Source: Betaproteobacteria bacterium
GTDB taxonomy: Bacteria; Pseudomonadota; Gammaproteobacteria; Burkholderiales; Casimicrobiaceae
Direction of reading: 5' to 3'
DNA: 64,000 nucleotides
Assembly (NCBI GenBank): GCA_013298695.1
Contig: JAAFIS010000001.1
Span: 434,001-498,000 of the forward strand
Part shown: positions 1 through 64,000 of the stretch, piece by piece
Layout of the letters: each line of letters starts with the position of its first letter
How positions within the stretch are numbered: position 1 is the stretch's first letter
Translations under genes and position numbers: made by a program
Notes under the pieces: generated by a model
The model's database searches: none
The model's input: only the letters and a program-made list of their open reading frames with translations
What the model was told of the DNA's origin: nothing

Positions 1-605
1 GGATATCCGAGCGCTTTACGAACCAGTTCAAGGTCTGCGATGTAGTCGTCGGTTTTGTGAGTTGCGGCGTTGCCTGTTAGCGTGGCGACGCACTTGGCAA
101 GCTCCTGCTCGATTCTGGCCGTGGTCGTATTGAAACCATCCACAATCATCTCGCGCGGTTTGAGTTTTTCTGGCTCAAGCGTGCCCGAGTCACAGCTCAA
201 GGTTTTGCTGCGACCAGTGCCGCGTTGATCGACCAAAACAATATCGCGATTGCGGCGAAGCGTAAACAACGAGTTCACTAAGAAGCCAATGTCGCTTGCG
301 GCCTGACCGGGGCCGCCGGCAAAGAAAAACACGGCGTCCTTCTCCGGAAAACGCGTGAGCGCTGGCAGCAGCGCGACATGGATCTTGATTTTTGCGCCGT
401 CGGGTTTCGAGTGATCCTCTGGGACTTCCATCATCGCGCAGCGCGCTTCAGTGTCAAGACTGAGCAGCCTGCAACTTGAGAAAGCGAGCGCCGACTGGGT
501 TGAAGCCGTTTGCGTGCTGCAGGCGCCGAGAGAAAGCACGAGCGCCAGTGCGCTAAGCGCAGCGGCGACGCGAGAGCGACGAGTTCGAATGAACAGTGAA
601 ATCAT
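1..605 (-). CDS. Alpha/beta hydrolase lipoprotein, partial (C-terminus outside window)
   Basis: An open frame of 201 codons runs from an ATG at 605 to the window edge, so the C-terminal part is missing. Residues 1-29 form a lipoprotein signal with lipobox LGAC (Cys29), predicting a membrane-anchored exported enzyme. AGGPG at 96-100 resembles the HGGPG oxyanion-hole motif and DQRGTGRS at 126-133 the next strand of the proline iminopeptidase/TAP-like fold. DLELVRKALGY at the edge is the helix that normally precedes the nucleophile elbow, which would lie outside. An AGGTGGG ribosome site precedes the start. Family call is good; substrate (peptide or ester) is unknown. Confidence 0.8.
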   Translation of the reverse strand, partial: MISLFIRTRRSRVAAALSALALVLSLGACSTQTASTQSALAFSSCRLLSLDTEARCAMMEVPEDHSKPDGAKIKIHVALLPALTRFPEKDAVFFFAGGPGQAASDIGFLVNSLFTLRRNRDIVLVDQRGTGRSKTLSCDSGTLEPEKLKPREMIVDGFNTTTARIEQELAKCVATLTGNAATHKTDDYIADLELVRKALGY

Positions 606-748
606 GACCCACCTTTTTTGTTCGGACCGGTACGCAGCAGCTTGCGGCGCTACGCCGGATGAGATAAGCGTAGCCAAAGCGCGTTCGCGCGACACTCAAT
701 TGCGATGAATTGCCGAAATCGCGGCGCGAAGGCTCGCAAATCGATGAC

Positions 749-940
749 TTAAACGCCGACCGCGCGCAGCACTAATTGAACCAATCCGATCAGCGTGATG
801 ACCAGCACCAACGCGCAAAGAATTCCGGCGGCAATCAGGTGCTGAGGTTTAATCGATTCATCGCTGGTTGCCGCACCGCGCTTCCGGATGCCTACGAAGG
901 CGGATAGCACCGCGAGCACCGCCGCAGCGAAGCCCTTCAT
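749..940 (-). CDS. DUF2970 small membrane protein
   Basis: This 63-residue protein has an amphipathic N-terminal stretch ending in a basic VGIRKR motif and one C-terminal membrane helix (about residues 35-60). That is the layout of DUF2970, a short family common in betaproteobacteria. The function is unknown. It lies 28 bp downstream of the 168-residue gene on the same strand, so the two may be cotranscribed. Small length and full-length match make the call plausible although no catalytic residues can be seen. Confidence 0.75.
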   Translation of the reverse strand: MKGFAAAVLAVLSAFVGIRKRGAATSDESIKPQHLIAAGILCALVLVITLIGLVQLVLRAVGV

Positions 941-968
941 CGGTGCGCCGATTCATGGAACGCGCTCA

Positions 969-1475
969 TTACTTCGCGGCGCTACGTACCGCGTCCAAAA
1001 AGCGTTGACCCGTGGCCTCTCCCATCATTCGATCCAAAGAGGCGCGAGTCTGGGTGACGGTGTCGCGGAGTTCTTGTGCGTTTTTGCATCGCTCGATTTT
1101 GATCGCCATCGTTTCTGCACCGGGGCCGAGCACGTCGTTAAGGAAGCGCACAGCCGCATTCCGTGCTGCATTGAACTGCTGCTGCGTCGGCTCGGTGGAA
1201 TCTGTCGGCGTCGTACTGGCGGCGCTTGGCCCCGGCGACATGCTCGAAGAAAACGACATTCCATCAGACGAATCAATCACTCCGCTTGCTTGAAGCTCAA
1301 GCAACAACGGCTCGATTTCTGCAGGGCGCACCACCGCGGCGAGCTTGGCAACGGTATTCTTTCCATCGATCATGATGAGCAATCTTCGCAACTCGGCTCG
1401 CAATCCAAGTTTGCGCGTTGCGATTTCAACGTTCCCCGCCTCGGTCTTTCTGAAAATTGTGTTGGGACTTAGCAT
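969..1475 (-). CDS. Conserved hypothetical protein, 168 aa
   Basis: No named family recognised. The N-terminal 70 residues are helical and include LRRLLIMIDGKNTVAKL followed by a leucine-rich helix, a pattern seen in winged-helix-like N-terminal domains of uncharacterised betaproteobacterial proteins. Residues 70-95 are a Ser/Pro/Thr-rich linker, and the C-terminal half is a helical domain with many Arg, Ala and Asp. No signal peptide or membrane segment is visible, so it is probably cytosolic. It precedes the DUF2970 gene. Function is not inferred. Confidence 0.6.
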   Translation of the reverse strand: MLSPNTIFRKTEAGNVEIATRKLGLRAELRRLLIMIDGKNTVAKLAAVVRPAEIEPLLLELQASGVIDSSDGMSFSSSMSPGPSAASTTPTDSTEPTQQQFNAARNAAVRFLNDVLGPGAETMAIKIERCKNAQELRDTVTQTRASLDRMMGEATGQRFLDAVRSAAK

Positions 1476-1762
1476 GGTCGTAAACGCACATTTTGATCGT
1501 GAGGTCGAGCTTCAAAATCTTACACCCGGCTGACGTATTGTGCGCGTTTCAAATCAGATAGCTCTTATTTTGACCAAGCGTGTTGCGCAATCGATTAGGG
1601 TTGTTGGCACAAACGCCAGGAAATTGCGGAAAAAGCGCGGAATTCACTCGACTTGAAGCAATTTCGCGCGCGACGCCCGCACTAATTGGGCGAAACTGCA
1701 CGGGGCCGTTGTTATTCAAGTGAGATACCGGGTGGCGCTTAAGCGCTCACCGTCTCTGTCGA
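1476..1762. other. Intergenic region with one isolated hairpin
   Basis: These 287 bp hold no convincing gene. The one structured piece is the palindrome at 1674-1692 (CGCCC, a nine-base loop, GGGCG). It resembles the right-hand hairpin of the dispersed 86 bp repeat family described elsewhere in this window, but no matching left half is evident, so it may be a decayed copy or a chance match. Confidence 0.4.
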
Positions 1763-3112
1763 TCACTCGACGCTTGCGATCGCGCCTTTCAGTGTGTCAA
1801 ACAACTGATCAATGTGCGTTTTCTCGATGACAAACGGCGGCGACAACGCAATGATGTCGCCGGTGGTGCGAACCAGAATACCGCGCTTGTAGCATTCGAG
1901 AAACACGTCAAATGCTCGTCTGACGGGCTCTCCTGGGCGCGGCGCAAGTTCAACCGCGCCGATGAGCCCTGTGTTTCGAATGTCGATGACGTTTTTCGTG
2001 CCCTTGAGCGAATGAATCGCATCTTCCCAGTAGCTTGCCAGCGAGGCAGCTCGCTCGAAAAGCGCTTCGTCTTTGTAGAGCTTTAGTGTCGCGTTGCCAG
2101 CCGCACAGGCGAGCGGATGACCGGAATAGGTGTAGCCGTGAGTAAGCTCAACCATATGTTCGGGCCCGGTCATGAAGGCGTCGTAAATCGCGGGTGTGGT
2201 GATCACGGCGCCCATTGGCACCGTTCCGCTGGTCAATCCCTTTGCGCAGGCAATCATGTCCGGTTCTACACCGTAATGTTGAGCAGCAAACTCAGAGCCG
2301 GTGCGACCGAACCCGGTAATCACTTCGTCAAAAATCAGCAGGATGCCGTGTTTCGTGCAAATCTCGCGCAACCGCTGGAGATAGTTTTTTGGCGGAATCA
2401 AGACACCGGTTGAACCCGCAATCGGCTCGACGATTACGGCGGCAATGTTCGAAGCATCATGAAGCGCGACGAGTTTTTCGAGCTCATCGGCTAGATGCGC
2501 GCCATGTTCGGGTTGGCCTCGGCTAAATGCGTTGTCCTTCAGCAAATGCGTGCTCGGCAAATGATCGACGCCTGAGAGCAAGGTGCCGAAGAGTTTGCGA
2601 TTCCCGACGATGCCGCCGACCGAGATACCGCCAAAATTAACGCCGTGATAGCCACGCTCACGACCGATTAATCGGGTTCGCGTGCCTTGCCCTCTCATGC
2701 GTTGGTAAGCGATCGCGATTTTCAGTGCAGTGTCAACCGACTCAGAGCCGGAGTTCGTGAAAAACACGTGCCCCATGTTTTTCGGCGAAATCTCAATAAC
2801 GCGATTAGCCAACTCAAACGCAAGCGGATGCCCCATGTTGAAAGGCGTACCGAAATCCATCGTTGCCGCTTGTTTTTGAATGGCTTCGACAATGGGCTTC
2901 CTGCCGTGTCCCGCGTTGCAACACCAAAGCCCCGCGATACCGTCCAGAATTTGGCGTCCGTCGTGCGACGTGTAGTGCATGCCTTCAGCTGCAACCAACA
3001 TTCTTGGCGCGGATTTGAACTGGCGATTCGCGGTAAACGGCATCCAGTGCGCGCGCATCGCCTCTGCGCTAATTTCGGCCTGTAGGTGTTTTGCTTCGGT
3101 CATGGAATTCAT
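1763..3112 (-). CDS. Omega-amino acid:pyruvate transaminase, class III
   Basis: A 449-residue PLP-dependent class III aminotransferase of full family length. The motif FDEVITGFGRTG (from 261) supplies the PLP-ring aspartate Asp262, and CAKGLTSG carries the Schiff-base lysine Lys291. SGSESVDTALK (121-131) binds the phosphate. The N-terminal AHWMPFTANRQFK block is characteristic of beta-alanine/omega-amino acid:pyruvate transaminases, which move an amino group from a terminal amine donor to pyruvate in the cytosol. The gene is divergent from an M14 deacylase gene. Exact donor (beta-alanine, taurine-like or polyamine-derived) cannot be told. A start at the second Met (residue 4) is also possible. 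Confidence 0.88.
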   Translation of the reverse strand: MNSMTEAKHLQAEISAEAMRAHWMPFTANRQFKSAPRMLVAAEGMHYTSHDGRQILDGIAGLWCCNAGHGRKPIVEAIQKQAATMDFGTPFNMGHPLAFELANRVIEISPKNMGHVFFTNSGSESVDTALKIAIAYQRMRGQGTRTRLIGRERGYHGVNFGGISVGGIVGNRKLFGTLLSGVDHLPSTHLLKDNAFSRGQPEHGAHLADELEKLVALHDASNIAAVIVEPIAGSTGVLIPPKNYLQRLREICTKHGILLIFDEVITGFGRTGSEFAAQHYGVEPDMIACAKGLTSGTVPMGAVITTPAIYDAFMTGPEHMVELTHGYTYSGHPLACAAGNATLKLYKDEALFERAASLASYWEDAIHSLKGTKNVIDIRNTGLIGAVELAPRPGEPVRRAFDVFLECYKRGILVRTTGDIIALSPPFVIEKTHIDQLFDTLKGAIASVE

Positions 3113-3375
3113 GGGGGCTCCACTAAGCGTCTATTCGATAAGAACCTGAGCCTACGCGAATTTTTGGCTAGACGCTAATGCTTGTTTCGTATCGTATCTG
3201 CGGGGAGCCTTCTGGGTCTTCCGCGCGGACTGTGCACGATTATGTAGGTAGCTGCATGACCTCGCTTCGGTGGTCACTGCGGTTTGCCTGTCCAAGCCCG
3301 CGTCGACCCCTGCGTTCATTCTTTCTAGACTACGCGCATGCAAAAATTGCGGCAATCCCGTACTCATGAATAACA

Positions 3376-4326
3376 ATGCATACCTTCCGCAGCACCTCGT
3401 TTACCTCGCCCAACGCGGGTACAAAATTGATCGTTCTTGGCGCGGTTCATGGCAGCGAGAAATGCGGGACCGTGGGGATTGGCCGAATCGCCAACGAGAT
3501 TGAAACAGGTGCGCTCAAGTTGGCGCGGGGTCAATTAACCGTCGTGCCCATCACCAATCCAAAGGCCTATGCGCAAAATACGCGAAACGGCGATCGAAAC
3601 CTGAATCGTCGATTGCGGCCTACGACTGAGGTGAAGGAGTTCGAGGATAGTGTCGCGAACTGGCTGTGTCCGTTGCTCGCTCAACACAACGTGCTGCTCG
3701 ATCTGCATTCGTTTCAAGCGCAGGGCCGCGCGTTTGTGATGGTGGGGCCTGACAACAACGCAAACGCGCTTGAGCCGTTTAGCTATGCCGCCGAAGAGTT
3801 GGCACTCGCAAAATCTCTAGGTGTAACCCGCGCCGTCGACGGCTGGCTATCAACTTACGCCACCGGGGTTGAGCGTCGCCGCGCAACTCGTCCAGCAGAA
3901 ATGGATTCGACCGATCTCGATCCGCAATACGGTATGGGGACTACTGAGTACATGCGCTCTGTGGGCGGTTGGTCGCTCACGCTCGAATGTGGTCAACACG
4001 ACGATCCAGACGCGCCAGAAGTCGCCTACCAAGCCATTCGACGCTCGCTTGCCCATTTGAATTTGATAGACGAACCTGCACCCCAGCAGCAATCGATGGA
4101 GGGGCTGCGTTTATACGATGTCATCGATAAATTGCACGTTGATGATTCGTTTGCCAAGCGCTGGCAAAGTTTCGATTCGCTACGGCAGGGCGAGCTGATC
4201 GGCACTCGCGCAAACGGAGAGAGCGTATACGCGCAACAAGACGGCTGGATCGTTTTCCCCAACGCGGTCGCGGCGGCGGGCAATGAATGGTTTTACTTGG
4301 CAAAGGCGAACGCGCGTTTTCGCTAG
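3376..4326 (+). CDS. Succinylglutamate desuccinylase/aspartoacylase-family M14 hydrolase
   Basis: A 316-residue zinc hydrolase. GAVHGSEKCG gives the metal ligands His25 and Glu28, and LDLHS gives His111. Arg70 and the NLNR motif (75-78) are the substrate carboxylate-binding positions of the AstE/aspartoacylase family, so an N-acyl amino acid deacylation reaction is expected. No signal peptide is seen. The final 60 residues form a beta-rich C-terminal extension (LIGTRANGESVYA) like a biotinyl-lipoyl-type barrel, usual in this family. The gene is divergent from the omega-transaminase, suggesting a shared catabolic theme; the substrate itself is unknown. Confidence 0.82.
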   Translation: MHTFRSTSFTSPNAGTKLIVLGAVHGSEKCGTVGIGRIANEIETGALKLARGQLTVVPITNPKAYAQNTRNGDRNLNRRLRPTTEVKEFEDSVANWLCPLLAQHNVLLDLHSFQAQGRAFVMVGPDNNANALEPFSYAAEELALAKSLGVTRAVDGWLSTYATGVERRRATRPAEMDSTDLDPQYGMGTTEYMRSVGGWSLTLECGQHDDPDAPEVAYQAIRRSLAHLNLIDEPAPQQQSMEGLRLYDVIDKLHVDDSFAKRWQSFDSLRQGELIGTRANGESVYAQQDGWIVFPNAVAAAGNEWFYLAKANARFR

Positions 4327-4547
4327 CTTGCTAGCTTACACATTGAAACGCTTATTTATATGGGCAAACCGCATAATAAGATGAAATATCGGAATGGCAT
4401 TTAACGACGTGTTTAGCCCAATAAAAACGAAGTCGTGAGCGTATTGCCCGAAATGATACGAAGTTTCGATCTGGGTTCACCAACGCGAACGCCGATCCAG
4501 TACTACATTACTCAATTCATTCACCGACCCCGAGCGTTTTCGTCCAC
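4327..4547. other. Intergenic region holding one 86 bp-family repeat copy
   Basis: This gap contains copy A of the dispersed hairpin element (about 4351-4430; inner arms ATATGGGC and GCCCAATA). The rest is AT-rich and has no clear gene. The GGDEF frame stays open upstream of its TTG codon, but I found no better start in it. Confidence 0.55.
4351..4430. repeat. Dispersed bipartite hairpin element, copy A
   Basis: Inner arms ATATGGGC (4358-4365) and GCCCAATA (4416-4423) span 66 bp, the same inner distance as in the well-preserved copies D and E. The outer arms are degenerate. The copy lies wholly between genes. Confidence 0.5.
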
Positions 4548-5696
4548 TTGGATCCCATCACCGCTTTCGTTATTGCCACGGCTTTTGCACTGCTCAACGG
4601 CGCGGTGTTGGGCTTTGTGCACTCGGCGCTCAGCGACGATCTAAAACCCAGCGCATCGGATTGGCGTATAGGAACGTTGCTGGTTGCCGGTGGCGGTATC
4701 GTGCTGGCGGCCAATGGCGCGTCGCGAGTTGATTGGCTGATCCCTGTTGCCAACGGCTGCTTGTTGGGCGGAATCGCGCTCTACACGCGCTCAATTCGTC
4801 GATACGCGCAGCGCAAGGATTCACTTTGGGTGTTTGTACCCGCGATCATTGCTGCCGCGCTTAACGCCGCGTTCGCACTGGTGTGGCCGAGCGTTGCTGT
4901 GCGGCTTGTGATCGTGAGCCTTGTGATGGTGGCCTACTTGCTGACGGCAACGCGCGAGCTGTGGCGTCACCGGCGGATCGAGCGAACGAGTTCAGGCAAC
5001 GCGATGATTGCACTGTGCTCGTTCGTCAACGCCTTGATCCTAGCGAGGCTGGCCTACTATATCGTCGTTGCGCCCGATGTTCAGTCGATCACCACCGCAG
5101 GCAACATCGTCAACGGACTCTCTCCTGCGCTGATCTCTGCGATGCCGGTCGTTGGCACCACCGTGTTTGCATTGATGTGTTTTGAGCGCATGCGAGATCA
5201 GATGCAACGGGTCGCTTCAACCGACGCCCTGACTCAGTTGCCTAACCGGCGCACGATTAACGAACGCGCAGCGAGTGCTTTCTCCGAGGCGAAACGCACG
5301 CAACGACCGCTCTCAATTGCGGTGATCGACGTCGATCATTTCAAGAACATCAATGACCAATACGGTCATGAAATCGGAGACGTCGTTTTGCGTGGTGTGG
5401 CTGACGCATTAGCCGCAAATTGTCGCGGTTTCGGCATGGTCGGTCGCCAAGGCGGTGAGGAATTTGTTGCGCTGTTTGATGATGCGGGCGCTGATGAAGC
5501 GCAGGCTATCGCGGAGCGCTTGCGCGCGGCAATTGCTGACTCAACGGTATCCGGCGCGCCCCGTCCGTTAAAGGTGACGGTGTCGGTAGGCGTTGCGTCA
5601 TCAAACAACAACGACGCTTCATTTAACGACCTGCTGCGTCGAGCGGATCGGGCGTTGTATGAAGCCAAAGCAGCGGGCAGAAATCTGGTGCGCTAG
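4548..5696 (+). CDS. Membrane-bound diguanylate cyclase (GGDEF)
   Basis: A 382-residue protein with about six hydrophobic helices in residues 1-210, then a GGDEF domain. DALTQLPNRR begins at 226 and the active-site loop reads GGEEF at 302-306, an accepted active variant, so synthesis of cyclic di-GMP from GTP at the inner membrane is predicted. The inhibitory I-site is degenerate: the usual RxxD reads RGFG (293-296), so product feedback through that site is probably lost. The start is a TTG with no obvious Shine-Dalgarno, and the N-terminus could be longer. The sensed signal is unknown. Confidence 0.87.
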   Translation: MDPITAFVIATAFALLNGAVLGFVHSALSDDLKPSASDWRIGTLLVAGGGIVLAANGASRVDWLIPVANGCLLGGIALYTRSIRRYAQRKDSLWVFVPAIIAAALNAAFALVWPSVAVRLVIVSLVMVAYLLTATRELWRHRRIERTSSGNAMIALCSFVNALILARLAYYIVVAPDVQSITTAGNIVNGLSPALISAMPVVGTTVFALMCFERMRDQMQRVASTDALTQLPNRRTINERAASAFSEAKRTQRPLSIAVIDVDHFKNINDQYGHEIGDVVLRGVADALAANCRGFGMVGRQGGEEFVALFDDAGADEAQAIAERLRAAIADSTVSGAPRPLKVTVSVGVASSNNNDASFNDLLRRADRALYEAKAAGRNLVR

Positions 5697-5921
5697 TTCG
5701 GTTGAGCGTGCCTCATCTAGCCGCAACCGCGCCACTTTTTTTGTGGACACGCTACGTCCGCTCGCTAACACATAAGGTGTTTGTAACGCGTAGAAGTGGC
5801 AAAAATGACACTCCAATGAGCGGTTTTGGCAGTATCCTATCCGCACGCGTGAGACGAACTGCATTTCGACGCAGTACATTCGGATTCACACGGGTTCTAA
5901 CAACGTATCGGGGGATTCAAA

Positions 5922-8438
5922 ATGGGTACAAAGCTTTTTGCCGTCGGCAAAACTCGCGGCATTCAACTGCACAGTCTTGGCAAGGCCGCGTCAAGGTGTG
6001 CCACTGCCATCTTGGCCGGCGCAGCGCTCGCGACGCACGCTGCGGTGATCACAGTTGACTCAGCCGCTGACGACATCTTTCCTGATTCAACCGGCGCGCT
6101 CTTCGATTTTGCAGGCTCGCCCGTCGCGCCGCCCGCTTCGCCAAAATGCACGCTGCGCATGGCAATCGCTGCGGCGAATCTCAACACAGCAATCGGCGGC
6201 GCGAACGGCTGCCCAGCGGGTGCGGCAAGCCCTACCATCGACGTCATTCAGTTTGGAGCGTTGTTTGGCACGACGCAAACAATAACGCTCGCAAACAAGT
6301 TAACGGCAGCCGTACCCCCGAGTTACAGCCTTTCCGGCGCGGGAGTGCCATCGACGCTCGTCGCTTCTGAAAGTTTGACGATCACTGGCCCGGGCTCTTC
6401 GCTACTAACGGTCGACGGTGCAAGCCCGGGCAGCGGCAACTTGCGCACTTTGTTACTAAGCGACGGCAGCTCCACTGCGCTTTCAACATTTAGCGTGACC
6501 GGAATCAAGCTTGTTCGCGGCCGCACCCTCGACGGCGGCGGTGGGTGCATGTTTTCCTCCGACAATTTGAGTTTGAACGACGTCGTTTTCGAAGCCTGCG
6601 AATCAGTTGGCGGCGCAACCAATATCGGCATTGGCGGCGCGTTGGGCGCTGGTAACACCGACATCGCCTTTCGGCCGAATGTCTCGCTGCAAAACGTGAA
6701 GTTTTTGAGCAATCGCGCGCTTCGCGGCAGCAACGCGGCTTTCTCGCTTGGCGGCGCTGCGTTCATCGGTTCTGGAACGCGATACGTGGGTGCGGTGAGC
6801 TTGACTAATGTGCAAGCGATTGGAAATTCCGCTGAGGCGGTCGGTGCGATTCAAGTGCAAAGAGCAGCCTCGGTCAGCGTTGCAGACAGCGTGGTCGCTT
6901 CAAATTCGGCAACGGGTGACTACAGTGCCGCTAACGCGTCGAATGGGCGTTTTGGCGGAATGCGGGTGTTTGACGTGACGGGCAACGTCACGATTAGTCA
7001 GAGCGGTTTTGTCAGCAATTACGCGCAGGTTGAACGCGGCGGTCTTTCCATCGTGACGGTGACTGGTACGACGACGATCACCGACACGTCGTTTGTCGGT
7101 AACGTCGCTCGCAATGGGCGCATCGGCGGCTTCGAAATCTTGAGTCGCTTTGGTCCTGTGAGTAATCTTTGTGACGGAACGACGGGCGGTAACGTCTCTC
7201 TCAGCAATGTGTTTGTTGAGAAGAACATTGCGCCGATATCCACAGGTGGCTTTCGCATTCTGTGCGCGGGGGACGTGAGTCTCACCAACGTCGAAGCGGT
7301 TAGCAACGAAGCTTCAGGCGGCCCGGCCTACGGGGTGTTTGCGGCGGGCGGATCAACAGCCGCATTTTTTATCGGTGCTGTCGGCAATAGCGTCGGCGCT
7401 GTCACCATGTCAAACGTACGGATCATCGGCAACCGCTCGTTTAGCTATGAATCGGCTCCCAGCGTTTTGGTTGGCGGCTTCACCATTGCCAACGTGACTG
7501 ATGCAGCTTCGCTCAGTGCCGACAAACTCATCGTGCGTGACAATCAGGTTCAACGGGGTGAAAGCGGCATTTCGCTGCGCGCCAACAGTGCAGCGCGCAG
7601 CTACGTGGTCACCCAATCTGAATTCACGGGCAATATCAGTGAGAACGGGCACGGCCCATTCGATACGGCGGGCGACGGTCAATACACATTACGCAACAGC
7701 ACCGTTGCCCACAACCTGATGTTTGGTAACGGCGGTGCAATCCATGCAAACGTCCACACCAACACCACAAACGGCATCGCTTTCACGCTCGAAAACGTGA
7801 CGTCCGCGCGAAATCGCGGCAATTTTTCGGAGGCGTTTTACGTGAATACGTTTGTGTCGTCGGGCGTACCCAATGGCAGCAATTCCACGGTCACGGTGAA
7901 AAACTCGATTCTTGGTGGACGTACGTTTCCTTCGCCCACCGACTCGGCTCAGGTCGAAAGCATCATCGGCACGTTCGTCAGCACAAACAATGTTGTTGAA
8001 TCAACTGGAGGAGGGAAAAACTTCTGCAGCGGCGCAGGTGTTGTTTGCAACGTCGATGCAAAGATTGAAAACGCCGCCACGCTGGATCCGCAAGTCACGA
8101 AAACTATGGCGTTGCGCCCAGGCAGTCCGGCGCTAGATGCGGGTAACTCCGCGGGAGTTGCCGCGTTTGATCAGCGCGGTACGGGTTTCCCGCGAGTGAT
8201 TGGTAGCGCGGTAGACATCGGCGCTTTCGAATCGCCAGCGCTTACCGCAGTATTACCATGCAAACTCGATATGGACGGCGACAGCCAAACAACCGCAACC
8301 AAAGAAGGGCTCGTATTGCTGCGTTCGATGCTGGGTTTCACAGCGGCGGCCGCCGTGGCGAACACCGGAATCCTGCAAAGCAATTGGGAGGCGGTTCGCG
8401 CCAACCTCAACGCCAACTGCGGAACGAATTTGCCGTGA
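5922..8438 (+). CDS. Secreted right-handed beta-helix protein with C-terminal Ca-binding module
   Basis: An 838-residue exported protein. A signal peptide with Ala-rich core covers roughly residues 1-40, followed by CTLRMAIAAANLN (a CSLREXLT-type motif found at the head of many extracellular beta-helix proteins). Residues about 130-700 consist of repeated short strands with frequent N/G/S turns such as NVTI and LENV, typical of a parallel beta-helix. The C-terminus has LDMDGDSQTTATKEGLVLLR, a calcium-loop plus helix unit like a single dockerin/EF-type repeat. RBS GGGGG lies eight bases before the ATG. It is likely an adhesin or surface glycan-related protein; no catalytic residues can be assigned. 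Confidence 0.8.
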   Translation: MGTKLFAVGKTRGIQLHSLGKAASRCATAILAGAALATHAAVITVDSAADDIFPDSTGALFDFAGSPVAPPASPKCTLRMAIAAANLNTAIGGANGCPAGAASPTIDVIQFGALFGTTQTITLANKLTAAVPPSYSLSGAGVPSTLVASESLTITGPGSSLLTVDGASPGSGNLRTLLLSDGSSTALSTFSVTGIKLVRGRTLDGGGGCMFSSDNLSLNDVVFEACESVGGATNIGIGGALGAGNTDIAFRPNVSLQNVKFLSNRALRGSNAAFSLGGAAFIGSGTRYVGAVSLTNVQAIGNSAEAVGAIQVQRAASVSVADSVVASNSATGDYSAANASNGRFGGMRVFDVTGNVTISQSGFVSNYAQVERGGLSIVTVTGTTTITDTSFVGNVARNGRIGGFEILSRFGPVSNLCDGTTGGNVSLSNVFVEKNIAPISTGGFRILCAGDVSLTNVEAVSNEASGGPAYGVFAAGGSTAAFFIGAVGNSVGAVTMSNVRIIGNRSFSYESAPSVLVGGFTIANVTDAASLSADKLIVRDNQVQRGESGISLRANSAARSYVVTQSEFTGNISENGHGPFDTAGDGQYTLRNSTVAHNLMFGNGGAIHANVHTNTTNGIAFTLENVTSARNRGNFSEAFYVNTFVSSGVPNGSNSTVTVKNSILGGRTFPSPTDSAQVESIIGTFVSTNNVVESTGGGKNFCSGAGVVCNVDAKIENAATLDPQVTKTMALRPGSPALDAGNSAGVAAFDQRGTGFPRVIGSAVDIGAFESPALTAVLPCKLDMDGDSQTTATKEGLVLLRSMLGFTAAAAVANTGILQSNWEAVRANLNANCGTNLP

Positions 8439-9094
8439 AGCCAAGTGCGAGAGCAATCTCGCATTCAAGTTTTACAAATTGGAGTCGCCGCGAAATCGGA
8501 TCAGCGCATGCGGATTACATCTATAGCTACGTGGCTTGGGCGCCCCTCTTATTGGGCGGCGGAACGAAATAATCTGGTTAGCAATATTTAATTTAAACGC
8601 GCTGATCGCCCAACAAAATGGACACCAAACCGAAATAGTTAACAGGATGCGGCGGTCTCGAATTGTTCAAGGTGTGCCGAATCGTTCATGCAACAAAATT
8701 AAGTGTTGCCACCAAACAATGACGTTGGCATAATCGATCGGGTAATGAGAAGGAATCAACGGCAACGTGGATTTCAGTTGGACACTGGAGCGAGCTCAGG
8801 GTTGACGGATCGCTTTCGCTGATCGCGAGCCGTTTTTCTGAGTTTGCCGCTTTGTTGATTGGAAGGCGCGATGCGTTTCCGGCACTTTTCGGACACCGAT
8901 GACAGCGAAAACTTCTGAAACTTGTCCTGAAATGGCGCTGGAATCCGTTTATACATTGAGAAGTCATGATTTTTCGAGGGTCGGCTTGTTGCAAACATCT
9001 CCTGCCCAGAGTCAGAGCGCAAAAAACGTCACAATTGAAACCTTTTCTTTTAGTACTAGCTTGTGTAGCATCCAAGAAAACTGAGGTTAATCTT
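8439..9094. other. Intergenic region, 656 bp
   Basis: No gene is supported here. It contains repeat copy F (8541-8625). An open frame continues upstream of the dockerin-protein ATG but lacks a ribosome site and reads as non-coding. The stretch just before 9095 is AT-rich (TTGAAA near 9035) and is the likely promoter/leader of the secreted-protein genes that follow, though I cannot define -10 and -35 boxes firmly. Confidence 0.5.
8541..8625 (-). repeat. Dispersed bipartite hairpin element, copy F
   Basis: In reverse complement this copy begins TTGGGCGATCAG then GCGTTT, matching copy E almost base for base in that stretch. It ends with the hairpin at 8541-8558 (CGCCC, loop, GGGCG). Total length is about 85 bp, as in copies D, E and H. 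Confidence 0.65.
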
Positions 9095-10321
9095 ATGCAT
9101 AAATTTACGTCGTCGGTAAGGGGAATTGGGGGCATTGCGCTCGCAGCCGCCATGTCGCTAGGAGCCTTCTCCGCGAACGCAGTGCAAACGGTGAATCCGT
9201 TTACTGCGGCCACGGGGGGCACCAACATCGCGGGCACCACCGTACCGTTTTCCAGTAACCAAGTGGTTTTCTTCGGACGCTACTCGGCCAGTCAATCCGA
9301 AAGCGGCCTCGGCGTAAAAGTTAAGTACGACAGTAGCAAGGTCACGGTCGCAGTGGACCCTGCCGAGGAATACCAAGGCTGCCGCATCGCGCCCGCCCAG
9401 GTTCAAACCCCCGCCGTCGCGGGCCCCGGTGCGCAAGTCGTTATGGGCTGGATCGACACTTCGATCCGCACCGCAGGCGCAGTAGGCTGGCCCGATCAAG
9501 CTGAACCGACCGTCGCGCCGCTCGCGCCGTGCTTGGATCCAGGCAACATCAACGGCACGCCAACCGGCGCAGTAGCCGACCTCAAGCTTTTCAAAATCAC
9601 CGCAACACGCGTAGCGGGATTTACTACGGGCACCACGCCAATCAGCATCGAGAGCGAAGGTAACTTCTCGTACGCAAGCGCGTCACCTGGGTTTACGAAC
9701 AAATCGTTCACTATTGATGCGGCTGCGGCGGGGGGGCTAACTCTAAACAGCGCATTTACGTCACGACTTCAGGGTGCGACGCCGTTCACGATCCCTATGA
9801 CCGCGATTAACGGCGCAGCAGTCGCGGCCGCTGCAGCGGGTGGTGCCGGTATTTCCATCGAAAGCAGGTCCCCTTCTAGTGCAGCCTCTCAATATGATCT
9901 AGTCATGGACTTCTCAGCCGCAGCAACATCAGGAACTGCCTCCGTGATTAGTTGCGTCGTATCCACGGGACCAGCGACGAGCGCGGCCTGTCCGACGCTT
10001 CCTACGTTGGGTGCCCCAGTGTTTAGCGGCACTTCTGCAACGATTCCTATGACCGGTGTTACTAACCAGAGTCGCGTTTTGGTAAGGCTCACAAACGTGA
10101 ATGGAACCGGTACTAATGCGGAGGTAGCACTAGGGTTCCTCATTGGTGACGTAACTAACAACGGTGCAGTGAGCGCCACAGACGCAACGCAGGTTTCGCT
10201 ACGCAATGGTCAAGCAGTTACTGCGGCGAATGCCAGGTACGACGTTACTGGCAACGGCGGAACCATAAATGCGACAGACGCCACTCAGACGTCGCTGCGC
10301 GTCGGTACGCGTCTCCCATAG
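9095..10321 (+). CDS. Secreted protein with C-terminal dockerin domain (possible cohesin-like N-terminal domain)
   Basis: The ATG at 9095 follows CTGAGG and begins a clean signal peptide (MHKFTSSVRG to SANA), giving 408 residues. The last 60 residues hold two calcium-loop/helix repeats, DVTNNGAVSATDATQVSLR and DVTGNGGTINATDATQTSLR, the duplicated pattern of a type I dockerin. Residues about 30-210 form a beta-sandwich-like region (GLGVKVKYDSSKV, LFKITATRVAG) that resembles cohesin or CBM-like folds. No enzyme motif is seen. It probably assembles with a cohesin partner at the surface; none is encoded in this window. Confidence 0.82.
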   Translation: MHKFTSSVRGIGGIALAAAMSLGAFSANAVQTVNPFTAATGGTNIAGTTVPFSSNQVVFFGRYSASQSESGLGVKVKYDSSKVTVAVDPAEEYQGCRIAPAQVQTPAVAGPGAQVVMGWIDTSIRTAGAVGWPDQAEPTVAPLAPCLDPGNINGTPTGAVADLKLFKITATRVAGFTTGTTPISIESEGNFSYASASPGFTNKSFTIDAAAAGGLTLNSAFTSRLQGATPFTIPMTAINGAAVAAAAAGGAGISIESRSPSSAASQYDLVMDFSAAATSGTASVISCVVSTGPATSAACPTLPTLGAPVFSGTSATIPMTGVTNQSRVLVRLTNVNGTGTNAEVALGFLIGDVTNNGAVSATDATQVSLRNGQAVTAANARYDVTGNGGTINATDATQTSLRVGTRLP

Positions 10322-10353
10322 CCGCGCAAGATGATTTCAAAATGGACTTAACA

Positions 10354-12456
10354 ATGAATAAATTTTTAAAATTCACCGCGACGATTGCGTTTGGTGCCGC
10401 GGCGCTCGTCAGTAGCGTTGCTTCTAACGCGCAGACAGCGTTCTTTTCCACCTCTGCGACCTGCGCAAACACCACCAATTCTCTTACGCTTGCTCCGAGC
10501 GCGACTGGGAGTTTGACTTTTTGCGTCAGCATGCCCGCAAACACGACGCTCTGTGGAGCACAATATCCGATCGGCGCGGCGAACGCGGCTGCCGTTGGGA
10601 TTGTTCAAGTGCCTACCGCGGCATCATGGACGCGAATTGCACCGTTTACGCGCGATGCGACGTTAGGATCGGCGTTGACAGTGCCTGCAGGGGGACCTTT
10701 TCCCGTAACGCAAACGCCCACTGCGACGGACACAATCCTAGCTAACAGTACACCCACTTCGCCGGCGGTGGTCGGCGTAGGCGGCGCAAACATTCCCTTG
10801 GGAACAATCACGCTTCAGGCTGTCGCATCGGCAGCCGCCGGAACGTACAACTTTACTACTGGTACGCAAACGCTTGATGATCGTCCAGGATCAGGCGTGA
10901 ACTGCAACGACATTGCGATCGCCCCCAATGAATCCTCTGTTTCTGCGACTTTTACTGTTCAGGTTACCGGGGCGGTGAGTAACGTCGCCCCAACAGCAGC
11001 CCTAGCCGCTGCAAGCGCCACTCTAACTGGCGGAACCGGTTCGGTGGGTGTCAACGTTGTTACGGCAGGCTCTGGTACGGGTTCACTCGGACTGGCTTGC
11101 TCTATCCCAGCGAGTACCGCTAGCTTCGCGATTACTGGCGGCGCAAATCGCACGATTAACGCACCAGCGACCGTCGGTGCAAACGCACCTGCGATTGGTT
11201 TGAGCTGCACGCCGCAAGCGTCTGCCGTGAACTCCACGCTCACGTGTACGCAAACGGCAACACCAGGTCCGAACCCAGCTGCTCTAACGGCAACGATTAC
11301 TTGCCCAGCGACCGTCGCGCCGCCTGCGCCCACCGTGTCGATCTCTGCGCCTGCCGGCTCAGTGCCTGACAACGGAAGCACGAAAGTGATTACGGTTACT
11401 TCGAGCGCTGCAGCACCTGCCGGTGGTTTGTCGGTGAACCTGACTCTGCCAGCGGTGACTGGTCTGTACGCATCGACCACCTGTACGAACCCAATCGTGA
11501 TCGCGGCGGGTGCAACGACTGCGACGTGTAATGCGGTAGCAGCAAACAACACCACACCAGGCGACGGCCCAACCAATGCAACCTTCACGGTCGCTGCAAG
11601 CTCTGCTTCGCCAGCCTCCTACACGGTAGCAGCGGCTCCGGGCAATGCCGTAACGGTTAACTTCATCAATGATGACGCTGCGCCGCCTACGGTATCGATC
11701 TCGGCTCCTGCCGGTGACGTGCCTGATAACGGCTCAAGCAAAACCATCACGGTCACCTCAAGCGCTGCGGCTCCTGCCGGTGGCTTGTCGGTTAACCTGT
11801 TGGTACCACCTGTTGCGGGTCTGTACGCATCGACCACCTGTGTAAGCCCGATTGTGATCGCTGCTGGTGCAACCACTGCGACCTGTACTGCGACGGCTGC
11901 TAACAACACCACGCCAGGTGAAGGTGCAACCGCTGCTAACTTCGCAATCGCCGCAAGCACTGCGTCCCCTGCGAGCTACAACGTTGCAGCCGCCCCGGGC
12001 AATGCAGTACTTGTCAACTTCGTGAACGATGACACTGGACCTACCGCTAACGTGGTGGCTAGTGCAGCATCGATCACCGAAGGTGGTACGGCATCGTTCA
12101 CGCTGAGCTGTACTGGAACTGGCACGTTCAGTGTTCCTTACACGATCAACACGATCGCGACCGACGGAACGCCAGCGCCTGCTTCGCCAGTGAACTTGAC
12201 CTGCGGAACCCCGTTGGTCATCACTGTAGCAACGGCTGACAACACGGTGGCGGGCGATTCGCGCACGCTGACTTTGACACTTGGAACACTTCCATCCGGC
12301 TTAACGGCAGGTACGGGAGCGGCAAGCGTTGCGGTTCAAGATAACGACGCTGTTGGACCAACGCAGATCCCAACGGTTGGCGCACTCGGCCTTGCGTTGA
12401 TGTCGCTCTTGATCGCTGGTTTCGGTGCCTTCAACCAGCGCCGCCGTCAGCGCTAA
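10354..12456 (+). CDS. Secreted Ig-like repeat protein with C-terminal sorting tail
   Basis: The second Met of the frame (10354) starts a standard signal peptide ending SNAQ, giving 700 residues; the in-frame ATG at 10342 is the alternative. Residues 20-200 resemble the beta-sandwich of the preceding dockerin protein. Two almost identical 119-residue Calx-beta-like units (SISAPAG..VPDNGS to NDD) follow, then a third, diverged unit. The end is IPTVGALGLALM, a hydrophobic helix and RRRQR, close to the IPTL-type C-terminal sorting signals processed by exosortase/rhomboid-type systems. Twenty-odd bases separate it from the dockerin gene, so both are probably cotranscribed and end at the terminator near 12505. 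Confidence 0.8.
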   Translation: MNKFLKFTATIAFGAAALVSSVASNAQTAFFSTSATCANTTNSLTLAPSATGSLTFCVSMPANTTLCGAQYPIGAANAAAVGIVQVPTAASWTRIAPFTRDATLGSALTVPAGGPFPVTQTPTATDTILANSTPTSPAVVGVGGANIPLGTITLQAVASAAAGTYNFTTGTQTLDDRPGSGVNCNDIAIAPNESSVSATFTVQVTGAVSNVAPTAALAAASATLTGGTGSVGVNVVTAGSGTGSLGLACSIPASTASFAITGGANRTINAPATVGANAPAIGLSCTPQASAVNSTLTCTQTATPGPNPAALTATITCPATVAPPAPTVSISAPAGSVPDNGSTKVITVTSSAAAPAGGLSVNLTLPAVTGLYASTTCTNPIVIAAGATTATCNAVAANNTTPGDGPTNATFTVAASSASPASYTVAAAPGNAVTVNFINDDAAPPTVSISAPAGDVPDNGSSKTITVTSSAAAPAGGLSVNLLVPPVAGLYASTTCVSPIVIAAGATTATCTATAANNTTPGEGATAANFAIAASTASPASYNVAAAPGNAVLVNFVNDDTGPTANVVASAASITEGGTASFTLSCTGTGTFSVPYTINTIATDGTPAPASPVNLTCGTPLVITVATADNTVAGDSRTLTLTLGTLPSGLTAGTGAASVAVQDNDAVGPTQIPTVGALGLALMSLLIAGFGAFNQRRRQR
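11332..12045 (+). repeat. Two tandem 357 bp coding repeats
   Basis: Units 11332-11688 and 11689-12045 each encode 119 residues, with long identical stretches such as TSSAAAPAGGLSVNL and GLYASTTC. The period is an exact number of codons, pointing to in-frame duplication of one beta-sandwich domain. Confidence 0.85.
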
Positions 12457-12504
12457 GCTGAACCGAAGATCGCAGAGGTCGTAAGTCCTCTTCGAGACAT
12501 CAAG

Positions 12505-12529
12505 AAACCCGCTTCGGCGGGTTTTTTGT
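12505..12529 (+). terminator. Intrinsic terminator after the secreted-protein genes
   Basis: A perfect AACCCGC/GCGGGTT stem with a TTCG tetraloop is followed directly by a T run (12522-12527). It lies 50 bp after the stop of the Ig-like protein gene. Confidence 0.93.
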
Positions 12530-12655
12530 TGTGCGCAGTTCACAAACGAAAAGATCGGCGAGGAATCTTCATAGCAATTTTTGACGCATGAACCGCTACG
12601 CGGCGTGATGCAAAAAACGAGCGCGTCGGCGTGGGTCTATCTACAATCAACTCGC

Positions 12656-14074
12656 ATGGAAACTCTCTGCTGGCTTGAAGCATCCGATATGAGCGCGCAG
12701 CTTGCTGCACGGGCCGTTGACGCGGTGGCAATCACGGCGTCCGTTGTTCGCCGCATCGACGAGTGCGAACCCGCGCTGAACGCGATGTACTTGGTGAAAC
12801 GTCAAGCCGCGCTCGATGCTGCGAACGAAGCGTCAGCGCGCCGCAAGTATCGAAAGTCACGCTCCCCGCTTGACGGTGTGCCGATCACGCTCAAAGAAAA
12901 CATTTATACGGCGGGCGATCCAGCGCCGATTGGCGCTGCGGCGTCACCGTTGACTGCGCGCACAATGAATTCCCCGATTGCTGATCGAGTCGCGGAAGCG
13001 GGTATGGTTATGCTCGGGAAAACAACGATGCCCGATTTCGGCATGCTCACGTCGGGGCGCTCCAGTATTCACGGCACCACTCGAAACCCTTGGCAACTCG
13101 ATAGAAATCCAGGAGGTTCTAGCTCTGGAGCGGCAGCCGCTGCCGCTGCGGGCTATGGACCGCTTCATATTGGAACCGATATCGGGGGTTCTATTCGCTT
13201 ACCGGCCAGTTTTTGTGGGCTCTTCGGCCTAAAGCCGTCACTAGGTAGAGTCCCGATCAACCCGCCGTTTATGGGTCGAGCGGCCGGGCCGATGACACGC
13301 ACCGTGCGTGATGCTGCGATGCTGATGGACATCATCACGAAACCCGATCCGTCGCATCGCGATTTCATGAATCTACCACCTGCCGACACAGCGTTTGCAG
13401 CAAATCTCGAAAACTTTGATCTTCGCGGCAAACGAATCGGCGTGTTTGTGGACGCTGGTTGTGGCTGGTCGGTGCAAGCCGACGTCGCAGCGGCAACGTG
13501 GGACTGTGCGCAGCAACTGGAGATAGGTGGGGCGATCGTCGAGCCCATGACTCCGCTAATTACGCCGCAATGGCTTGATTCGATGTGCGCATTCTTTGAA
13601 GTAAGAAGCGCGAATGATTTTTCTGCCATGTCGGCCGAGCAAAAACGCAGCATCCCAGAGTTTTTGATGCACTGGGCCACCTATCGAGCAAGCGCGTTTT
13701 CTGGGCGTCGAGTCATGCGTTTTTATAACGACATCATGGCAATGCGGGAAGCAACGATTGCGAGAACTCACGCGTTTGATTTCGTGATTTCCCCGGTGGC
13801 GCCGATGCCCGCGTTTGAAGTAGAAAATTTCTGCCCCGGAAACGACCCGGAAAAGGCGTTGCAGCACATCGCCTTTACAGTGCCCTACAACATGAGCGAA
13901 CAACCCGCGGCATCAATCAATTGGTGGTATTCAACTGAACCGCAGTCCGAAGGTTTGCCGATTGGCGTTCAGGTGGCAGGGCGTCGTTTTGATGATCTTG
14001 GCGTGTTGCAGCTTTGTTATGCGCTCGAACAAATGCGGCCAGCGCAACGCCCCTGGCCAGTGCGAATTGCATAG
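12656..14074 (+). CDS. Amidase-signature family amidase
   Basis: From the ATG at 12656 the protein has 472 residues and starts METLCWLEASDM, as is usual for this family; an in-frame ATG at 12581 would add 25 atypical residues. The Ser-cisSer-Lys catalytic set is complete: Lys80 (PITLKEN), cis-Ser155 (GGSSSG) and nucleophile Ser179 (IGGSIR). It should hydrolyse a carboxamide to acid and ammonia in the cytosol. No GatB/GatC partner is nearby, so a role as a stand-alone amidase is likelier than as the GatA subunit. It lies upstream of an asparaginase gene, suggesting amide nitrogen use. Confidence 0.88.
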   Translation: METLCWLEASDMSAQLAARAVDAVAITASVVRRIDECEPALNAMYLVKRQAALDAANEASARRKYRKSRSPLDGVPITLKENIYTAGDPAPIGAAASPLTARTMNSPIADRVAEAGMVMLGKTTMPDFGMLTSGRSSIHGTTRNPWQLDRNPGGSSSGAAAAAAAGYGPLHIGTDIGGSIRLPASFCGLFGLKPSLGRVPINPPFMGRAAGPMTRTVRDAAMLMDIITKPDPSHRDFMNLPPADTAFAANLENFDLRGKRIGVFVDAGCGWSVQADVAAATWDCAQQLEIGGAIVEPMTPLITPQWLDSMCAFFEVRSANDFSAMSAEQKRSIPEFLMHWATYRASAFSGRRVMRFYNDIMAMREATIARTHAFDFVISPVAPMPAFEVENFCPGNDPEKALQHIAFTVPYNMSEQPAASINWWYSTEPQSEGLPIGVQVAGRRFDDLGVLQLCYALEQMRPAQRPWPVRIA

Positions 14075-14169
14075 GCGTTCAATTGGCGGCGGCAAGCCAT
14101 CAGTGGCACAGCGACGATAGCGTGCCGCAGGTTGATCTCGGAGATCGTCGCGCATGACAAAATAACTTA

Positions 14170-15222
14170 ATGACTTCTATCGCTCTCGGCGCCAACGCAG
14201 CGCGACACGCAAACCTTGCCAAACACGTTCCAATTGCTGTTTCCACTCGCGGCGGCTATGTCGAAAACATTTTTTATGGCTCGCTTGCCGTTGTGGACCG
14301 AGATGCAAAGCTAGTTGCGTCGGTCGGAGATGTTCACACGCCCGTGTTCACTCGCTCAGCGCTCAAGCCCTTCCAGGCGCATCCGTTGGTGGCTCACCCG
14401 CGTTTTGCCGAACTGAAATTGAGTGTCGCGGAAACTGCGCTACTCTGCGCGAGCCATAACGGCGAAGCAATCCACGCTGACGCGGCAAAAGCAATGCTTG
14501 CTCGCGCCCAGCTGACCGATTCGGCGCTGCTCTGCGGGAGTCACGTGCCGTATTGGTACGCGACGAATGACAAAAAACCCGAAGAGGGGCGTCGCTGGAA
14601 TTCGTTGTTTCACAACTGCTCCGGAAAGCATTCTGGGATGCTTCTCTACGCCATGCTAGTCGGCGCGACGATGGAAGACTACCTGGCATTCGACCATCCG
14701 GTGCAACTCGCGATCCGCGAATCCGTAGCGTACGCGTGCGGCGTCGCCGACCCGAGCGACATGCCTTGGGGAATCGACGGCTGTAGTGCGCCAAACTACG
14801 CGGTTTCGCTGCACGGTCTTGCGCGCGCGTTCGCGTCAATGACTCAGCCGACGGCTGACCAGCGCTACGCAGACGCCGGCAAAACCTTGTTCGACGCTAT
14901 GGCATCGCATCCAGAAATGGTGTCCGGTGAAGGCCGCAACGATCTCGCGCTGTCAAAGGCCGGGCGAGGGGATTGGATATCGAAAGTTGGCGCCGACGGC
15001 GTACAAACGCTCGCCAGCCGCTCCAAAGGCGTCGGCATTGCCGCAAAGGTCAGCGATGGCAATCAAAAAGCGCTGATGGTGGCGTTTTGTTCGGCACTTG
15101 AGCAGCTTGGAATGATGGACGAACAGGCTCGAGCGGCGCTATCCAACTGGTCGCACGTTGCAATTAAATCGATCCGTGGGGTTGAAGTAGGCCATATCGA
15201 GCCCCAGCTCCAATTACGTTAG
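14170..15222 (+). CDS. L-asparaginase, Rhizobium-type (Asparaginase_II family)
   Basis: A 350-residue protein of the thermolabile Rhizobium etli asparaginase family, unrelated to the E. coli type I/II enzymes. The catalytic SxxK appears as TRSALK (Ser63, Lys66), and the conserved NCSGKHSGML and DGCSAPNYAVSL blocks carry the zinc/cysteine region. The expected reaction is L-asparagine to aspartate plus ammonia. No signal peptide, so it is cytosolic. It follows the amidase gene on the same strand by 95 bp. Assignment to the family is secure; asparagine as sole substrate is inferred. Confidence 0.88.
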   Translation: MTSIALGANAARHANLAKHVPIAVSTRGGYVENIFYGSLAVVDRDAKLVASVGDVHTPVFTRSALKPFQAHPLVAHPRFAELKLSVAETALLCASHNGEAIHADAAKAMLARAQLTDSALLCGSHVPYWYATNDKKPEEGRRWNSLFHNCSGKHSGMLLYAMLVGATMEDYLAFDHPVQLAIRESVAYACGVADPSDMPWGIDGCSAPNYAVSLHGLARAFASMTQPTADQRYADAGKTLFDAMASHPEMVSGEGRNDLALSKAGRGDWISKVGADGVQTLASRSKGVGIAAKVSDGNQKALMVAFCSALEQLGMMDEQARAALSNWSHVAIKSIRGVEVGHIEPQLQLR

Positions 15223-15234
15223 AGCATCATCACG

Positions 15235-15263
15235 TGAACTTAGCGACTGCCTGCAAAGTCAGA
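15235..15263 (+). promoter_or_regulatory. Candidate sigma-E-type promoter of rpoE
   Basis: TGAACTT at 15235-15241, a 17-base spacer and TCAGA at 15259-15263 resemble the GAACTT/TCTGA promoter used by RpoE-type factors. It lies 63 bp before the rpoE ATG, where an autoregulated promoter is often found. The match is partial; position and family habit support it, but no experiment does. Confidence 0.45.
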
Positions 15264-15325
15264 CGTGTGGTGCATGCGCGTTTAGATTCTTTTCTGTGGC
15301 GCGTAATAAACAATAAAAGGGGCTC

Positions 15326-15940
15326 ATGCCGATGACTGATCGGCTTGTAGATCAAGAACTCGTAGAGCGCGCGCAAGCCGGTGACAAGCGCGCTTTTGAC
15401 TTGCTGGTGTTGAAATACCAACGCAAGGTGCAGCGGCTTGTCTCGCGTTTCGTGCGCGATTCGGGGGAAGTTGACGACGTGGTGCAGGAAGCGTTTATCA
15501 AAGCGTACCGAGCGCTGCCTAGCTTTCGCGGCGATGCCGCTTTCTATACCTGGATTTATCGCATCGCGATCAACTGTGCCAAGAATTATTTGTCGAGCCC
15601 CGGTCGGCGAATCGTGGCCGCTAGTTCGCTCGAAACCGATGAAACCGAAGACGCGGAATCTTTTGACCGCAACACCGGTCTACACGACGTCGCAACACCT
15701 GACGCTGAATATGCGAGTAAACAAATCGCAGAAACAGTGAACCGGGCAATGGCGGCGCTGCCAGAAGATCTGCGAACTGCAGTGACGCTGCGCGAGATAG
15801 AAGGCTTGAGCTATGAAGAGATCGCAGAGGCGATGGATTGCCCGATTGGTACGGTACGAAGCCGTATTTTTAGGGCCCGAGAAGCCATCGCCACCGAACT
15901 GCGGCCGCTATTAGGTACTCGGGAAGACAGGAGATGGTAG
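15326..15940 (+). CDS. rpoE: RNA polymerase sigma factor RpoE (envelope stress)
   Basis: A 204-residue ECF sigma factor of normal length. Region 2 includes DDVVQEAFIKAYRALPSF and the FYTWIYRIAIN segment. Region 4 has LREIEGLSYEEIAEAMDCP and GTVRSRIFRARE, the helix-turn-helix that reads the -35 box. AAAAGGGG supplies the ribosome site 10 bases before the ATG. The next genes encode anti-sigma RseA and RseB and a MucD protease, the standard envelope-stress module: unfolded outer-membrane proteins trigger release of the factor from RseA. Confidence 0.96.
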   Translation: MPMTDRLVDQELVERAQAGDKRAFDLLVLKYQRKVQRLVSRFVRDSGEVDDVVQEAFIKAYRALPSFRGDAAFYTWIYRIAINCAKNYLSSPGRRIVAASSLETDETEDAESFDRNTGLHDVATPDAEYASKQIAETVNRAMAALPEDLRTAVTLREIEGLSYEEIAEAMDCPIGTVRSRIFRAREAIATELRPLLGTREDRRW

Positions 15941-15942
15941 AC

Positions 15943-16575
15943 ATGGACACAGGGCAGGAAATGAACAACACGTTAACCGTCGTCACCCGCGAGCAAGTGT
16001 CGCGCTGGATGGACGGCGACATTGCGTCGCATGAGCTTGAGCTCGCGATGAAAACGCTTTGCGCTGAGGAAACTCGGTATTGCTGGGCTGAACTCCACTT
16101 CGTCGGCGATGCTATTCGTGGCCTCGAACCGTCAAAAGCAGGTTGCGCTGACCGTATTCGCTCGGCAATTGCAATCGAGCCAACAGTCATGGCGCCGCAG
16201 GTCAAAACCGCGCGACAGCGACTAGAAATCGCGCAAGAAAAGTCGCTTTTTGCGTCGATGCGTAAAGTGGGGCGCGGCGGGCGCGCATGGGCAACAGCTG
16301 CGGCAGTTGCAGCCGTAGGATTCGTGGGTACTGTCGTGTATCAACAACAATTGAGCCTTTCGCCAACAGCGACCATCGCCCAATCTAATGGCGCATCGCA
16401 GCCCGGAGCTGAAGCGGGTAGTCCCGTGGCAACGACGTCGGTTGTTGCCCGTAACGATGACTTCAACACCCTGTTGCAAGCTCATCGCGAAAGCGCGGAT
16501 GCATCAAGCCTGTATGCCGTTCGCCAATATTTGCGGCCTGCCGTTGCGATGCAACCCAACGCCGCACCCCAATAA
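15943..16575 (+). CDS. rseA: Anti-sigma factor RseA
   Basis: The N-terminus (EQVSRWMDGDIASHELE to CWAELHFVGDAIRG) is the sigma-binding RseA domain. One membrane helix follows near residues 115-140 (AWATAAAVAAVGFVGTVVYQ), with a periplasmic tail. AGGAG at 15929-15933 is correctly spaced for the ATG at 15943, two bases after the rpoE stop; the ATG at 15934 is too close to it, and one at 15961 is possible. It holds RpoE at the inner membrane until regulated proteolysis frees it. Sequence outside the N-terminal domain is poorly conserved, as expected. Confidence 0.9.
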   Translation: MDTGQEMNNTLTVVTREQVSRWMDGDIASHELELAMKTLCAEETRYCWAELHFVGDAIRGLEPSKAGCADRIRSAIAIEPTVMAPQVKTARQRLEIAQEKSLFASMRKVGRGGRAWATAAAVAAVGFVGTVVYQQQLSLSPTATIAQSNGASQPGAEAGSPVATTSVVARNDDFNTLLQAHRESADASSLYAVRQYLRPAVAMQPNAAPQ

Positions 16576-16605
16576 ATTTTGTTGATGTATTCACGTCGGA
16601 TCGTT

Positions 16606-17631
16606 ATGTCTGTGTCATCGCGCTTGCGTCTTCCGTTTGCCGTTTTGCCCGCGTTTCTAGCGACTAGCTTCATGAGCGCGTCGTTGTTTGCGCAATCCGC
16701 GACCGTGCCGGGTCAGCCCACCAGCGCGAACGCGGTCAACGTCAATTCGATTCTTCGCCAAGCGGCTAACGCTGCGGCGACGCTCAATTACACCGGCACC
16801 ATCGTGTATCAACGGCGCGGTGCGGCGGAAACCTCGCGCATCGTTCACCTGTTTGAGAATGGTGTCGAAATGGAGCGCATCACAACGCTCGACGGGCCGC
16901 CGTTTGAAGTGGTTCGCATCAACGACGAGCTCACCTGCTATTTGCCCGAAGATCGCGTGATGCGAATCGAACCACGAACTGGGCGCCAAGGCTTCCCTTC
17001 GTTGCTACCGCGTCAGCTCTCGACCCTTTCGCAGCATTTCACGGCGAAGAAGCTCGAGGTCGAGCGCGTCGCCGGACACGATGCGCAAGTGTGGATGTTT
17101 GAACCCACCGATGAATTCCGCTTTTGGCACAAACTCTGGACCGAGCTTAAAACAGGTCTCTGGTTGCGGGGGCGCGTGATCGACGAAAAAGGTCAAACCA
17201 TCGAGGAAATTACGTTCACCGACATTCAAATCGGTGGTCGCATTGATCGCGAGCTGGTGAAGCCCACGCTTGCCAACAAGATTGCGCAGTGGCGCGTTGA
17301 TCGAAAAACAACACTGGCAGCCACCCGAACCGATACGGGTTGGGCGGCGAAAAACCTGCCTCCCGGATTCATTAAAATTAGTGAATCGTTCATGCGAGCT
17401 CTGCCGGGCCGAACCGAGCCTGTTTCACAACTTGTTTATTCCGACGGTTTGACCTCGGTCTCGGTTTACGCGTCGCCCGCTGCGCCCGGGCAAACAGCAT
17501 CCGAGGGTGCGAGCGTTCAGGGTACGCATCAGATCTTCACACGCCAGATCGGCGAGCATGCGGTGACCGCGTTTGGTGACGCTCGTCCGGCTGCGGTGCG
17601 CGTCATTGCTAACGGGTTTGCCCGAAAGTAA
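16606..17631 (+). CDS. rseB: Sigma-E regulatory protein RseB/MucB
   Basis: A periplasmic protein of about 341 residues. The start at 16606 gives a good signal peptide (MSVSSRLRLPF to LFAQ); ATG at 16585 would add seven residues. The N-terminal lobe (SILRQAANAAATLNYTGTIVYQ, VVRINDELTCYLPEDR) has the LolA/LppX-like lipid-binding fold. The C-terminal lobe (LPPGFIKISESFMRALPG, VSQLVYSDGLTSVSVY) binds RseA. It protects RseA from cleavage and is thought to sense mislocalised lipid or LPS. It sits directly after rseA. Confidence 0.93.
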   Translation: MSVSSRLRLPFAVLPAFLATSFMSASLFAQSATVPGQPTSANAVNVNSILRQAANAAATLNYTGTIVYQRRGAAETSRIVHLFENGVEMERITTLDGPPFEVVRINDELTCYLPEDRVMRIEPRTGRQGFPSLLPRQLSTLSQHFTAKKLEVERVAGHDAQVWMFEPTDEFRFWHKLWTELKTGLWLRGRVIDEKGQTIEEITFTDIQIGGRIDRELVKPTLANKIAQWRVDRKTTLAATRTDTGWAAKNLPPGFIKISESFMRALPGRTEPVSQLVYSDGLTSVSVYASPAAPGQTASEGASVQGTHQIFTRQIGEHAVTAFGDARPAAVRVIANGFARK

Positions 17632-17722
17632 AACCACTTGAAGCGCTGACAGTTATCGCCATCTTTGCTCGCCGAACGCGGCGTTCGAATTCGTTGTTTT
17701 ATCGACCGGACTATTCAAAATC

Positions 17723-19240
17723 ATGAACTTTGCTCTCTCGCATCGAACCTTTTTCGCAGGCGCCTTGAGCGCTGTTGCATTCGCATTTTTGTCACCTGGC
17801 GTCAGCGTTGCTCAAGCGCGCGAGCTCCCGGATTTTGTAACGCTTTATGAGCGAAATTCTCCGTCGGTGGTCTCGATCAGCGTGACTTCCACGCCAGGAA
17901 AAAATCGCCCAAGAGCCAACACGCCGGGTGGCGGCAATGACGCGCAACCCGACCGCGAGGAAATGGAAGAATTTTTCCGCCGGTATTTCGGTGGTGGTGG
18001 TGGACGTGCGCCTCGTGAATTTCGTCGGCAAGGTGGCGGATCTGGATTCGTAATTTCGTCCGACGGCGTCATCGTCACCAACGCGCACGTGGTGGAAGAC
18101 GCTGATGAAGTCATCGTGAAATTTTCAGATCGTCGCGAATTCAAAGCAAAGATTTTGGGCGCGGACAACCGCACCGACGTCGCAGTTATCAAAATCGAGG
18201 CGACCAATCTTCCGGCCGTTCGCATCGGGAATCCCGACGCACTGAAAATCGGCGAATGGGTCGCCGCTATTGGGCAACCGCTCGGTTTTGAGAATACCTT
18301 GACTTCAGGTATTGTGAGCGCCAAGTCCCGCAGCTCTAGGGCGGGCGGCACCACAGGTGAACTCGTTCCCTACATTCAGCATGACGCCGCCGTGAATCCT
18401 GGTAACTCGGGCGGCCCGCTTTTCAATGCACGCGGTGAGGTGGTGGCCATTAATTCGATGATTGCTACGGTGAGCGGTGGCTTCCAAGGCATTTCATTTG
18501 CAATTCCTATCGATCTTGCGATGGACGTCGTTGGACAGCTGAAAACGGGCGGCTCGGTACAGCGCGGCATGTTGGGCGTAAGCATCGGTCCGGTAAGCCG
18601 TGCACTAGCTGAGGCGCTAGCGTTGCCTAAGGCGTACGGCGCGGTCGTGTCGGCTGTTAACCCCGGCTCTGCCGCTGAAAAAGCAGGTATTAAAGAAGAA
18701 GACGTGATTATCAAGTTCAACGGTCGCGATATCGAAGATTCGCGCGATCTGCCGCGTTTTGTGACTGCAGTTCGCCCAGGCACTCCGTCAAAAGTCGTTG
18801 TGTGGCGCGAAGGGAAGCAAGTTGAACTCAGTGTCACCTTGCAGGAATTCAAAGACCCGACTGCGGTTGCCGCAGCGCCAGAGCGCGCGACGCCGAAAGC
18901 CAGCGAAACCAAACCGGAAACGGTGAAGGAAGAGCGCATCGGCTTTACGCTGCGCGATCTGACTGCAAAAGAGCGAACAGGTGCGAAAGTCGCGAAGGGC
19001 GGCGCGGTGGTCGCCGAGGTAACAGATCGCTCGAACGTGAATGCCCTGCAAGAAGGTGACATCATCCTGTCGGTAACGCGGGCGGGTTCGCGCACTAATA
19101 TTGATTCACCAAAGCAGCTCGTTGATGTGGTGAAGTCCGCAGAAAAGGGCAAGAACATCGCTTTTCGAGTAAAGCGCGCCACCGATCGCGCGGGCACTGA
19201 ATACGCCGAGTTCCTTGCAGCTGAGAAGCTGCCTGATTAA
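17723..19240 (+). CDS. mucD: Periplasmic serine protease MucD/DegP-type
   Basis: A 505-residue HtrA protease. A signal peptide covers residues 1-32. The trypsin-like domain has the complete triad: His122 (TNAHVV), Asp152 (RTDVAVIK) and Ser229 (GNSGGPLF). Two PDZ domains follow, roughly 270-370 and 415-500. A Gly-rich loop at 89-95 lies before the catalytic core. It degrades or refolds damaged envelope proteins and completes the rpoE stress block. A weak hairpin (19245-19265) and a strong terminator (from 19304) follow the gene. Confidence 0.95.
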   Translation: MNFALSHRTFFAGALSAVAFAFLSPGVSVAQARELPDFVTLYERNSPSVVSISVTSTPGKNRPRANTPGGGNDAQPDREEMEEFFRRYFGGGGGRAPREFRRQGGGSGFVISSDGVIVTNAHVVEDADEVIVKFSDRREFKAKILGADNRTDVAVIKIEATNLPAVRIGNPDALKIGEWVAAIGQPLGFENTLTSGIVSAKSRSSRAGGTTGELVPYIQHDAAVNPGNSGGPLFNARGEVVAINSMIATVSGGFQGISFAIPIDLAMDVVGQLKTGGSVQRGMLGVSIGPVSRALAEALALPKAYGAVVSAVNPGSAAEKAGIKEEDVIIKFNGRDIEDSRDLPRFVTAVRPGTPSKVVVWREGKQVELSVTLQEFKDPTAVAAAPERATPKASETKPETVKEERIGFTLRDLTAKERTGAKVAKGGAVVAEVTDRSNVNALQEGDIILSVTRAGSRTNIDSPKQLVDVVKSAEKGKNIAFRVKRATDRAGTEYAEFLAAEKLPD

Positions 19241-19303
19241 GGCAAAGCCGCTAAAATAGCGGCTTAGCAGTCAACTCAGCGCACCTAGCGTGCGCCTCGC
19301 GAC

Positions 19304-19338
19304 AGAGCCAGCACCGCAAACGCTGGCTCTTCGTTTTT
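19304..19338 (+). terminator. Intrinsic terminator abutting the lepA start codon
   Basis: The stem AGAGCCAGC/GCTGGCTCT (19304-19312 and 19322-19330) is followed by TCGTTTTTT. The T run ends about three bases before the lepA ATG at 19342. A second hairpin (19245-19265, AAGCCGC/GCGGCTT, no T run) lies just upstream. Confidence 0.85.
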
Positions 19339-19341
19339 TCT

Positions 19342-21135
19342 ATGCAGCACATTCGAAATTTCTCCATCATCGCGCACATCGACCACGGTAAGTCCACCTT
19401 GGCTGATCGCTTCATCCATCGTTGCGGTGGATTGTCTGATCGCGAGATGTCGGAGCAGGTTCTCGATTCGATGGATCTAGAAAAAGAACGCGGCATCACA
19501 ATTAAAGCGCAAACAGCTGCGCTTCATTACAAAGCCAAAGACGGGAACATCTACAACCTGAATCTGATCGACACGCCAGGTCACGTCGATTTCAGCTACG
19601 AAGTTTCGCGCTCGCTATCCGCATGCGAAGGCGCGCTACTGGTGGTAGACGCCTCGCAGGGCGTGGAAGCGCAAACCGTCGCCAATTGCTATACAGCCAT
19701 TGAATTAGGCGTAGAAGTCGTTCCCGTGCTCAATAAGGTTGATTTGCCAAGCGCAGACCCTGACCGCGCGCGCGAGGAAATCGAAGAAGTTGTTGGCGTT
19801 GACGCCACGGACGCGGTGCTCGCGTCTGCGAAAACCGGGCTTGGAATTGACGACATTCTTGAAGCCGTTATCGCGAAAGTGCCGCCGCCTAAAGGCGACG
19901 TGAATGCGCCGCTTAAAGCGCTCATCATTGACAGCTGGTTTGACAATTACGTCGGCGTCGTGATGCTGGTTCGAGTTATGGAAGGCACGGTCAAGCCTAA
20001 AGATAAGTTGCTTTTCATGGCCACGGGCCGAAATCATCTTTGCGAGCAAGTTGGCGTGTTTGCGCCGCGATCAACGCAAAAAGAAACGTTATCGGCAGGG
20101 CAGGTAGGCTTCGTTATCGCCGGAATAAAAGAGCTTGATTCGGCGAAAGTTGGCGACACGATCACCCTTGCACAAAGACCTGCCGACTCCGCGCTGCCTG
20201 GCTTCAAAGAGGTCAAGCCTCAGGTGTTTGCGGGCTTGTATCCGGTCGAGGCGAACCAGTACGAAGCGTTGCGCGAAGCGCTGGAAAAACTCAAACTGAA
20301 CGACGCATCGCTGCACTACGAAACCGAAGTGTCGCAGGCCCTTGGCTTCGGCTTTCGCTGCGGCTTCCTTGGTTTACTGCACATGGACGTAATCCAAGAG
20401 CGGCTCGAGCGTGAGTACGACATGGATCTGGTGACCACCGCGCCGACGGTGGTGTACCAGGTGTTGCAACGCGACGGCACCGTCGTCAACGTAGACAACC
20501 CCGCGAAGCTGCCCGATCTGTCTAAGATCGAAGAGATTCGTGAGCCGATCATTACTTCGACGATTCTGATGCCACAAGAGTACGTGGGCTCGGTGATGAC
20601 GCTTTGCAATGAAAAGCGCGGCAATCAAGTCAACATGCAATATCTTGGTCGGCAAGTCATGCTCACCTACGACATGCCGATGGCCGAAGTAGTGATGGAT
20701 TTTTTCGACAAGCTAAAAAGCGTGTCGCGCGGTTACGCGTCGCTCGACTACGAGTTCAAAGAGTTTCGAACTGCAGACGTGGTGAAACTTGATATCTTGA
20801 TCAACGGCGACAAAGTCGATGCTCTGTCATGCATGGTGCATCGCGCGCAATCGCAATATCGCGGACGGCAAGTTGCAGCAAAAATGCGTGAATTGATTCC
20901 GCGGCAAATGTTTGACGTCGCGGTGCAAGCAGCAATCGGGGCAAACGTGATCGCACGTGAGAACGTAAAAGCGATGCGCAAAGATGTGCTTGCGAAGTGC
21001 TATGGCGGCGACATTACGCGCAAGAAAAAACTTCTAGAAAAGCAGAAAGAGGGCAAGAAGCGCATGAAATCGGTGGGCTCTGTAGAGATTCCGCAAGAAG
21101 CGTTTTTAGCGATTCTGCAGACCGGAGACAAATAG
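19342..21135 (+). CDS. lepA: Elongation factor 4 (LepA)
   Basis: A 597-residue translational GTPase of exact family length. The G domain opens with [14 protein letters not shown] (P-loop), then DTPGHVDF and NKVDLP. The EF4-specific C-terminal domain contains [13 protein letters not shown] and ends [42 protein letters not shown]. It remodels stalled or mispositioned ribosomes. The ATG fits the family N-terminus exactly, yet no Shine-Dalgarno is possible because the terminator stem and its T run occupy that position. It heads the lepA-lepB pair. Confidence 0.97.
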
Positions 21136-21277
21136 TTTGTGCATATCTCGTCTGCCTGCGCCACAACGATTCCACTGGCGACTGCTACGCGAGCGTTGGT
21201 CGCGTACGCGTTGCTTTCTGCTTCGCAACTGTAATGATTGCGGCGCGCTCCGCACCTCAATCCAATTCTGATTCGTT

Positions 21278-22249
21278 ATGAAATATTTGCCCGCACTTGC
21301 CTTGGCTGTTCTCGTCGTGATCGCATTCCGCGGCGTGATGTCCGGCGTTCCCGCGATAAGTTTTCCGCTCTTGTTGCTGCTCGCTGTCGTTATTTGCGGC
21401 ATCGCCTGGGCGTGGGATAAATTCTTCTTGGCTAAAAAGCGCCCCGCAGGCGAGTTGGCGCATTGGGGGGTAGAAGTACCCGGCTCAATTTTTGTTGTGT
21501 TGCTTGTTGTTTTCCTTCTGCGCTCGTTTGTAGCCGAACCGTTTCGAATTCCGTCAAGCTCGATGCGCCCCGGGTTGGTTACGGGTGACTTTATTCTGGT
21601 CAACAAGTTCTCCTACGGCGTTCGTCTCCCGGTGATCGACACCAAAGTGCTCGCGCTCGGCGTGCCGACACGCGGCGATGTTGCAGTGTTCAAGGCACCG
21701 CATGAGCCCGATAAAGACTTCATTAAACGAATCATTGGTGTGCCCGGCGATACGGTGATCTATGACCGACAAAAAGGTATCACCATTAATGGCAAGAAAA
21801 TTGAGCAAACCCCTTCCGGAAGCTACAGCTGGACAGAAGCGCCTGGTGATTTCCGCACCGCGCTTAAGTTTGCCGAAAACATTGACGGTCGCACTTACGC
21901 GATAGCGCAAATGGCGTCTGAACGGGCGTACAACCCTGCTGGCCTGCGCAAAACGATCCCTGAAACCGAGTATTTTTCGAAGCGGCAATCAGGATCGGAA
22001 GAAATGTTTCGAGTCCCGTATTTTTTCTCGCCCGTAAAGACGTGCCAAGAATCGGACGCTGGCTTAACTTGCGTCGTCCCTGAAGGTCACTACCTTGCTC
22101 TTGGCGACAATCGTGATAACAGTGACGACGGTCGCTATTGGGGATTCGTTCCGGACAGTCATTTGCGCGGTAAAGCGTTCTTTATCTGGTTTAACTGGGA
22201 CGACGTGTCGAGTTTCGCTTTCAAACGCGTATTTAGCGGAATACAATAA
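21278..22249 (+). CDS. lepB: Signal peptidase I
   Basis: A 323-residue inner-membrane enzyme with two or more N-terminal membrane helices (residues 3-45 and 68-85). The catalytic Ser95 lies in PSSSMRPGL and the general base Lys150 in DFIKRIIGVPGD; ALGDNRDNSDDGRYWGFVP is the conserved box E. It cleaves signal peptides of exported proteins at the periplasmic face. The neighbouring order lepA-lepB-rnc-era is the usual proteobacterial arrangement. Confidence 0.96.
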   Translation: MKYLPALALAVLVVIAFRGVMSGVPAISFPLLLLLAVVICGIAWAWDKFFLAKKRPAGELAHWGVEVPGSIFVVLLVVFLLRSFVAEPFRIPSSSMRPGLVTGDFILVNKFSYGVRLPVIDTKVLALGVPTRGDVAVFKAPHEPDKDFIKRIIGVPGDTVIYDRQKGITINGKKIEQTPSGSYSWTEAPGDFRTALKFAENIDGRTYAIAQMASERAYNPAGLRKTIPETEYFSKRQSGSEEMFRVPYFFSPVKTCQESDAGLTCVVPEGHYLALGDNRDNSDDGRYWGFVPDSHLRGKAFFIWFNWDDVSSFAFKRVFSGIQ

Positions 22250-22279
22250 ATTTTGGTCGCATTGCGGCGGGATCTCACA

Positions 22280-22636
22280 GTGAAACGACAAAACGGCTTA
22301 TCGCTTATTGGGTTTATTTTTGTAGCGGCTATCGTCGGGTTCGTGATGTTTACGGGCTTTCGATGCGTCCCGGCCTGGACCGAATATTTTTCTCTGAAAA
22401 AAGTACTCCAGGCAACGGCGAACGAATTCGGTGTTGATGCGTCGCCGGCCGCGATTCGAAGAGCGTACGAAACGCGTGCCCAGATTGACGACCTGCCGGT
22501 GCGCGGTGCTGACCTTGAAATTTCAAAAGAAAATGGGCGTGTCGGGTTGGCGGTTAACTACGCCCGACGTGTGCACATTGCAGGTAACACGAGCCTTTTG
22601 TTCGACTTTCAAGCGTCCGCGACAGGCAACAAATAG
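22280..22636 (+). CDS. DUF4845 membrane protein
   Basis: A GTG at 22280 preceded by GGCGGGA gives 118 residues; a TTG at 22253 would add nine more. The N-terminal motif KRQNGLSLIGFIFVAA is a type IV pilin-like membrane helix, characteristic of DUF4845, followed by a small alpha/beta domain. The family typically sits between lepB and rnc in betaproteobacteria, as here. Function unknown; a link to secretion or the signal peptidase is suggested only by position. Confidence 0.8.
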   Translation: MKRQNGLSLIGFIFVAAIVGFVMFTGFRCVPAWTEYFSLKKVLQATANEFGVDASPAAIRRAYETRAQIDDLPVRGADLEISKENGRVGLAVNYARRVHIAGNTSLLFDFQASATGNK

Positions 22637-22651
22637 GCCTAGTATCTTCGC

Positions 22652-23311
22652 TTGAGCCTCGAATCTGCCCTCGGCTACACCTTCCGCGACCCGCGCCTGC
22701 TGCGCGACGCGCTGACGCACCGAAGTTTTGGCACGCCTCACAATGAGAGGCTGGAATTTATTGGCGACAGCGTCCTGAACTGCGCAGTTGCGCTCGCGCT
22801 ATTTGAAAAGTTTCCTGAGTTGCCCGAAGGCCAGTTGTCGCGTATGCGCGCCAATCTCGTGAGTCAACCAGCGCTGCATTCGCTCGCGCAGCGGCTCGAT
22901 GTCTCAAAGCACTTGCGCATCGGCGAAGGTGAAGAGAAGAGCGGTGGCCGCGAACGTCCATCAATGCTTGCTGACGCGGTTGAAGCTATTTTTGGTGCGA
23001 TCTTGCTTGATTCTGGTTTTGACGCGGCACAGGCAACGATCAACCGACTCTATGTGCAGCGCATCTCGGCTGTGAATCCCCGCGAGGGCGGGAAAGACGC
23101 AAAAACGCGATTACAGGAACTGATGCAGTCGAAACACCAACCGCTTCCAAGCTACAGCGTTGAACGAGTCGACGGCGAGGCGCACGCGCAAATGTTCACG
23201 GTGGAGTGCAGCATTGCGTCGCTGAAAGAAACTGGCGTTGGCCAAGGCGCGTCACGACGTGCTGCAGAACAAATGGCCGCTGCAGCGGTACTTGCAAAGC
23301 TCGGGGTATGA
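22652..23311 (+). CDS. rnc: Ribonuclease III
   Basis: A 219-residue double-strand RNA endonuclease. The catalytic signature ERLEFIGDSVLN and the second acidic site DAVEAIFGAILLDSG are intact. The double-stranded RNA-binding domain covers the last 70 residues (KTRLQELMQSKHQ to RAAEQMAAAAVLAKL). The start is TTG at 22652. The stop overlaps the ATG of era (ATGA), so translation is coupled. It matures rRNA and processes structured mRNAs. Confidence 0.95.
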   Translation: MSLESALGYTFRDPRLLRDALTHRSFGTPHNERLEFIGDSVLNCAVALALFEKFPELPEGQLSRMRANLVSQPALHSLAQRLDVSKHLRIGEGEEKSGGRERPSMLADAVEAIFGAILLDSGFDAAQATINRLYVQRISAVNPREGGKDAKTRLQELMQSKHQPLPSYSVERVDGEAHAQMFTVECSIASLKETGVGQGASRRAAEQMAAAAVLAKLGV

Positions 23312-24216
23312 GCGACCCAGCAGCAACAACCGGCAACGGCTTCCGATGTGGCCAGATTGCCGTAATCGGTCGCCCGAATGTGGGCAAGTCAACATTACTC
23401 AATCGCCTGATTGGCGCGAAAGTGACGATCACGTCTCGAAAAGCACAAACGACGCGCTTACCCATTCGTGGCATCCTCACTACTGAAACGGCGCAATTCG
23501 TATTCGTCGACACCCCCGGTTACCAAACTAAGCACGGCGGCGAGATGAACAAGCGTTTGAACGCAAGTGTCCGGCGCACGCTTGAAGAGGTCGATGCGAT
23601 TCTCTGGGTGTGGGACGCGACACATCTCGTTGAAGCCGATTTGGCTGCACTCGCGCTTGCCCCAAAAAACAAGGCCGTCATCGCTGTACCTAACAAAGTT
23701 GATATCTTGAGGGATAAGGCTGAATTCGCTAAACAACTGGGTGATATGCCTAAAAGTCACGAATTCGTGTCAATTGTGCCGGTATCTGCCGCTAAAAGCA
23801 CACAAACCAAGCAACTGCTTGCGGAGATCGAAAAAGTATTGCCCGTCGCCGAGCCGATGTATGACGCAGATGACATGACCGATAAGCCCGAGCGCTTCCT
23901 CGCCACGGAAATTATTCGCGAGAAAATCTTTCGCCTCACAGGCGACGAGTTGCCTTACCGCGCTGCGGTGCTGATCGAGAAGTTCGAGCAAGAGGGCAAT
24001 CTTCGCCGGATCTTTGCCGCGATCTTGGTGGATAAAGAAAGTCAGCGCCCGATCATGATCGGCGCGGGCGGCGAAACGCTCAAACGTATCGGCACCGAAG
24101 CGCGGATGGACATGCAGAAACTTTTCGACGGCCCTGTGTATCTTGAGCTGTTTGTGAAAGTCAAAAGCGGTTGGTCTGAGAATGCGGCGATGTTGCGCGA
24201 TTTGGGAATTGTTTGA
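23308..24216 (+). CDS. era: GTPase Era
   Basis: A 302-residue protein from an ATG overlapping the rnc stop. Motifs: GRPNVGKST (21-29), switch region TTRLPIRGI, VDTPG, and NKVD. The C-terminal KH domain carries GAGGETLKRIGTEARMDMQKLF. It binds the 3' end of 16S rRNA during 30S assembly. A longer in-frame reading from 23206 lies inside rnc and is not the true start. Confidence 0.97.
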   Translation: MSDPAATTGNGFRCGQIAVIGRPNVGKSTLLNRLIGAKVTITSRKAQTTRLPIRGILTTETAQFVFVDTPGYQTKHGGEMNKRLNASVRRTLEEVDAILWVWDATHLVEADLAALALAPKNKAVIAVPNKVDILRDKAEFAKQLGDMPKSHEFVSIVPVSAAKSTQTKQLLAEIEKVLPVAEPMYDADDMTDKPERFLATEIIREKIFRLTGDELPYRAAVLIEKFEQEGNLRRIFAAILVDKESQRPIMIGAGGETLKRIGTEARMDMQKLFDGPVYLELFVKVKSGWSENAAMLRDLGIV

Positions 24217-24217
24217 T

Positions 24218-24450
24218 GCGCTTTGCGCAAGGACGTCGTGCTTCGCACTAGGACGACGGGCTTACGGCCTAAGACGACGCGCTTTGCGCTATGACGCGAT
24301 GTCGGAACCTCGCAGCTTGGAAACTCGCTTTTCACAAAACCTTGATTCTCCGAAAATGATTGCCAACAGTCCCGTCCTAGGCACAAAGTGCCGCCGTCTT
24401 AGCCGCAAAGCGGCGACGACCTAGCGCTCAGCGCGTCGTCCTACGAACGC
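24218..24450. repeat. Hairpin array 1, inverted pair
   Basis: The gap between era and recO is filled by two facing arrays. In 24218-24297 the linker TAGGACGACG (with variants) alternates with short palindromes such as GTGCTTCGCAC, GGCTTACGGCC and CGCTTTGCG. In 24371-24445 the inverse linker CGTCGTCCTAG alternates with GCACAAAGTGC, CCGCAAAGCGG and GCGCTCAGCGC. The repeat period is about 21-22 bases. Stem sequences change while self-complementarity is kept. The centre (about 24300-24370) is not repetitive. Confidence 0.85.
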
Positions 24451-24492
24451 GCTCTTGCTCGAGCGAATTTTTATCCAGGCGCAAAAATATTC

Positions 24493-25287
24493 GTGCAGCA
24501 AAAAAAGTCCCCACCGCAACGCGCGTTCGTACTACACGGCTATCCTTACAAAGAAACGAGCCTCATCGTCGACGTCTTCACGCTCGACTATGGCCGTCTT
24601 GCAATGGTTGCCAAGGGGGCAAAACGTCCGGCGTCAAACTTGCGTGGCGCGTTGCTATCGCTGCAACCGATTGAAGTGGTGTTCAGTGGTCGTGGCGAGG
24701 TGAAAACAATGTTGCAGGCGACGTGGACGCCCGGGCAGCCGTGGTTGACGGGTCGCGCGCTGATGTGCGGCATGTACTTAAATGAGCTCGTAATGAAGCT
24801 TTTGCCGCGTGAAGACAGTCATCCGCTGCTTTTCGAGTCCTATGCTGCCACGTTGATGACGCTCGCAGAGAGCGACGAACACAGCGCAATCCTACGAGAA
24901 TTTGAAACGCAATTGCTCGCCGAACTCGGCTACGGTTTGCAACTAGAAAAAGACGTGAAAACAGGTGAACTGCTTCAACCTGACACGCTTTATCGTTACG
25001 ATCCACTCGCAGGCCCAATGGTGCATGGCGGCGGCGTCTTGGTGAGCGGGCGCGTGTTGCTCGCGCTTAACAAAGGCGTGTTTGAAGACGCAATGATTGC
25101 CGCAGAAGCGCGCGATTTCGTTCGCACCATCATTGAATTTCATCTCGAACGAAAGCAACTTCGTTCATCCACGGTGATGCATGATTTACATTCTTTGTCT
25201 GAACGACTCGATGCGAAACCCGCGGCCCGGCGCGCAGCAAAAAAAGCACAAACTGAGCGCATGATCATTGAAGGAGCGAACCCATGA
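24493..25287 (+). CDS. recO: DNA repair protein RecO
   Basis: A 264-residue protein from a GTG at 24493. The N-terminal OB fold contains FVLHGYPYKETSLIVDVFT and GRLAMVAKGAKRP, the hallmark of RecO; the remainder is helical. With RecF/RecR it loads RecA on SSB-coated DNA. The last codons overlap acpS (ATGA). In many betaproteobacteria pdxJ separates the two genes; here it is absent. Confidence 0.94.
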   Translation: MQQKKSPPQRAFVLHGYPYKETSLIVDVFTLDYGRLAMVAKGAKRPASNLRGALLSLQPIEVVFSGRGEVKTMLQATWTPGQPWLTGRALMCGMYLNELVMKLLPREDSHPLLFESYAATLMTLAESDEHSAILREFETQLLAELGYGLQLEKDVKTGELLQPDTLYRYDPLAGPMVHGGGVLVSGRVLLALNKGVFEDAMIAAEARDFVRTIIEFHLERKQLRSSTVMHDLHSLSERLDAKPAARRAAKKAQTERMIIEGANP

Positions 25288-25661
25288 TTTTCGGTATTGG
25301 CACTGACATCGTTTCCATCGAACGCATTCAACAAACGCTTGATCGGCACGGCGCCCAATTCGCGCAACGCATTCTTACGGATCACGAACTCATTGAGTTA
25401 AACGATGTGAAAGAGGTCGCCCCGTGGCTTGCCAAACGTTGGGCTGCGAAGGAAGCGTTCGGTAAAGCTGCAGGCATCGGCATTCGCGCGCCGCTCGCGA
25501 TGAATGCGATTGGTGTAAAAAATGACGAACACGGTAAACCAGTTTTCGAGGTCTCGCCCGTCGTCGATGCGTGGTTGCGAGAGCGCACCATCGCGCGTAC
25601 GCACGTGAGCATCAGCGACGAACACGCGCATGCGATTGCGTTTGTTGTATTTGAAAATTGA
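25284..25661 (+). CDS. acpS: Holo-acyl-carrier-protein synthase
   Basis: A 125-residue phosphopantetheinyl transferase. IGTDIVSIERI holds the first metal-binding aspartate, and WAAKEAFGKA holds the glutamate/lysine signature. It transfers the 4'-phosphopantetheine arm from CoA to apo-ACP for fatty acid synthesis. The start codon overlaps the recO stop, so the genes are translationally coupled. Confidence 0.95.
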   Translation: MIFGIGTDIVSIERIQQTLDRHGAQFAQRILTDHELIELNDVKEVAPWLAKRWAAKEAFGKAAGIGIRAPLAMNAIGVKNDEHGKPVFEVSPVVDAWLRERTIARTHVSISDEHAHAIAFVVFEN

Positions 25662-25692
25662 GCGATGAACCTGTTCGCAGTTTTCGACGGCT

Positions 25693-25791
25693 GTCATTCC
25701 CGCTCAGGTGGAAATTTATCGCTGGCAGAAATTGATCCACTACTGAAAGCGCCGCTGTGCCGAAATGGATTCCCGCCTTCGCGGGAATGAC
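25693..25791. repeat. MITE-like element with terminal inverted repeats
   Basis: GTCATTCCCGC at 25693-25703 and its inverse GCGGGAATGAC at 25781-25791 bound a 99 bp segment between acpS and nagZ. An internal hairpin (ATTCCCGCC, TT, CGCGGGAAT region, 25769-25788) lies at the right end. This CATTCCCGC..GCGGGAATG palindrome is a very widespread proteobacterial intergenic repeat. Confidence 0.65.
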
Positions 25792-25837
25792 GGCACAATC
25801 GCGCAGCGCCTAAAGAATTTACAAGAACACACAACCT

Positions 25838-26827
25838 ATGCCCCGCTCCGCCGTACCCAAAATCCCGCTCGGCCCGATCATGACGTCTATCGAGGGCGTC
25901 GAGCTCACCGCCGAGGATCGCGAACTGCTCCGTCATCCGCTCGTCGGTGGTGTTGTGTTCTTTGCAAAGAATTTCACCGATCAAACGCAGATCGCAGAAC
26001 TCTCGCGACAAATCAAAGCGCTTCGCTCACCTGAACTTTTGATTGCAGTGGACCACGAAGGCGGTCGTGTGCAACGATTTCACGGCGATGGCTTCACCGA
26101 GATTCCACCGATGCGTTCACTCGGTGATTTGTGGACGACTCATCCGCCATCCGCACGCTCACGTGCGTTCGAAATCGGTTTCACAATCGGTCACGAGCTT
26201 GGCGCAGTGGGTGTCGATTTCTCGTTCGCGCCCGTGCTCGATTTGGATTACGGCGAATCGACCGTTATCGGTCATCGTGCGTTTCATCGCGATCCCGGTG
26301 CGACTGCAGCGCTCGCGACGGCCGTGATTCAAGGTTTGCGCGCAGAGGGTATGGCCTCCGTAGGTAAACATTTTCCAGGCCACGGCTTTGTTAAGGGTGA
26401 CACCCATTGGGAACGCCCCGAGGACATGCGTGAGTTCCCCCAACTAGAGGCTGAAGACCTTGTGCCGTTTCGCGAAACGATTGCAGCGGGGCTCGACGGC
26501 GTGATGGCTGCGCATCTCGTGTTCCCGAACATTGATCCGCAGCTCGCGAGCTTTTCGTCGTTCTGGTTGCAAGAGGTGCTGCGCCACAAATTGCATTTTC
26601 GCGGCGTAATCTTCACCGATGATTTCGACATGGTCGCCACGCACGCCATCGGCAATCTCACTGAACGCGCGCAGGCGGCAACGCTCGGCGGCGTTGACGT
26701 AGTGCTCGCATGCAATGATCGCGCTGGCTTGGTCGGTCTCCTCGACCAGTGGAAACCAACGCTCGAGTCGGCGCTGTCCCGTAAGTGGGAGCGCATGCGC
26801 AAAAAAGCGCCAGGTAAACGTCACTGA
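25838..26827 (+). CDS. nagZ: Beta-N-acetylhexosaminidase NagZ
   Basis: A 329-residue cytosolic GH3 glycosidase. The conserved blocks LLIAVDHEGGRVQRF, SFAPVLDLDYG, GKHFPGHGFVKGDTHW and FTDDFDM (catalytic nucleophile Asp in the last) are all present. It removes GlcNAc from recycled anhydromuropeptides. The usual DSH in the catalytic-loop motif reads DTH, with the histidine kept. The order acpS-nagZ is the common one in the class. No terminator was recognised after it. Confidence 0.95.
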   Translation: MPRSAVPKIPLGPIMTSIEGVELTAEDRELLRHPLVGGVVFFAKNFTDQTQIAELSRQIKALRSPELLIAVDHEGGRVQRFHGDGFTEIPPMRSLGDLWTTHPPSARSRAFEIGFTIGHELGAVGVDFSFAPVLDLDYGESTVIGHRAFHRDPGATAALATAVIQGLRAEGMASVGKHFPGHGFVKGDTHWERPEDMREFPQLEAEDLVPFRETIAAGLDGVMAAHLVFPNIDPQLASFSSFWLQEVLRHKLHFRGVIFTDDFDMVATHAIGNLTERAQAATLGGVDVVLACNDRAGLVGLLDQWKPTLESALSRKWERMRKKAPGKRH

Positions 26828-27124
26828 GTTTTTCGCCTCAGCCGAATTTGAGCGACTTCGCCTCTCAACAGTCAACCTGTTGTTCGCGCAATCGCGTTCG
26901 TGGGGTTTCCGTCGCGAGTTAATTTTCATGCTCAGCTGAGCGTCGGATCAACGCGTTGTTACGATCAGCGCGCGACAGGGCGCGGCTGCGGTTTCTCCCA
27001 CTTTCCGAACCATTGAACCGCTCAATCGAGTTCTACGACTCACAGGACATCTCAATTGCAAACCCCAGCGTCCGCAGGCTTGCAGGTGCGCTATTACGCG
27101 CTAATTTTCCTTCAGGAGATTGTC

Positions 27125-28681
27125 TTGAAAACTTCATTTCCTCCAACAACTTCGGCACAACGCACTATCGTGCATCGCGTCGGAATCACCGTTTCTGCGG
27201 CGGCTGTGTGTGTTGCGGTTCTGAGCGGACCGGCCAGCGCAAAAGACGTCGACGTCGTAGTGGATTACTCGATTATCCCGACCCTCTACGTTGAATCCGC
27301 AGGCGGCACGTATACCGGTCTAGCGCCTGAGAAACATACATCGCCAACGATCAAATTTGGAGCTCGACTGCAAATATCTGGTGGCCAGGATCGAATTCGT
27401 CGCTGGGAAATCGCGCCACGAATGTATGCCCGAGGCAAAAGCTGGGGTTGGACTTTCGATACCAGTCGCTCGGCGGACGATGGTTTCGGAACGGTACACA
27501 AAAGTTATGGTTCCGGTGATCGCCCACATAACGTGGATCGCTATATCGACATGAACGCACACAAAAACTACGTGAAGAGTTTCGCAATCGATGTCTGCAA
27601 TGCGAACGCCGACGAGTTGCGCGCGAGTGGAAAAACGAATGCGTTTATTTTCGCAAACGATCATGACATACCGTTGAAAGCGGGGTACAAAAGTCAAGTC
27701 ACTTATACGAACCTCGCGGACACCGATAGTTGGCAAGTGCATGAGGCCGTCCCGGCACCGCCGAAGGCGAAAATTGTTTGCATGAAATCGGTGCCGGTGC
27801 GCGTTCCGCCGCCGGCAAATCTGCAGATCCCGTTAAGCGTTACGCAATCTTCGCTGACGATAGTCGAAAAATCAACCGCCAATGGAGCCTGTAAAGTGCA
27901 CTTGTCGGGCGTCGTGGAAACCAATCTACCGAACGGTCAAGTCAGGTTTCGCTATGAACACACAAACGGCAAAAAGAGCGACGTGAAAACTGTAAACACT
28001 GATCACTCTAAAACAGCGTTCTTCGCCTATCAGTACGATATTCCAAACAATCCAAACGGCGGCGAAGCGGGCAGCATCCGAATCATCGGCGTATCGCCGC
28101 AGTTCGAATCTGCCTGGAAGACGTACGATATGGAATGCAGCGCTCCTGCGCCAGGTGGCTTTCAAGCGGCGACGATTCCAGAGATCAAACTCGCCATAGG
28201 CCCAGGCAAAACCGCGATGATCAACGGACAAATTTGTCCCACTGAAATCGTGCTAGACGCGCAGGTAAAAGCGGATAGTGCGTTTAGTGGAAAGGGTATT
28301 TTTTGGGGTGACGGATTTTTGACGCCTTTGCAAGAGGTGGATGTGTCAGCGAATCAGCTCAAACACGTTTTGGGTAAGCGTGAGCTGAATTGGAATGCTG
28401 GCGGCGGAATGGTGGAAAGCATTGCTCAATCCGGTGGGAAGCCTCCCCTCAAATCGCAGAAGGTTCGCATCGGGTTCAATCTCACCAACGACCAAGGCAA
28501 AGTCGTCGCGCAAACGCCACAAGATTGGTACACCGTGACCTGCAAAGAGCCGCAAGTGAATCCCGGCGTACAGATTGGCAGCGGCAACTTCGTCAACCCG
28601 CCTCGCGATAACAGCGCGTCGAACCCGCCCCAGCGCGCCATTGCGACTCCGGCTCCTAGCAGAGCGACTGGCGGCAAGTAA
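27125..28681 (+). CDS. Uncharacterised exported protein, 518 aa
   Basis: A TTG at 27125 with CAGGAG six bases upstream starts a signal peptide (MKTSFPPTTS to GPASA), more convincing than the TTG at 27056. The mature part is hydrophilic, beta-rich and made of two or three domains. Paired cysteines recur (DVCNAN, KIVCMK; GACKVHL, DMECSA; GQICPTE, TVTCKE), suggesting three disulphide-stabilised Ig-like modules. The C-terminus is a Pro/Asn-rich low-complexity tail. No family recognised. A strong terminator follows, so the gene is probably a single transcription unit. Confidence 0.75.
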   Translation: MKTSFPPTTSAQRTIVHRVGITVSAAAVCVAVLSGPASAKDVDVVVDYSIIPTLYVESAGGTYTGLAPEKHTSPTIKFGARLQISGGQDRIRRWEIAPRMYARGKSWGWTFDTSRSADDGFGTVHKSYGSGDRPHNVDRYIDMNAHKNYVKSFAIDVCNANADELRASGKTNAFIFANDHDIPLKAGYKSQVTYTNLADTDSWQVHEAVPAPPKAKIVCMKSVPVRVPPPANLQIPLSVTQSSLTIVEKSTANGACKVHLSGVVETNLPNGQVRFRYEHTNGKKSDVKTVNTDHSKTAFFAYQYDIPNNPNGGEAGSIRIIGVSPQFESAWKTYDMECSAPAPGGFQAATIPEIKLAIGPGKTAMINGQICPTEIVLDAQVKADSAFSGKGIFWGDGFLTPLQEVDVSANQLKHVLGKRELNWNAGGGMVESIAQSGGKPPLKSQKVRIGFNLTNDQGKVVAQTPQDWYTVTCKEPQVNPGVQIGSGNFVNPPRDNSASNPPQRAIATPAPSRATGGK

Positions 28682-28696
28682 ATCAACGTAGCGTCC

Positions 28697-28736
28697 AGAC
28701 GCACCACCGCACAAGCGGTTGGTGCGTCCTTTTTGT
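28697..28736 (+). terminator. Intrinsic terminator after the 518-aa exported protein
   Basis: A long stem GACGCACCA-CCGC / GCGG-TTGGTGCGTC with loop ACAA is followed by CTTTTTG. It starts 15 bases after the stop codon. Confidence 0.9.
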
Positions 28737-28795
28737 TTCCGTTTGAGCGGTTCAAATAGGTGCTAGATAAATGCTCAGCTCCAGTCGCAAACACG

Positions 28796-28877
28796 CGTTT
28801 AATATGGGCAGTAGACGATTAAAGTGCGTATAGCGCTAACGTCCATTGAGTCGACTTAGCCCAATATATATTGGATT
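28796..28877. repeat. Dispersed bipartite hairpin element, copy B
   Basis: Arms AATATGGGC and GCCCAATATATATTGG flank an AT-rich core; the right arm is itself a hairpin (CCAATATATATTGG, 28861-28874). Layout and spacing match copy A. It lies between genes. Confidence 0.5.
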
Positions 28878-29101
28878 TACAGCGATGTAGCCAACAGGTG
28901 AGTCCATCAAGGGTTCGCCTCGCATCGCTGATCACGTCGGCACGCGAACAACGCACCTGTCCGTTCGACCGTCTTGTGCGCCACGATCTCGCTTCCTAGC
29001 ATCGTCGGGTCGTGAATTGATGCGCTGCTTCGGTGAATCAGCTCATGACTCAGTCGTCGCGATTCAACCGCGCACTCCACCAAATCCACGCAACAACAGT
29101 C

Positions 29102-30034
29102 ATGAAAATTTACCTATCGTTTCCGAATCACTTTCTTGCTCGTTTGGCGAGCGTCCTCGCTGTAACTGCTGGCGCGCTCACTCTGCACGCGCCTTCAAGT
29201 GCTCAGTCGCCACCACCGTTTAAGGTCTACACGGGAAGTGTGGGTCATTATGAAATCACCAAAGGTGTGAACACGATCAAGGTAAACGATGGCTTTTTAT
29301 CCACCGGGACGGTAGCACCCAATCCAAAAGGTGTGTATCGCATCAAGCCTGGGCAAGCGCTCGCATTGCTCTATCAAGGCAAGTCAAAGCCTGGTCAAAC
29401 CGGCGTTGATTTCGGCAAAGTGGTCACGGGTAACTACGGAAAGGTGATCCGCAAGGTTGACGGGCAAGAAGTGAACATGAACAACTATCTTGGAGCCGAG
29501 ACACGCTTTGAGATTACGTGGATTAACAAGCCGCATGAGGATGCATACGGCATCTCGCGAAAGTACAAGAGCAAATTCAATCCGCCATTACCTGCTGCTG
29601 AATTTGATCGCACCGATGGCATCATCCTGATTAACAGCCCTGATCCAATACCGGCGCTCAAAGTGCCAGCGTTCGCAAAGGATGTGAACAAAGTCGCCGG
29701 TAAGGTTCTCACCATTTACTACCTCGTAAATCCGATCGACGCAGAGCCGTTTCTAACGGTCGAAGTGGACTTTACGGACGTGCAACCGGGTTCGCTCTCT
29801 GGTGCAACTAAGCCTAGCGCTTTGTCGGAAGCAAGCGCTGCAAACGCGCAGAAGGCGGGCGATGATCGCGCGGCCGCACAACAGTCGGCGGCAGAGGCTC
29901 GCGCTGAGCAGAAAAAGCAACGCGAGGACGAACGCTCTGCGTCGAAAGAAGCCAAGCTCGATGCGCGCGCAGAGGCGGCGGCTGAGCGTGCGCGAAAACG
30001 TGCTGAAGCGGTCGCTCGCAAAGCCGGTTCGTAA
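29102..30034 (+). CDS. Uncharacterised exported protein with charged helical tail, 310 aa
   Basis: The ATG at 29102 begins a signal peptide (MKIYLSFPNHF to SSAQ). Residues 35-230 are a beta-rich globular domain without recognised motifs. From about residue 245 the protein is a long helix of Ala, Glu, Lys and Arg (DDRAAAQQSAAEARAEQKKQ), probably a coiled coil. A peptidoglycan-, envelope- or partner-binding role is possible but not shown. The following 147-residue gene begins 20 bp downstream. Confidence 0.7.
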   Translation: MKIYLSFPNHFLARLASVLAVTAGALTLHAPSSAQSPPPFKVYTGSVGHYEITKGVNTIKVNDGFLSTGTVAPNPKGVYRIKPGQALALLYQGKSKPGQTGVDFGKVVTGNYGKVIRKVDGQEVNMNNYLGAETRFEITWINKPHEDAYGISRKYKSKFNPPLPAAEFDRTDGIILINSPDPIPALKVPAFAKDVNKVAGKVLTIYYLVNPIDAEPFLTVEVDFTDVQPGSLSGATKPSALSEASAANAQKAGDDRAAAQQSAAEARAEQKKQREDERSASKEAKLDARAEAAAERARKRAEAVARKAGS

Positions 30035-30053
30035 GCGTCGGGTGCGTGTCGAG

Positions 30054-30497
30054 ATGAATTCGAATCTTCAATCACTGTTGCTGCCCTGCTTTCGCCGCAC
30101 TACAAGTGCGCTTCGTTGGATGGGCTTGATCTTCACCGCGTTTTTTTGCGTGGAGTTTCTCGTGGCACTGTATGCGACGTTGGCTACGCCAAAGTTTACT
30201 GGCGGCATGTTGATTGGCTTAGCGACTATTGCTTCATTTGTCGTAGGCAGCTACGCGGTGTTTGCGCACGCGGATCGAATTCAGAAGCGACTACATCATG
30301 TGTTCTTTGTGGCACCTCAAGAGGTAGTCAAGATCGACGCGAAGGTGTTTTACAACGGCCCGCTCACGAGTTACATGATTCATCTTCACTCGAAGAGTCC
30401 GACGAAGGTTGTCGGCATCAGCGTACCCGATCAAGCGACGTTCGACACATTGCGAGCGGTTCTACCACGACACTTTTCAAACGCGAATTGCGGATAG
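30054..30497 (+). CDS. Small membrane protein, two TM helices
   Basis: From the ATG at 30054 the 147-residue protein has two hydrophobic helices (about 22-45 and 50-72), then a soluble region with FFVAPQEVVKIDAKVFYNGPLT and a short beta segment. No family recognised. It lies 20 bp after the 310-residue exported protein gene on the same strand, so they may form an operon. The open frame extends upstream into that gene, but those residues are very basic and look like a shadow reading. Confidence 0.55.
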   Translation: MNSNLQSLLLPCFRRTTSALRWMGLIFTAFFCVEFLVALYATLATPKFTGGMLIGLATIASFVVGSYAVFAHADRIQKRLHHVFFVAPQEVVKIDAKVFYNGPLTSYMIHLHSKSPTKVVGISVPDQATFDTLRAVLPRHFSNANCG

Positions 30498-30608
30498 CCG
30501 CAACACTATCTGGGTAATTGGTTGGCGCACCTGTACTTCCGGACGGCTAGCAAACGTACCAGGTGCCGCACAGAATTTGAGTCGGATTAACTCACGCCTA
30601 CACACAGA

Positions 30609-31421
30609 ATGAAAAAGCTATTTGAGGGGGTGCGCGGACCGCTCGCGCGCAGCGTTGTTTTGCTAGCCATCGTATTTGCTCCGCAACTGCAAGCGCTTAA
30701 CGATACGGGCACGACCGCCTGCTACACAGACAACCAATTCCCCACCCCTTGCACAGCCGCAGTGATATCAGACTCAGGAACGCATCCACGGCAAGACTCG
30801 AGGACCGGGCGTGACGCCAATCCCTCGCCTGGAAAAGTCGGTGCTGGTGCAGCGGGGTTTGACTTTACGAAAATCAGTAACGCGGGTAACGCGTTACCAG
30901 CAAATGCCGCGCTTGGCGCTAATGCGAACGATTGGGCATGTACGCGCGACAATGTGACCGGGCTATGGTGGGAAGTGAAAACCTCAAACCCATCATCGCC
31001 AGGCTTGCGCGATGTCCTCAACACCTATACCTGGTACAACCCAGACGCCTCTAGCAATGGCGGCGACGCAGGTAGCACCGGCAGTACGACAAGCTGCAAC
31101 GGCACACTGGCCGCGTGCAATACGCAGGCCTACGTCGCTGCGATAAACGCAGCCAATCTCTGCGGCCGAAACGATTGGCGCTTACCTGACTACAAAGACG
31201 CATTCACGATCTTTAACGCGCAGGCACTTGGGAACTCCACGCCAACCCCGTTTGATCCAACGTACTTCCTCAATAGAGGGTCATCTACGTTCACCTCAAA
31301 TTCGCTCATACAGCAGCCTAACGCCGTGTTCTTCGTCGACTCGGGCGGCATGTGGTTTACGTCGAAATCATCGCTGGCAAGACAAGTTCGCTTGGTCGCA
31401 GGCACTAACGCTTTCCGATAG
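30609..31421 (+). CDS. Exported DUF1566 protein
   Basis: A 270-residue protein with a signal peptide (MKKLFEGVRGPLAR to LQA). The DUF1566/Lcl domain is recognised by the blocks WACTRDNVTGLWWEVK, TYTWYNP and NLCGRNDWRLPDYKDAF. Family members are surface or secreted proteins of mostly unknown role, some related to C-type lectin-like folds. The next DUF1566 gene starts eight bases after its stop, so the two are almost certainly cotranscribed. Confidence 0.8.
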   Translation: MKKLFEGVRGPLARSVVLLAIVFAPQLQALNDTGTTACYTDNQFPTPCTAAVISDSGTHPRQDSRTGRDANPSPGKVGAGAAGFDFTKISNAGNALPANAALGANANDWACTRDNVTGLWWEVKTSNPSSPGLRDVLNTYTWYNPDASSNGGDAGSTGSTTSCNGTLAACNTQAYVAAINAANLCGRNDWRLPDYKDAFTIFNAQALGNSTPTPFDPTYFLNRGSSTFTSNSLIQQPNAVFFVDSGGMWFTSKSSLARQVRLVAGTNAFR

Positions 31422-31429
31422 GGCGGATC

Positions 31430-33598
31430 ATGAAAATCGCAAAAATTTATAGCCGCGCTTCGGCGCTCATTCTCGCTGCGGCGATCTCCACGCTGGGTTT
31501 CGCAGCCTGCGTATCAACAATCGGCCCTGTAGGTAACCCCGGGACATGGACGACCGATGCGAGCGGTGAAATCCTGACCTATTCGGGCAACGGCCTTTCG
31601 TACACAAAGTGTCAACTCGGGACGAGCGGTGCAAACTGCGCGACTGGATCAGCGCAAACGTTCACGTGGCAGGGGGCGTTACAAGCGTCGGTCGTCGCGC
31701 GCATCGGTGGCTTTGATGACTGGCGCCTACCGAACCTACAAGAAGCCGTTGCACTGATGGAGCCCACTTGCGAATTTCCTGCACTGAGCGCAGCGTTTCC
31801 TGCAGCATCTGGTGGGCAGCAGTGGACGAGTACCACCTCCGGCACAGTAGCTGTTGGTGATGGAGCATGGAACATAAACTCCTTTGCTGGCGTCGCGACT
31901 GTTATTGCGAAATCTTCCTTGCGCTCGGTGCTGCTAGTTCGCGGCAGCAGTACGCCCGCTGGCAACTTCGACTCTTTGCCCGCCGCAAACGTATCCCTCA
32001 CACCGTCGGTAGGCTCTATTGGGCAGGCAGCACCTTTCAATGTTGTCATCTCGACAGGAAGTCCAGTGACCTCACTGTTAGGGGTATCGCTGAGCGTGCT
32101 GTCCCAACCCTCTGGACCGACCGCCTCGCTTACCGGCAGCGTGTTTTGCTCCATCCCGGTTGGCAGCAGCAGTTGTACGGTCACTGGTGTCCAGCTGAGC
32201 GGACCGTCTGGTGGCTATACCCTCGGCGCATCGACGGCGGGTGGGCCAGCGGGCGGCGTAACGGTAAACGCGAGCCCTACGATTCAACTCCTCTCCGGGC
32301 CGACCGCGACACTTACTGCCCCCGCGTCGGCGAACCAGTTCAGCCCGTTCAACGTAGTGCTCACGATGACCTCCCCAGCGACGGTCGACACTACGTTCGA
32401 GCTAGCACAAACGGGAGGCCCTGGTGGCGTGCTCGGCGGTGGACTCTTCTGTACGGTCGCAACTGGCGCTAGCACTTGCACATTTACCGGCACCACCTTC
32501 AGCGGCTATGGCAACGGTTTGGCACTTGCGGCCGGAACGATCAGCGGCCCTAACGTGCCTGTGACGGGCACGACAATGAACATCGTCGGCTTGCCGATCG
32601 ACATTGTCATGAGTTCGCAGGCTACCTCGCAGGTCGGAATGGCGTTCAACGTAATCTTCAATCTAAGCGCTGCACTTCCCTTCCCGGTAACGATGTCGTC
32701 GCAACAGGTAGGCGGCCCCGCAGGAACCTTCACACCCACGTCCTGCACGATTGCTGCGGGTGCAACGTTCTGCCTCTCCTTCGGCAATACGTTTTCTGCT
32801 GTGGGCTTGGTGGTTATGGAGCCGCTTTTAACGACCTCGGGCAACGTCCTGATCGGCACGAAAACAAACGCCACCATCGAAATCGTCAATCAAAGCGCAA
32901 CGCTGAGCGCGCCTGCCACCGTCGCACAGAACACGCCGTTCAACGTGACTCTCACGCTCGCTGCGGGCGAGCTGACCAATCGAACGTTTACGCTCGCGCG
33001 CGCCTCCGGGCCTGCTGGAACGCTCGGCGGTGGCCTCACCTGTACGGTCACGGCAGGCAACTTGAGCTGCACGTTCACGGGAGTTACCTTTACTGGCGCG
33101 GGTAATGCATTGGAGCTGACCGCAACGGTGGGCAGTGCGCCGGCGATTGCGGTCACGAATAGCTTTACGAACGTAACGGGTGTTCCGTTGAGCTACACGA
33201 TCTCTCCGGTTGTTCCACCTACCGCGTCGATCAATACACCGTTTAACGTCACTCTGCAATCGACGTTGCCGGTCGCGTTCGACATTCCGTTCACCATCAG
33301 CGTAGTGAGCGGGACAGGCGGTACGTTAGGCGGCGGTTCGGGTTGCACCATCCTCACGGGGCAAACATCTTGCACGATTACCGGGGTAACTTATTCTGCA
33401 CTCGGAAGTATCACCTTGATCGCAAGTACAACGGTCCAAGGTGCAGCGTTCGCCTTCGAGCAAGGCGCAGTCAGCATCGTTGCAGCGCCAGTCGCGGCGG
33501 TTGCGGTATCCGTGCCTTCACTTCCACTGAACTATTTATTGTTGCTGTGCGTGATGGTCGGATTCGTTGCGGCGATTCGTCGCAAGCAGAGCGCATAG
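31430..33598 (+). CDS. Exported DUF1566 protein with Ig-like Cys-pair repeats and C-terminal anchor
   Basis: A 722-residue protein. The signal peptide ends near GFAAC, possibly a lipobox. Residues 40-180 hold a short DUF1566 domain (GGFDDWRLPNLQEA). Five beta-sandwich repeats of about 85-95 residues follow, each with the signature C-x5-G-x3-C-x3-G (for example FCTVATGASTCTFTG). The end is VPSLPLNYLLLLCVMVGFVAAIRRKQSA-like: a short Pro motif, a membrane helix and basic residues, a sorting-tail layout. Probably a surface-anchored filament or adhesin. Confidence 0.75.
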   Translation: MKIAKIYSRASALILAAAISTLGFAACVSTIGPVGNPGTWTTDASGEILTYSGNGLSYTKCQLGTSGANCATGSAQTFTWQGALQASVVARIGGFDDWRLPNLQEAVALMEPTCEFPALSAAFPAASGGQQWTSTTSGTVAVGDGAWNINSFAGVATVIAKSSLRSVLLVRGSSTPAGNFDSLPAANVSLTPSVGSIGQAAPFNVVISTGSPVTSLLGVSLSVLSQPSGPTASLTGSVFCSIPVGSSSCTVTGVQLSGPSGGYTLGASTAGGPAGGVTVNASPTIQLLSGPTATLTAPASANQFSPFNVVLTMTSPATVDTTFELAQTGGPGGVLGGGLFCTVATGASTCTFTGTTFSGYGNGLALAAGTISGPNVPVTGTTMNIVGLPIDIVMSSQATSQVGMAFNVIFNLSAALPFPVTMSSQQVGGPAGTFTPTSCTIAAGATFCLSFGNTFSAVGLVVMEPLLTTSGNVLIGTKTNATIEIVNQSATLSAPATVAQNTPFNVTLTLAAGELTNRTFTLARASGPAGTLGGGLTCTVTAGNLSCTFTGVTFTGAGNALELTATVGSAPAIAVTNSFTNVTGVPLSYTISPVVPPTASINTPFNVTLQSTLPVAFDIPFTISVVSGTGGTLGGGSGCTILTGQTSCTITGVTYSALGSITLIASTTVQGAAFAFEQGAVSIVAAPVAAVAVSVPSLPLNYLLLLCVMVGFVAAIRRKQSA

Positions 33599-34097
33599 CG
33601 CAGGCTAGGTTGCTACCGAACGCTACCCGCTTGTCTAATCCCCCCGATGACAGGCGGGTGGCGTTCCACTGGGTCGATGATGGAGAATATTTTTCCCTGT
33701 AACGACGAAATTAGTGACGATTCCGATGCGATCATTGAGTCGGTTGCGCAGGCTACCAGAGGGATGCCGCTCTGCGCCAATTCAAATGATCCTGACAATT
33801 GTCGAGAACTGCTTGACGACAGATGTTCGAAACGGTTGTTGCCCGCTTGCGCCATACCCCCCGGTTGCGCAGCGGGCAACATTCAGCCCCACTTTGTTTG
33901 CGGACAAACTGATGCAAAAGGCGCAAGCCGCCTGCTGCGGATTGTTTTGTGTTTAAGTTGCTAAATTTGCCGACGCTTTTAACTACCAAGTGGTGACGAG
34001 CAAAGGAAAGAACAACGTGATTCCGCCGTGGCAGTTGCGCTACGATGCAGACGCGTCAGACCTGGCGAAGATCTGCAATCAGCGGCGCTTGTCTTGG
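33599..34097. other. Intergenic region, about 500 bp
   Basis: A near-perfect stem-loop occurs at 33625-33659 (ACCCGCTTGTC / GACAGGCGGGT), 27 bases after the preceding stop; without a T run it is only terminator-like. Two open frames of about 90-105 codons exist on opposite strands in this stretch, neither with a ribosome site or recognised family, so I annotate neither. The gap lies between two converging units. Confidence 0.45.
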
Positions 34098-34712
34098 CTA
34101 GTGTCTCGGCAGCTGAATCAAACCTTGTTCAACCGCACGGCTCACGGTTTCGGCACGCCGCGTCGTGCCCAGTCGCTCGAATACGGCGGTCAAATGGTGT
34201 TTCACGGTTCGCTCCGTAATGCCCAGATCCCGCGCGAGATGCTTGTTTGTTTTACCGGCCGCGATGCCTTCAAGGATTTGCGTTTGTCGCGCGGAGAGCA
34301 TGCGTGAGTTTCTCTCGTTGGCTGGGAACCACGGATCTCCGTCAATTAGGCCTTGAATGATCTTTACCAACATGGCGGGCTCAAGCGACTTCGGGAAATA
34401 GCCCATCAATCCGGCCTCAACGCATAACGTAGCGAGTCGCGGATCATCGGTGCCTGACATTAGCATGCGCGCAATCGTTGGGTCGATCTTCCCGATTTCT
34501 CTCAACAACTCCAACCCGTCGGCATCGGGAAGACGCCAATCACTAATAACGATGTCGATGCTTAAGTTGCTCGCGAGGACATTTCTAGCTTCGGCCGCGT
34601 TGTTCGCTGTACGAAGTACGGGCTCGCTTTCCACCCGTCGAAGCACATCAACCAGGCCATCCCGATAAAGTGGGTGGTCTTCGACAACGAGGATAGTGGT
34701 CTTTTCGGGCAT
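34098..34712 (-). CDS. NarL/LuxR-type response regulator
   Basis: From the ATG at 34712 the protein has 204 residues; a longer reading to 34772 would overlap the divergent kinase gene. The receiver domain has acidic residues Glu11/Asp12 and phosphoacceptor Asp58 (SDWRLPDADG). A linker follows, then a LuxR-type HTH (LSARQTQILEGIAAGKTNKHL, ITERTVKHHLTAVFERL). It should bind DNA as a phosphorylated dimer. The divergent hybrid histidine kinase 32 bp away is the obvious partner. Confidence 0.9.
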   Translation of the reverse strand: MPEKTTILVVEDHPLYRDGLVDVLRRVESEPVLRTANNAAEARNVLASNLSIDIVISDWRLPDADGLELLREIGKIDPTIARMLMSGTDDPRLATLCVEAGLMGYFPKSLEPAMLVKIIQGLIDGDPWFPANERNSRMLSARQTQILEGIAAGKTNKHLARDLGITERTVKHHLTAVFERLGTTRRAETVSRAVEQGLIQLPRH

Positions 34713-34744
34713 GGTAGGGCAAGTGTAGACGCGGCTTTGCTTGG

Positions 34745-37174
34745 GTGCACCTGTCCGTTCGGACCGGGTCATCTTCGCTACGATACGCCGATAATCTAAG
34801 AACTCTCAAGCAATTTCCTTATTACGTGCGAGACGCGGCCGAAACAAACTTAGCTGATCTATTGACAGATCGCCGTGTGAGCGATCTTTGGGTTAAGCGC
34901 TTTCATGATCCGATGGCACTCGTGCCGCTTGCGATGTCGCTGATTGCGCGCGATGAGCCGCTTCGAGCATTTGGCCATTTGCAGCTTGCGTGGGGCTATC
35001 GGTATCGCGGCGAAAATGCGAACGCTGCAGATGCGCTGGCAGAAGCCGAATTGTTGTACCGCGAAGCGAGCAATGAGGTCGGCCTAGCGAGCTGTCGCGA
35101 TCTGAAGGCAACCATGCTCGCGATACAAGGTCGGCTCGAGGAAGCGCTTGCTTTATTGCGCGCTAATCTCACGCTACCTCAAGCCCTACGTTCACCTATT
35201 GAGCGTGTGATTACGCATGATCGATGTGGGCATATCTTTGATTTAAAAGGCGAACGTGATGAGTCCCTGCGCCAGCGCTACGCCGCACTTGACGCAGCTC
35301 GCATGAGTGAGGTGCCCGCGGTGATCGCCTTCGCGCTCGGCATGCTCGGCGGTGTTCAAGCGGATTTGTACAACCTTGATGACGCAGATCGGCTTTGTCG
35401 CGAGGGCTTGTCGCTGGTAGAGCCCGAATCCGCGATGCATGCCTGGTCCATCGTAGCACTCAACCACATGAACGCATTGTTGGCACTGGAGCGTGGCGAG
35501 GAGGCTGCGCTTCATGCTGAACGCTTGCTAGCGCTGGAGCCTAAACTCAACCAACGCGTTGCGGAGCAGCGCTTCATTGTTTACGCAGACGCATTCTTAT
35601 CTATCGGTGACGTTGCACGTTCACAGACGATGCTTGATCAGAGCGAACGTCTACGCAGCGACAGGCAACAAAGCCTTATCAGCTTTGCAAGCGCCCAGAT
35701 TCGCACGTGGAACGCACAACAAAACTTTGAACGTGCGCGCACACTGGCGAAGTCGTATCTCGCTGACCCGCAAAATGGATCTGATCCTGCACAAGTTCCG
35801 TCAGAACTGTTGAGGATTTTGCAAGGTGCAGCAACCGCATGTGAAGCGCTCGGTGATTTCGACGATGCGTTGAGGTATCAGAAGAAGGCGTTCGCGGTAC
35901 ACGAGTCCCTGGTGGGACGCAGTGCGCGCGCACGCCGCTTGACGCTCGAGATTCAGCATCGAATTGATCGTGAGCGATGGGAGAGAGAAGAGGCGCAGCG
36001 ACGTCAAAATGATGCTGAAAACGAAGGGCGACGGTTGGCCGCGCTCAACGTACAACTCGACGCGGCGCTGCAAACGCGCACGCGTTTCTTGGCTGCTGCA
36101 AGCCATGATTTGCGCCAACCTGCGCATGCGCTTGGGTTATATGCCACGGCACTGGAACACGAGGAATCTCGTGCTGGCCTGGTGGACCTTTCTAAACGAA
36201 TGCGTGCTACGGTCGGTTCATTGTCAAACATGTTTGATGGCTTGCTGGAGCTTGCGCGGCTTGATGCCGATGCAATCACACCGAGGCAAGAACTGGTTGA
36301 CCTCAATGAACTGATTCAACGCCTGTGTGGCGAATACCGAGATCGCATTGAAAATGAACGTGCGTTGCTCAAGTTTCGTGTGCATCGTGCGCTGCGCTAC
36401 GTGCAAACGGATTCGGTGTTGCTCGAACGTATCCTGCGCAATCTGATCGGTAATGCAGTAAAGTATGCCGGTGAGGGCAACATTCTGATCGTGATTCGAG
36501 CACGATCCGGCGGCATGGCAATTGAAGTCCGCGACGCTGGCCCCGGAATGAGCGCGGAAGAACAGCGGCACATCTTCGACGAATTTTTCCGCGCGCAAAG
36601 TGCGAGCGCGAAGCGCGATGGCTTAGGGCTCGGGCTCTCGATCGTCGAGCGTTTCGCGAAGTTGTTAGCTCTGAGAATTGAGCTGCGCTCCGCCGTCGGT
36701 CGTGGCAGCACCTTCGCACTGATTATTCCTGGAAGCAAACTCGCCACACTGCCCCCACGCCGCGCTGAGCTCGCGGCGAAGGCCGTCGAAACCTCTGCTC
36801 ACCGCGTGCTCGTCATCGATGACGACGCCGATGCCCGCACCGCGATGAGCTTGGTCTTAAAGCAATGGGGCCACCACTGCGTCAGCGGTGAAACCGCGAG
36901 CGAAGTTGTTGGGGTGGCGCACAAAACAAATTTCCAGCCCAACGCCGCGATCTGCGATTTTCAATTGCGAGACCGCACTGCAATCGTCGATATCCAAGAA
37001 CTGCGCGCCCGTTACGGCGACGGTCTGCCGATCCTTGTGATCTCCGGTTCCCCCGAAGCGCCGGTGGCGCTCGCGAAAGAGTTACGAGGCATTTCGTACC
37101 TTTCGAAACCCGTTCGTCCGCTGCGGCTGAAGAGCTGGTTATCAGCCTTAGTAAACGCTCAGCAAACACAATAA
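34745..37174 (+). CDS. Hybrid histidine kinase with TPR-like sensor region and C-terminal receiver
   Basis: An 809-residue cytosolic protein with no membrane helix. Residues about 30-390 are helical repeats like TPRs (NAADALAEAELLYREAS, SQTMLDQSERLRSD), presumably the input. A coiled coil leads to the HisKA motif AASHDLRQPAHALGL, then the ATPase (ILRNLIGNAVKYA, GLGLGLSIVERFAKLL), and a receiver domain (VLVIDDDADARTA, CDFQLRD) closes the protein. The first available start is GTG at 34745, another GTG lies at 34826; neither has a strong ribosome site. Pairs with the NarL-type regulator. Confidence 0.88.
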   Translation: MHLSVRTGSSSLRYADNLRTLKQFPYYVRDAAETNLADLLTDRRVSDLWVKRFHDPMALVPLAMSLIARDEPLRAFGHLQLAWGYRYRGENANAADALAEAELLYREASNEVGLASCRDLKATMLAIQGRLEEALALLRANLTLPQALRSPIERVITHDRCGHIFDLKGERDESLRQRYAALDAARMSEVPAVIAFALGMLGGVQADLYNLDDADRLCREGLSLVEPESAMHAWSIVALNHMNALLALERGEEAALHAERLLALEPKLNQRVAEQRFIVYADAFLSIGDVARSQTMLDQSERLRSDRQQSLISFASAQIRTWNAQQNFERARTLAKSYLADPQNGSDPAQVPSELLRILQGAATACEALGDFDDALRYQKKAFAVHESLVGRSARARRLTLEIQHRIDRERWEREEAQRRQNDAENEGRRLAALNVQLDAALQTRTRFLAAASHDLRQPAHALGLYATALEHEESRAGLVDLSKRMRATVGSLSNMFDGLLELARLDADAITPRQELVDLNELIQRLCGEYRDRIENERALLKFRVHRALRYVQTDSVLLERILRNLIGNAVKYAGEGNILIVIRARSGGMAIEVRDAGPGMSAEEQRHIFDEFFRAQSASAKRDGLGLGLSIVERFAKLLALRIELRSAVGRGSTFALIIPGSKLATLPPRRAELAAKAVETSAHRVLVIDDDADARTAMSLVLKQWGHHCVSGETASEVVGVAHKTNFQPNAAICDFQLRDRTAIVDIQELRARYGDGLPILVISGSPEAPVALAKELRGISYLSKPVRPLRLKSWLSALVNAQQTQ

Positions 37175-37189
37175 CAAATTAGCTAGAAT

Positions 37190-37274
37190 GCCTTGTTAAA
37201 TAGGACTATACGCATTTAAAGTGCAAGTAGCAATAAAGCTATTTATCAAGCTACTAGCCCAAAAAAATAAAGCT
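37190..37274. repeat. Dispersed bipartite hairpin element, copy C
   Basis: An AT-rich copy between the hybrid kinase and uvrC. Its right part, TAGCCCAAAAAAATAA, and the internal TTTAAAGTGC resemble copies A and B, while the left arm (CCTTGTTAAATAGG) has drifted. Assignment rests on alignment by eye. Confidence 0.4.
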
Positions 37275-37346
37275 TACGCTGATGCGGCGGTTAGGCTGTA
37301 TTTGGCATCGATTTCAACGGAACGACCATACCGGTAGCATTTTCAA

Positions 37347-39185
37347 ATGCCGAACGCCGCCATCGAAGAAACCCTAAAAAGCCTCCCCGCCCGCCCGGGC
37401 GTCTATCGCATGATCGGGGCGGATGATGCGGTGCTCTATGTGGGCAAGGCGAAGCAGCTCAAGAATCGCGTTTCGAGCTACTTTGTGAAGAGTGGTCACA
37501 GCGCTCGGATCACGATGATGATCTCGCAGATTGTGCGTATCGAAACGACGGTGACTCGCTCTGAAGCCGAAGCGCTATTGCTCGAAAACAATCTCATCAA
37601 ATCGCTTGAGCCGAAGTACAACGTTGTTTTCCGCGATGACAAAAGCTATCCGTATCTGTGCATCACGGGTGACGCTTATCCTCAGCTTCGTTTCTTTCGC
37701 GGCAAGCCGGATAAGCGGCATCAATATTTTGGGCCATTTCCGAGCGCGTGGAGCGTGCGCGAAGGCATTCAAACACTGCAAAAAGTGTTTCAACTGCGCA
37801 CCTGCGAAAACACGGTGTTTGCGCATCGCTCGCGCCCTTGCATGCTCGCGCAAATCGGACGCTGCACTGCGCCTTGCGTTTCGCATATCAGCGAAGAGGA
37901 CTACAAAGCGGATGTGAAAAACGCGGCGATGTTTTTGCGCGGTCAGCAAGACGAAATCATTCGCGAGTTGCAAGGTTCAATGGACATTGCTGCGGAGACA
38001 CTCGAATTCGAACGTGCCGCGCGGATACGCGACAAGATTGCGCGACTCAATCGGCTTGTGAGTAAACAGTTCGTCACCAGCGTTTCCGAACGCGATGTCG
38101 ATGTGCTCGCGGTCGTGCATGAAAGCGGCATGATCGCGGTGAATATAGTGATGATTCGAGGCGGGCAACATGTCGGCGATCGTACGTTCTTCCCGGTGAA
38201 AAATGCGACCTCCGAATCGGTGACGCCGGAAGAACTTGCGGAGTTGTGCGAAACGTTTATCGCTCAACACTACATCGGCCGCGATGTGCCGCGCTCCATT
38301 GTGTCAACGCTTGAATTTGATTCAGACGCACTCGTTGATGCGCTCAGCGCACAAACGAAAGGCCGAGTGGAATTGCTCTGCAATCCAATTGGTGAAAAGC
38401 GCGTGTGGCTGCGCATGGCCGAAGAAAACGCGCGGCTTGCGATCACGGCGCGCTTGCGTCAATCTGAAACGGGTCAAGCGCGTTTGCAGGCTTTGATTGA
38501 CGTACTTCAATTGCCCGAAGGCACGCAGCGACTTGAATGCTTTGACATCTCGCACACGATGGGCGAAGCAACGGTTGCAAGCTGCGTTGTGTTTGATAGT
38601 GGCGCGATGCAAACCGGCCAATATCGCCGCTTCAATATCGAATCAACGAGCGACGGCGACGATTACATGGCGATGAAAGAAGCGCTCACGCGCCGCGCTG
38701 CGCGCATCGCGAAAGAAGAGGTGCCGCGCCCCGATGTATGGGTGATCGACGGTGGCAAAGGGCAGGTTGGGATCGCTGCCGAAGTGCTAGCACAAGCCGG
38801 GCTGCACGACATCGTTCTCTTCGGTTCCGCGAAAGGTGTTGAGCGGAAGAAGGGGATGGAGCAAATCGTCTTTCCCGAATCAGACGACGAGCCCGTTAGG
38901 ATGCCGATCCGCCTGCCGTCCGATCACCCCGGCCTGCACCTCATCCAACAAATGCAAGACGAAGCCCATCGCTTCGCCATCATGGGCCACCGCGCAAAGC
39001 GCGCAAAGAATCGCGAAGGCTCTGCGCTCGACGACATTGAAGGCATCGGCCCGAAGAAGCGCAAAGATTTACTGAAGCAATTCGGCAGCGTGCGTGGTGT
39101 AGCCGCCGCAAGCGTCGAAGACCTAATGCGCGTGCCGGGGATTTCGGCGGAGTTAGCGGAGCGGATTTATGGGGTTTTGCACTAG
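37347..39185 (+). CDS. uvrC: UvrABC system protein C
   Basis: A 612-residue excinuclease subunit of exact family length. The N-terminal GIY-YIG nuclease (ARPGVYRMIG, VLYVGKAKQLKNRVSSYF) makes the 3' incision. A UVR motif near 205-240 (FERAARIRDKIARLNRL) binds UvrB. The RNase H-like domain with ECFDISHTMGEATVAS makes the 5' incision. Two helix-hairpin-helix motifs end the protein (IEGIGPKKRKDLLKQFGS). It acts in nucleotide excision repair. Confidence 0.97.
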   Translation: MPNAAIEETLKSLPARPGVYRMIGADDAVLYVGKAKQLKNRVSSYFVKSGHSARITMMISQIVRIETTVTRSEAEALLLENNLIKSLEPKYNVVFRDDKSYPYLCITGDAYPQLRFFRGKPDKRHQYFGPFPSAWSVREGIQTLQKVFQLRTCENTVFAHRSRPCMLAQIGRCTAPCVSHISEEDYKADVKNAAMFLRGQQDEIIRELQGSMDIAAETLEFERAARIRDKIARLNRLVSKQFVTSVSERDVDVLAVVHESGMIAVNIVMIRGGQHVGDRTFFPVKNATSESVTPEELAELCETFIAQHYIGRDVPRSIVSTLEFDSDALVDALSAQTKGRVELLCNPIGEKRVWLRMAEENARLAITARLRQSETGQARLQALIDVLQLPEGTQRLECFDISHTMGEATVASCVVFDSGAMQTGQYRRFNIESTSDGDDYMAMKEALTRRAARIAKEEVPRPDVWVIDGGKGQVGIAAEVLAQAGLHDIVLFGSAKGVERKKGMEQIVFPESDDEPVRMPIRLPSDHPGLHLIQQMQDEAHRFAIMGHRAKRAKNREGSALDDIEGIGPKKRKDLLKQFGSVRGVAAASVEDLMRVPGISAELAERIYGVLH

Positions 39186-39559
39186 ACACTTCAGAAACGC
39201 TGAGCTATTCACGCGCTCCGTGCGGACTGTGCATGTAATAAAAATTATCTAGACACATCTCGGCCAGTGCTTACATTCCGCAGTCTTTGTTCTACGCCAC
39301 GTAACGGCGCAGGGGCAGCGGTGCGACACAGGTCGTCGACGCGCAAAGGCAAGCGTTTAGACGGCATCGCGACGCGATACTGTCAGCGCACTCCTGCGGT
39401 ACTTTTTCTTGTCTGATCACGGTACATCGTCGATTGGGACTACCCTATGCGCATCATGTCTCGAATGATTTGCGGTTTAAGGCAAATCCGCTCAGCAGCG
39501 CTAGCGAGTTGTTCCTTGCGATCTGATCTCGTGCGCATTGTCACTAGGAGTTCCACAGT
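39186..39559. other. Intergenic region, 374 bp
   Basis: No gene, terminator or known repeat was recognised. A short stretch at 39217-39233 (TCCGTGCGGACTGTGCA) is nearly identical to one at 3220-3236 in the transaminase/deacylase gap, which may be a small dispersed motif or chance. Confidence 0.35.
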
Positions 39560-40117
39560 ATGGTGTGTCAATCATCGCGCAGGATATCGGCAATTCTGCT
39601 AATCGCCGCTTGTATGTCGTTGGCAGGCTGTTTTCCCTATTTCAAAAGTTACGTCTACCTAAATGGCGAGGGTGTTCAACACAAGCGGGAAATTTGCGGA
39701 CTGGGGCCAAATGTCGCGGTGGTTTACCAGCGCAGCGGTGTCGAGTTCGAGGTGAGTCTGGAGCCGGGAGGCTCGCGTCCGCGGCATGATCGCGAAGCCT
39801 ATGTTCGATTTGTTGCTGCAGAAACAACCACGCTCTCGATACCTGACCCCGAAATTGAATTTACGTTCACGGAGAGCAGTGCGACACCTCTTCGCGTTCG
39901 CCTAACCGGTGCTTTTGGCGTAGACGGGCGTCTCGTGTCACCGTTGCGACATCGTAGCCACGCTGTTTACCGGCTCACACTCAAACAAACGCCGGACTCA
40001 CGCGCGCGAGGGCGCTTTCGTTTACCGACCGTGCTCGTTGACGGCGAACCTATCGAGAGCCCTGTACTCACATTCGAGCCGCGCGGGCATGCATCAATTT
40101 TGCCGCTCAATTGTTAG
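39560..40117 (+). CDS. Uncharacterised lipoprotein, 185 aa
   Basis: The ATG follows TAGGAG with correct spacing. The signal sequence ends in the lipobox LAGC, with Cys24 as the lipidated residue, so the mature protein is predicted to be attached to the inner or outer membrane. The rest is beta-rich and hydrophilic with many Arg residues and no recognised domain. It appears to be a single-gene unit. Confidence 0.7.
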   Translation: MVCQSSRRISAILLIAACMSLAGCFPYFKSYVYLNGEGVQHKREICGLGPNVAVVYQRSGVEFEVSLEPGGSRPRHDREAYVRFVAAETTTLSIPDPEIEFTFTESSATPLRVRLTGAFGVDGRLVSPLRHRSHAVYRLTLKQTPDSRARGRFRLPTVLVDGEPIESPVLTFEPRGHASILPLNC

Positions 40118-40313
40118 CCCGTGCTCATTGATCAGCCTCGAACTGGGCAGCGATTTGTTGCTTTCAATCGCTGGATTTCGATCTGGCCGACACCGCTACT
40201 TCGTTAAGCGGTGTCTTTTGGGCATTTCGGGTAGACCGTGAATCGGTAGTGCCAAGTAGCTTTCGTTCCGGTAGGCTTGAGGATGCCGCTTCGGCAATTT
40301 CAGGGAAAAATTG

Positions 40314-41195
40314 ATGCTCACACACCCTTTTGGAATCACTGGCCTAAACGTTTCGGCGCTCGGTCTTGGCACCGGGAGTATTGGCGCAGCGGAAATGGAA
40401 GAGGCAGCGGCGTCGCGGTTGCTCAACGAAGCGCTGGATGGAGGCATCACACTGATCGACACCGCGCGCGGCTATGGGCTTGCGGAAGAGCGGATTGGTC
40501 AACACATTGCGTATCGTCGCTCGGAGTATGTGCTCTCTACCAAAGTCGGATACGGCATCGAGGGCGTGCCTGATTGGACGTATGAGTGCGTTATCGCGGG
40601 GGTGGATCGTGCGCTACGTGTGATGCGAACTGACGTGCTCGATATTGTGCATTTGCATTCGTGTCCGCTTGATACGTTGCTCAACACGGGCGTGATCGAT
40701 GCGCTGGATGCAGCGAAAGCGGCGGGAAAGATTCGCGTTGTTGCGTACTCAGGTGAAAACGATGCGCTTGCTTGGGCAGTGGCGAGCAGGCGCTTCGCGA
40801 GCTTTGAAACATCGGTGAATCCCTTCGATCAGGCAAGCCTGGCGCAATCTATCCCAACCGCTTCGAAAATGGGCTGCGCAATCATCGCGAAGCGTGCGGT
40901 CGGCAACGCGCCTTGGCGATATGCGGAGTGCCCGCACGGTGACTACAGTGAAATCTACTGGCATCGCATGCATGCGCTCGCGTATGAGCGCGCGGGCATC
41001 GCTTGGGACGAATTTGCATTGCGTTTTTCGACGTTCGCACCGGGCGTGAGTAGCGCGATTATCGGCACGTCGTCAATCGAAAACCTGCGGCGTAATATCG
41101 CGATTGTCGAGCGCGGCGCATTGCCAACGGATGTGACCGAAGCGATCCGAAATCGCTATCGCGAAATCGGATCGGCATGGTCAGGCGAAATTTAG
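40314..41195 (+). CDS. Aldo/keto reductase family oxidoreductase
   Basis: ATG at 40314 with CAGGGA upstream gives 293 residues. The TIM-barrel AKR catalytic set is visible: Asp and Tyr in IDTARGYGLAEERIG, Lys in STKVGYG and His in IVHLHS. The C-terminal IIGTSSIENLRRNI binds the NADPH phosphate. Related proteins include dehydrogenases for sugars such as L-galactose or L-fucose, but the substrate here cannot be assigned. Confidence 0.87.
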   Translation: MLTHPFGITGLNVSALGLGTGSIGAAEMEEAAASRLLNEALDGGITLIDTARGYGLAEERIGQHIAYRRSEYVLSTKVGYGIEGVPDWTYECVIAGVDRALRVMRTDVLDIVHLHSCPLDTLLNTGVIDALDAAKAAGKIRVVAYSGENDALAWAVASRRFASFETSVNPFDQASLAQSIPTASKMGCAIIAKRAVGNAPWRYAECPHGDYSEIYWHRMHALAYERAGIAWDEFALRFSTFAPGVSSAIIGTSSIENLRRNIAIVERGALPTDVTEAIRNRYREIGSAWSGEI

Positions 41196-41348
41196 GCGCG
41201 ACTTAGCTTCCTTGCTCGCGTTGCGGCGCTCTCTGGTCAATCGCTTGATTGGGCCGTAGTCCGTGCTATCGACGAGCGCCTACTTTACGATTTCGCCGTT
41301 GGCACTGAGGTCAGTCGCGCAACAGCGAAACAAGAATGCATCGCACGA

Positions 41349-42131
41349 TTAGTCTAGTGCAGTTAACTGCACGCACTTGTCGTCGATTGCGGCTGAAGGC
41401 ACAGCGATGCCAGCGGTGAGCTGCTGTCCTCGCAAGCCGAGCAAACATCGCAAATAGATCAATCCGCCAAACGTCGCCGCAGGCTCGGTGCCTGATGCGG
41501 GGTAGGTAAACCAGTCGTTGAATTTTGCAATGTACGCGAGTTGTTCGATGCCGTCAGCAGTTACGCCTGCTGACAAGGTAAGTCCGTCCACTAGGGCTTG
41601 ACCACGAAATCCGTTGAGCATTCGAAGCGCGACGATGCCTTCAAATTGCGCGGATGGCCCACCCACGCGATTCCAGTCTGCAACTTGCGTTTGCACACTG
41701 GCGGAAACTTTGAAATCTGTGTTTGCGCGCAAACCGCTCGTCAGCGGCGAGATGCCAGACGCAAGCTTGAGCAGATTCTGTCCAAAGCATTCAAGGCCAC
41801 TCGCAGTGCGGGTACATGGCATTGAGAAGGGTATCGTGAGTATTGCAGTGCCAGGTTCTGTTGAGGCCGCTCGGTACACCCTAAACCAGCCGGACGCGGT
41901 ATTGCCGATTTGCGAAGCTGCGGGTTCAGGGCCACGCGCTGTCAGCGAACATAATCGTTCGTTGTTCGCCTGAAGCACGCAAGTCCACTCAAAGGACGTT
42001 GGCGTCCAATTTATCGGTGTAGTTTGCGCGCCAACTGTAGAGCAAAGTGCGACTGTGCTCAAGAACACAAAGGCGAGCGTTCGGCTAATGCTGGAGACCG
42101 TTCGGCGCAGCGAGTGATTTGGGTGTGTCAT
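41349..42131 (-). CDS. Secreted protein with degenerate Ca-binding repeat modules
   Basis: A 260-residue exported protein (signal peptide ending VGAQ). The N-terminal half is a small beta domain with four cysteines. The C-terminal half has two units, FEGIVALRMLNGFRGQALVDG and FGGLIYLRCLLGLRG, about 65 residues apart. These match the helix part of the DGDG..DGLLLLRYLLGFRG modules found at the ends of betaproteobacterial surface proteins, including the 838-residue protein at 5.9 kb, but the preceding Asp-rich calcium loops are missing here. Role unknown. Confidence 0.65.
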   Translation of the reverse strand: MTHPNHSLRRTVSSISRTLAFVFLSTVALCSTVGAQTTPINWTPTSFEWTCVLQANNERLCSLTARGPEPAASQIGNTASGWFRVYRAASTEPGTAILTIPFSMPCTRTASGLECFGQNLLKLASGISPLTSGLRANTDFKVSASVQTQVADWNRVGGPSAQFEGIVALRMLNGFRGQALVDGLTLSAGVTADGIEQLAYIAKFNDWFTYPASGTEPAATFGGLIYLRCLLGLRGQQLTAGIAVPSAAIDDKCVQLTALD

Positions 42132-42486
42132 GATTTACCTATTCCAATATTCGTTAACGCGCCGTTATCTGCGCGACCATGTTTCCCCAGTAGTTAAATT
42201 CTCCCACAGGACGCTCCAGCTTTGCTATGTGCGTTAAGCGATGCTGCGAGCCCGTTTTTTGCGTTACTGGCTAACTGTCGCGATATGAACGATCGCGTCA
42301 CAAGCCGCGCCGTGCTCCATGAGCTTCTCCGCGTCGATGTAATGACGTGCGCGTCAACACCGACCAACCGCCATAGATCGACCGTTTCTCCTTTCGCCTT
42401 TGATTACAAGTGGGCGTTCGCGAAATCGAGCGTGTTGTGCCTCGTCTCGCACGCGGTCGGTCGAAACAACCAGAAAGGAAACGGCT
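42132..42486. other. Divergent intergenic region, 355 bp
   Basis: This stretch separates the minus-strand secreted protein gene from the YHS gene. It should contain both promoters. I see no gene, no terminator and no clear copy of the repeat families. Confidence 0.4.
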
Positions 42487-42936
42487 ATGAAACTTATTGC
42501 AATATTTAGAAATGCACTGGCCGCGCTCGCGGCGATGTCTACAGCGCTCGCGTTTGCAGGCGCGATGAACGTGGATAAGAGCGGCGTAGCGATCAAGGGC
42601 TACGATCCAGTGTCGTATTTCGTCGACGGAAAACCGATGCAAGGATCGGAGAAATTTACGGCGACACACGAGGGCGCGACCTATCAATTCAGCTCAGAGA
42701 AAAATCGCAATGCGTTCATTGCGCAGCCTGCGAAATTCGTGCCGCAATACGGCGGATTCTGCGCATACGGCGCGGCAAAAGGTGGCAAGTTTGAAATCGA
42801 TCCAGCGGCTTACACCGTCGTTGATGACAAACTCTATCTGAACAAAAACAAAGATGTTCAGAAGCTCTGGACCGCCGATGTTCCGGGCTTCATTTCGACG
42901 GCGGATCGCAACTGGGCGCAGTTGTCGAAGAACTAG
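42487..42936 (+). CDS. Exported YHS-domain protein
   Basis: The ATG at 42487 follows AGAAAGGAAA and starts a signal peptide (MKLIAIFRN to ALAFAG), giving 149 residues. The YHS signature is present as IKGYDPVSYFVDG and YGGFCAYGAAKG, with the ligand cysteine. YHS proteins bind metal or act as small redox/metal chaperones. Periplasmic location is predicted. It precedes DUF4406 and SnoaL genes on the same strand. Confidence 0.82.
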   Translation: MKLIAIFRNALAALAAMSTALAFAGAMNVDKSGVAIKGYDPVSYFVDGKPMQGSEKFTATHEGATYQFSSEKNRNAFIAQPAKFVPQYGGFCAYGAAKGGKFEIDPAAYTVVDDKLYLNKNKDVQKLWTADVPGFISTADRNWAQLSKN

Positions 42937-42999
42937 ATCGCCGTCCCTCGGGCGCTCGACCTGCGATAACCTTGCGGTTTCCATGATCGAGCGTCTGCG

Positions 43000-43359
43000 A
43001 TGAATCCTTTGATGATTTTGGTGGCCGGGCCTTATCGCGCTGGCACTAACGATGATCCCGTTTTGATCGCGAAAAATGTCGAGGCGATGACGCATGCGTC
43101 GCTCGCGTTGTTCCGCGCGGGGCATTTGCCGGTGATGGGCGAATGGTTCGCGCTGCCGCTCATTGAGCACGCTGGTTCAACGCGCATTGGCGACGCGGCG
43201 TTCAATGAAATTTTTCATCCGATATCGCGAAGACTGGTTGCGAAATGTGATGCCGTGTTGCGTATTGGCGGCGCGTCGGTCGGTGCGGATGAAATGGCAT
43301 CGCTTGCGAAACAGCACGGCAAAGCGGTTTACTTTTCGATGAACGACGTGCCGAAATGA
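43000..43359 (+). CDS. DUF4406 protein (nucleoside 2-deoxyribosyltransferase-like)
   Basis: A 119-residue cytosolic protein. MILVAGPYRAGTNDDP and the central EWFALPLIE block, with RRLVAKCDAVLRIGGASVGADEM near the end, fit DUF4406, a branch of the nucleoside deoxyribosyltransferase fold. The reaction is unknown. Its stop overlaps the next start (ATGA), implying coupled translation with the SnoaL-like protein. Confidence 0.72.
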   Translation: MNPLMILVAGPYRAGTNDDPVLIAKNVEAMTHASLALFRAGHLPVMGEWFALPLIEHAGSTRIGDAAFNEIFHPISRRLVAKCDAVLRIGGASVGADEMASLAKQHGKAVYFSMNDVPK

Positions 43360-43859
43360 ACGCGCTGCGTCGTCGTTGGTTTGCTGGAGTCGCGTTGTTT
43401 GCCACGTTTGCATCGCGTACGAGCGACGCGCAATCGGCGAATACGAGCGTGATCACGAGCGAGAAAGAACGCCTCGAACGCAACAAGCGAACGGTGCGCG
43501 CGTTTTACGATCTTGCATTCAATCAATCAAAACCGCGCGAAGCGATTGAGCGCTATGCGGGCGCGACCTACATTCAACACAATCCGGAAGTCGCCGATGG
43601 GAAGCAAGGCTTCATCGATTACTTCGAAGCGATGGGCAAACGCTACGGCGCGAACAAGCGCGTTGAGTTTATTCGCTGGGTTGCGGAAGATGATTTAGTG
43701 ACGGTGCATTGCCGACACACGTTTCGCGAATGGCACGGCGACGTGCTCTGGGCGGGCATGGATATTTTTCGCCTCGATGCGCAGGGAAAAATCGTAGAGC
43801 ATTGGGATGTTTTGCAGAAAGTGCCCGCGCGGATGGCGCATTCGAATGGGATGTTTTGA
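43356..43859 (+). CDS. SnoaL-like/NTF2-fold protein, exported
   Basis: A 167-residue protein with an N-terminal segment RRRWFAGVALFATFASR that looks like a signal peptide, possibly Tat-type. Residues 45-160 are a SnoaL-like polyketide-cyclase fold: TVRAFYDLAFNQSKPREAIERY, YIQHNPEVADG and IVEHWDVLQ. Members range from cyclases to binding proteins; no assignment is possible. Translationally coupled to DUF4406. Confidence 0.78.
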   Translation: MNALRRRWFAGVALFATFASRTSDAQSANTSVITSEKERLERNKRTVRAFYDLAFNQSKPREAIERYAGATYIQHNPEVADGKQGFIDYFEAMGKRYGANKRVEFIRWVAEDDLVTVHCRHTFREWHGDVLWAGMDIFRLDAQGKIVEHWDVLQKVPARMAHSNGMF

Positions 43860-43882
43860 TGCAAATTAGCTTTCGCCAAGTT

Positions 43883-43968
43883 CGCCCAAATTAATTGGGC
43901 GTAAGAGCTTTTTTTGTTATTAATCAATATATAACTAAAAACGCCACATAGCCCTCATTAAATGGGCG
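43883..43968 (+). repeat. Dispersed bipartite hairpin element, copy D (reference copy)
   Basis: Left hairpin CGCCCAA-ATTAA-TTGGGCG (43883-43901), 49 bp AT-rich core, right hairpin GCCC-TCATTAAAT-GGGC (43951-43967). The distance from left to right hairpin is 68 bases and the total 86, identical to copy E. It begins 24 bp after the SnoaL gene stop. Confidence 0.75.
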
Positions 43969-44092
43969 ATAACAGAAGAAACTGATATCAAGTTTGCAGT
44001 GAAAAGCGATGAGTCGAATGCGTCTTGTCGAACGCCAGAAAACACCACGTTGAGTGGCTTCATCGCGGTATCGCGAGCGAATCAGGCCAACG

Positions 44093-45370
44093 CTACGCAG
44101 CGTTCACAATCTCCGCCACTGCACGCTCCACGCGCGCGAGGCCATCGTCGATTTCTGCATCGGTGATGTTGAGTGCAGGTGCGAAGCGCAGGATGTTGTT
44201 GTTGCCTGCGGTGAGGAACACAACGTTGTTGCGATGACCAGCCTTCATGAAATCGCTGGCGCGGTTGTCGTATTTCGCGGTGAGTTCGCAGCCGAGCCAC
44301 AAGCCTTCGCCGCGCACGTCCGCAAAAACGTTGTGCTTTTTGTTGATCGCTGCGAAGCCATCGCGCAAACGTTGTTCGGCGACGAGCACGCGCTTCAAAA
44401 ACGATTCGTTGTTCACGATGTCGAGCACAGTTTCAGCCACAGCCGAGCCGAGCGGATTGCCACCGTAGGTCGTGCCATGCGTGCCAGGCACCATAACGCT
44501 CGCAATTTCTTCGGTGGTGATGAAGCAGCCAATCGGGAAGCCGCCGCCGATACCTTTTGCACTGGTAAGCATGTCGGGCGTGACGCCTTTTTGCATGTAG
44601 CTATAGAGTGCGCCGGTACGCCCAACGCCGCTTTGAATTTCGTCGAAGATCAAGAGCGCATTGTGTTTATTGCACAGCTCGCGCGCTGCGCCTAAGAACG
44701 CAGGCGAGCCGGGAAACATGCCGCCTTCGCCTTGCATCGGCTCAAGAATGACGCAAGCGACGTCGTCGTCCATTACGCGGCGCAACGCATCGACATCGTT
44801 GTACGGAATGTGGGTGATGCCTTCGGGCACTGGACCCATGCCCTTGGTGTACTTCGCCGAACCGCCGGTCGACACGGCGAGCCAGGTGCGACCGTGAAAC
44901 GAATTGGTCGTGGAGATGATGCGGAATTTTTTGTCGCCGAATTTGGTGCTCGCGTACTTGCGCGCGGTTTTCAAAGCGCCTTCATTGGCTTCGGTGCCGC
45001 TATTGCATAGGAAGACGCGGTCTGCGAAGGTCGCGTCGACGAGTTTCTTCGCGAAACGCATCGCCGGTACATTGACCATGTAATTCGATAAATGCCACGC
45101 TTTCTGAGCTTGCGTGGTCAACGCAGCGACGAGCGCCGGATGACAGTGCCCCAGCGAGAGCACTGCGACACCGCCCGCGAAATCGATGTAGTCCTTGCCT
45201 TCGGTATCCCAGATTTTTGACCCCAACGCGCGAGCGGGAACAAAGTTCGCAGGCACGTAGGTTTGAAACATCACTTGATCAAACGTTGCGCGGGTAACGC
45301 GCAAAGCTTCGGCTTCGCGAACGTGGGCGGGCGGGCTGATATTTGAGTGGTTTCTGATGGGATCAAACAT
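44093..45370 (-). CDS. argD: Acetylornithine/succinylornithine-type aminotransferase, class III
   Basis: A 425-residue PLP enzyme. LLIFDEIQSGVGRTG and TSAKGIGGGFPIG (PLP lysine) are the ArgD/AstC signature, and NSGTEANEGALKTARKY binds the phosphate. The reaction is N-acetylornithine (or succinylornithine, ornithine) plus 2-oxoglutarate, reversible. No arg genes lie alongside, so biosynthetic ArgD and catabolic AstC roles cannot be separated. The N-terminal 30 residues (NHSNISPPAHVREAE) are slightly longer than usual. The class III fold is shared with the transaminase at 1.8-3.1 kb, but the two are different subfamilies. Confidence 0.85.
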   Translation of the reverse strand: MFDPIRNHSNISPPAHVREAEALRVTRATFDQVMFQTYVPANFVPARALGSKIWDTEGKDYIDFAGGVAVLSLGHCHPALVAALTTQAQKAWHLSNYMVNVPAMRFAKKLVDATFADRVFLCNSGTEANEGALKTARKYASTKFGDKKFRIISTTNSFHGRTWLAVSTGGSAKYTKGMGPVPEGITHIPYNDVDALRRVMDDDVACVILEPMQGEGGMFPGSPAFLGAARELCNKHNALLIFDEIQSGVGRTGALYSYMQKGVTPDMLTSAKGIGGGFPIGCFITTEEIASVMVPGTHGTTYGGNPLGSAVAETVLDIVNNESFLKRVLVAEQRLRDGFAAINKKHNVFADVRGEGLWLGCELTAKYDNRASDFMKAGHRNNVVFLTAGNNNILRFAPALNITDAEIDDGLARVERAVAEIVNAA

Positions 45371-45499
45371 GTCGATTAATTGCGGAGTTCGGGATTGTGA
45401 AGCGCGTTAACGACGCAACGAGCGCTAGTCTTCGTGCTGCGGCAGCCGACCGATGGGTTCCGGCCCGCGCCGCCAAGACATAGCGATGATCGCATAGCT

Positions 45500-45600
45500 T
45501 TGCGTCCTAGCGACCAACGGGAGCGTCGTCCTAGGCTTGCGAGACGTTTGTCGCCATCAGTTTGCGAGCCGTCGTCATAGCGAAGCGCCGTCCTTGGGCG
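45500..45600. repeat. Hairpin array 2
   Basis: Linkers TTGCGTCCTAG, CGTCGTCCTAG and CGTCGTCATAG separate the modules CGACCAACGGGAG, a longer hairpin beginning GGCTTGCGAG and ending GCGAGCC, and CGAAGCGC. It ends just before the ridA stop codon at 45609. The longer module recurs in array 4 and the ACCAACGGGAG module in array 3. Confidence 0.75.
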
Positions 45601-45608
45601 GGATCACG

Positions 45609-45980
45609 CTAGTGATCGTGCCCATGCGAACTCATGCCATTGCAAGCGATGATCTGAATTTCCACTTTGTATTCCGGCTTCGCGAGTTTCGCCTCCACCG
45701 TTGCGCGTGCAGGCGTGTGACCTTCAGGCACCCACGCATCCCACGCCGCGTTCATTTCGGCAAACGTCGAAATATCCGCAAGATAAATCGTGGCCGACAT
45801 GATGCTTTTTTTCGTTGCACCGCCTTCTTCAAGCAACTCATCAATCTGCGCGAGGATTTCCTCGGTTTGACCTTTCACATCCTTGCTCGGATCTTTCGCG
45901 ACTTGTCCCGCGAGGAACAAGAAGCCGTGATAGGTGACCATTTCAGAAAGACGTTTACCAACGCCGTGACGACGAATCAT
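45609..45980 (-). CDS. RidA family (YjgF/YER057c) enamine/imine deaminase-like protein
   Basis: A 123-residue protein. FLFLAGQVAKD and the C-terminal ARATVEAKLAKPEYKVEIQIIACN match the RidA family; the Arg in PARATV is the carboxylate-binding residue. Members hydrolyse reactive enamine intermediates from PLP enzymes. Its place near the argD-type transaminase, separated by array 2, is suggestive but both are on the same strand with a gap. The last residues (SSHGHDH) are His-rich. Confidence 0.85.
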   Translation of the reverse strand: MIRRHGVGKRLSEMVTYHGFLFLAGQVAKDPSKDVKGQTEEILAQIDELLEEGGATKKSIMSATIYLADISTFAEMNAAWDAWVPEGHTPARATVEAKLAKPEYKVEIQIIACNGMSSHGHDH

Positions 45981-46046
45981 GTGGTGCTCCGTGGAGTGAT
46001 GAGGTTGAAGTTCCTGCGATTTTACGGTGCTTGTCGTTTGGCCGGT

Positions 46047-46316
46047 CGCAGGACGTCGCTTCGCTAGGGCGGTGCTCCCGTTGGTCGCGATGACGCCGCT
46101 TCGCTAGGACGACGCGCTCCGCGCTATGACGACGCTCCCGTTGGTCGCTACGACGCAAAGCTTTGCAGGTAGCGGCTTGTTTGCATGCGCGTCTCTCGAG
46201 CGGGGTAGACGCACGCTCGTGCAGACCTTGCGTCATAGGCGCAAAGCGCCGTCGTCTTAGCTGCGAAGCGGCGTCGTCCTAGCGCGCAGCGCGTCGTCCT
46301 GCAAGCGCGCAAGCGC
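46047..46316. repeat. Hairpin array 3, inverted pair
   Basis: Left half (46047-46155): linkers in the TAGGACGACG sense alternate with CGCTTCG, GCTCCCGTTGGTCGC (twice) and GCGCTCCGCGC. Right half (about 46228-46316): linkers in the CGTCGTCCTAG sense alternate with GGCGCAAAGCGCC, CTGCGAAGCGG, CGCGCAGCGCG. A non-repetitive centre of about 70 bp separates them, the same layout as array 1. Confidence 0.82.
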
Positions 46317-46583
46317 GAGCAAAAACAAAAACGGCTGGCTCATTAATCGAGCACAGCCGTCGAGTTGTCGTCGAAGCATCAGGTGAGTCGGGGGACATCG
46401 CTCACGGACATTTCGAACGCTCGGTCGTCGCTGGCTGACCGCAGTTGCGCTTCGCTGCGACAGTGCCGGGGGACAACGGCTAATCTGTCGCGACTGGCGC
46501 ACTTCGCCTGATTGACGCATCGCGAAGGATGCGTCGAGGAGGGGCAAAGGCGGTTGCTGCGTTGTTTTTATTCAAAGTGGGTT

Positions 46584-46611
46584 CATGGTTCGACAGGCTC
46601 ACCACGAACGG
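46584..46611. repeat. REP-like palindromic motif, copy 1
   Basis: The motif GTTCGACAGGCTCACCACGA followed by ACGG is a very common intergenic repeat in proteobacterial genomes. A second copy with one base changed is at 49399-49427, and two partial copies lie near 60690-60725. Confidence 0.75.
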
Positions 46612-46622
46612 AATTTCTGCGG

Positions 46623-47228
46623 CTAACGATAGTTACGAATCTCGGGCGCCAAGTTCACGCGCACGTTCAACGTTGGGCCCGGATCGTAGGCCATGCGCGT
46701 TTGGTAATCGCGACCGTTGTAGCGATAGGTGACGTTGTAGCCGCTGATTTGCTCACGCGAGTCTTGAACGGTTTGGCAACGCTGAACCGTACGCGTTTCA
46801 GGTGTGTAATCCACGCGCGCGGGTTGCGGATCGTAATTCGTCGTTGTGCGTGGCTGCGAATTTTCAATCAGGTTACCGACGATACCGCCGCCAATCACGC
46901 CTGCAACAGTGCCGTGATCTCGACCACGTCCCGAGTTACCGAACTGATGGCCAACGACACCGCCGATGATCGCGCCGAGCACCGTGCCGGCACCAACCGT
47001 GCGGTCACCTGTAGGCGCGGCGCTGTTGTAGCTCGCTTCTTGATAACCCGCTGATGGCGTGCGGCGATCAACCGTTACTGTTTCATTGACGCATTCTTGC
47101 CGTGGCGTCGAAACACGCTCATAAATCGGCTGCGCTGACACCACTTGCGCAGTATCGCTGTAGGCTTGAGCAAACGCGCCCGAAGCTGCTGCGAGCGACA
47201 AGACGGCGGCGGCGATGGGTTTCAACAT
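46623..47228 (-). CDS. Glycine-zipper 2TM-domain outer-membrane-type protein
   Basis: The ATG at 47228 follows AAGGAAG and a signal peptide (MLKPIAAAVLSL to GAFAQ), giving 201 residues; a longer reading to 47360 has neither. A glycine-zipper segment (GAGTVLGAIIGGVVGHQFG, GTVAGVIGGGIVGNLIE) occupies residues 80-125. The C-terminal part has paired cysteines and Arg/Tyr-rich beta strands (CQTVQDSREQISGYNVTYRY). Proteins of this type (Rickettsia 17 kDa-like) are surface or envelope-linked. Function unknown. Confidence 0.8.
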   Translation of the reverse strand: MLKPIAAAVLSLAAASGAFAQAYSDTAQVVSAQPIYERVSTPRQECVNETVTVDRRTPSAGYQEASYNSAAPTGDRTVGAGTVLGAIIGGVVGHQFGNSGRGRDHGTVAGVIGGGIVGNLIENSQPRTTTNYDPQPARVDYTPETRTVQRCQTVQDSREQISGYNVTYRYNGRDYQTRMAYDPGPTLNVRVNLAPEIRNYR

Positions 47229-47564
47229 GATGTCTTCCTTTTTGTGTCGTCTGCGCGCGACAGCGGCAAACGGTTTGCATAAAGTCGTATGACTCCGTTG
47301 CAGCAAAAACGTGCGATGGAAATTTTCGGTTGACCGCGTGACTGCGCGAATTGGAAACACGACTCTAAGGATTGTCCGGAACTGCGGGTGCCCTGTGGGT
47401 TGCGCTTTGCATTCACAATCTCACAACAGCTAACGCCAGAATACGCCTATTCAATTTGGCGAAATCGGGTCTCATCGCATATATCAACTAGAGTGCATTA
47501 GTGCCGAACGCCTCGAATTAATAGGCGTTTAAGAGAAGTAGTTGCTTTTCATCTGCGATGCCCG
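47229..47564. other. Intergenic region with repeat copy H
   Basis: This 336 bp gap lies between two minus-strand genes and includes the promoter region of the glycine-zipper gene. Its only recognised structure is copy H of the dispersed hairpin element (47444-47527). No small gene is supported. Confidence 0.55.
47444..47527 (+). repeat. Dispersed bipartite hairpin element, copy H (covarying arms)
   Basis: Left segment CGCCTATTCAATTTGGCG (47444-47461) and right hairpin CGCCT-CGAATTAAT-AGGCG (47509-47527), 84 bp in total. The outer ends CGCCTATT and AATAGGCG are perfect inverse complements even though their sequence differs from copies D and E (CGCCCAAT/ATTGGGC). Change on both sides together is the mark of a conserved structure. 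Confidence 0.65.
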
Positions 47565-48311
47565 CTACTTCGCGCCACGAAGCAACACGAGCACCGCGCC
47601 ACTGCCACCACCGTTAGGGCGCGGCTCGCAATACGCGAGTACTTCATCTTTTTGCTGTAACCAGCGCCGCACTTTATTTCTCAACACGGGAATTTTCATG
47701 TGACTCGATAAACCTTTTCCGTGAATGATGCGCACGCAGCGCCAATCAGCAACTCGGGAGGTACGAACGAATTCAGCAAGGGCGTCGTGCGCTTCGTCTT
47801 GGTTGTGATGGTGAAGATCCAACTCAGCTTGGATCGACCAATGGCCGCGCCTTAGTTTGCGCAACAAATCCGGATTCACCCCCGCGCGCAAGTAGCTTTG
47901 TTCGTCTTCGATGTCGGCGCCGATGTCCCAACTCATCGGTGACGGATTCATCGCAAGCTGACTTGCTTCAAGCGCTGCGAGCTCATCATCTCGGCGATGT
48001 TTCGGGTATGCGTGCTGTACTTTCGGCGGGTGAACTTTACGGTCGACCTTTGCAAGTGGCGTCGCGTCGGCCACGGATTTCAGGAACAGTGCTTTCTCAT
48101 CATCAGAGGGCGGTTTGAGCTCAGTCCACGGTCGAAACAAGTCTGCAAAGCGAACGCCATCGGAATTCGTTTCGCGTTCGGTTGCCCGCTCTCGTTCTCG
48201 CGCAGCCGACCCATCGACAAGAATCTCTTCGAGCTTGCGCGCTTTCTTCTGAGCTTTGCGCTCGGTTTTGATGAGCTGAGAGAGCTCGCTGAAATCGTTC
48301 GCTTTGGCCAT
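47565..48311 (-). CDS. Smr-domain protein
   Basis: A 248-residue cytosolic protein. The N-terminal two thirds are charged and low in recognisable motifs. The C-terminal Smr (small MutS-related) domain is complete: LDLHHHNQDEAHDAL, VRIIHGKG and CEPRPNGGGSGAVLVLL. Smr domains nick or bind branched DNA or act as endoribonucleases on colliding ribosomes' mRNA; stand-alone bacterial Smr proteins (SmrA/B type) are the nearest relatives. Located next to trxB on the same strand. Confidence 0.87.
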   Translation of the reverse strand: MAKANDFSELSQLIKTERKAQKKARKLEEILVDGSAARERERATERETNSDGVRFADLFRPWTELKPPSDDEKALFLKSVADATPLAKVDRKVHPPKVQHAYPKHRRDDELAALEASQLAMNPSPMSWDIGADIEDEQSYLRAGVNPDLLRKLRRGHWSIQAELDLHHHNQDEAHDALAEFVRTSRVADWRCVRIIHGKGLSSHMKIPVLRNKVRRWLQQKDEVLAYCEPRPNGGGSGAVLVLLRGAK

Positions 48312-48392
48312 ACATCGGTTCGCAGAGAACGAAGCGCGAGCCAGCCCGCGCGGAAGGGTTGTAGGACTGCGCCGAAGCGCGAAAAAGATCGC

Positions 48393-49397
<1,005 letters not shown>

Positions 49398-49398
49398 T

Positions 49399-49427
49399 CA
49401 TGGTTCGACAAGCTCACCACGAACGGG
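49399..49427. repeat. REP-like palindromic motif, copy 2
   Basis: The same 28-base motif as at 46584, with AAG for AGG in the middle, lying 50 bp upstream of trxB. Confidence 0.7.
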
Positions 49428-49484
49428 AGTATCCAACCATCGCGCCCCGCATCACCACATTTAGTCGCAAGTTTGAACAAAACC

Positions 49485-49586
49485 TTGCGTCCTAGCGCGA
49501 AGCGCGACGTCTTAGCCCGAATGGGCGTCGTCCTAGGCTCGAGACATACTTGTCGCCAGTAGGCTCCGGGCCGACGTCCTGACGGG
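49485..49586. repeat. Hairpin array 4
   Basis: Linkers TTGCGTCCTAG, CGACGTCTTAG, CGTCGTCCTAG and CGACGTCCTG separate CGCGAAGCGCG, CCCGAATGGG and a longer module starting GGCTCGAGAC and ending CCGGGCC. The longer module is homologous to that of array 2 (both contain CTTGTCGCCA or GTTTGTCGCCA). It lies between trxB and the response regulator stop. Confidence 0.8.
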
Positions 49587-49589
49587 CGG

Positions 49590-50210
49590 CTAGCCGCCTG
49601 TCATAGCAATCATCCGAATTAAATGTGCGAGTGAATTCGCTTCCATCTTTTCCATTACCCGAGCGCGATGCGCTTCAACGGTCTTAATCGAGATGTCGAG
49701 GTCGTAGGCAATGGTTTTGTTCATCTTGCCGTTGACCACGGCTTCGAGCACTTGCTTTTCGCGATCCGACAAACTCTCCAAGCGCTGCTTGATTGACGCA
49801 ACCTGCGTTTGTTGAGCCGCAGCTTCGGTGGCAAACGAGAGTGCTTCTTCAATGCGTTTCAATAATTCGCTTTCAGCGAACGGCTTCTCAATGAAATCGA
49901 ACGCACCGCGCTTAATTGCCGATACGGCGATCGGAACGTCAGCGTGTGCGGTTACAAAAATGATGGGCACTTCGATGCCGCGCGCAAGCAAGGTTTCCTG
50001 CGCCTCGGGGCCGCTCATTCCCGGCATGCGCACATCGAGTACCACGCAGCGCGGCGGGCCGCCACTGCCAGGTTTGATGTCCTTAAGAAGAGATTCGGCA
50101 TCGGCGAACAAACGGGCCTGATACCCATTGGTTTGCAGCAACCAAGCGACTGAGTCGCGAAACGCCTCGTCGTCATCAACTACGTAAACAATGCCCGGAT
50201 GCATGCTCAT
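49590..50210 (-). CDS. FixJ-family two-component response regulator
   Basis: A 206-residue regulator. The receiver domain has Asp13/Asp14 and phosphoacceptor Asp59 (LDVRMPGMSGPEA), with Lys in FIEKPFAESELL. The HTH (LSDREKQVLEAVVNGKMNKTIAYDLDISIKTVEAHRARVMEKM) is of the LuxR/FixJ type. The kinase gene ends two bases upstream, so they form an operon. Targets are unknown; relatives control C4-dicarboxylate, nitrogen-fixation or oxygen responses. Confidence 0.92.
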   Translation of the reverse strand: MSMHPGIVYVVDDDEAFRDSVAWLLQTNGYQARLFADAESLLKDIKPGSGGPPRCVVLDVRMPGMSGPEAQETLLARGIEVPIIFVTAHADVPIAVSAIKRGAFDFIEKPFAESELLKRIEEALSFATEAAAQQTQVASIKQRLESLSDREKQVLEAVVNGKMNKTIAYDLDISIKTVEAHRARVMEKMEANSLAHLIRMIAMTGG

Positions 50211-50212
50211 AT

Positions 50213-52231
50213 CTAACCCTCGTTCAAAGGAATCGTGAATCTAAAAATTGTGCCACCGCCCGTATTGTCTTCGAATGTGAGGCGTCCCTCATGATATTCA
50301 ATGAGAGATCGACAGATATTGAGCCCCATACCCATCCCGTCGGCTTTGGTACTAAAGAACGGTGAAAACAGCTGTGATGCCGCCTCTGCGGGTATTCCCG
50401 TGCCGCGATCAAGAACTTCAACCGCGACCATATCGCCGTCAATCCTGCGCGTGCGCACGATCGCGACTCGCTCATGTGGTTTTAGGTGCTGCATCGCTTC
50501 GCGTGCGTTGCGCAGCAGGTTTAGCAAAACTTGCTCGATCATGATTCGGTCTGCAAATACTTGCGGAAGATTTGCTTCAAGATCGAACGGCACGCGAAGC
50601 GCGCGTGCCTCATCGTCGCTTTCCACAAGCTCCGCAGTCTCGGTCACCAGCGCATTGATATCGAGCGGTCGACGATCAGGCTCGCGGGTTCGCACGAAAT
50701 CGCGAACTCGCGAAATGATTGCACCGGCGCGAGACACCTGCGCCTCTGCCTTTTCCATCGCTGCGATAACGGTCGGATCAGGATTGCCGTTGCCGCGCAA
50801 ACGTCGAATACAGCCATTGACGTAGTTCGCGATAGCGGCAAGCGGCTGATTGATTTCATGGGCGAGCGTCGATGCAATTTCGCCGATCGACATCAGGCGC
50901 GAGGTGCGCGTGAGCTTTTCCTGCTGGGTCTGACGAATCCGCTCAGCGAATACGCGGTCTGTCACATCGCCTAGCGTGGTGAGGCGCGCAAGGCGGCCAT
51001 CAACCCATCTCACCGCGCGCGTGCGCATCAAAAAAAAGCGGTTGGTCGCGCGATGTTCAAGCTCGTCGACCAACACTTCTCCAGGTTCACCATCATCGCG
51101 CACTAGCCGCAACGTGGGATACCGCGTTACCGGACTTTCCACAAATCCAGTTTCGAACTCACGCGCATCCTGACCGACGCTGATGCCGGGGAACGTCTCG
51201 CGGAGTCGAGCGTTGGCAAACAAGATCGAGTTGCTATCCAGTTCAGATACATAGACTGACACGTCGAGAGAATCAAGCACCGTTTCAAATCGTTCGTTGG
51301 TCGTTTTTAGCGACGCTATTGATTGCAGGTAGACGCGATCACGCTCACTTTCTGCGAGCTGGCGCATGCGTTGTTGCTTTCGCAAACTGATAAGCGTCCA
51401 CACCATTAGCGCAGTGAGCGCGATGACCGCCGTTGAAAGCGTAATGTTGGGTAGTAACGAGGTAGGTTTGGCACCGACCAATGTGAGCGAGAGGTTTCGC
51501 CACGGAAGACTCAATGGAATCGTGTGCTGAAACGCGTTTGTTTCGAGCTGAGTTGCCTCTGCGCTGGTGATGCCGATCCCGTCGCTGTCGCGAATGATCA
51601 TGCGGTATTTGCTGTGTGCCCATTCGGGGGCCGCGCGAAGCAACAACAACTCGAACGAAATGACCGCGTTAATCGTGCCGTCATAGCGCGTTTGCGTAAT
51701 GACGGGTGCCGCGTACTCAATGAAATAGCGCCCCGTCCCATTTCGAAACGGTTGCGAATAGGTACTGCGCGAAGTTTTCTCAGTGATCGCGGACATTCGA
51801 ATTTGATCGACAAACGGAGCACGATTTGCGCGCAAAGTCTCAAGCGAATTGAGCGCCGGCGCATGTCGCGTCACGTCCAGGTTCGGTTTGACGCGCAGGA
51901 TGTCGGTGATGTAGCCGGACTCAATCGCACGATTGCTGGCGATCCGATCAAACTCAGCTGACGAAAAACGCTCGTCGCCCATGTCAATGGCGAGTCGGTC
52001 TAGAAACAGTTGATCAGAATCGAGTCTTCGGGAAATAGACTGTTCTACGAGCGCCGAATCGCGCAGAATTTCGCTGCGTTCGAGTTCTGCCTCGTGTTTT
52101 GCCACGAAATAGATGAAGAGCAACATGCCGACAGCAAACAGCAAAAGCAGCCATTCCTGGACGTACCAATCCCGTGCCCGTTCAGGGAGCGCACGCAGGC
52201 GTGAGGTAAGCGAATTCGAACGCGGCATCAA
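50213..52231 (-). CDS. FixL/DctB-like membrane sensor histidine kinase
   Basis: A 672-residue kinase. A membrane helix at about 25-45 and another at about 260-280 enclose a periplasmic sensor domain of CHASE or Cache type. A PAS-like region follows (RFETVLDSLDVSVYVSE), then HisKA (IGEIASTLAHEINQPLAAIANYV) and the ATPase (VLLNLLRNAREAMQHL, GMGMGLNICRSLIEYHEGRL). The HEINQP motif is typical of the FixL/DctB branch. The start could be the second Met. It should phosphorylate the adjacent FixJ-type regulator; the signal is unknown. It is divergent from the CBS gene. Confidence 0.9.
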   Translation of the reverse strand: MMPRSNSLTSRLRALPERARDWYVQEWLLLLFAVGMLLFIYFVAKHEAELERSEILRDSALVEQSISRRLDSDQLFLDRLAIDMGDERFSSAEFDRIASNRAIESGYITDILRVKPNLDVTRHAPALNSLETLRANRAPFVDQIRMSAITEKTSRSTYSQPFRNGTGRYFIEYAAPVITQTRYDGTINAVISFELLLLRAAPEWAHSKYRMIIRDSDGIGITSAEATQLETNAFQHTIPLSLPWRNLSLTLVGAKPTSLLPNITLSTAVIALTALMVWTLISLRKQQRMRQLAESERDRVYLQSIASLKTTNERFETVLDSLDVSVYVSELDSNSILFANARLRETFPGISVGQDAREFETGFVESPVTRYPTLRLVRDDGEPGEVLVDELEHRATNRFFLMRTRAVRWVDGRLARLTTLGDVTDRVFAERIRQTQQEKLTRTSRLMSIGEIASTLAHEINQPLAAIANYVNGCIRRLRGNGNPDPTVIAAMEKAEAQVSRAGAIISRVRDFVRTREPDRRPLDINALVTETAELVESDDEARALRVPFDLEANLPQVFADRIMIEQVLLNLLRNAREAMQHLKPHERVAIVRTRRIDGDMVAVEVLDRGTGIPAEAASQLFSPFFSTKADGMGMGLNICRSLIEYHEGRLTFEDNTGGGTIFRFTIPLNEG

Positions 52232-52243
52232 CGAATTCTAGTT

Positions 52244-52270
52244 TGTTGAATTTCGGTGTACGCTATCGCA
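52244..52270 (+). promoter_or_regulatory. Degenerate ECF42-like promoter before the CBS gene
   Basis: TGTTGA (52244-52249), a 17-base spacer and CGCA (52267-52270) differ by a base or two from the pattern seen upstream of the two enzyme genes further on. The spacing is exact but the -10 element is poor, so this is speculative; if functional it would make the sigma factor operon autoregulated. Confidence 0.25.
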
Positions 52271-52335
52271 TGAAAACACAGCGCGCCGAATCACGCGCAT
52301 TTTGAAGACGCCGCTCGCGTCGCTAGGAGGCTTGC

Positions 52336-52794
52336 ATGTTGGTGAGTGAAATTCTTCGAATCAAAGGCTCAACGCTGTTCACAGCGACGCCCGACATGAC
52401 GATGGCGCACGCCGTTGAAGCAATGGCGGAAAACGACATTGGCTCGTTGGTGGTCATGAACCGTGGAAAGCTCTGTGGGATGCTCACATTTCGCGAGCTG
52501 ATCAAGGTTTTGCATCAGCGCGGCGATGAAATGAAGCTGATGACCGTTGACGCTGTGATGGAACAAAACCCGTTGACTGCCGATCCCGGTATGGACGTTC
52601 AGGCGCTACGAAAATCGATGCTTGATCGACACGCGCGCTACATACCGGTGATGGATGGCGACATGCTTCTGGGTGTTCTGTCGTTTCATGACGTCGCGAA
52701 AGCGGTTTACGAAGAGCAGAGCTTCGAAAACAAAATGCTCAAGAGCTACATCAAGAATTGGCCCGACGAAGAAGAAGCCGCTGCGCAGGGGTAA
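52336..52794 (+). CDS. CBS-domain pair protein
   Basis: A 152-residue protein with an excellent AGGAGG site. Two CBS motifs are visible (residues about 5-62: VSEILRIKGSTL, ENDIGSLVVMN, MLTFRELIK; and 68-130: DAVMEQNPLTADPG, HARYIPVMDGDMLLGVLSFHDVAK). CBS pairs bind adenosyl nucleotides and regulate partners. Its stop codon TAA is in the same reading frame as the downstream sigma factor, and only one codon separates it from the likely CTG start, so the two proteins are tightly coupled or, after readthrough, fused. Confidence 0.88.
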   Translation: MLVSEILRIKGSTLFTATPDMTMAHAVEAMAENDIGSLVVMNRGKLCGMLTFRELIKVLHQRGDEMKLMTVDAVMEQNPLTADPGMDVQALRKSMLDRHARYIPVMDGDMLLGVLSFHDVAKAVYEEQSFENKMLKSYIKNWPDEEEAAAQG

Positions 52795-52797
52795 CGG

Positions 52798-54063
52798 CTG
52801 GAAGCTCGATCTGCGTCTGATGTTGCAGTTACCATCGACGACGTTTACCGTCGCGATTCCCGTCGCGTACTGGCGACCCTGATTCGATTGCTTGGCGATT
52901 TCGATCTTGCGGAAGAGGCGCTTCATGAAGCGTTTCGAGCGGCTGTTGAGCAATGGCCCGCATCCGGTATTCCGGACAATGTGGTCGCCTGGTTGGTGTC
53001 GGCAGGTCGGTTCAAAGCGATTGACAACATTCGTCGGCAGGCGCGTTTTCAAAGCTTTGATGCGAATGAGAGCACGGAGGCGCACGTGCTCGCGTTGGTT
53101 GACGATGCGGTTGCTTGGCACGAACGCGAAGAGATTGCGGATGATCGACTGCGCTTGATTTTTACGTGTTGCCATCCTGCGCTTGCGCCCGACGCGCAGG
53201 TTGCGCTCACGCTGCGCGAAGTGTGTGGATTGACGACTGAGGAAATCGCGCGCGCTTATCTCACTGCTGCCCCCACAATCGCGCAGCGGATCGTGCGTGC
53301 AAAAACCAAAATTCGTGAAGCTAGGATTCCATACGAAGTGCCGGAGGGCGACGCAAGACGTGAGCGCATGCACGCGGTGTTGCGAGTGATTTATTTGGTT
53401 TACAACGAAGGATACCTTTCAACACAATCCACCAACGACCAAGCGAAAAACTTGGCTAACGAAGCAATATATCTATGTCGGTTGCTTCACGAACTAGACG
53501 GATCGCCCAATGCAGTCGGGCTTCTGGGGCTCATGCTGCTACAGGAGGCGCGTCGCGCGGCGCGATTTAGTCTGTCGGGAGATTTAGTGCTTCTCGAAGA
53601 ACAGGATCGCTCAACTTGGGATCGCGCGATGATTGAAGAGGGTGTTGTGCATACACGCGGCGCACTCCGACAAGGAAGCGTCGACATCTATTCGATTCAG
53701 GCAGCGATTGCCGCTGTTCACTCCGAGGCAGCCAGTTACGAAGAAACCGACTGGGCGCAGGTGGTGGGCTTGTACGACGTGCTGACGCGGCTTGATCCTT
53801 CCCCGGTGGTTTCGTTGAACCGTGCGGTGGCGGTCGCGATGCGCGATGGTGCTCCGGCGGGTCTCGCGCTAATTGAAGTGCTGCTGACGAACCCAGCCCT
53901 GCAAAACTATCACCTCGCACATGCTGCGCGAGCAGATCTCTGCCGCCGACTCCAACGCTTCGCCGACGCCCGCTACTCGTACGAGCGCGCCCTTGAGCTT
54001 GCACAGCAACCAGCGGAGCAGCGTTTCCTGAAGCGGCGAATCAACGAATTGTCCGCGTCGTAA
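52798..54063 (+). CDS. ECF42-type RNA polymerase sigma factor with C-terminal TPR/DUF6596 extension
   Basis: The conserved N-terminus DDVYRRDSRRVLATLIRLLGDF lies upstream of the first canonical start (TTG at 52888), so translation must begin earlier. No ATG, GTG or TTG occurs in frame after the CBS stop; a CTG at 52798 has CAGGGG six bases before it and is chosen here (421 residues). Region 2 (LAEEALHEAF, RFKAIDNIRRQ) and region 4 (LREVCGLTTEEIARA, IAQRIVRAKTKIREA) are followed by a long helical extension of about 220 residues as in ECF42 proteins. Ten stress-type genes follow. Start is inferred. Confidence 0.85.
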   Translation: MEARSASDVAVTIDDVYRRDSRRVLATLIRLLGDFDLAEEALHEAFRAAVEQWPASGIPDNVVAWLVSAGRFKAIDNIRRQARFQSFDANESTEAHVLALVDDAVAWHEREEIADDRLRLIFTCCHPALAPDAQVALTLREVCGLTTEEIARAYLTAAPTIAQRIVRAKTKIREARIPYEVPEGDARRERMHAVLRVIYLVYNEGYLSTQSTNDQAKNLANEAIYLCRLLHELDGSPNAVGLLGLMLLQEARRAARFSLSGDLVLLEEQDRSTWDRAMIEEGVVHTRGALRQGSVDIYSIQAAIAAVHSEAASYEETDWAQVVGLYDVLTRLDPSPVVSLNRAVAVAMRDGAPAGLALIEVLLTNPALQNYHLAHAARADLCRRLQRFADARYSYERALELAQQPAEQRFLKRRINELSAS

Positions 54064-54079
54064 ATAATTTGTGAGAACC

Positions 54080-54106
54080 TGTCGAAATGGGTTTGGACCG
54101 TTCGAC
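54080..54106 (+). promoter_or_regulatory. Predicted ECF42 promoter, before the first SRPBCC gene
   Basis: TGTCGA (54080-54085), 17 bases, CGAC (54103-54106) lie about 40 bases before the ATG at 54145. This fits the TGTCGA / CGA(T/C) motif reported for ECF42 factors as I recall it, and its spacing equals that of the second site at 54573. Confidence 0.65.
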
Positions 54107-54144
54107 TACTCTGAAACTCATTCAATACAGAAAGCACTCTCATC

Positions 54145-54555
54145 ATGAAAATCACCGTCGAAACGCACGTCAAAGCGCCAATAGCAAAGGTCTGGCACGC
54201 ATGGAACAACCCCGACGATATCGTTGAGTGGAACGCAGCGTCAGACGACTGGCACACCACTCGATCCACGGTCGATCTTCGTGTGGGTGGCAACTTTAGT
54301 TCTCGGATGGAGGCGAAGGACGGCAGCTTTGGATTCGACTTTGAAGCTAGCTACACGAAAATTGTTGAACACGAACTCATTGAGTTTTCGATGGGCGACC
54401 AGCGCTCGGTACAGGTGCAATTTGTTTCCGACGCGAACGGCGTCACGGTACGCGAAACCTTCGATTCCGAGCCTACGCATTCAATCGAGCAGCAGCGCGA
54501 TGGCTGGCAAGCGATCCTGAACCGCTTCGCGAAACACGTTGAAGCAAAAAACTGA
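54145..54555 (+). CDS. SRPBCC/AHSA1-family protein
   Basis: A 136-residue START-like protein. VETHVKAPIAKVWHAWNNPDDIVEWN is the family N-terminus and HSIEQQRDGWQAILNRFAKHVE the C-terminal helix. Members bind hydrophobic ligands in a deep cavity or activate Hsp90 homologues; the ligand here is unknown. It directly follows the ECF42 sigma factor gene and a predicted ECF42 promoter, and two other SRPBCC genes occur later in the row. Confidence 0.85.
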   Translation: MKITVETHVKAPIAKVWHAWNNPDDIVEWNAASDDWHTTRSTVDLRVGGNFSSRMEAKDGSFGFDFEASYTKIVEHELIEFSMGDQRSVQVQFVSDANGVTVRETFDSEPTHSIEQQRDGWQAILNRFAKHVEAKN

Positions 54556-54572
54556 AATTGTTTTCGGTAAGT

Positions 54573-54599
54573 TGTCGAATTCGGCGAGCCTCGTTCGAT
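54573..54599 (+). promoter_or_regulatory. Predicted ECF42 promoter, before the VOC gene
   Basis: TGTCGA (54573-54578), 17 bases, CGAT (54596-54599), about 37 bases before the ATG at 54637. The same pattern and spacing as the site at 54080. Between the two, the sequence is otherwise unrelated, so the shared boxes are not explained by duplication. Confidence 0.65.
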
Positions 54600-54636
54600 T
54601 AAGGCATACCAATCACCACTTTATACGGAGCTTCAA

Positions 54637-55059
54637 ATGCCACAACCGATTCCCTATCTCTCATTCGACGGCAACTGCACCGAGGCCGTGCGCTTTTATG
54701 AACGGGTATTCAACGGCGATTTGCAAGCGCTCATGAGCTACGGGGACACCCCCGGTTGCGAAGATATGCCCGCCGAAGCAAAAAAACGCATCATGCATGC
54801 CTGCCTCATCTTGTCGGACGGCGGCGTACTCATGGCAGGCGACTGCCCGCCGGGAATACCTTACGAACCCATGAAAGGCATCATGCTTGCGCTGACTTAC
54901 AAGACCGAAGATGAAGCCACGCGTATCTTCAACACGCTGACCGAAGGCGGCCAAATTACCATGCCGCTCGCCCCCACTTTTTGGGCAAAAACCTTTGGCA
55001 TGGTCACTGACAAATTCGGTGTTGGCTGGGGCATCAACGGAGAGGAAATTCCTGTTTAA
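54637..55059 (+). CDS. VOC-family (PhnB/glyoxalase-like) protein
   Basis: A 140-residue protein. IPYLSFDGNCTEAVRFYERVF is the start of the PhnB-like VOC fold and GVLMAGDCPP and FGVGWGING the later strands. Members bind divalent metal and include dioxygenases, resistance proteins and isomerases; the activity is not assigned. It leads the larger same-strand row. A few bases upstream is a second predicted ECF42 promoter. Confidence 0.83.
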   Translation: MPQPIPYLSFDGNCTEAVRFYERVFNGDLQALMSYGDTPGCEDMPAEAKKRIMHACLILSDGGVLMAGDCPPGIPYEPMKGIMLALTYKTEDEATRIFNTLTEGGQITMPLAPTFWAKTFGMVTDKFGVGWGINGEEIPV

Positions 55060-55090
55060 CCGGTTAGTAGCGCCTACTAGGAGCAGCAAA

Positions 55091-55459
55091 ATGAAATATG
55101 TCGATGGTTATTTGATCCCAGTACCAAACGCGAAACGCGATGCCTACATCAAGCTCGCGAAGACTGCCGCCTCCGTGTTCAAGGACTGTGGCGCACTATC
55201 TGTGACCGAGTGTTGGGGGGACGATGTGCCGCCGGGCAAGCTCACCTCATTCCCGCTGGCGGTGAAACTAGAGGCCGACGAATCCGTTGTTTTCTCTTGG
55301 GTTGCGTGGCCTTCGCGTGAGGCTCGCGACTCAGGAATGAAGCAATTTATGTCTGATACCCGTCTTCAACCCTACGACATGCCATTTGACGGCAAACGCA
55401 TGATATTTGGCGGCTTCCAAGCAATCGTCGACGAACAATTTGCAGAGGGCGCCGTGTGA
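55091..55459 (+). CDS. DUF1428 protein
   Basis: A 122-residue protein starting MKYVDGYLIPVPNAKRDAYIK, with TSFPLAVKLEADESVVFSWV and RMIFGGFQAIVD, the full DUF1428 pattern (a dimeric alpha/beta-barrel fold). The function of the family is unknown. RBS TAGGAG is well placed. Its stop overlaps the GTG start of the next gene. Lying in the ECF42 row, it is probably coregulated with it. Confidence 0.85.
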   Translation: MKYVDGYLIPVPNAKRDAYIKLAKTAASVFKDCGALSVTECWGDDVPPGKLTSFPLAVKLEADESVVFSWVAWPSREARDSGMKQFMSDTRLQPYDMPFDGKRMIFGGFQAIVDEQFAEGAV

Positions 55460-56103
55460 GCAAATTACGCGTAGCCGCGTTCGGCGTTTCGCGTGATGGA
55501 TTCGGCGCAGGGCTCGAACAAAGCCTGCAACATCCTATGGGACTTGGCGGAATGATGTTGCACGAATGGGCTATGCCTACGCGCACATTGCAACGAATGT
55601 TTGGTAACGAAACTGGGATGCTCGGTATCGACGATGATTTCGCTGCCCGCGGTTTCGAAAACGTAGGCTCATGGATTCTCGGTCGCAACATGTTTGGACC
55701 CATTCGCGGCAACTGGCCAGACGATGCGTGGAAAGGTTGGTGGGGCGATGAACCGCCGTATCACGTGCCGGTGTTTGTGCTCACGCATTATCCGCGTGCT
55801 TCCATCGAAATGAAAGGCGGCACCGTGTTTCATTTCGAGACCGATGGCATTGAGGTAGCACTCAACCGCGCACGCGACGCGGCGCAAGGAAAAGACGTAA
55901 GAATCGGCGGTGGTGCCGCAACAATTCGTCAATACCTGCGCGCAGGAAAAATCGACGAAATGCATCTTGCGATTTCACCGAAACCGCTGGGAAGTGGGGA
56001 AGCGCTTTTCACTGGAATTGATCTCGTACAGCTCGGATATCAGACGACTGAGCATGTCGCAACCGAGGCCGCAACGCATGTGGTTTTGACACGCAAATCG
56101 TAA
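55456..56103 (+). CDS. Dihydrofolate reductase-family (RibD C-terminal-like) protein
   Basis: A 215-residue protein from GTG 55456, overlapping the preceding stop. The DHFR-like blocks VAAFGVSRDGFGAG, GRNMFGP and RIGGGAATIRQYLRAGKIDEMHLAI belong to the RibD C-terminal reductase family. NADPH-dependent reduction of a pterin- or pyrimidine-like substrate is expected. A stand-alone copy without the deaminase domain, common in soil bacteria. The real substrate is unknown. Confidence 0.85.
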   Translation: MSKLRVAAFGVSRDGFGAGLEQSLQHPMGLGGMMLHEWAMPTRTLQRMFGNETGMLGIDDDFAARGFENVGSWILGRNMFGPIRGNWPDDAWKGWWGDEPPYHVPVFVLTHYPRASIEMKGGTVFHFETDGIEVALNRARDAAQGKDVRIGGGAATIRQYLRAGKIDEMHLAISPKPLGSGEALFTGIDLVQLGYQTTEHVATEAATHVVLTRKS

Positions 56104-56123
56104 ACTGTTCTGGAGAACTGAGT

Positions 56124-56567
56124 ATGCCCGGCAATACCATCAAACTTCATCGCGTACTTCGCACAACGCCCGAAAAACTCTATCTCGCGTTTACCGAACC
56201 CGGCGCGTTTGCAAAATGGATTCCACCAAACGGTTTCTATTGCACCGTGCATTCGATGGACGCAAAAGTGGGCGGCAGCCATCGTGCGTCGTTTACCAAT
56301 CTCACCACCGGGCATGGCCACTCATTTGGTGGTACGTACCTCGAACTCTCGCATGAACGCATTCGCTACACCGACAAATTCGACGATCCGAATCTGCCTG
56401 GCGAAATGATCGTCACCGTGTCCATGAAGAAGGTCTCGGTCGGCGTTGAACTCAACATCACACAAGAGAACGTGCCCGAAGTGATTCCGCCCGAAGCGTG
56501 TTACCTCGGCTGGCAAAAATCGCTCGCGAATCTCGCGGCACTGGTCGAGCCTGATATACCGAATTAA
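56124..56567 (+). CDS. SRPBCC-family protein (second copy)
   Basis: A 147-residue START-like protein (LHRVLRTTPEKLYLAFTEPGAFAKWIPPNGF, GHSFGGTYLELS, GWQKSLANLAALVEP). It differs clearly from the first SRPBCC protein at 54145. RBS GGAG is eleven bases before the ATG. Part of the same-strand ECF42 row. Confidence 0.85.
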   Translation: MPGNTIKLHRVLRTTPEKLYLAFTEPGAFAKWIPPNGFYCTVHSMDAKVGGSHRASFTNLTTGHGHSFGGTYLELSHERIRYTDKFDDPNLPGEMIVTVSMKKVSVGVELNITQENVPEVIPPEACYLGWQKSLANLAALVEPDIPN

Positions 56568-56591
56568 TCTTCACCCGAAGGACTGACAATC

Positions 56592-57212
56592 ATGATCACC
56601 GTATTTGGCGAAGGCAGAGGCTTTCGCGTTGTTTGGTTGCTGGAGGAGATGGGGCTTGCGTACAAACTGCGCCCCGTCGATCTGTTGGCGGGCGTTGAGA
56701 ACGATCCCGAGTACCTGAAGATCAATCCCGCCGGTTTCATTCCAGCGATTCAAGATGGCGCGACGACAATGGTGGAGTCCATTGCAATCATGCAATATCT
56801 GATGGCGCGCTACGGACCAACGCCGCTTGCTCCGGAATCGCATGATCCGGCTTTCGCGTTGTACTTGCAGTTTCTCCATCTGGGCGAAGCCGGCCTTGCG
56901 GTGCCTGCGAACGCAGTTCTTGTCGCTCGCCACTTCGCGCCCGAGAACGAACGCGATAACTTTCTTGCCCGCTGGGCGCTGCAAACGTTCGAGAGTCGGT
57001 TGGGACTCGTGACCCGCCAGCTGGCTCACTCCGACTATCTCGCTGGCGAAACGTTCACTGCGGCCGACATCTCTGTGACGTACGCCCTTGGGTTGGCGGC
57101 CAGGCACGCCAACGTCCAACTCGGCGCAATTGAGCAAGCGTACATCGCCCGCAACACTGAACGCGACGCCTATCAGCGCGCCATGAAAGCCCTTAACGCT
57201 ACAAAGGAATGA
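56592..57212 (+). CDS. Glutathione S-transferase-family protein
   Basis: A 206-residue GST. The thioredoxin-like N-terminal domain contains GFRVVWLLEEMGLAYK and the conserved VESIAIMQYLM, which binds glutathione. The C-terminal helical domain contains DYLAGETFTAADISVTYAL, the usual structural motif. It conjugates glutathione to electrophiles or acts as peroxidase. Its place beside a GFA protein points to a thiol or electrophile stress role for the row. Confidence 0.9.
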   Translation: MITVFGEGRGFRVVWLLEEMGLAYKLRPVDLLAGVENDPEYLKINPAGFIPAIQDGATTMVESIAIMQYLMARYGPTPLAPESHDPAFALYLQFLHLGEAGLAVPANAVLVARHFAPENERDNFLARWALQTFESRLGLVTRQLAHSDYLAGETFTAADISVTYALGLAARHANVQLGAIEQAYIARNTERDAYQRAMKALNATKE

Positions 57213-57285
57213 GTCAGCTCGCTTGCGAATGGAGAGACATCTTTGCGCGACAAGACATAAGCATTTCTACGAGAAGAGAATCGTC

Positions 57286-57687
57286 ATGAAAAAAACCTAT
57301 CGTGCTTCGTGTCACTGCGGCAGCGTTGTTGTTGAAGCCGCGCTTGATCTAAGCGAACCGAGCTTTCGTTGCAACTGCTCGATTTGTCGGCGTACGCGCT
57401 TTTGGCCGAGCGTTGCAACGCCCGATGAATTTCGAATTGTTAGTGGTGAAAACGAACTCACAAAATACGAGTTCGGCTCAAAGAAAAATCATCACTTCTT
57501 TTGCAAACAATGCGGTGTTCGTGTGTTCGGTAAAGGCAATGAAACGCCAATTGGCGTGATGTATGGCGTGAACCTTGGCTGCGTTGAAGGCGTGAGTGAG
57601 GAAGATCTCGCGAAGATTCCAATCGTTTACGTGGACGGCATACATGATCGTTGGAGCGAAGCGCCAGCGGTGACTAAGCATTTGTGA
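57286..57687 (+). CDS. GFA-family (glutathione-dependent formaldehyde-activating-like) protein
   Basis: A 133-residue zinc protein. The ligands are CHCGS near the N-terminus, FRCNCSICRR and FFCKQCG in the middle, the complete GFA set. Its model, Gfa, accelerates formaldehyde plus glutathione adduct formation; most homologues have unknown substrates. An alternative start at 57223 is unlikely because it lacks the family N-terminus. Next to the GST gene, supporting a role in thiol chemistry. Confidence 0.87.
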   Translation: MKKTYRASCHCGSVVVEAALDLSEPSFRCNCSICRRTRFWPSVATPDEFRIVSGENELTKYEFGSKKNHHFFCKQCGVRVFGKGNETPIGVMYGVNLGCVEGVSEEDLAKIPIVYVDGIHDRWSEAPAVTKHL

Positions 57688-57740
57688 TGAAAATTCTGCG
57701 GCAAAAGCTCGCTGTTAGCGAAAAGGAAAGGTAGCAAAAT

Positions 57741-58196
57741 ATGGCGATGATCAAATTGAATTTTTCGATCACTATCAACGCGAGCAAAGAACGTGTGTGG
57801 CAAGCGATGTTCGCCGACAAAACCTATCGCGAATGGACAAGTGCATTCATGCCCGGTTCGTATTTCGAAGGCAGTTGGGAAACGGGTAGTCCAATTCGCT
57901 TTCTCATGCAAGATGAGCTGGGTAACGTCGGCGGGATGCTTAGCCGAATCGCAGAGAGTAAGCTCTTCGAGTTTATGGGTATTGAACATCTCGGCATGGT
58001 AAACGCGGGTGTTGACGACACCGAGAGCGACGCGGCGAAAGCGTTTGCAGGCGCGCGTGAAGACTACTACTTCAGCGAAAAGAACGGCGTGACGACCATT
58101 CGCGTCGAGCAAGATATGAGCGAGGAATATGCCCCCATGATGCAAGAGGCGTGGCCCAAGGCGCTAAACATTTTGAAGGCACTCTCTGAGGCCTAG
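57741..58196 (+). CDS. SRPBCC-family protein (third copy)
   Basis: A 151-residue protein of the AHSA1 type (FSITINASKERVWQAMFADKTYREWTSAF, FEGSWETGSPIRFL, MMQEAWPKALNILKAL). RBS GGAAAGG precedes the ATG. Its N-terminal motif resembles proteins from ECF sigma factor-associated clusters. Function unknown. Confidence 0.85.
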   Translation: MAMIKLNFSITINASKERVWQAMFADKTYREWTSAFMPGSYFEGSWETGSPIRFLMQDELGNVGGMLSRIAESKLFEFMGIEHLGMVNAGVDDTESDAAKAFAGAREDYYFSEKNGVTTIRVEQDMSEEYAPMMQEAWPKALNILKALSEA

Positions 58197-58253
58197 CGCC
58201 ACACACGATAGTCGCGTTTAGAGAACACTTTCATCAGTCACCGCAATGAACCT

Positions 58254-58646
58254 ATGCATACAGATATTAATAAGTATCACGAAGTACTTACTCCGAGTGA
58301 TCGGGAGATTTGCACGCGTCTGGCCGACGAGATCGAGCTGCATCTTGCGGGCGCTGAAAGTAAGGTGTGGCACGCACATCCGGTATGGTTTTTGGAGGGC
58401 AATCCCATTGTGGGCTACAGCACACAAAAGCCAGGAATACGATTGATGTTCTGGAGCGGTGCAGATTTCGATGAACCGACGCTGAACGTGGTGGGCAAGA
58501 AGTTTAAAGACGCGTCAATTTTCTTCAACACGGTGGCGGAAATTGATTCGTCCGACTTGAGCAGATGGCTACTTAAAGCCGCTACGGTTCAGTGGGATTA
58601 CAAAAACATTGTTAAGAGAAAAGGACAACTGCTGCGCTTAACGTAA
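58254..58646 (+). CDS. DUF1801 protein
   Basis: A 130-residue protein. KVWHAHPVWFLEGNPIVGYS and IRLMFWSGADFDEP match DUF1801/YdhG-like proteins, and LSRWLLKAATVQWDYKNIVKRKGQ the C-terminal helix. These are commonly encoded beside ECF sigma factors and SRPBCC genes. No function is known. It stays on the plus strand, 57 bp after the third SRPBCC gene. Confidence 0.78.
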   Translation: MHTDINKYHEVLTPSDREICTRLADEIELHLAGAESKVWHAHPVWFLEGNPIVGYSTQKPGIRLMFWSGADFDEPTLNVVGKKFKDASIFFNTVAEIDSSDLSRWLLKAATVQWDYKNIVKRKGQLLRLT

Positions 58647-58673
58647 TGCGCACCCATTGTCCGAGGAGTCGCT

Positions 58674-59057
58674 ATGAAATACTTATGCCTTGTTTATTTG
58701 AGCCAAGAAAATTGGAACGCGTGCCCGGATGAAACGTGTTTTGAATACGCGAATCACCTCGTCGATACTGGAAAGATGATTGCTGCGGAGCCTCTGCATC
58801 CCGTGGAAACTGCGACCACGGTGCGCGTTCGCAACGGTCAAATGTCAATGACTGATGGCCCGTTCGCTGAAACGAAGGAAATGCTCGCTGGCTTCTATTT
58901 GATCGACGCGAAAGACTTGAATGACGCCGTGAGCGTCGCTGCGAAAATTCCGCCTGCCAAATACGGCAGCATCGAAGTGCGACCCGTGCGTGAGCTTGAT
59001 GTTCCGAGTTATCAATCGGTGACCGATACCACCGCACTAACAAGCAACGCGGGGTGA
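58674..59057 (+). CDS. DGPF/YCII-domain protein
   Basis: A 127-residue protein that begins MKYLCLVYLSQENW and has the diagnostic MTDGPFAETKEMLAGFYLIDA. YCII-related DGPF proteins are the hallmark partners of ECF42 sigma factors in genome context studies; their function is unknown. Its presence at the end of the row supports the ECF42 assignment. RBS GAGGAG is close to the ATG. Confidence 0.9.
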   Translation: MKYLCLVYLSQENWNACPDETCFEYANHLVDTGKMIAAEPLHPVETATTVRVRNGQMSMTDGPFAETKEMLAGFYLIDAKDLNDAVSVAAKIPPAKYGSIEVRPVRELDVPSYQSVTDTTALTSNAG

Positions 59058-59122
59058 CCGCACAGTTGAATTTTTTCGTCGCTTGTTCGACGGGCTCAAC
59101 TAAATCGTCGGCGAGTTTGCGT

Positions 59123-59599
59123 TCAGAGTCGAAGGACGAAATTGGCCATGTCAGGGCGCTCTATCCATCCGCGTTTTTCGTAGAAACCGCGTCGATACGA
59201 TTCGCGATCACGATCATTGAGTAGAGAGAGTCGGCTACAACCCCGTCGCTTCGCTTCTTGTACGACGACATCGAGTAGCGCGGAGCCATGCCCGCCGCCT
59301 GCAGCGGCGGTGTCGACAAAGAGCTCCGTGACGTAGGCTTCGCCCCCTTGCATGAACAAAAACGGCACCCAGTGAACCGCGCAGTATGCGACCACCTCGC
59401 AGTCGCCATTCTCGCTAACGAAAACGCTCGACGATCCCGAGGCATGCGCTTTGGCAATGCTCGTACGAACAATTGCAACTGTTGTGTCAAGCGGCCTTGA
59501 CTGCACGCTTCGAATGTCTTCAATTCCGCGCAATACGCGTGCGATGCTTTCAGCATCCTCGTTGACGGCTTCGCGTATGTTCATCGCGTTATCTCCCAA
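59123..59599 (-). CDS. GNAT-family N-acetyltransferase
   Basis: A 158-residue GNAT protein. YVTELFVDTAAAGGGHGSALLDVVVQEAKRRG is the acetyl-CoA binding motif A and LSLLNDRDRESYRRGFYEKRGW motif B. The substrate is unknown. It overlaps the stop of the EamA gene by about ten bases, so the two are coupled; a second ATG at 59584 would avoid this. It is convergent with the ECF42 row. Confidence 0.85.
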   Translation of the reverse strand: MGDNAMNIREAVNEDAESIARVLRGIEDIRSVQSRPLDTTVAIVRTSIAKAHASGSSSVFVSENGDCEVVAYCAVHWVPFLFMQGGEAYVTELFVDTAAAGGGHGSALLDVVVQEAKRRGCSRLSLLNDRDRESYRRGFYEKRGWIERPDMANFVLRL

Positions 59600-60497
59600 G
59601 TTTGCGGCTGGGTAGTATCACCATGCCCACAGCGGCACACAGCGCAAGCAACGCCACGTAATCAAAGGGTCGCGGCGACTCTCCTAACAGCAGCATGCCG
59701 CTGACGAAGCCGACGATGGGCACCGCGAGTGAACTGATCCCGGTGACCTGCGCGGGCAGCGCACGCACGAGTTCGTTCCACGCGAACCAACAAAAGCCAA
59801 ACACGATGATCATGTTGTAGAGCAGTCCCATCCAGCCGGCTGCGCTGGTCGGAAAATAAGCCGGGTGCGGTTGGATCAGCGCGCCGAGGATGATCGGCCA
59901 GCCGCCAACGATGAAGCTCCAGAAAGTGATCGTTGTCGTCGGTACACTGCGTGGAAAGCCTTTGGTAAGGATGATGCCAAAAGCCCATACGAGGCCCGAC
60001 GCAACCATCAGCAATGCGCCAATCGGTGCTTTTTGTAATGCGGCAAATTCGTCAATCAGCAGTAGCGCAATTCCACCCATCCCGACAGAAATCGCGAGTA
60101 CTCGTTTGAAGGTGAGCGCTTCGCCAAGCATCGGGCGTGACAGCAATACAACCCACAACGGCATCGTGTACGCGAGGATACCTGCGCGTCCGGAGGGCAA
60201 TAGCGATAGGCCAGCGGCTGAAAGCAAATTCCAGCCGGCGACGTTGCACATCGCCGCAATCGCGAGGCGCCGCCAATGTTCGCGAGGCAAGGAAAAACTC
60301 GTTTTTGTTTTGAGGTGATAGCCGAGGAACCAAAGCGCACCTGCGACGATGCACGCGCTGCGGAAGATAAAAACATCGAGCTCGGACAACGCCATCTTCA
60401 TCATGGGCCAATTGACGCCCCAAAGCAGGACGACGGCAATGAAGAGAAAGAGTTCGCGGCGAGGAAGCAAGGCGTGGACAGTTCCTAAAAAGTACAA
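59589..60497 (-). CDS. EamA/DMT-family transporter
   Basis: A 302-residue integral membrane protein with about ten hydrophobic segments in two homologous halves, as in the EamA duplication. WGVNWPMMKMAL and a second-half GWMGLLYNMIIVFGFCWFAWNELVRALPAQ are family motifs. It probably exports a metabolite or amino acid. The downstream GNAT gene overlaps it slightly, so both likely belong to one operon. Confidence 0.87.
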   Translation of the reverse strand: MYFLGTVHALLPRRELFLFIAVVLLWGVNWPMMKMALSELDVFIFRSACIVAGALWFLGYHLKTKTSFSLPREHWRRLAIAAMCNVAGWNLLSAAGLSLLPSGRAGILAYTMPLWVVLLSRPMLGEALTFKRVLAISVGMGGIALLLIDEFAALQKAPIGALLMVASGLVWAFGIILTKGFPRSVPTTTITFWSFIVGGWPIILGALIQPHPAYFPTSAAGWMGLLYNMIIVFGFCWFAWNELVRALPAQVTGISSLAVPIVGFVSGMLLLGESPRPFDYVALLALCAAVGMVILPSRKLGR

Positions 60498-60765
60498 CCA
60501 GCTACGCTTCTATTCGCCCAATCAAATTGGGCGATCAGTAGCGTTTCTAGTATTTTCGCGAAATAGTAAATAATGTATCCACGCCCTCTTTAATTGGGCT
60601 TTCTGGTAGAGAGCTGATCTTAGACTGAAAGGTTAAACTCTGTAGTGCGTTCATAGTTCCCTTCCGCAAGCTGAGGATCAACTTGCCTCACCACGAACAC
60701 ATTGCGAGGGCTCACCACGAACGGGGCGAGCTAGTACACAGCGAAACTGAGCTGAGCCATCGCGC
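60498..60765. other. Intergenic region with repeat copy E and REP-like fragments
   Basis: The 268 bp hold copy E of the dispersed hairpin element (60515-60600) and two partial REP-like motifs (CTCACCACGAACAC at about 60689 and CTCACCACGAACGG at about 60711). No gene is supported. Confidence 0.6.
60515..60600 (+). repeat. Dispersed bipartite hairpin element, copy E (reference copy)
   Basis: Left hairpin CGCCCAAT-CAA-ATTGGGCG (60515-60533) and right hairpin GCCC-TCTTTAATT-GGGC (60583-60599) are 68 bases apart from start to start, the same as copy D. Copy F on the other strand shares the string TTGGGCGATCAG with it. Confidence 0.78.
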
Positions 60766-61947
60766 TTAGTGAAGCTGCACGCCATGCGTATCGGCGTCTT
60801 CCGGCAAATGAGCGTGCAACATTTCGCCGTCGCGATTCGGGAAATGCGGTGCGCCGCAATCGTCACAAAACTCAAGCGGTAATTGCTCTTCCAACACGAT
60901 GACGTTACCAACGCCCGATGCGCGGAGCAGGGTCTCAATTTCTTCGACGACGGGCGTATCTTCGGCTTCGTCAGAGAGCAGCGGCCAGATCGTTCCATGG
61001 ACGATATCGTCATCGTCGCCGAGCGAAAAACCGATGCGATATTCCTCGATGCCATTGCCCCAGCAGCCGCCAATGGTTGCCGTGATTTTGCTAGCAGGTG
61101 TTGCCACCACCGCTTCGAGATAAGCGACTGATGCGCCAATTGAAAACGCTCGTGACGATAAATCCGCATCACGACATGCAGCGAAAAATGTGCGCGGCAG
61201 CGTAAGCTCAAACGGAAAGCCCACGAATAGCGGCTGGATTGCGGCGCTGCCTTGACTGCGCCATGCGGACAAACACGACTGTCGCGCTTCTTCTACAGGC
61301 GTGGTCATTTCCTCCCACGCAAACATTGGATCACCATCGGCCACTTGCACTGCGCCGATAATCATTCGCATATCGCACACCACGTCGGGCGCGTCTTCAA
61401 CACTTGCCGGATCAATCGCTAAATGCTCGCGCTCGCGGATCGCTTTCGCAAGCGACGTTAGCATCTCGCGCGATTCGCTATAGCTGTGCGGTAGCTGGTC
61501 GGGCGCAAACAAAAAGTCAGCGATTGCGATCTTCGCTTTCGACGCGAAAATGTGCGCTCCGAGCTGCACGTTGATGTTGGTCAGTGCCGATTTCGGAATT
61601 GTTTTCGCGGGGATTTTTGCTCGTCCCCACACCAATACAGGCGCGCAAAACAGCGTTACTCGCTGCTTGCCGAGTTCAGAATCCAGCGTGACCGATTCAG
61701 TCAGCGATTCAACGACATCAGCGAGGGCGTCGAAGGTTTCATCTTCTGCGTCGTGCGCTTTGTCTAGCGCCCGATTGATTGCCTCTTCGTCGTTGTTATC
61801 AAGATAACCTGTGACGGCAGCTTCGAGTTCGCGCTGCCAATAAATGTCTTCTGCGCTTGAGCGCGACGTCGCGAGCCCTTCGGCGAGGCGAACGAGTTGG
61901 TTGGTTTCACGGGTACCGCTTTTGCGGCGAAAAGGAGCGCGTGGCAT
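60766..61947 (-). CDS. DUF2863 protein
   Basis: A 393-residue cytosolic protein without membrane helices. KSGTRETNQLVRLAEGLATSRSSAEDIYW is the opening of DUF2863, a family limited largely to betaproteobacteria. The middle is rich in Asp/Glu/Ala, and a C-terminal CDDCGAPHFPNRDGEMLHAHLPE segment may bind a metal. No role is known. It lies 27 bp downstream of queG on the same strand. Confidence 0.8.
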   Translation of the reverse strand: MPRAPFRRKSGTRETNQLVRLAEGLATSRSSAEDIYWQRELEAAVTGYLDNNDEEAINRALDKAHDAEDETFDALADVVESLTESVTLDSELGKQRVTLFCAPVLVWGRAKIPAKTIPKSALTNINVQLGAHIFASKAKIAIADFLFAPDQLPHSYSESREMLTSLAKAIREREHLAIDPASVEDAPDVVCDMRMIIGAVQVADGDPMFAWEEMTTPVEEARQSCLSAWRSQGSAAIQPLFVGFPFELTLPRTFFAACRDADLSSRAFSIGASVAYLEAVVATPASKITATIGGCWGNGIEEYRIGFSLGDDDDIVHGTIWPLLSDEAEDTPVVEEIETLLRASGVGNVIVLEEQLPLEFCDDCGAPHFPNRDGEMLHAHLPEDADTHGVQLH

Positions 61948-61974
61948 ATAGGAAAAACGAACACAAAGAGTTGA

Positions 61975-63108
61975 CTAAGTAGCGATGTTTTCATCGCTTT
62001 CAACCGATTGTACGTGCTGGGCGAGCGCCCACTTTACGTGTTCACGCACGAGTGCGCTTGTGTGCTGCGTGCGGGCGGCGAGTGCGGCGATCACCTCTGG
62101 CGACGTAGGGGCGTTACCGAGCGCAATGGCGACGTTTCGGAGCCAGCGTTCATGGCCAATGCGTCGAATCGCGCTTCCTTCGGTTATTTTCAGGAATTGT
62201 TCTTCGTTCCATGAAAACACCTCGATCAGCGTTGCGTGATCCAGTGCGTTGCGCGGCTCGAAATCCGCGAGTGTTGTTCGCTTCGCGAATTTGTTCCAAG
62301 GGCATACCAGCTGACAATCATCGCAACCATAAATACGATTTCCAATGGCTTTGCGAAACTCAACGGGAATCGCACTGGCGTGTTCAATCGTGAGATAGCT
62401 CACGCAGCGTCTTGCATCCAACCGATACGGTGCGGTGATCGCTTGGGTCGGACAGACGTCGATACACGCTCTGCAACTTCCGCAATGCTCAGCTTGACTC
62501 GGCTCGTCAGTCGCCAGATCAAGCGATGTGTAAATTTCGCCTAGAAAAAACAGTGATCCGCGCTCCCGATTGAGAAGCAAGGTGTGTTTTCCGCGCCAGC
62601 CAAGGCCGCTTTTCACCGCCAGCGGAATCTCGAGTACCGGCGCTGAGTCGGTGAATACTCGAAACGTGTGCGGCGAAATGCGCTCATGGATCTGCTGGGC
62701 GAAGGCTTGCAATCGCTGCCGAATTACTTTGTGGTAGTCGCGGCCAACGGCATAGCGCGAAACATAGGCGCGGGAAGGCTCTTCCAGAACGGCTTGCGCG
62801 TCCTGCACATCGCTCGGCCAATAATCAAGCAACACACAAATGACTGAGCGCGTACCCGGCTGCAGCTCGTCGGGGCGCCACCGCTTTTCGCCGTGCGCCG
62901 CCATATACTTCATTTCGCCATGTTGTTGCGAATCTATCCATGCTTGAAATCCAATCGCCTCGCTCGACAAGTCGGTGTTGGCGATGCCTACTTGCGCGAA
63001 ACCGAACTCTTGCCCGAGTGCGATGATTTCTTTCGCTACATCGCGCGCGCCGCTTACTTCCGTCTGCGGCAAGAGCGGTGGGTTGGCGGCGGACGAGGGC
63101 ATTGACAT
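61975..63108 (-). CDS. queG: Epoxyqueuosine reductase QueG
   Basis: A 377-residue cobalamin-dependent iron-sulfur enzyme. CGSCRACIDVCPTQA and CDDCQLVCPWNKF supply the cysteines for two [4Fe-4S] clusters, with RRCVSYLTIEH between them. It reduces epoxyqueuosine to queuosine at tRNA position 34. Start options are the Met at 63108, whose CAT shares two bases with the tsaE ATG on the other strand, or the Met three residues later at 63102. DUF2863 follows. Confidence 0.93.
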   Translation of the reverse strand: MSMPSSAANPPLLPQTEVSGARDVAKEIIALGQEFGFAQVGIANTDLSSEAIGFQAWIDSQQHGEMKYMAAHGEKRWRPDELQPGTRSVICVLLDYWPSDVQDAQAVLEEPSRAYVSRYAVGRDYHKVIRQRLQAFAQQIHERISPHTFRVFTDSAPVLEIPLAVKSGLGWRGKHTLLLNRERGSLFFLGEIYTSLDLATDEPSQAEHCGSCRACIDVCPTQAITAPYRLDARRCVSYLTIEHASAIPVEFRKAIGNRIYGCDDCQLVCPWNKFAKRTTLADFEPRNALDHATLIEVFSWNEEQFLKITEGSAIRRIGHERWLRNVAIALGNAPTSPEVIAALAARTQHTSALVREHVKWALAQHVQSVESDENIAT

Positions 63109-63544
63109 GTCGTTGATTGTAGAAACGTCGTGTTATTTGCCGGACGAGGCAGCCACATTGGCCTTTGCGGCGACTCTTGCTACCGAACTCATCCCGCCCT
63201 GTTCAATTGCGCTACATGGTCCGTTGGGCGCGGGAAAAACTACCTTTGTGCGAGGCGTGCTGCGCACGCTTGGTGTTTCAGGTGCGATCAAAAGTCCGAC
63301 CTACGCGCTGGTTGAAACCTACGACACGCCGCTCGGTCCGCTTCACCATTTCGATGCCTACCGCATACAAAATCAAGTCGATTTCGAATCCCGTGGCGGC
63401 ATGGAATATTTCGCTGAAACCTCGATTCGAATGATCGAGTGGCCAGAGCGCGTTGCAGAGTTCTTGGCGTTCGATGCCCACGTTTATTTGCTGACCGAGG
63501 GTGAGGGACGCCGCGTGATTGTGTCCGGTAAGGCGGTGGTTTGA
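63107..63544 (+). CDS. tsaE: tRNA threonylcarbamoyladenosine biosynthesis ATPase TsaE
   Basis: A 145-residue P-loop protein from the ATG at 63107. LHGPLGAGKTTFVRGVLRTLG is the Walker A, followed by KSPTYALVETYDT and HHFDAYRI. With TsaB and TsaD it makes the t6A modification of tRNA. RBS GAGGG is eight bases before the start. The ATG overlaps the divergent queG start in a single CATG. amiC follows. Confidence 0.94.
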   Translation: MSLIVETSCYLPDEAATLAFAATLATELIPPCSIALHGPLGAGKTTFVRGVLRTLGVSGAIKSPTYALVETYDTPLGPLHHFDAYRIQNQVDFESRGGMEYFAETSIRMIEWPERVAEFLAFDAHVYLLTEGEGRRVIVSGKAVV

Positions 63545-63558
63545 GCGCGTCTAACCGC

Positions 63559-64000
63559 ATGTCGCGGCGCGACGCACTGCGCGTGATTGCGGGCTTGATC
63601 GCGTCCGGCGCAGCAAGCATTTCATTTGCTGCGCCGCGAGTGCTTGCGGTGCGTGCATGGCCGGGCAAAGCGTACACCCGGGTCACCATCGAATCAGACG
63701 TTGAACTTCGCTTCTTGCTGACTTCGCTTTCCAATCCTGATCGCGCCGTTGTTGATCTGAGTGATGTTCGCGCTGACGCCACGTTTCAGCAAGCCCTCGA
63801 TGCGCTGAAAACCGATACCGGTGTGATTTCGCGAGCGCGCATTGGTCAGTTTCGCCCGGACACCGCGCGGCTGGTGCTCGAATTGAAATCACGTGCTGAA
63901 ACTGCGGCGTTTGTGCTGCCGCCTGTCGGCCAATACCAACACCGCCTGGTGATTGATCTCACGCCGTTGGATGCCGACGACCCGATCGCCGAGTTCCTAG
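63559..64000 (+). CDS. amiC: N-acetylmuramoyl-L-alanine amidase AmiC-type, partial (C-terminus outside window)
   Basis: 147 codons are visible from the ATG at 63559 to the window edge; an in-frame TTG at 63541 is the alternative. The N-terminus MSRRDALRVIAGLIASGAA is a twin-arginine type signal, matching AmiC export through Tat. Residues 27-140 are the AMIN domain (RVLAVRAWPGKAYTRVTIESD), which targets the division septum. The catalytic zinc domain lies outside the window. tsaE-amiC order is common in betaproteobacteria. Confidence 0.85.
   Translation, partial: MSRRDALRVIAGLIASGAASISFAAPRVLAVRAWPGKAYTRVTIESDVELRFLLTSLSNPDRAVVDLSDVRADATFQQALDALKTDTGVISRARIGQFRPDTARLVLELKSRAETAAFVLPPVGQYQHRLVIDLTPLDADDPIAEFL

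Follow-up and report, generated by a model that had tools for sequence, protein, structure and literature searches.

ECF42 sigma factors are widespread and carry a C-terminal TPR extension of about 200 residues, with Sven_0747, 4377 and 7131 of Streptomyces venezuelae and ECF-10 of Pseudomonas putida as examples (PMC8999054). In what that review says of the group, the partner of the TPR domain is not identified, and a role of the YCII/DGPF proteins is suggested only (PMC8999054). According to the sections on RpoE10, the ECF42 factor of Sinorhizobium meliloti, this TPR-extended sigma factor is adjoined by a YCII gene and targets an operon for a hydrophobic-ligand-binding-domain protein and a glyoxalase-like protein; the three RpoE10 promoter sequences given there read TGTCGG-N17-CGTC, with the spacing counted by eye (PMC6180224).

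The window analysed here is a stretch of 64,000 nucleotides. At 52798-59057, it contains an ECF42-type sigma gene followed by ten co-directional plus-strand genes, with two promoter-like sites at 54080 and 54573, designated P1 and P2 (Table 1). The preliminary description had named this gene run and its protein families, and both were confirmed by Pfam and the coordinates. The locus is, with high probability, a self-contained ECF42 regulon.

Table 1. Features of the sigma locus and its upstream neighbour, with positions in the window
Feature	Position	Strand	Evidence
CBS-domain protein	52336..52794	+	PF00571, E 2.3e-21
ECF42-type sigma factor, C-terminal TPR extension, probable CTG start	52798..54063	+	Sigma70_r2, Sigma70_r4_2, DUF6596
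Predicted promoter P1: TGTCGA (-35), N17, CGAC (-10)	54080..54106	+	28.0 bits
SRPBCC/AHSA1 protein 1 (SR1)	54145..54555	+	PF08327, E 3.6e-20
Predicted promoter P2: TGTCGA (-35), N17, CGAT (-10)	54573..54599	+	28.5 bits
VOC/glyoxalase-fold protein (YjdN/PhnB-like)	54637..55059	+	PF00903, PF06983
DUF1428 protein	55091..55459	+	PF07237, E 4.5e-43
DHFR-like (RibD_C) protein	55456..56103	+	PF01872, E 3.6e-12
SRPBCC/AHSA1 protein 2 (SR2)	56124..56567	+	PF08327, E 1.1e-23
Glutathione S-transferase-family protein (GST)	56592..57212	+	PF02798, E 9.2e-14
GFA-family protein	57286..57687	+	PF04828, E 2.6e-14
SRPBCC/AHSA1-like protein 3 (SR3)	57741..58196	+	PF08327, E 1.7e-4
DUF1801 protein	58254..58646	+	PF08818, E 2.1e-8
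DGPF/YCII protein, final gene of the run	58674..59057	+	PF03795, E 9e-20

All reading frames of the cluster are intact. The VOC protein also matches NF007537 (E 1.2e-21), under the cut-off of that model, and SR3 lies barely above its cut-off (22.3 versus 22.1 bits). The DHFR-like gene starts with GTG and overlaps the stop of the DUF1428 gene. The DGPF/YCII protein contains the sequence DGPFAETKE and has a relative with a solved structure, PA1349 (1s7i, E 6.5e-32). The genes beyond it (GNAT and EamA) lie on the minus strand. Upstream, the CBS gene stops 3 nt ahead of the sigma start; it belongs to the conserved chromosomal site and is outside the regulon. Pfam scans (E 0.001) of 16 proteins encoded between 50213 and 61947 revealed no anti-sigma factor gene.

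The sigma protein matches PF04542 (E 3.1e-7) and PF08281 (E 1.8e-8), each above cut-off, and its C-terminal extension (residues about 184-421) matches DUF6596 (E 4.2e-31). TPR Pfam models remained below cut-off on this extension. The AlphaFold model (pLDDT 87) gives the C-terminal half a TPR fold, and its best structural match is a TPR domain (Z 16.8, rmsd 3.6, 200 aligned), on a scale where mostly helical models typically reach Z about 14. An ECF41 identity was rejected: there was no SnoaL match at E 0.001, and DUF6596 and the TPR fold are present instead. The gene had been described as starting at 52798, where the codon is CTG. Similarity to relatives begins before 52888, the frame offers no ATG, GTG or TTG from the upstream stop (52792) to 52888, and by eye the CTG occupies the same codon position as the TTG start in a genus relative (locus L001 of genome G008); CTG is the probable start codon. 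In its TPR extension, its DGPF neighbour and its promoter, the locus agrees with published ECF42 systems, which supports assignment of the sigma factor to this group as judged from sequence, and the locus is clearly an example of an already known kind of sigma switch rather than a novel kind.

ECF42 factors are reported to use a promoter motif of the form TGTCGA / CGA(T/C). P1 and P2 end 38 and 37 bases before an ATG, in line with the 35-40 bases described before, and each sits in an intergenic gap of exactly 81 nt; transcription would start at about 54112-54115 and 54605-54608, respectively. The two sites had been thought to lie in otherwise unrelated sequence, which did not hold, as they have a longer motif in common, about TGTCGAW...CGTTCGAYTA. 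It is this longer motif, and not the loose one, that makes them exceptional. The genome-wide scan proposed earlier gave background-like numbers for the loose motif: exact TGTCGA-N17-CGAY occurs at 34 sites (7 for the backwards pattern) and TGTCGA-N16-18-CGAY at 140 (26 for the backwards pattern), and the loose motif was dropped as evidence. Background frequency had been named beforehand as a refuting outcome and, taken literally, applies to the loose motif; the fuller motif rescues the claim. A position weight matrix (PWM) was trained on 69 sites found in 97 loci of other genomes; the exact pattern has no site in 43 of these 97 training loci. In the 64-kb window, P1 and P2 ranked at the top, followed by a site of 13.1 bits; 6.4 Mb of Markov sequence contained zero matches at 28 bits, and the order-0 expectation for the genome is 0.003. 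High scores were also obtained outside the training set, namely 28.7, 28.1 and 24.1 bits at locus L201 and 27.7 bits at L203.

No strong motif copy was found ahead of the sigma gene, so the sigma factor seems not to activate itself through this motif. Other matches of at least 14 bits in 210 kb of loci from the same genome scored 23.8, 19.2, 18.2, 16.7 and 15.3 bits, each of them overlapping a reading frame 226 to 473 codons long. The best of them (C17:325155; 0.06 such sites expected) falls within a 473-aa reading frame, and the site itself ends 145 nt before another gene, ABC ATPase-like by eye. The regulon may thus extend beyond the locus, or such scores may arise within genes.

Across 64 family genomes, the strict motif was present in 13 of the 13 with a close sigma orthologue and in 1 of the 51 without (Fisher p 1e-12). 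When a sigma match at E 1e-60 was taken as the criterion, the motif was found in 13 of 16 genomes; three genomes (G043, G049, G062) have sigma relatives at 44-45% identity only and lack the strict motif. Genome G028 has two strict sites, and a search for a close sigma factor there found none. Within the genus, the strict motif occurs three times in 17 genomes, always directly downstream of this sigma gene. Around 99 loci, the N17 spacing yielded 71 sense sites versus 1 antisense site. An N13 spacing (48 sense, 12 antisense) was rejected as a second motif, since it fits a CGTT echo inside CCGTTCGAC. Ten motif sites in relatives lie away from a known sigma gene, five of them ahead of a DGPF gene and one each ahead of a VOC, an MFS and an HlyD/RND-type membrane-fusion gene. 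Sigma relatives were sampled as the best 80 of 151, and no relative was found among viral contigs. Domains, PWM and co-occurrence together support the predicted roles of P1 and P2 as sigma-specific promoters, and with them the earlier description of an ECF42-type sigma factor with a local regulon.

The locus had been called unusually rich. Its run of ten downstream genes is indeed the longest of the 97 loci called (the window included), ahead of runs of 7, 6, 6 and 5, all lengths being lower bounds with six loci reaching contig ends and L149 not called; it is not extreme, as runs of 5-8 exist, and some loci called as 0 (L135-L140) have downstream genes by tblastn. As far as sequence comparison goes, the gene kinds are less usual than the gene number. 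The usual neighbours of ECF42 sigma genes are DGPF and VOC genes, with a DGPF-like gene near sigma in 87 of 98 loci, while beside sigma, GST and the three SRPBCC genes were each matched in at most 2 of the 98 loci and the DHFR-like and GFA genes in none (tblastn E 1e-4). The earlier view that the regulon is centred on thiol proteins draws on two of the ten genes (GST and the GFA-family gene).

The CBS gene is present in 16 of 17 genus genomes, and a close sigma factor in only two. In 11 of the 13 other genomes examined, the CBS and EamA genes are adjacent, with cluster genes absent between them. The sister of the present genome, G007 (support 0.992), keeps SR1, SR2 and GST at the same site, where sigma and motif are absent, DGPF gave no significant match, and the gaps held no significant sigma or VOC relics. 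The relative G008 (L001) shares the chromosomal site, sigma, a P2-like promoter and VOC, SR2, GST, SR3 and DGPF in the same order. Its P2 counterpart at 6499 likewise stands ahead of VOC and scores 27.7 bits outside PWM training. Unlike the window, it has a single promoter site; SR1, DUF1428, DHFR, GFA and DUF1801 have no match there, and beyond DGPF come another VOC and another GST gene.

In the self-contained regulon, translation of the sigma factor would begin at the CTG on the transcript of the CBS gene, probably coupled to translation of that gene. By analogy with the literature on the group, the TPR extension may place its activity under the control of a partner protein or a signal. As the comparative evidence indicates, active sigma would then bring RNA polymerase to the two promoters immediately 3' of its own gene. 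SR1 would be transcribed from P1, and a long operon reaching from VOC to DGPF from P2, as suggested by the short gaps and shared strand. DGPF, which closes sigma's own run, would be the likeliest feedback partner. The VOC, SRPBCC, GST, GFA and DHFR-like products are likely to act on small molecules that are reactive or toxic, by binding or converting them, and the regulon as a whole may respond to a signal and serve in stress response or detoxification.

The sigma factor might instead control only the genes adjacent to P1 and P2 (SR1, VOC, perhaps DUF1428-DHFR), the distal genes using housekeeping promoters. Gaps of 73, 53 and 57 nt ahead of GFA, SR3 and DUF1801 would suit this arrangement, as would the lack of counterparts of DUF1428, DHFR, GFA and DUF1801 in the genus relative, and a terminator-like hairpin at 56608, within GST, makes it less than certain that one transcript runs the whole way from P2 to DGPF. 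We nevertheless consider it unlikely, since in 52000-59700 one sigma-70-like site compares with a chance expectation of 4.7, terminator-like sites show no excess (14 versus 11.3 expected), and in L001 SR2, GST, SR3 and DGPF follow its only promoter in the same order and on the same strand. That the two motif copies are a coincidence can practically be dismissed, however frequent the loose motif is in the genome, as it is contradicted by the PWM scores, the co-occurrence with sigma and the strand bias.

Cross-talk among related sigma factors is common, and the genome has two other DUF6596 sigma factors (C17) of the same broad family, one of which might use P1 and P2. This is very improbable: the 19.9 kb around them (L153) hold no PWM match of at least 12 bits, and the strict motif is absent both from G007, G012 and G019, which carry a DUF6596 sigma factor, and from the three genomes with relatives of 44-45% identity. 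Just as improbable is a cluster of decaying, horizontally acquired cargo in which sites and genes are functionless remnants. Its patchy distribution in the genus, the CBS-EamA junctions without cluster genes and the reduced version in G007 would be in keeping with such decay; the intact frames, the closeness of P1 and P2 to the family consensus, and a DGPF identity to L001 of 83%, near that of the neighbouring CBS (85%) and DUF2863 (84%), argue against it.

Returning to the regulon, it is possible, if doubtful, that ECF42 loci grow modularly, with promoter-plus-gene cassettes added directly behind sigma and gene sets tailored to the lineage. On this view P1-SR1, whose 81-nt leader equals that of P2 in length, would be one such cassette, which entered between sigma and P2-VOC in the common ancestor of G007 and the present genome, and the SRPBCC, GST, GFA and DHFR-like genes would form the lineage-tailored set of the window. 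Sigma loss, as in G007, would take the motifs and DGPF, and the ligand-binding genes would stay.

Within 6.3 kb the locus offers a compact test bed: a sigma factor with two clean promoters, ten genes as candidate targets and a candidate for feedback, paired with a sister genome lacking sigma. The PWM could list ECF42 targets elsewhere; among relatives it singles out genes for DGPF, VOC and efflux proteins.

Compared with what is reported for S. meliloti RpoE10, the locus shares the TPR extension, a YCII gene in the vicinity and the N17 spacing. The RpoE10 regulon described is smaller and lies in two places, its YCII gene is upstream of sigma rather than last in the run, and its -35 ends in G with a -10 of CGTC, instead of A and CGAY. 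The S. venezuelae ECF42 factors and P. putida ECF-10, as described, likewise have the TPR extension of ~200 residues and a YCII gene nearby. In the actinobacterial loci of the sample, a DGPF-like gene lies at most 500 nt upstream of sigma in 34 of 37 cases and downstream in none, whereas in the window both promoters and DGPF follow sigma, as DGPF does in 35 of 61 other loci. Lastly, the cluster on the P. aeruginosa plasmid pMKPA34-2 (L201) resembles the window in having sigma, then eight co-directional genes (YciI x2, NTF2-like, VOC-type x4, MATE) and three motif sites, but it is rich in VOC and efflux genes, and SRPBCC, GST and GFA are not annotated in that stretch.

The sigma gene, its ten downstream genes and both putative promoters lie where the preliminary description had placed them, as was confirmed in a gene and motif check. 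The downstream proteins match the Pfam families AHSA1 (three), Glyoxalase, DUF1428, RibD_C, GST, GFA, DUF1801 and YCII, and the run is followed by GNAT and EamA genes on the opposite strand. Sigma-70-like sites (1) and terminator-like sites (14) in the region do not exceed chance.

Features of the sigma cluster and of related loci (window positions unless a locus is named)
Feature	Position	Remarks
ECF42-type sigma gene	52798-54063	plus strand
P1	54080-54106	putative promoter ahead of SR1 (SRPBCC/AHSA1 gene)
P2	54573-54599	putative promoter ahead of VOC
Terminator-like site	56608	inside GST
DGPF (YCII gene)	58674-59057	co-directional run stops at 59057
Site in genus relative G008		sigma-promoter-VOC-SR2-GST-SR3-DGPF-VOC2-GST2
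Site in sister genome G007	L170:4766-8473 (G007:C17)	SR1, SR2, GST, second GST; without sigma or motif
Sigma pair of the source genome, G000	L153:7139-11988 (G000:C17)	two more DUF6596 sigma genes facing each other, a DGPF-like gene beside each
L196, motif match	G000:C17:325155	23.8 bits; enclosed by a reading frame of 473 aa, with a probable ABC ATPase gene 145 nt downstream

The sigma protein matches Sigma70_r2, Sigma70_r4_2 and DUF6596, with TPR sub-threshold. In its AlphaFold model (31 sequences, mean pLDDT 87, pTM 0.82), the C-terminal half is helical, and the top structural matches are TPR proteins (best Z 16.8, rmsd 3.6, 200 residues); such an extension is described in the review PMC8999054 as essential for activity in studied ECF42 members. 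From the stop at 52792 to 52888, the sigma frame lacks ATG, GTG and TTG, and homology with relatives extends upstream of 52888. The assigned start is a CTG codon, with AGGGG a short way upstream, and is 3 nt from the stop of the upstream CBS gene; compared by eye, the sigma gene of L001 (the G008 cluster) has TTG at this codon position, 17 codons upstream of the first Arg in YRRDSRR. Initiation at this CTG, in coupling with the CBS gene, would be the simplest reading.

The preliminary description had named a background frequency of the promoter motif as evidence against the regulon. In its loose form the motif is indeed no more than background, occurring at exact N17 spacing 34 times in the 4.08 Mb genome (7 times for the reversed pattern). 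A fuller PWM does stand out from chance: P2, at 28.5 bits, and P1, at 28.0 bits, are its highest-scoring places in the window, the third reaching only 13.1. Spacing was scanned from 1.5 kb upstream to 2.5 kb downstream of sigma in 99 sigma-relative loci, i.e., the best 80 of 151 from a contig search plus 19 stretches taken from genomes of the family, two of the sigma paralogues among them being those of G000 itself. TGTCGR-Nn-CGWY gave 71 sense sites versus 1 antisense at n=17, and 3-15 sense sites at each remaining spacing of n=10-24 save n=13 (48), which was rejected as a separate motif, being an echo. The PWM was trained on 69 distinct sites from 97 loci, with the window, L001 and the source genome excluded, and has a consensus of approximately TGTCGAWT...CCGTTCGACTA and a leave-one-out median of 26.4 bits; the exact pattern is present in 54 of the training loci and absent in 43. 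At 20 bits, 63 sites (mostly training sites) were found in 61 loci, all on the sigma strand and 0 on the opposite one. Loci outside training scored 27.7 bits (L001), 28.7, 28.1 and 24.1 (L201), 27.4 on the minus and 20.3 on the plus strand (L202), and 27.7 (L203). No match at 28 bits occurred in 6.4 Mb of Markov sequence; the genome expectation at 28 bits with independent bases, 0.003, is an underestimate, since Markov sequence yields about 2.7 times as many matches as independent bases do at 14 bits. A lower-scoring match, L196, lies elsewhere in the genome (table).

Across 64 family genomes, a strict pattern (TGTCGAW-N12-CRWWCGAYYA) occurs 27 times in 14 genomes, and its reversal once. Thirteen genomes have a close match to sigma, at 59-100% identity and with E-values no higher than 7e-115, and every one of them carries the pattern, versus 1 of the 51 without such a match (Fisher p 1e-12, ignoring kinship of genomes). 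The lone exception, G028, is 86% complete and has two strict sites (L212 and L213), one of them upstream of a DGPF gene. In G043, G049 and G062, which lack the strict pattern, sigma relatives are 44-45% identical; with these taken as positives, the contrast is 13/16 versus 1/48. Seventeen of the 27 sites lie at a sigma locus, and the three in the genus (17 genomes) are each directly downstream of sigma, in G000 and G008. The other ten, all in relatives and none in G000, precede YCII/DGPF genes (5), a VOC gene, an MFS gene (L215, G044:C1), an HlyD/RND-type membrane-fusion gene (L217, G056:C52) and, less clearly, a methyltransferase-like gene; for the tenth, at most 170 nt from the end of its contig, no gene could be called. 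The sites ahead of MFS and HlyD/RND genes hint at export of toxic compounds.

The CBS gene is present in 16 of 17 genus genomes, and the cluster site was compared across 15 relatives. Besides G008 and G007, 11 of the 13 others have no cluster-gene match between CBS and the nearby EamA gene, the exceptions being G015, where a longer stretch is unexplained, and G009, where DGPF has a weak match at 24%. In a tree of four flanking genes, G008, G000 and G007 group together (support 0.999), with the latter two as sisters (0.992). The simplest history would be a single gain in their common ancestor, after which G007 lost sigma, DGPF and the motifs; a search of the G007 gaps for a sigma remnant gave no significant match. 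Read as loss, G007 is a natural deletion experiment, with sigma gone and the motif gone.

No strong PWM motif lies upstream of the sigma gene, and sigma supply would therefore probably depend on the CBS transcript. DGPF terminates sigma's own gene run and is the cluster gene most similar to its L001 counterpart (83% identity, versus 77 for SR2, 69 for sigma and GST, 64 for VOC and 61 for SR3). It could plausibly feed back on sigma; in PMC8999054 a partner, possibly the YCII protein, is suggested to share in ECF42 control. Around the sigma pair on C17, another contig of G000, no match to the P1/P2 motif was found, so this pair may use another promoter.

Gene content was compared by Pfam scanning of 75 of 120 called downstream proteins (mainly actinobacterial and near-duplicate loci excluded; L001 supplies 5, or 7 counting VOC2 and GST2). 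These comprised 42 YCII, 13 Glyoxalase, three each of DUF1428 and AHSA1, and two each of RibD_C, DUF1801 and GST_N, with no GFA among the 25 of 36 families listed. By tblastn of the window's own proteins against 98 loci, counting matches at E 1e-4 on the strand of sigma and no more than 6 kb from it, VOC was found at 21 loci, DUF1428 at 6, SR2 at 2, and SR3, GST and DUF1801 at 1 each, and SR1, DHFR and GFA at none. From these counts, DGPF, VOC and DUF1428 are common neighbours of ECF42 relatives, whereas the SRPBCC, GST, GFA and DHFR-like genes are, within this sample, mostly peculiar to the genus. The locus had been called unusually rich; its ten-gene run is indeed the longest among 97 loci called (next 7, 6, 6 and 5), and a plasmid cluster reaches eight.

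The proposal of a local ECF42 regulon is borne out by the PWM scores, by the strict motif tracking sigma, and by G007, which lacks both. Judged from sequence, the locus is a real, local ECF42 regulon of known type with a somewhat unusual target set, and may be a useful test bed for the activating signal of ECF42 and the role of DGPF. Sinorhizobium meliloti RpoE10 activates an operon for a ligand-binding and a glyoxalase-like protein, the promoter sequences printed in PMC6180224 reading TGTCGG-N17-CGTC. Plasmid records matching sigma number 251, 134 of them over at least 80% of its length, and on Pseudomonas aeruginosa plasmid L201 (NZ_MH547561.1) eight genes follow the sigma gene of an ECF42-like cluster, in which the motif occurs three times.
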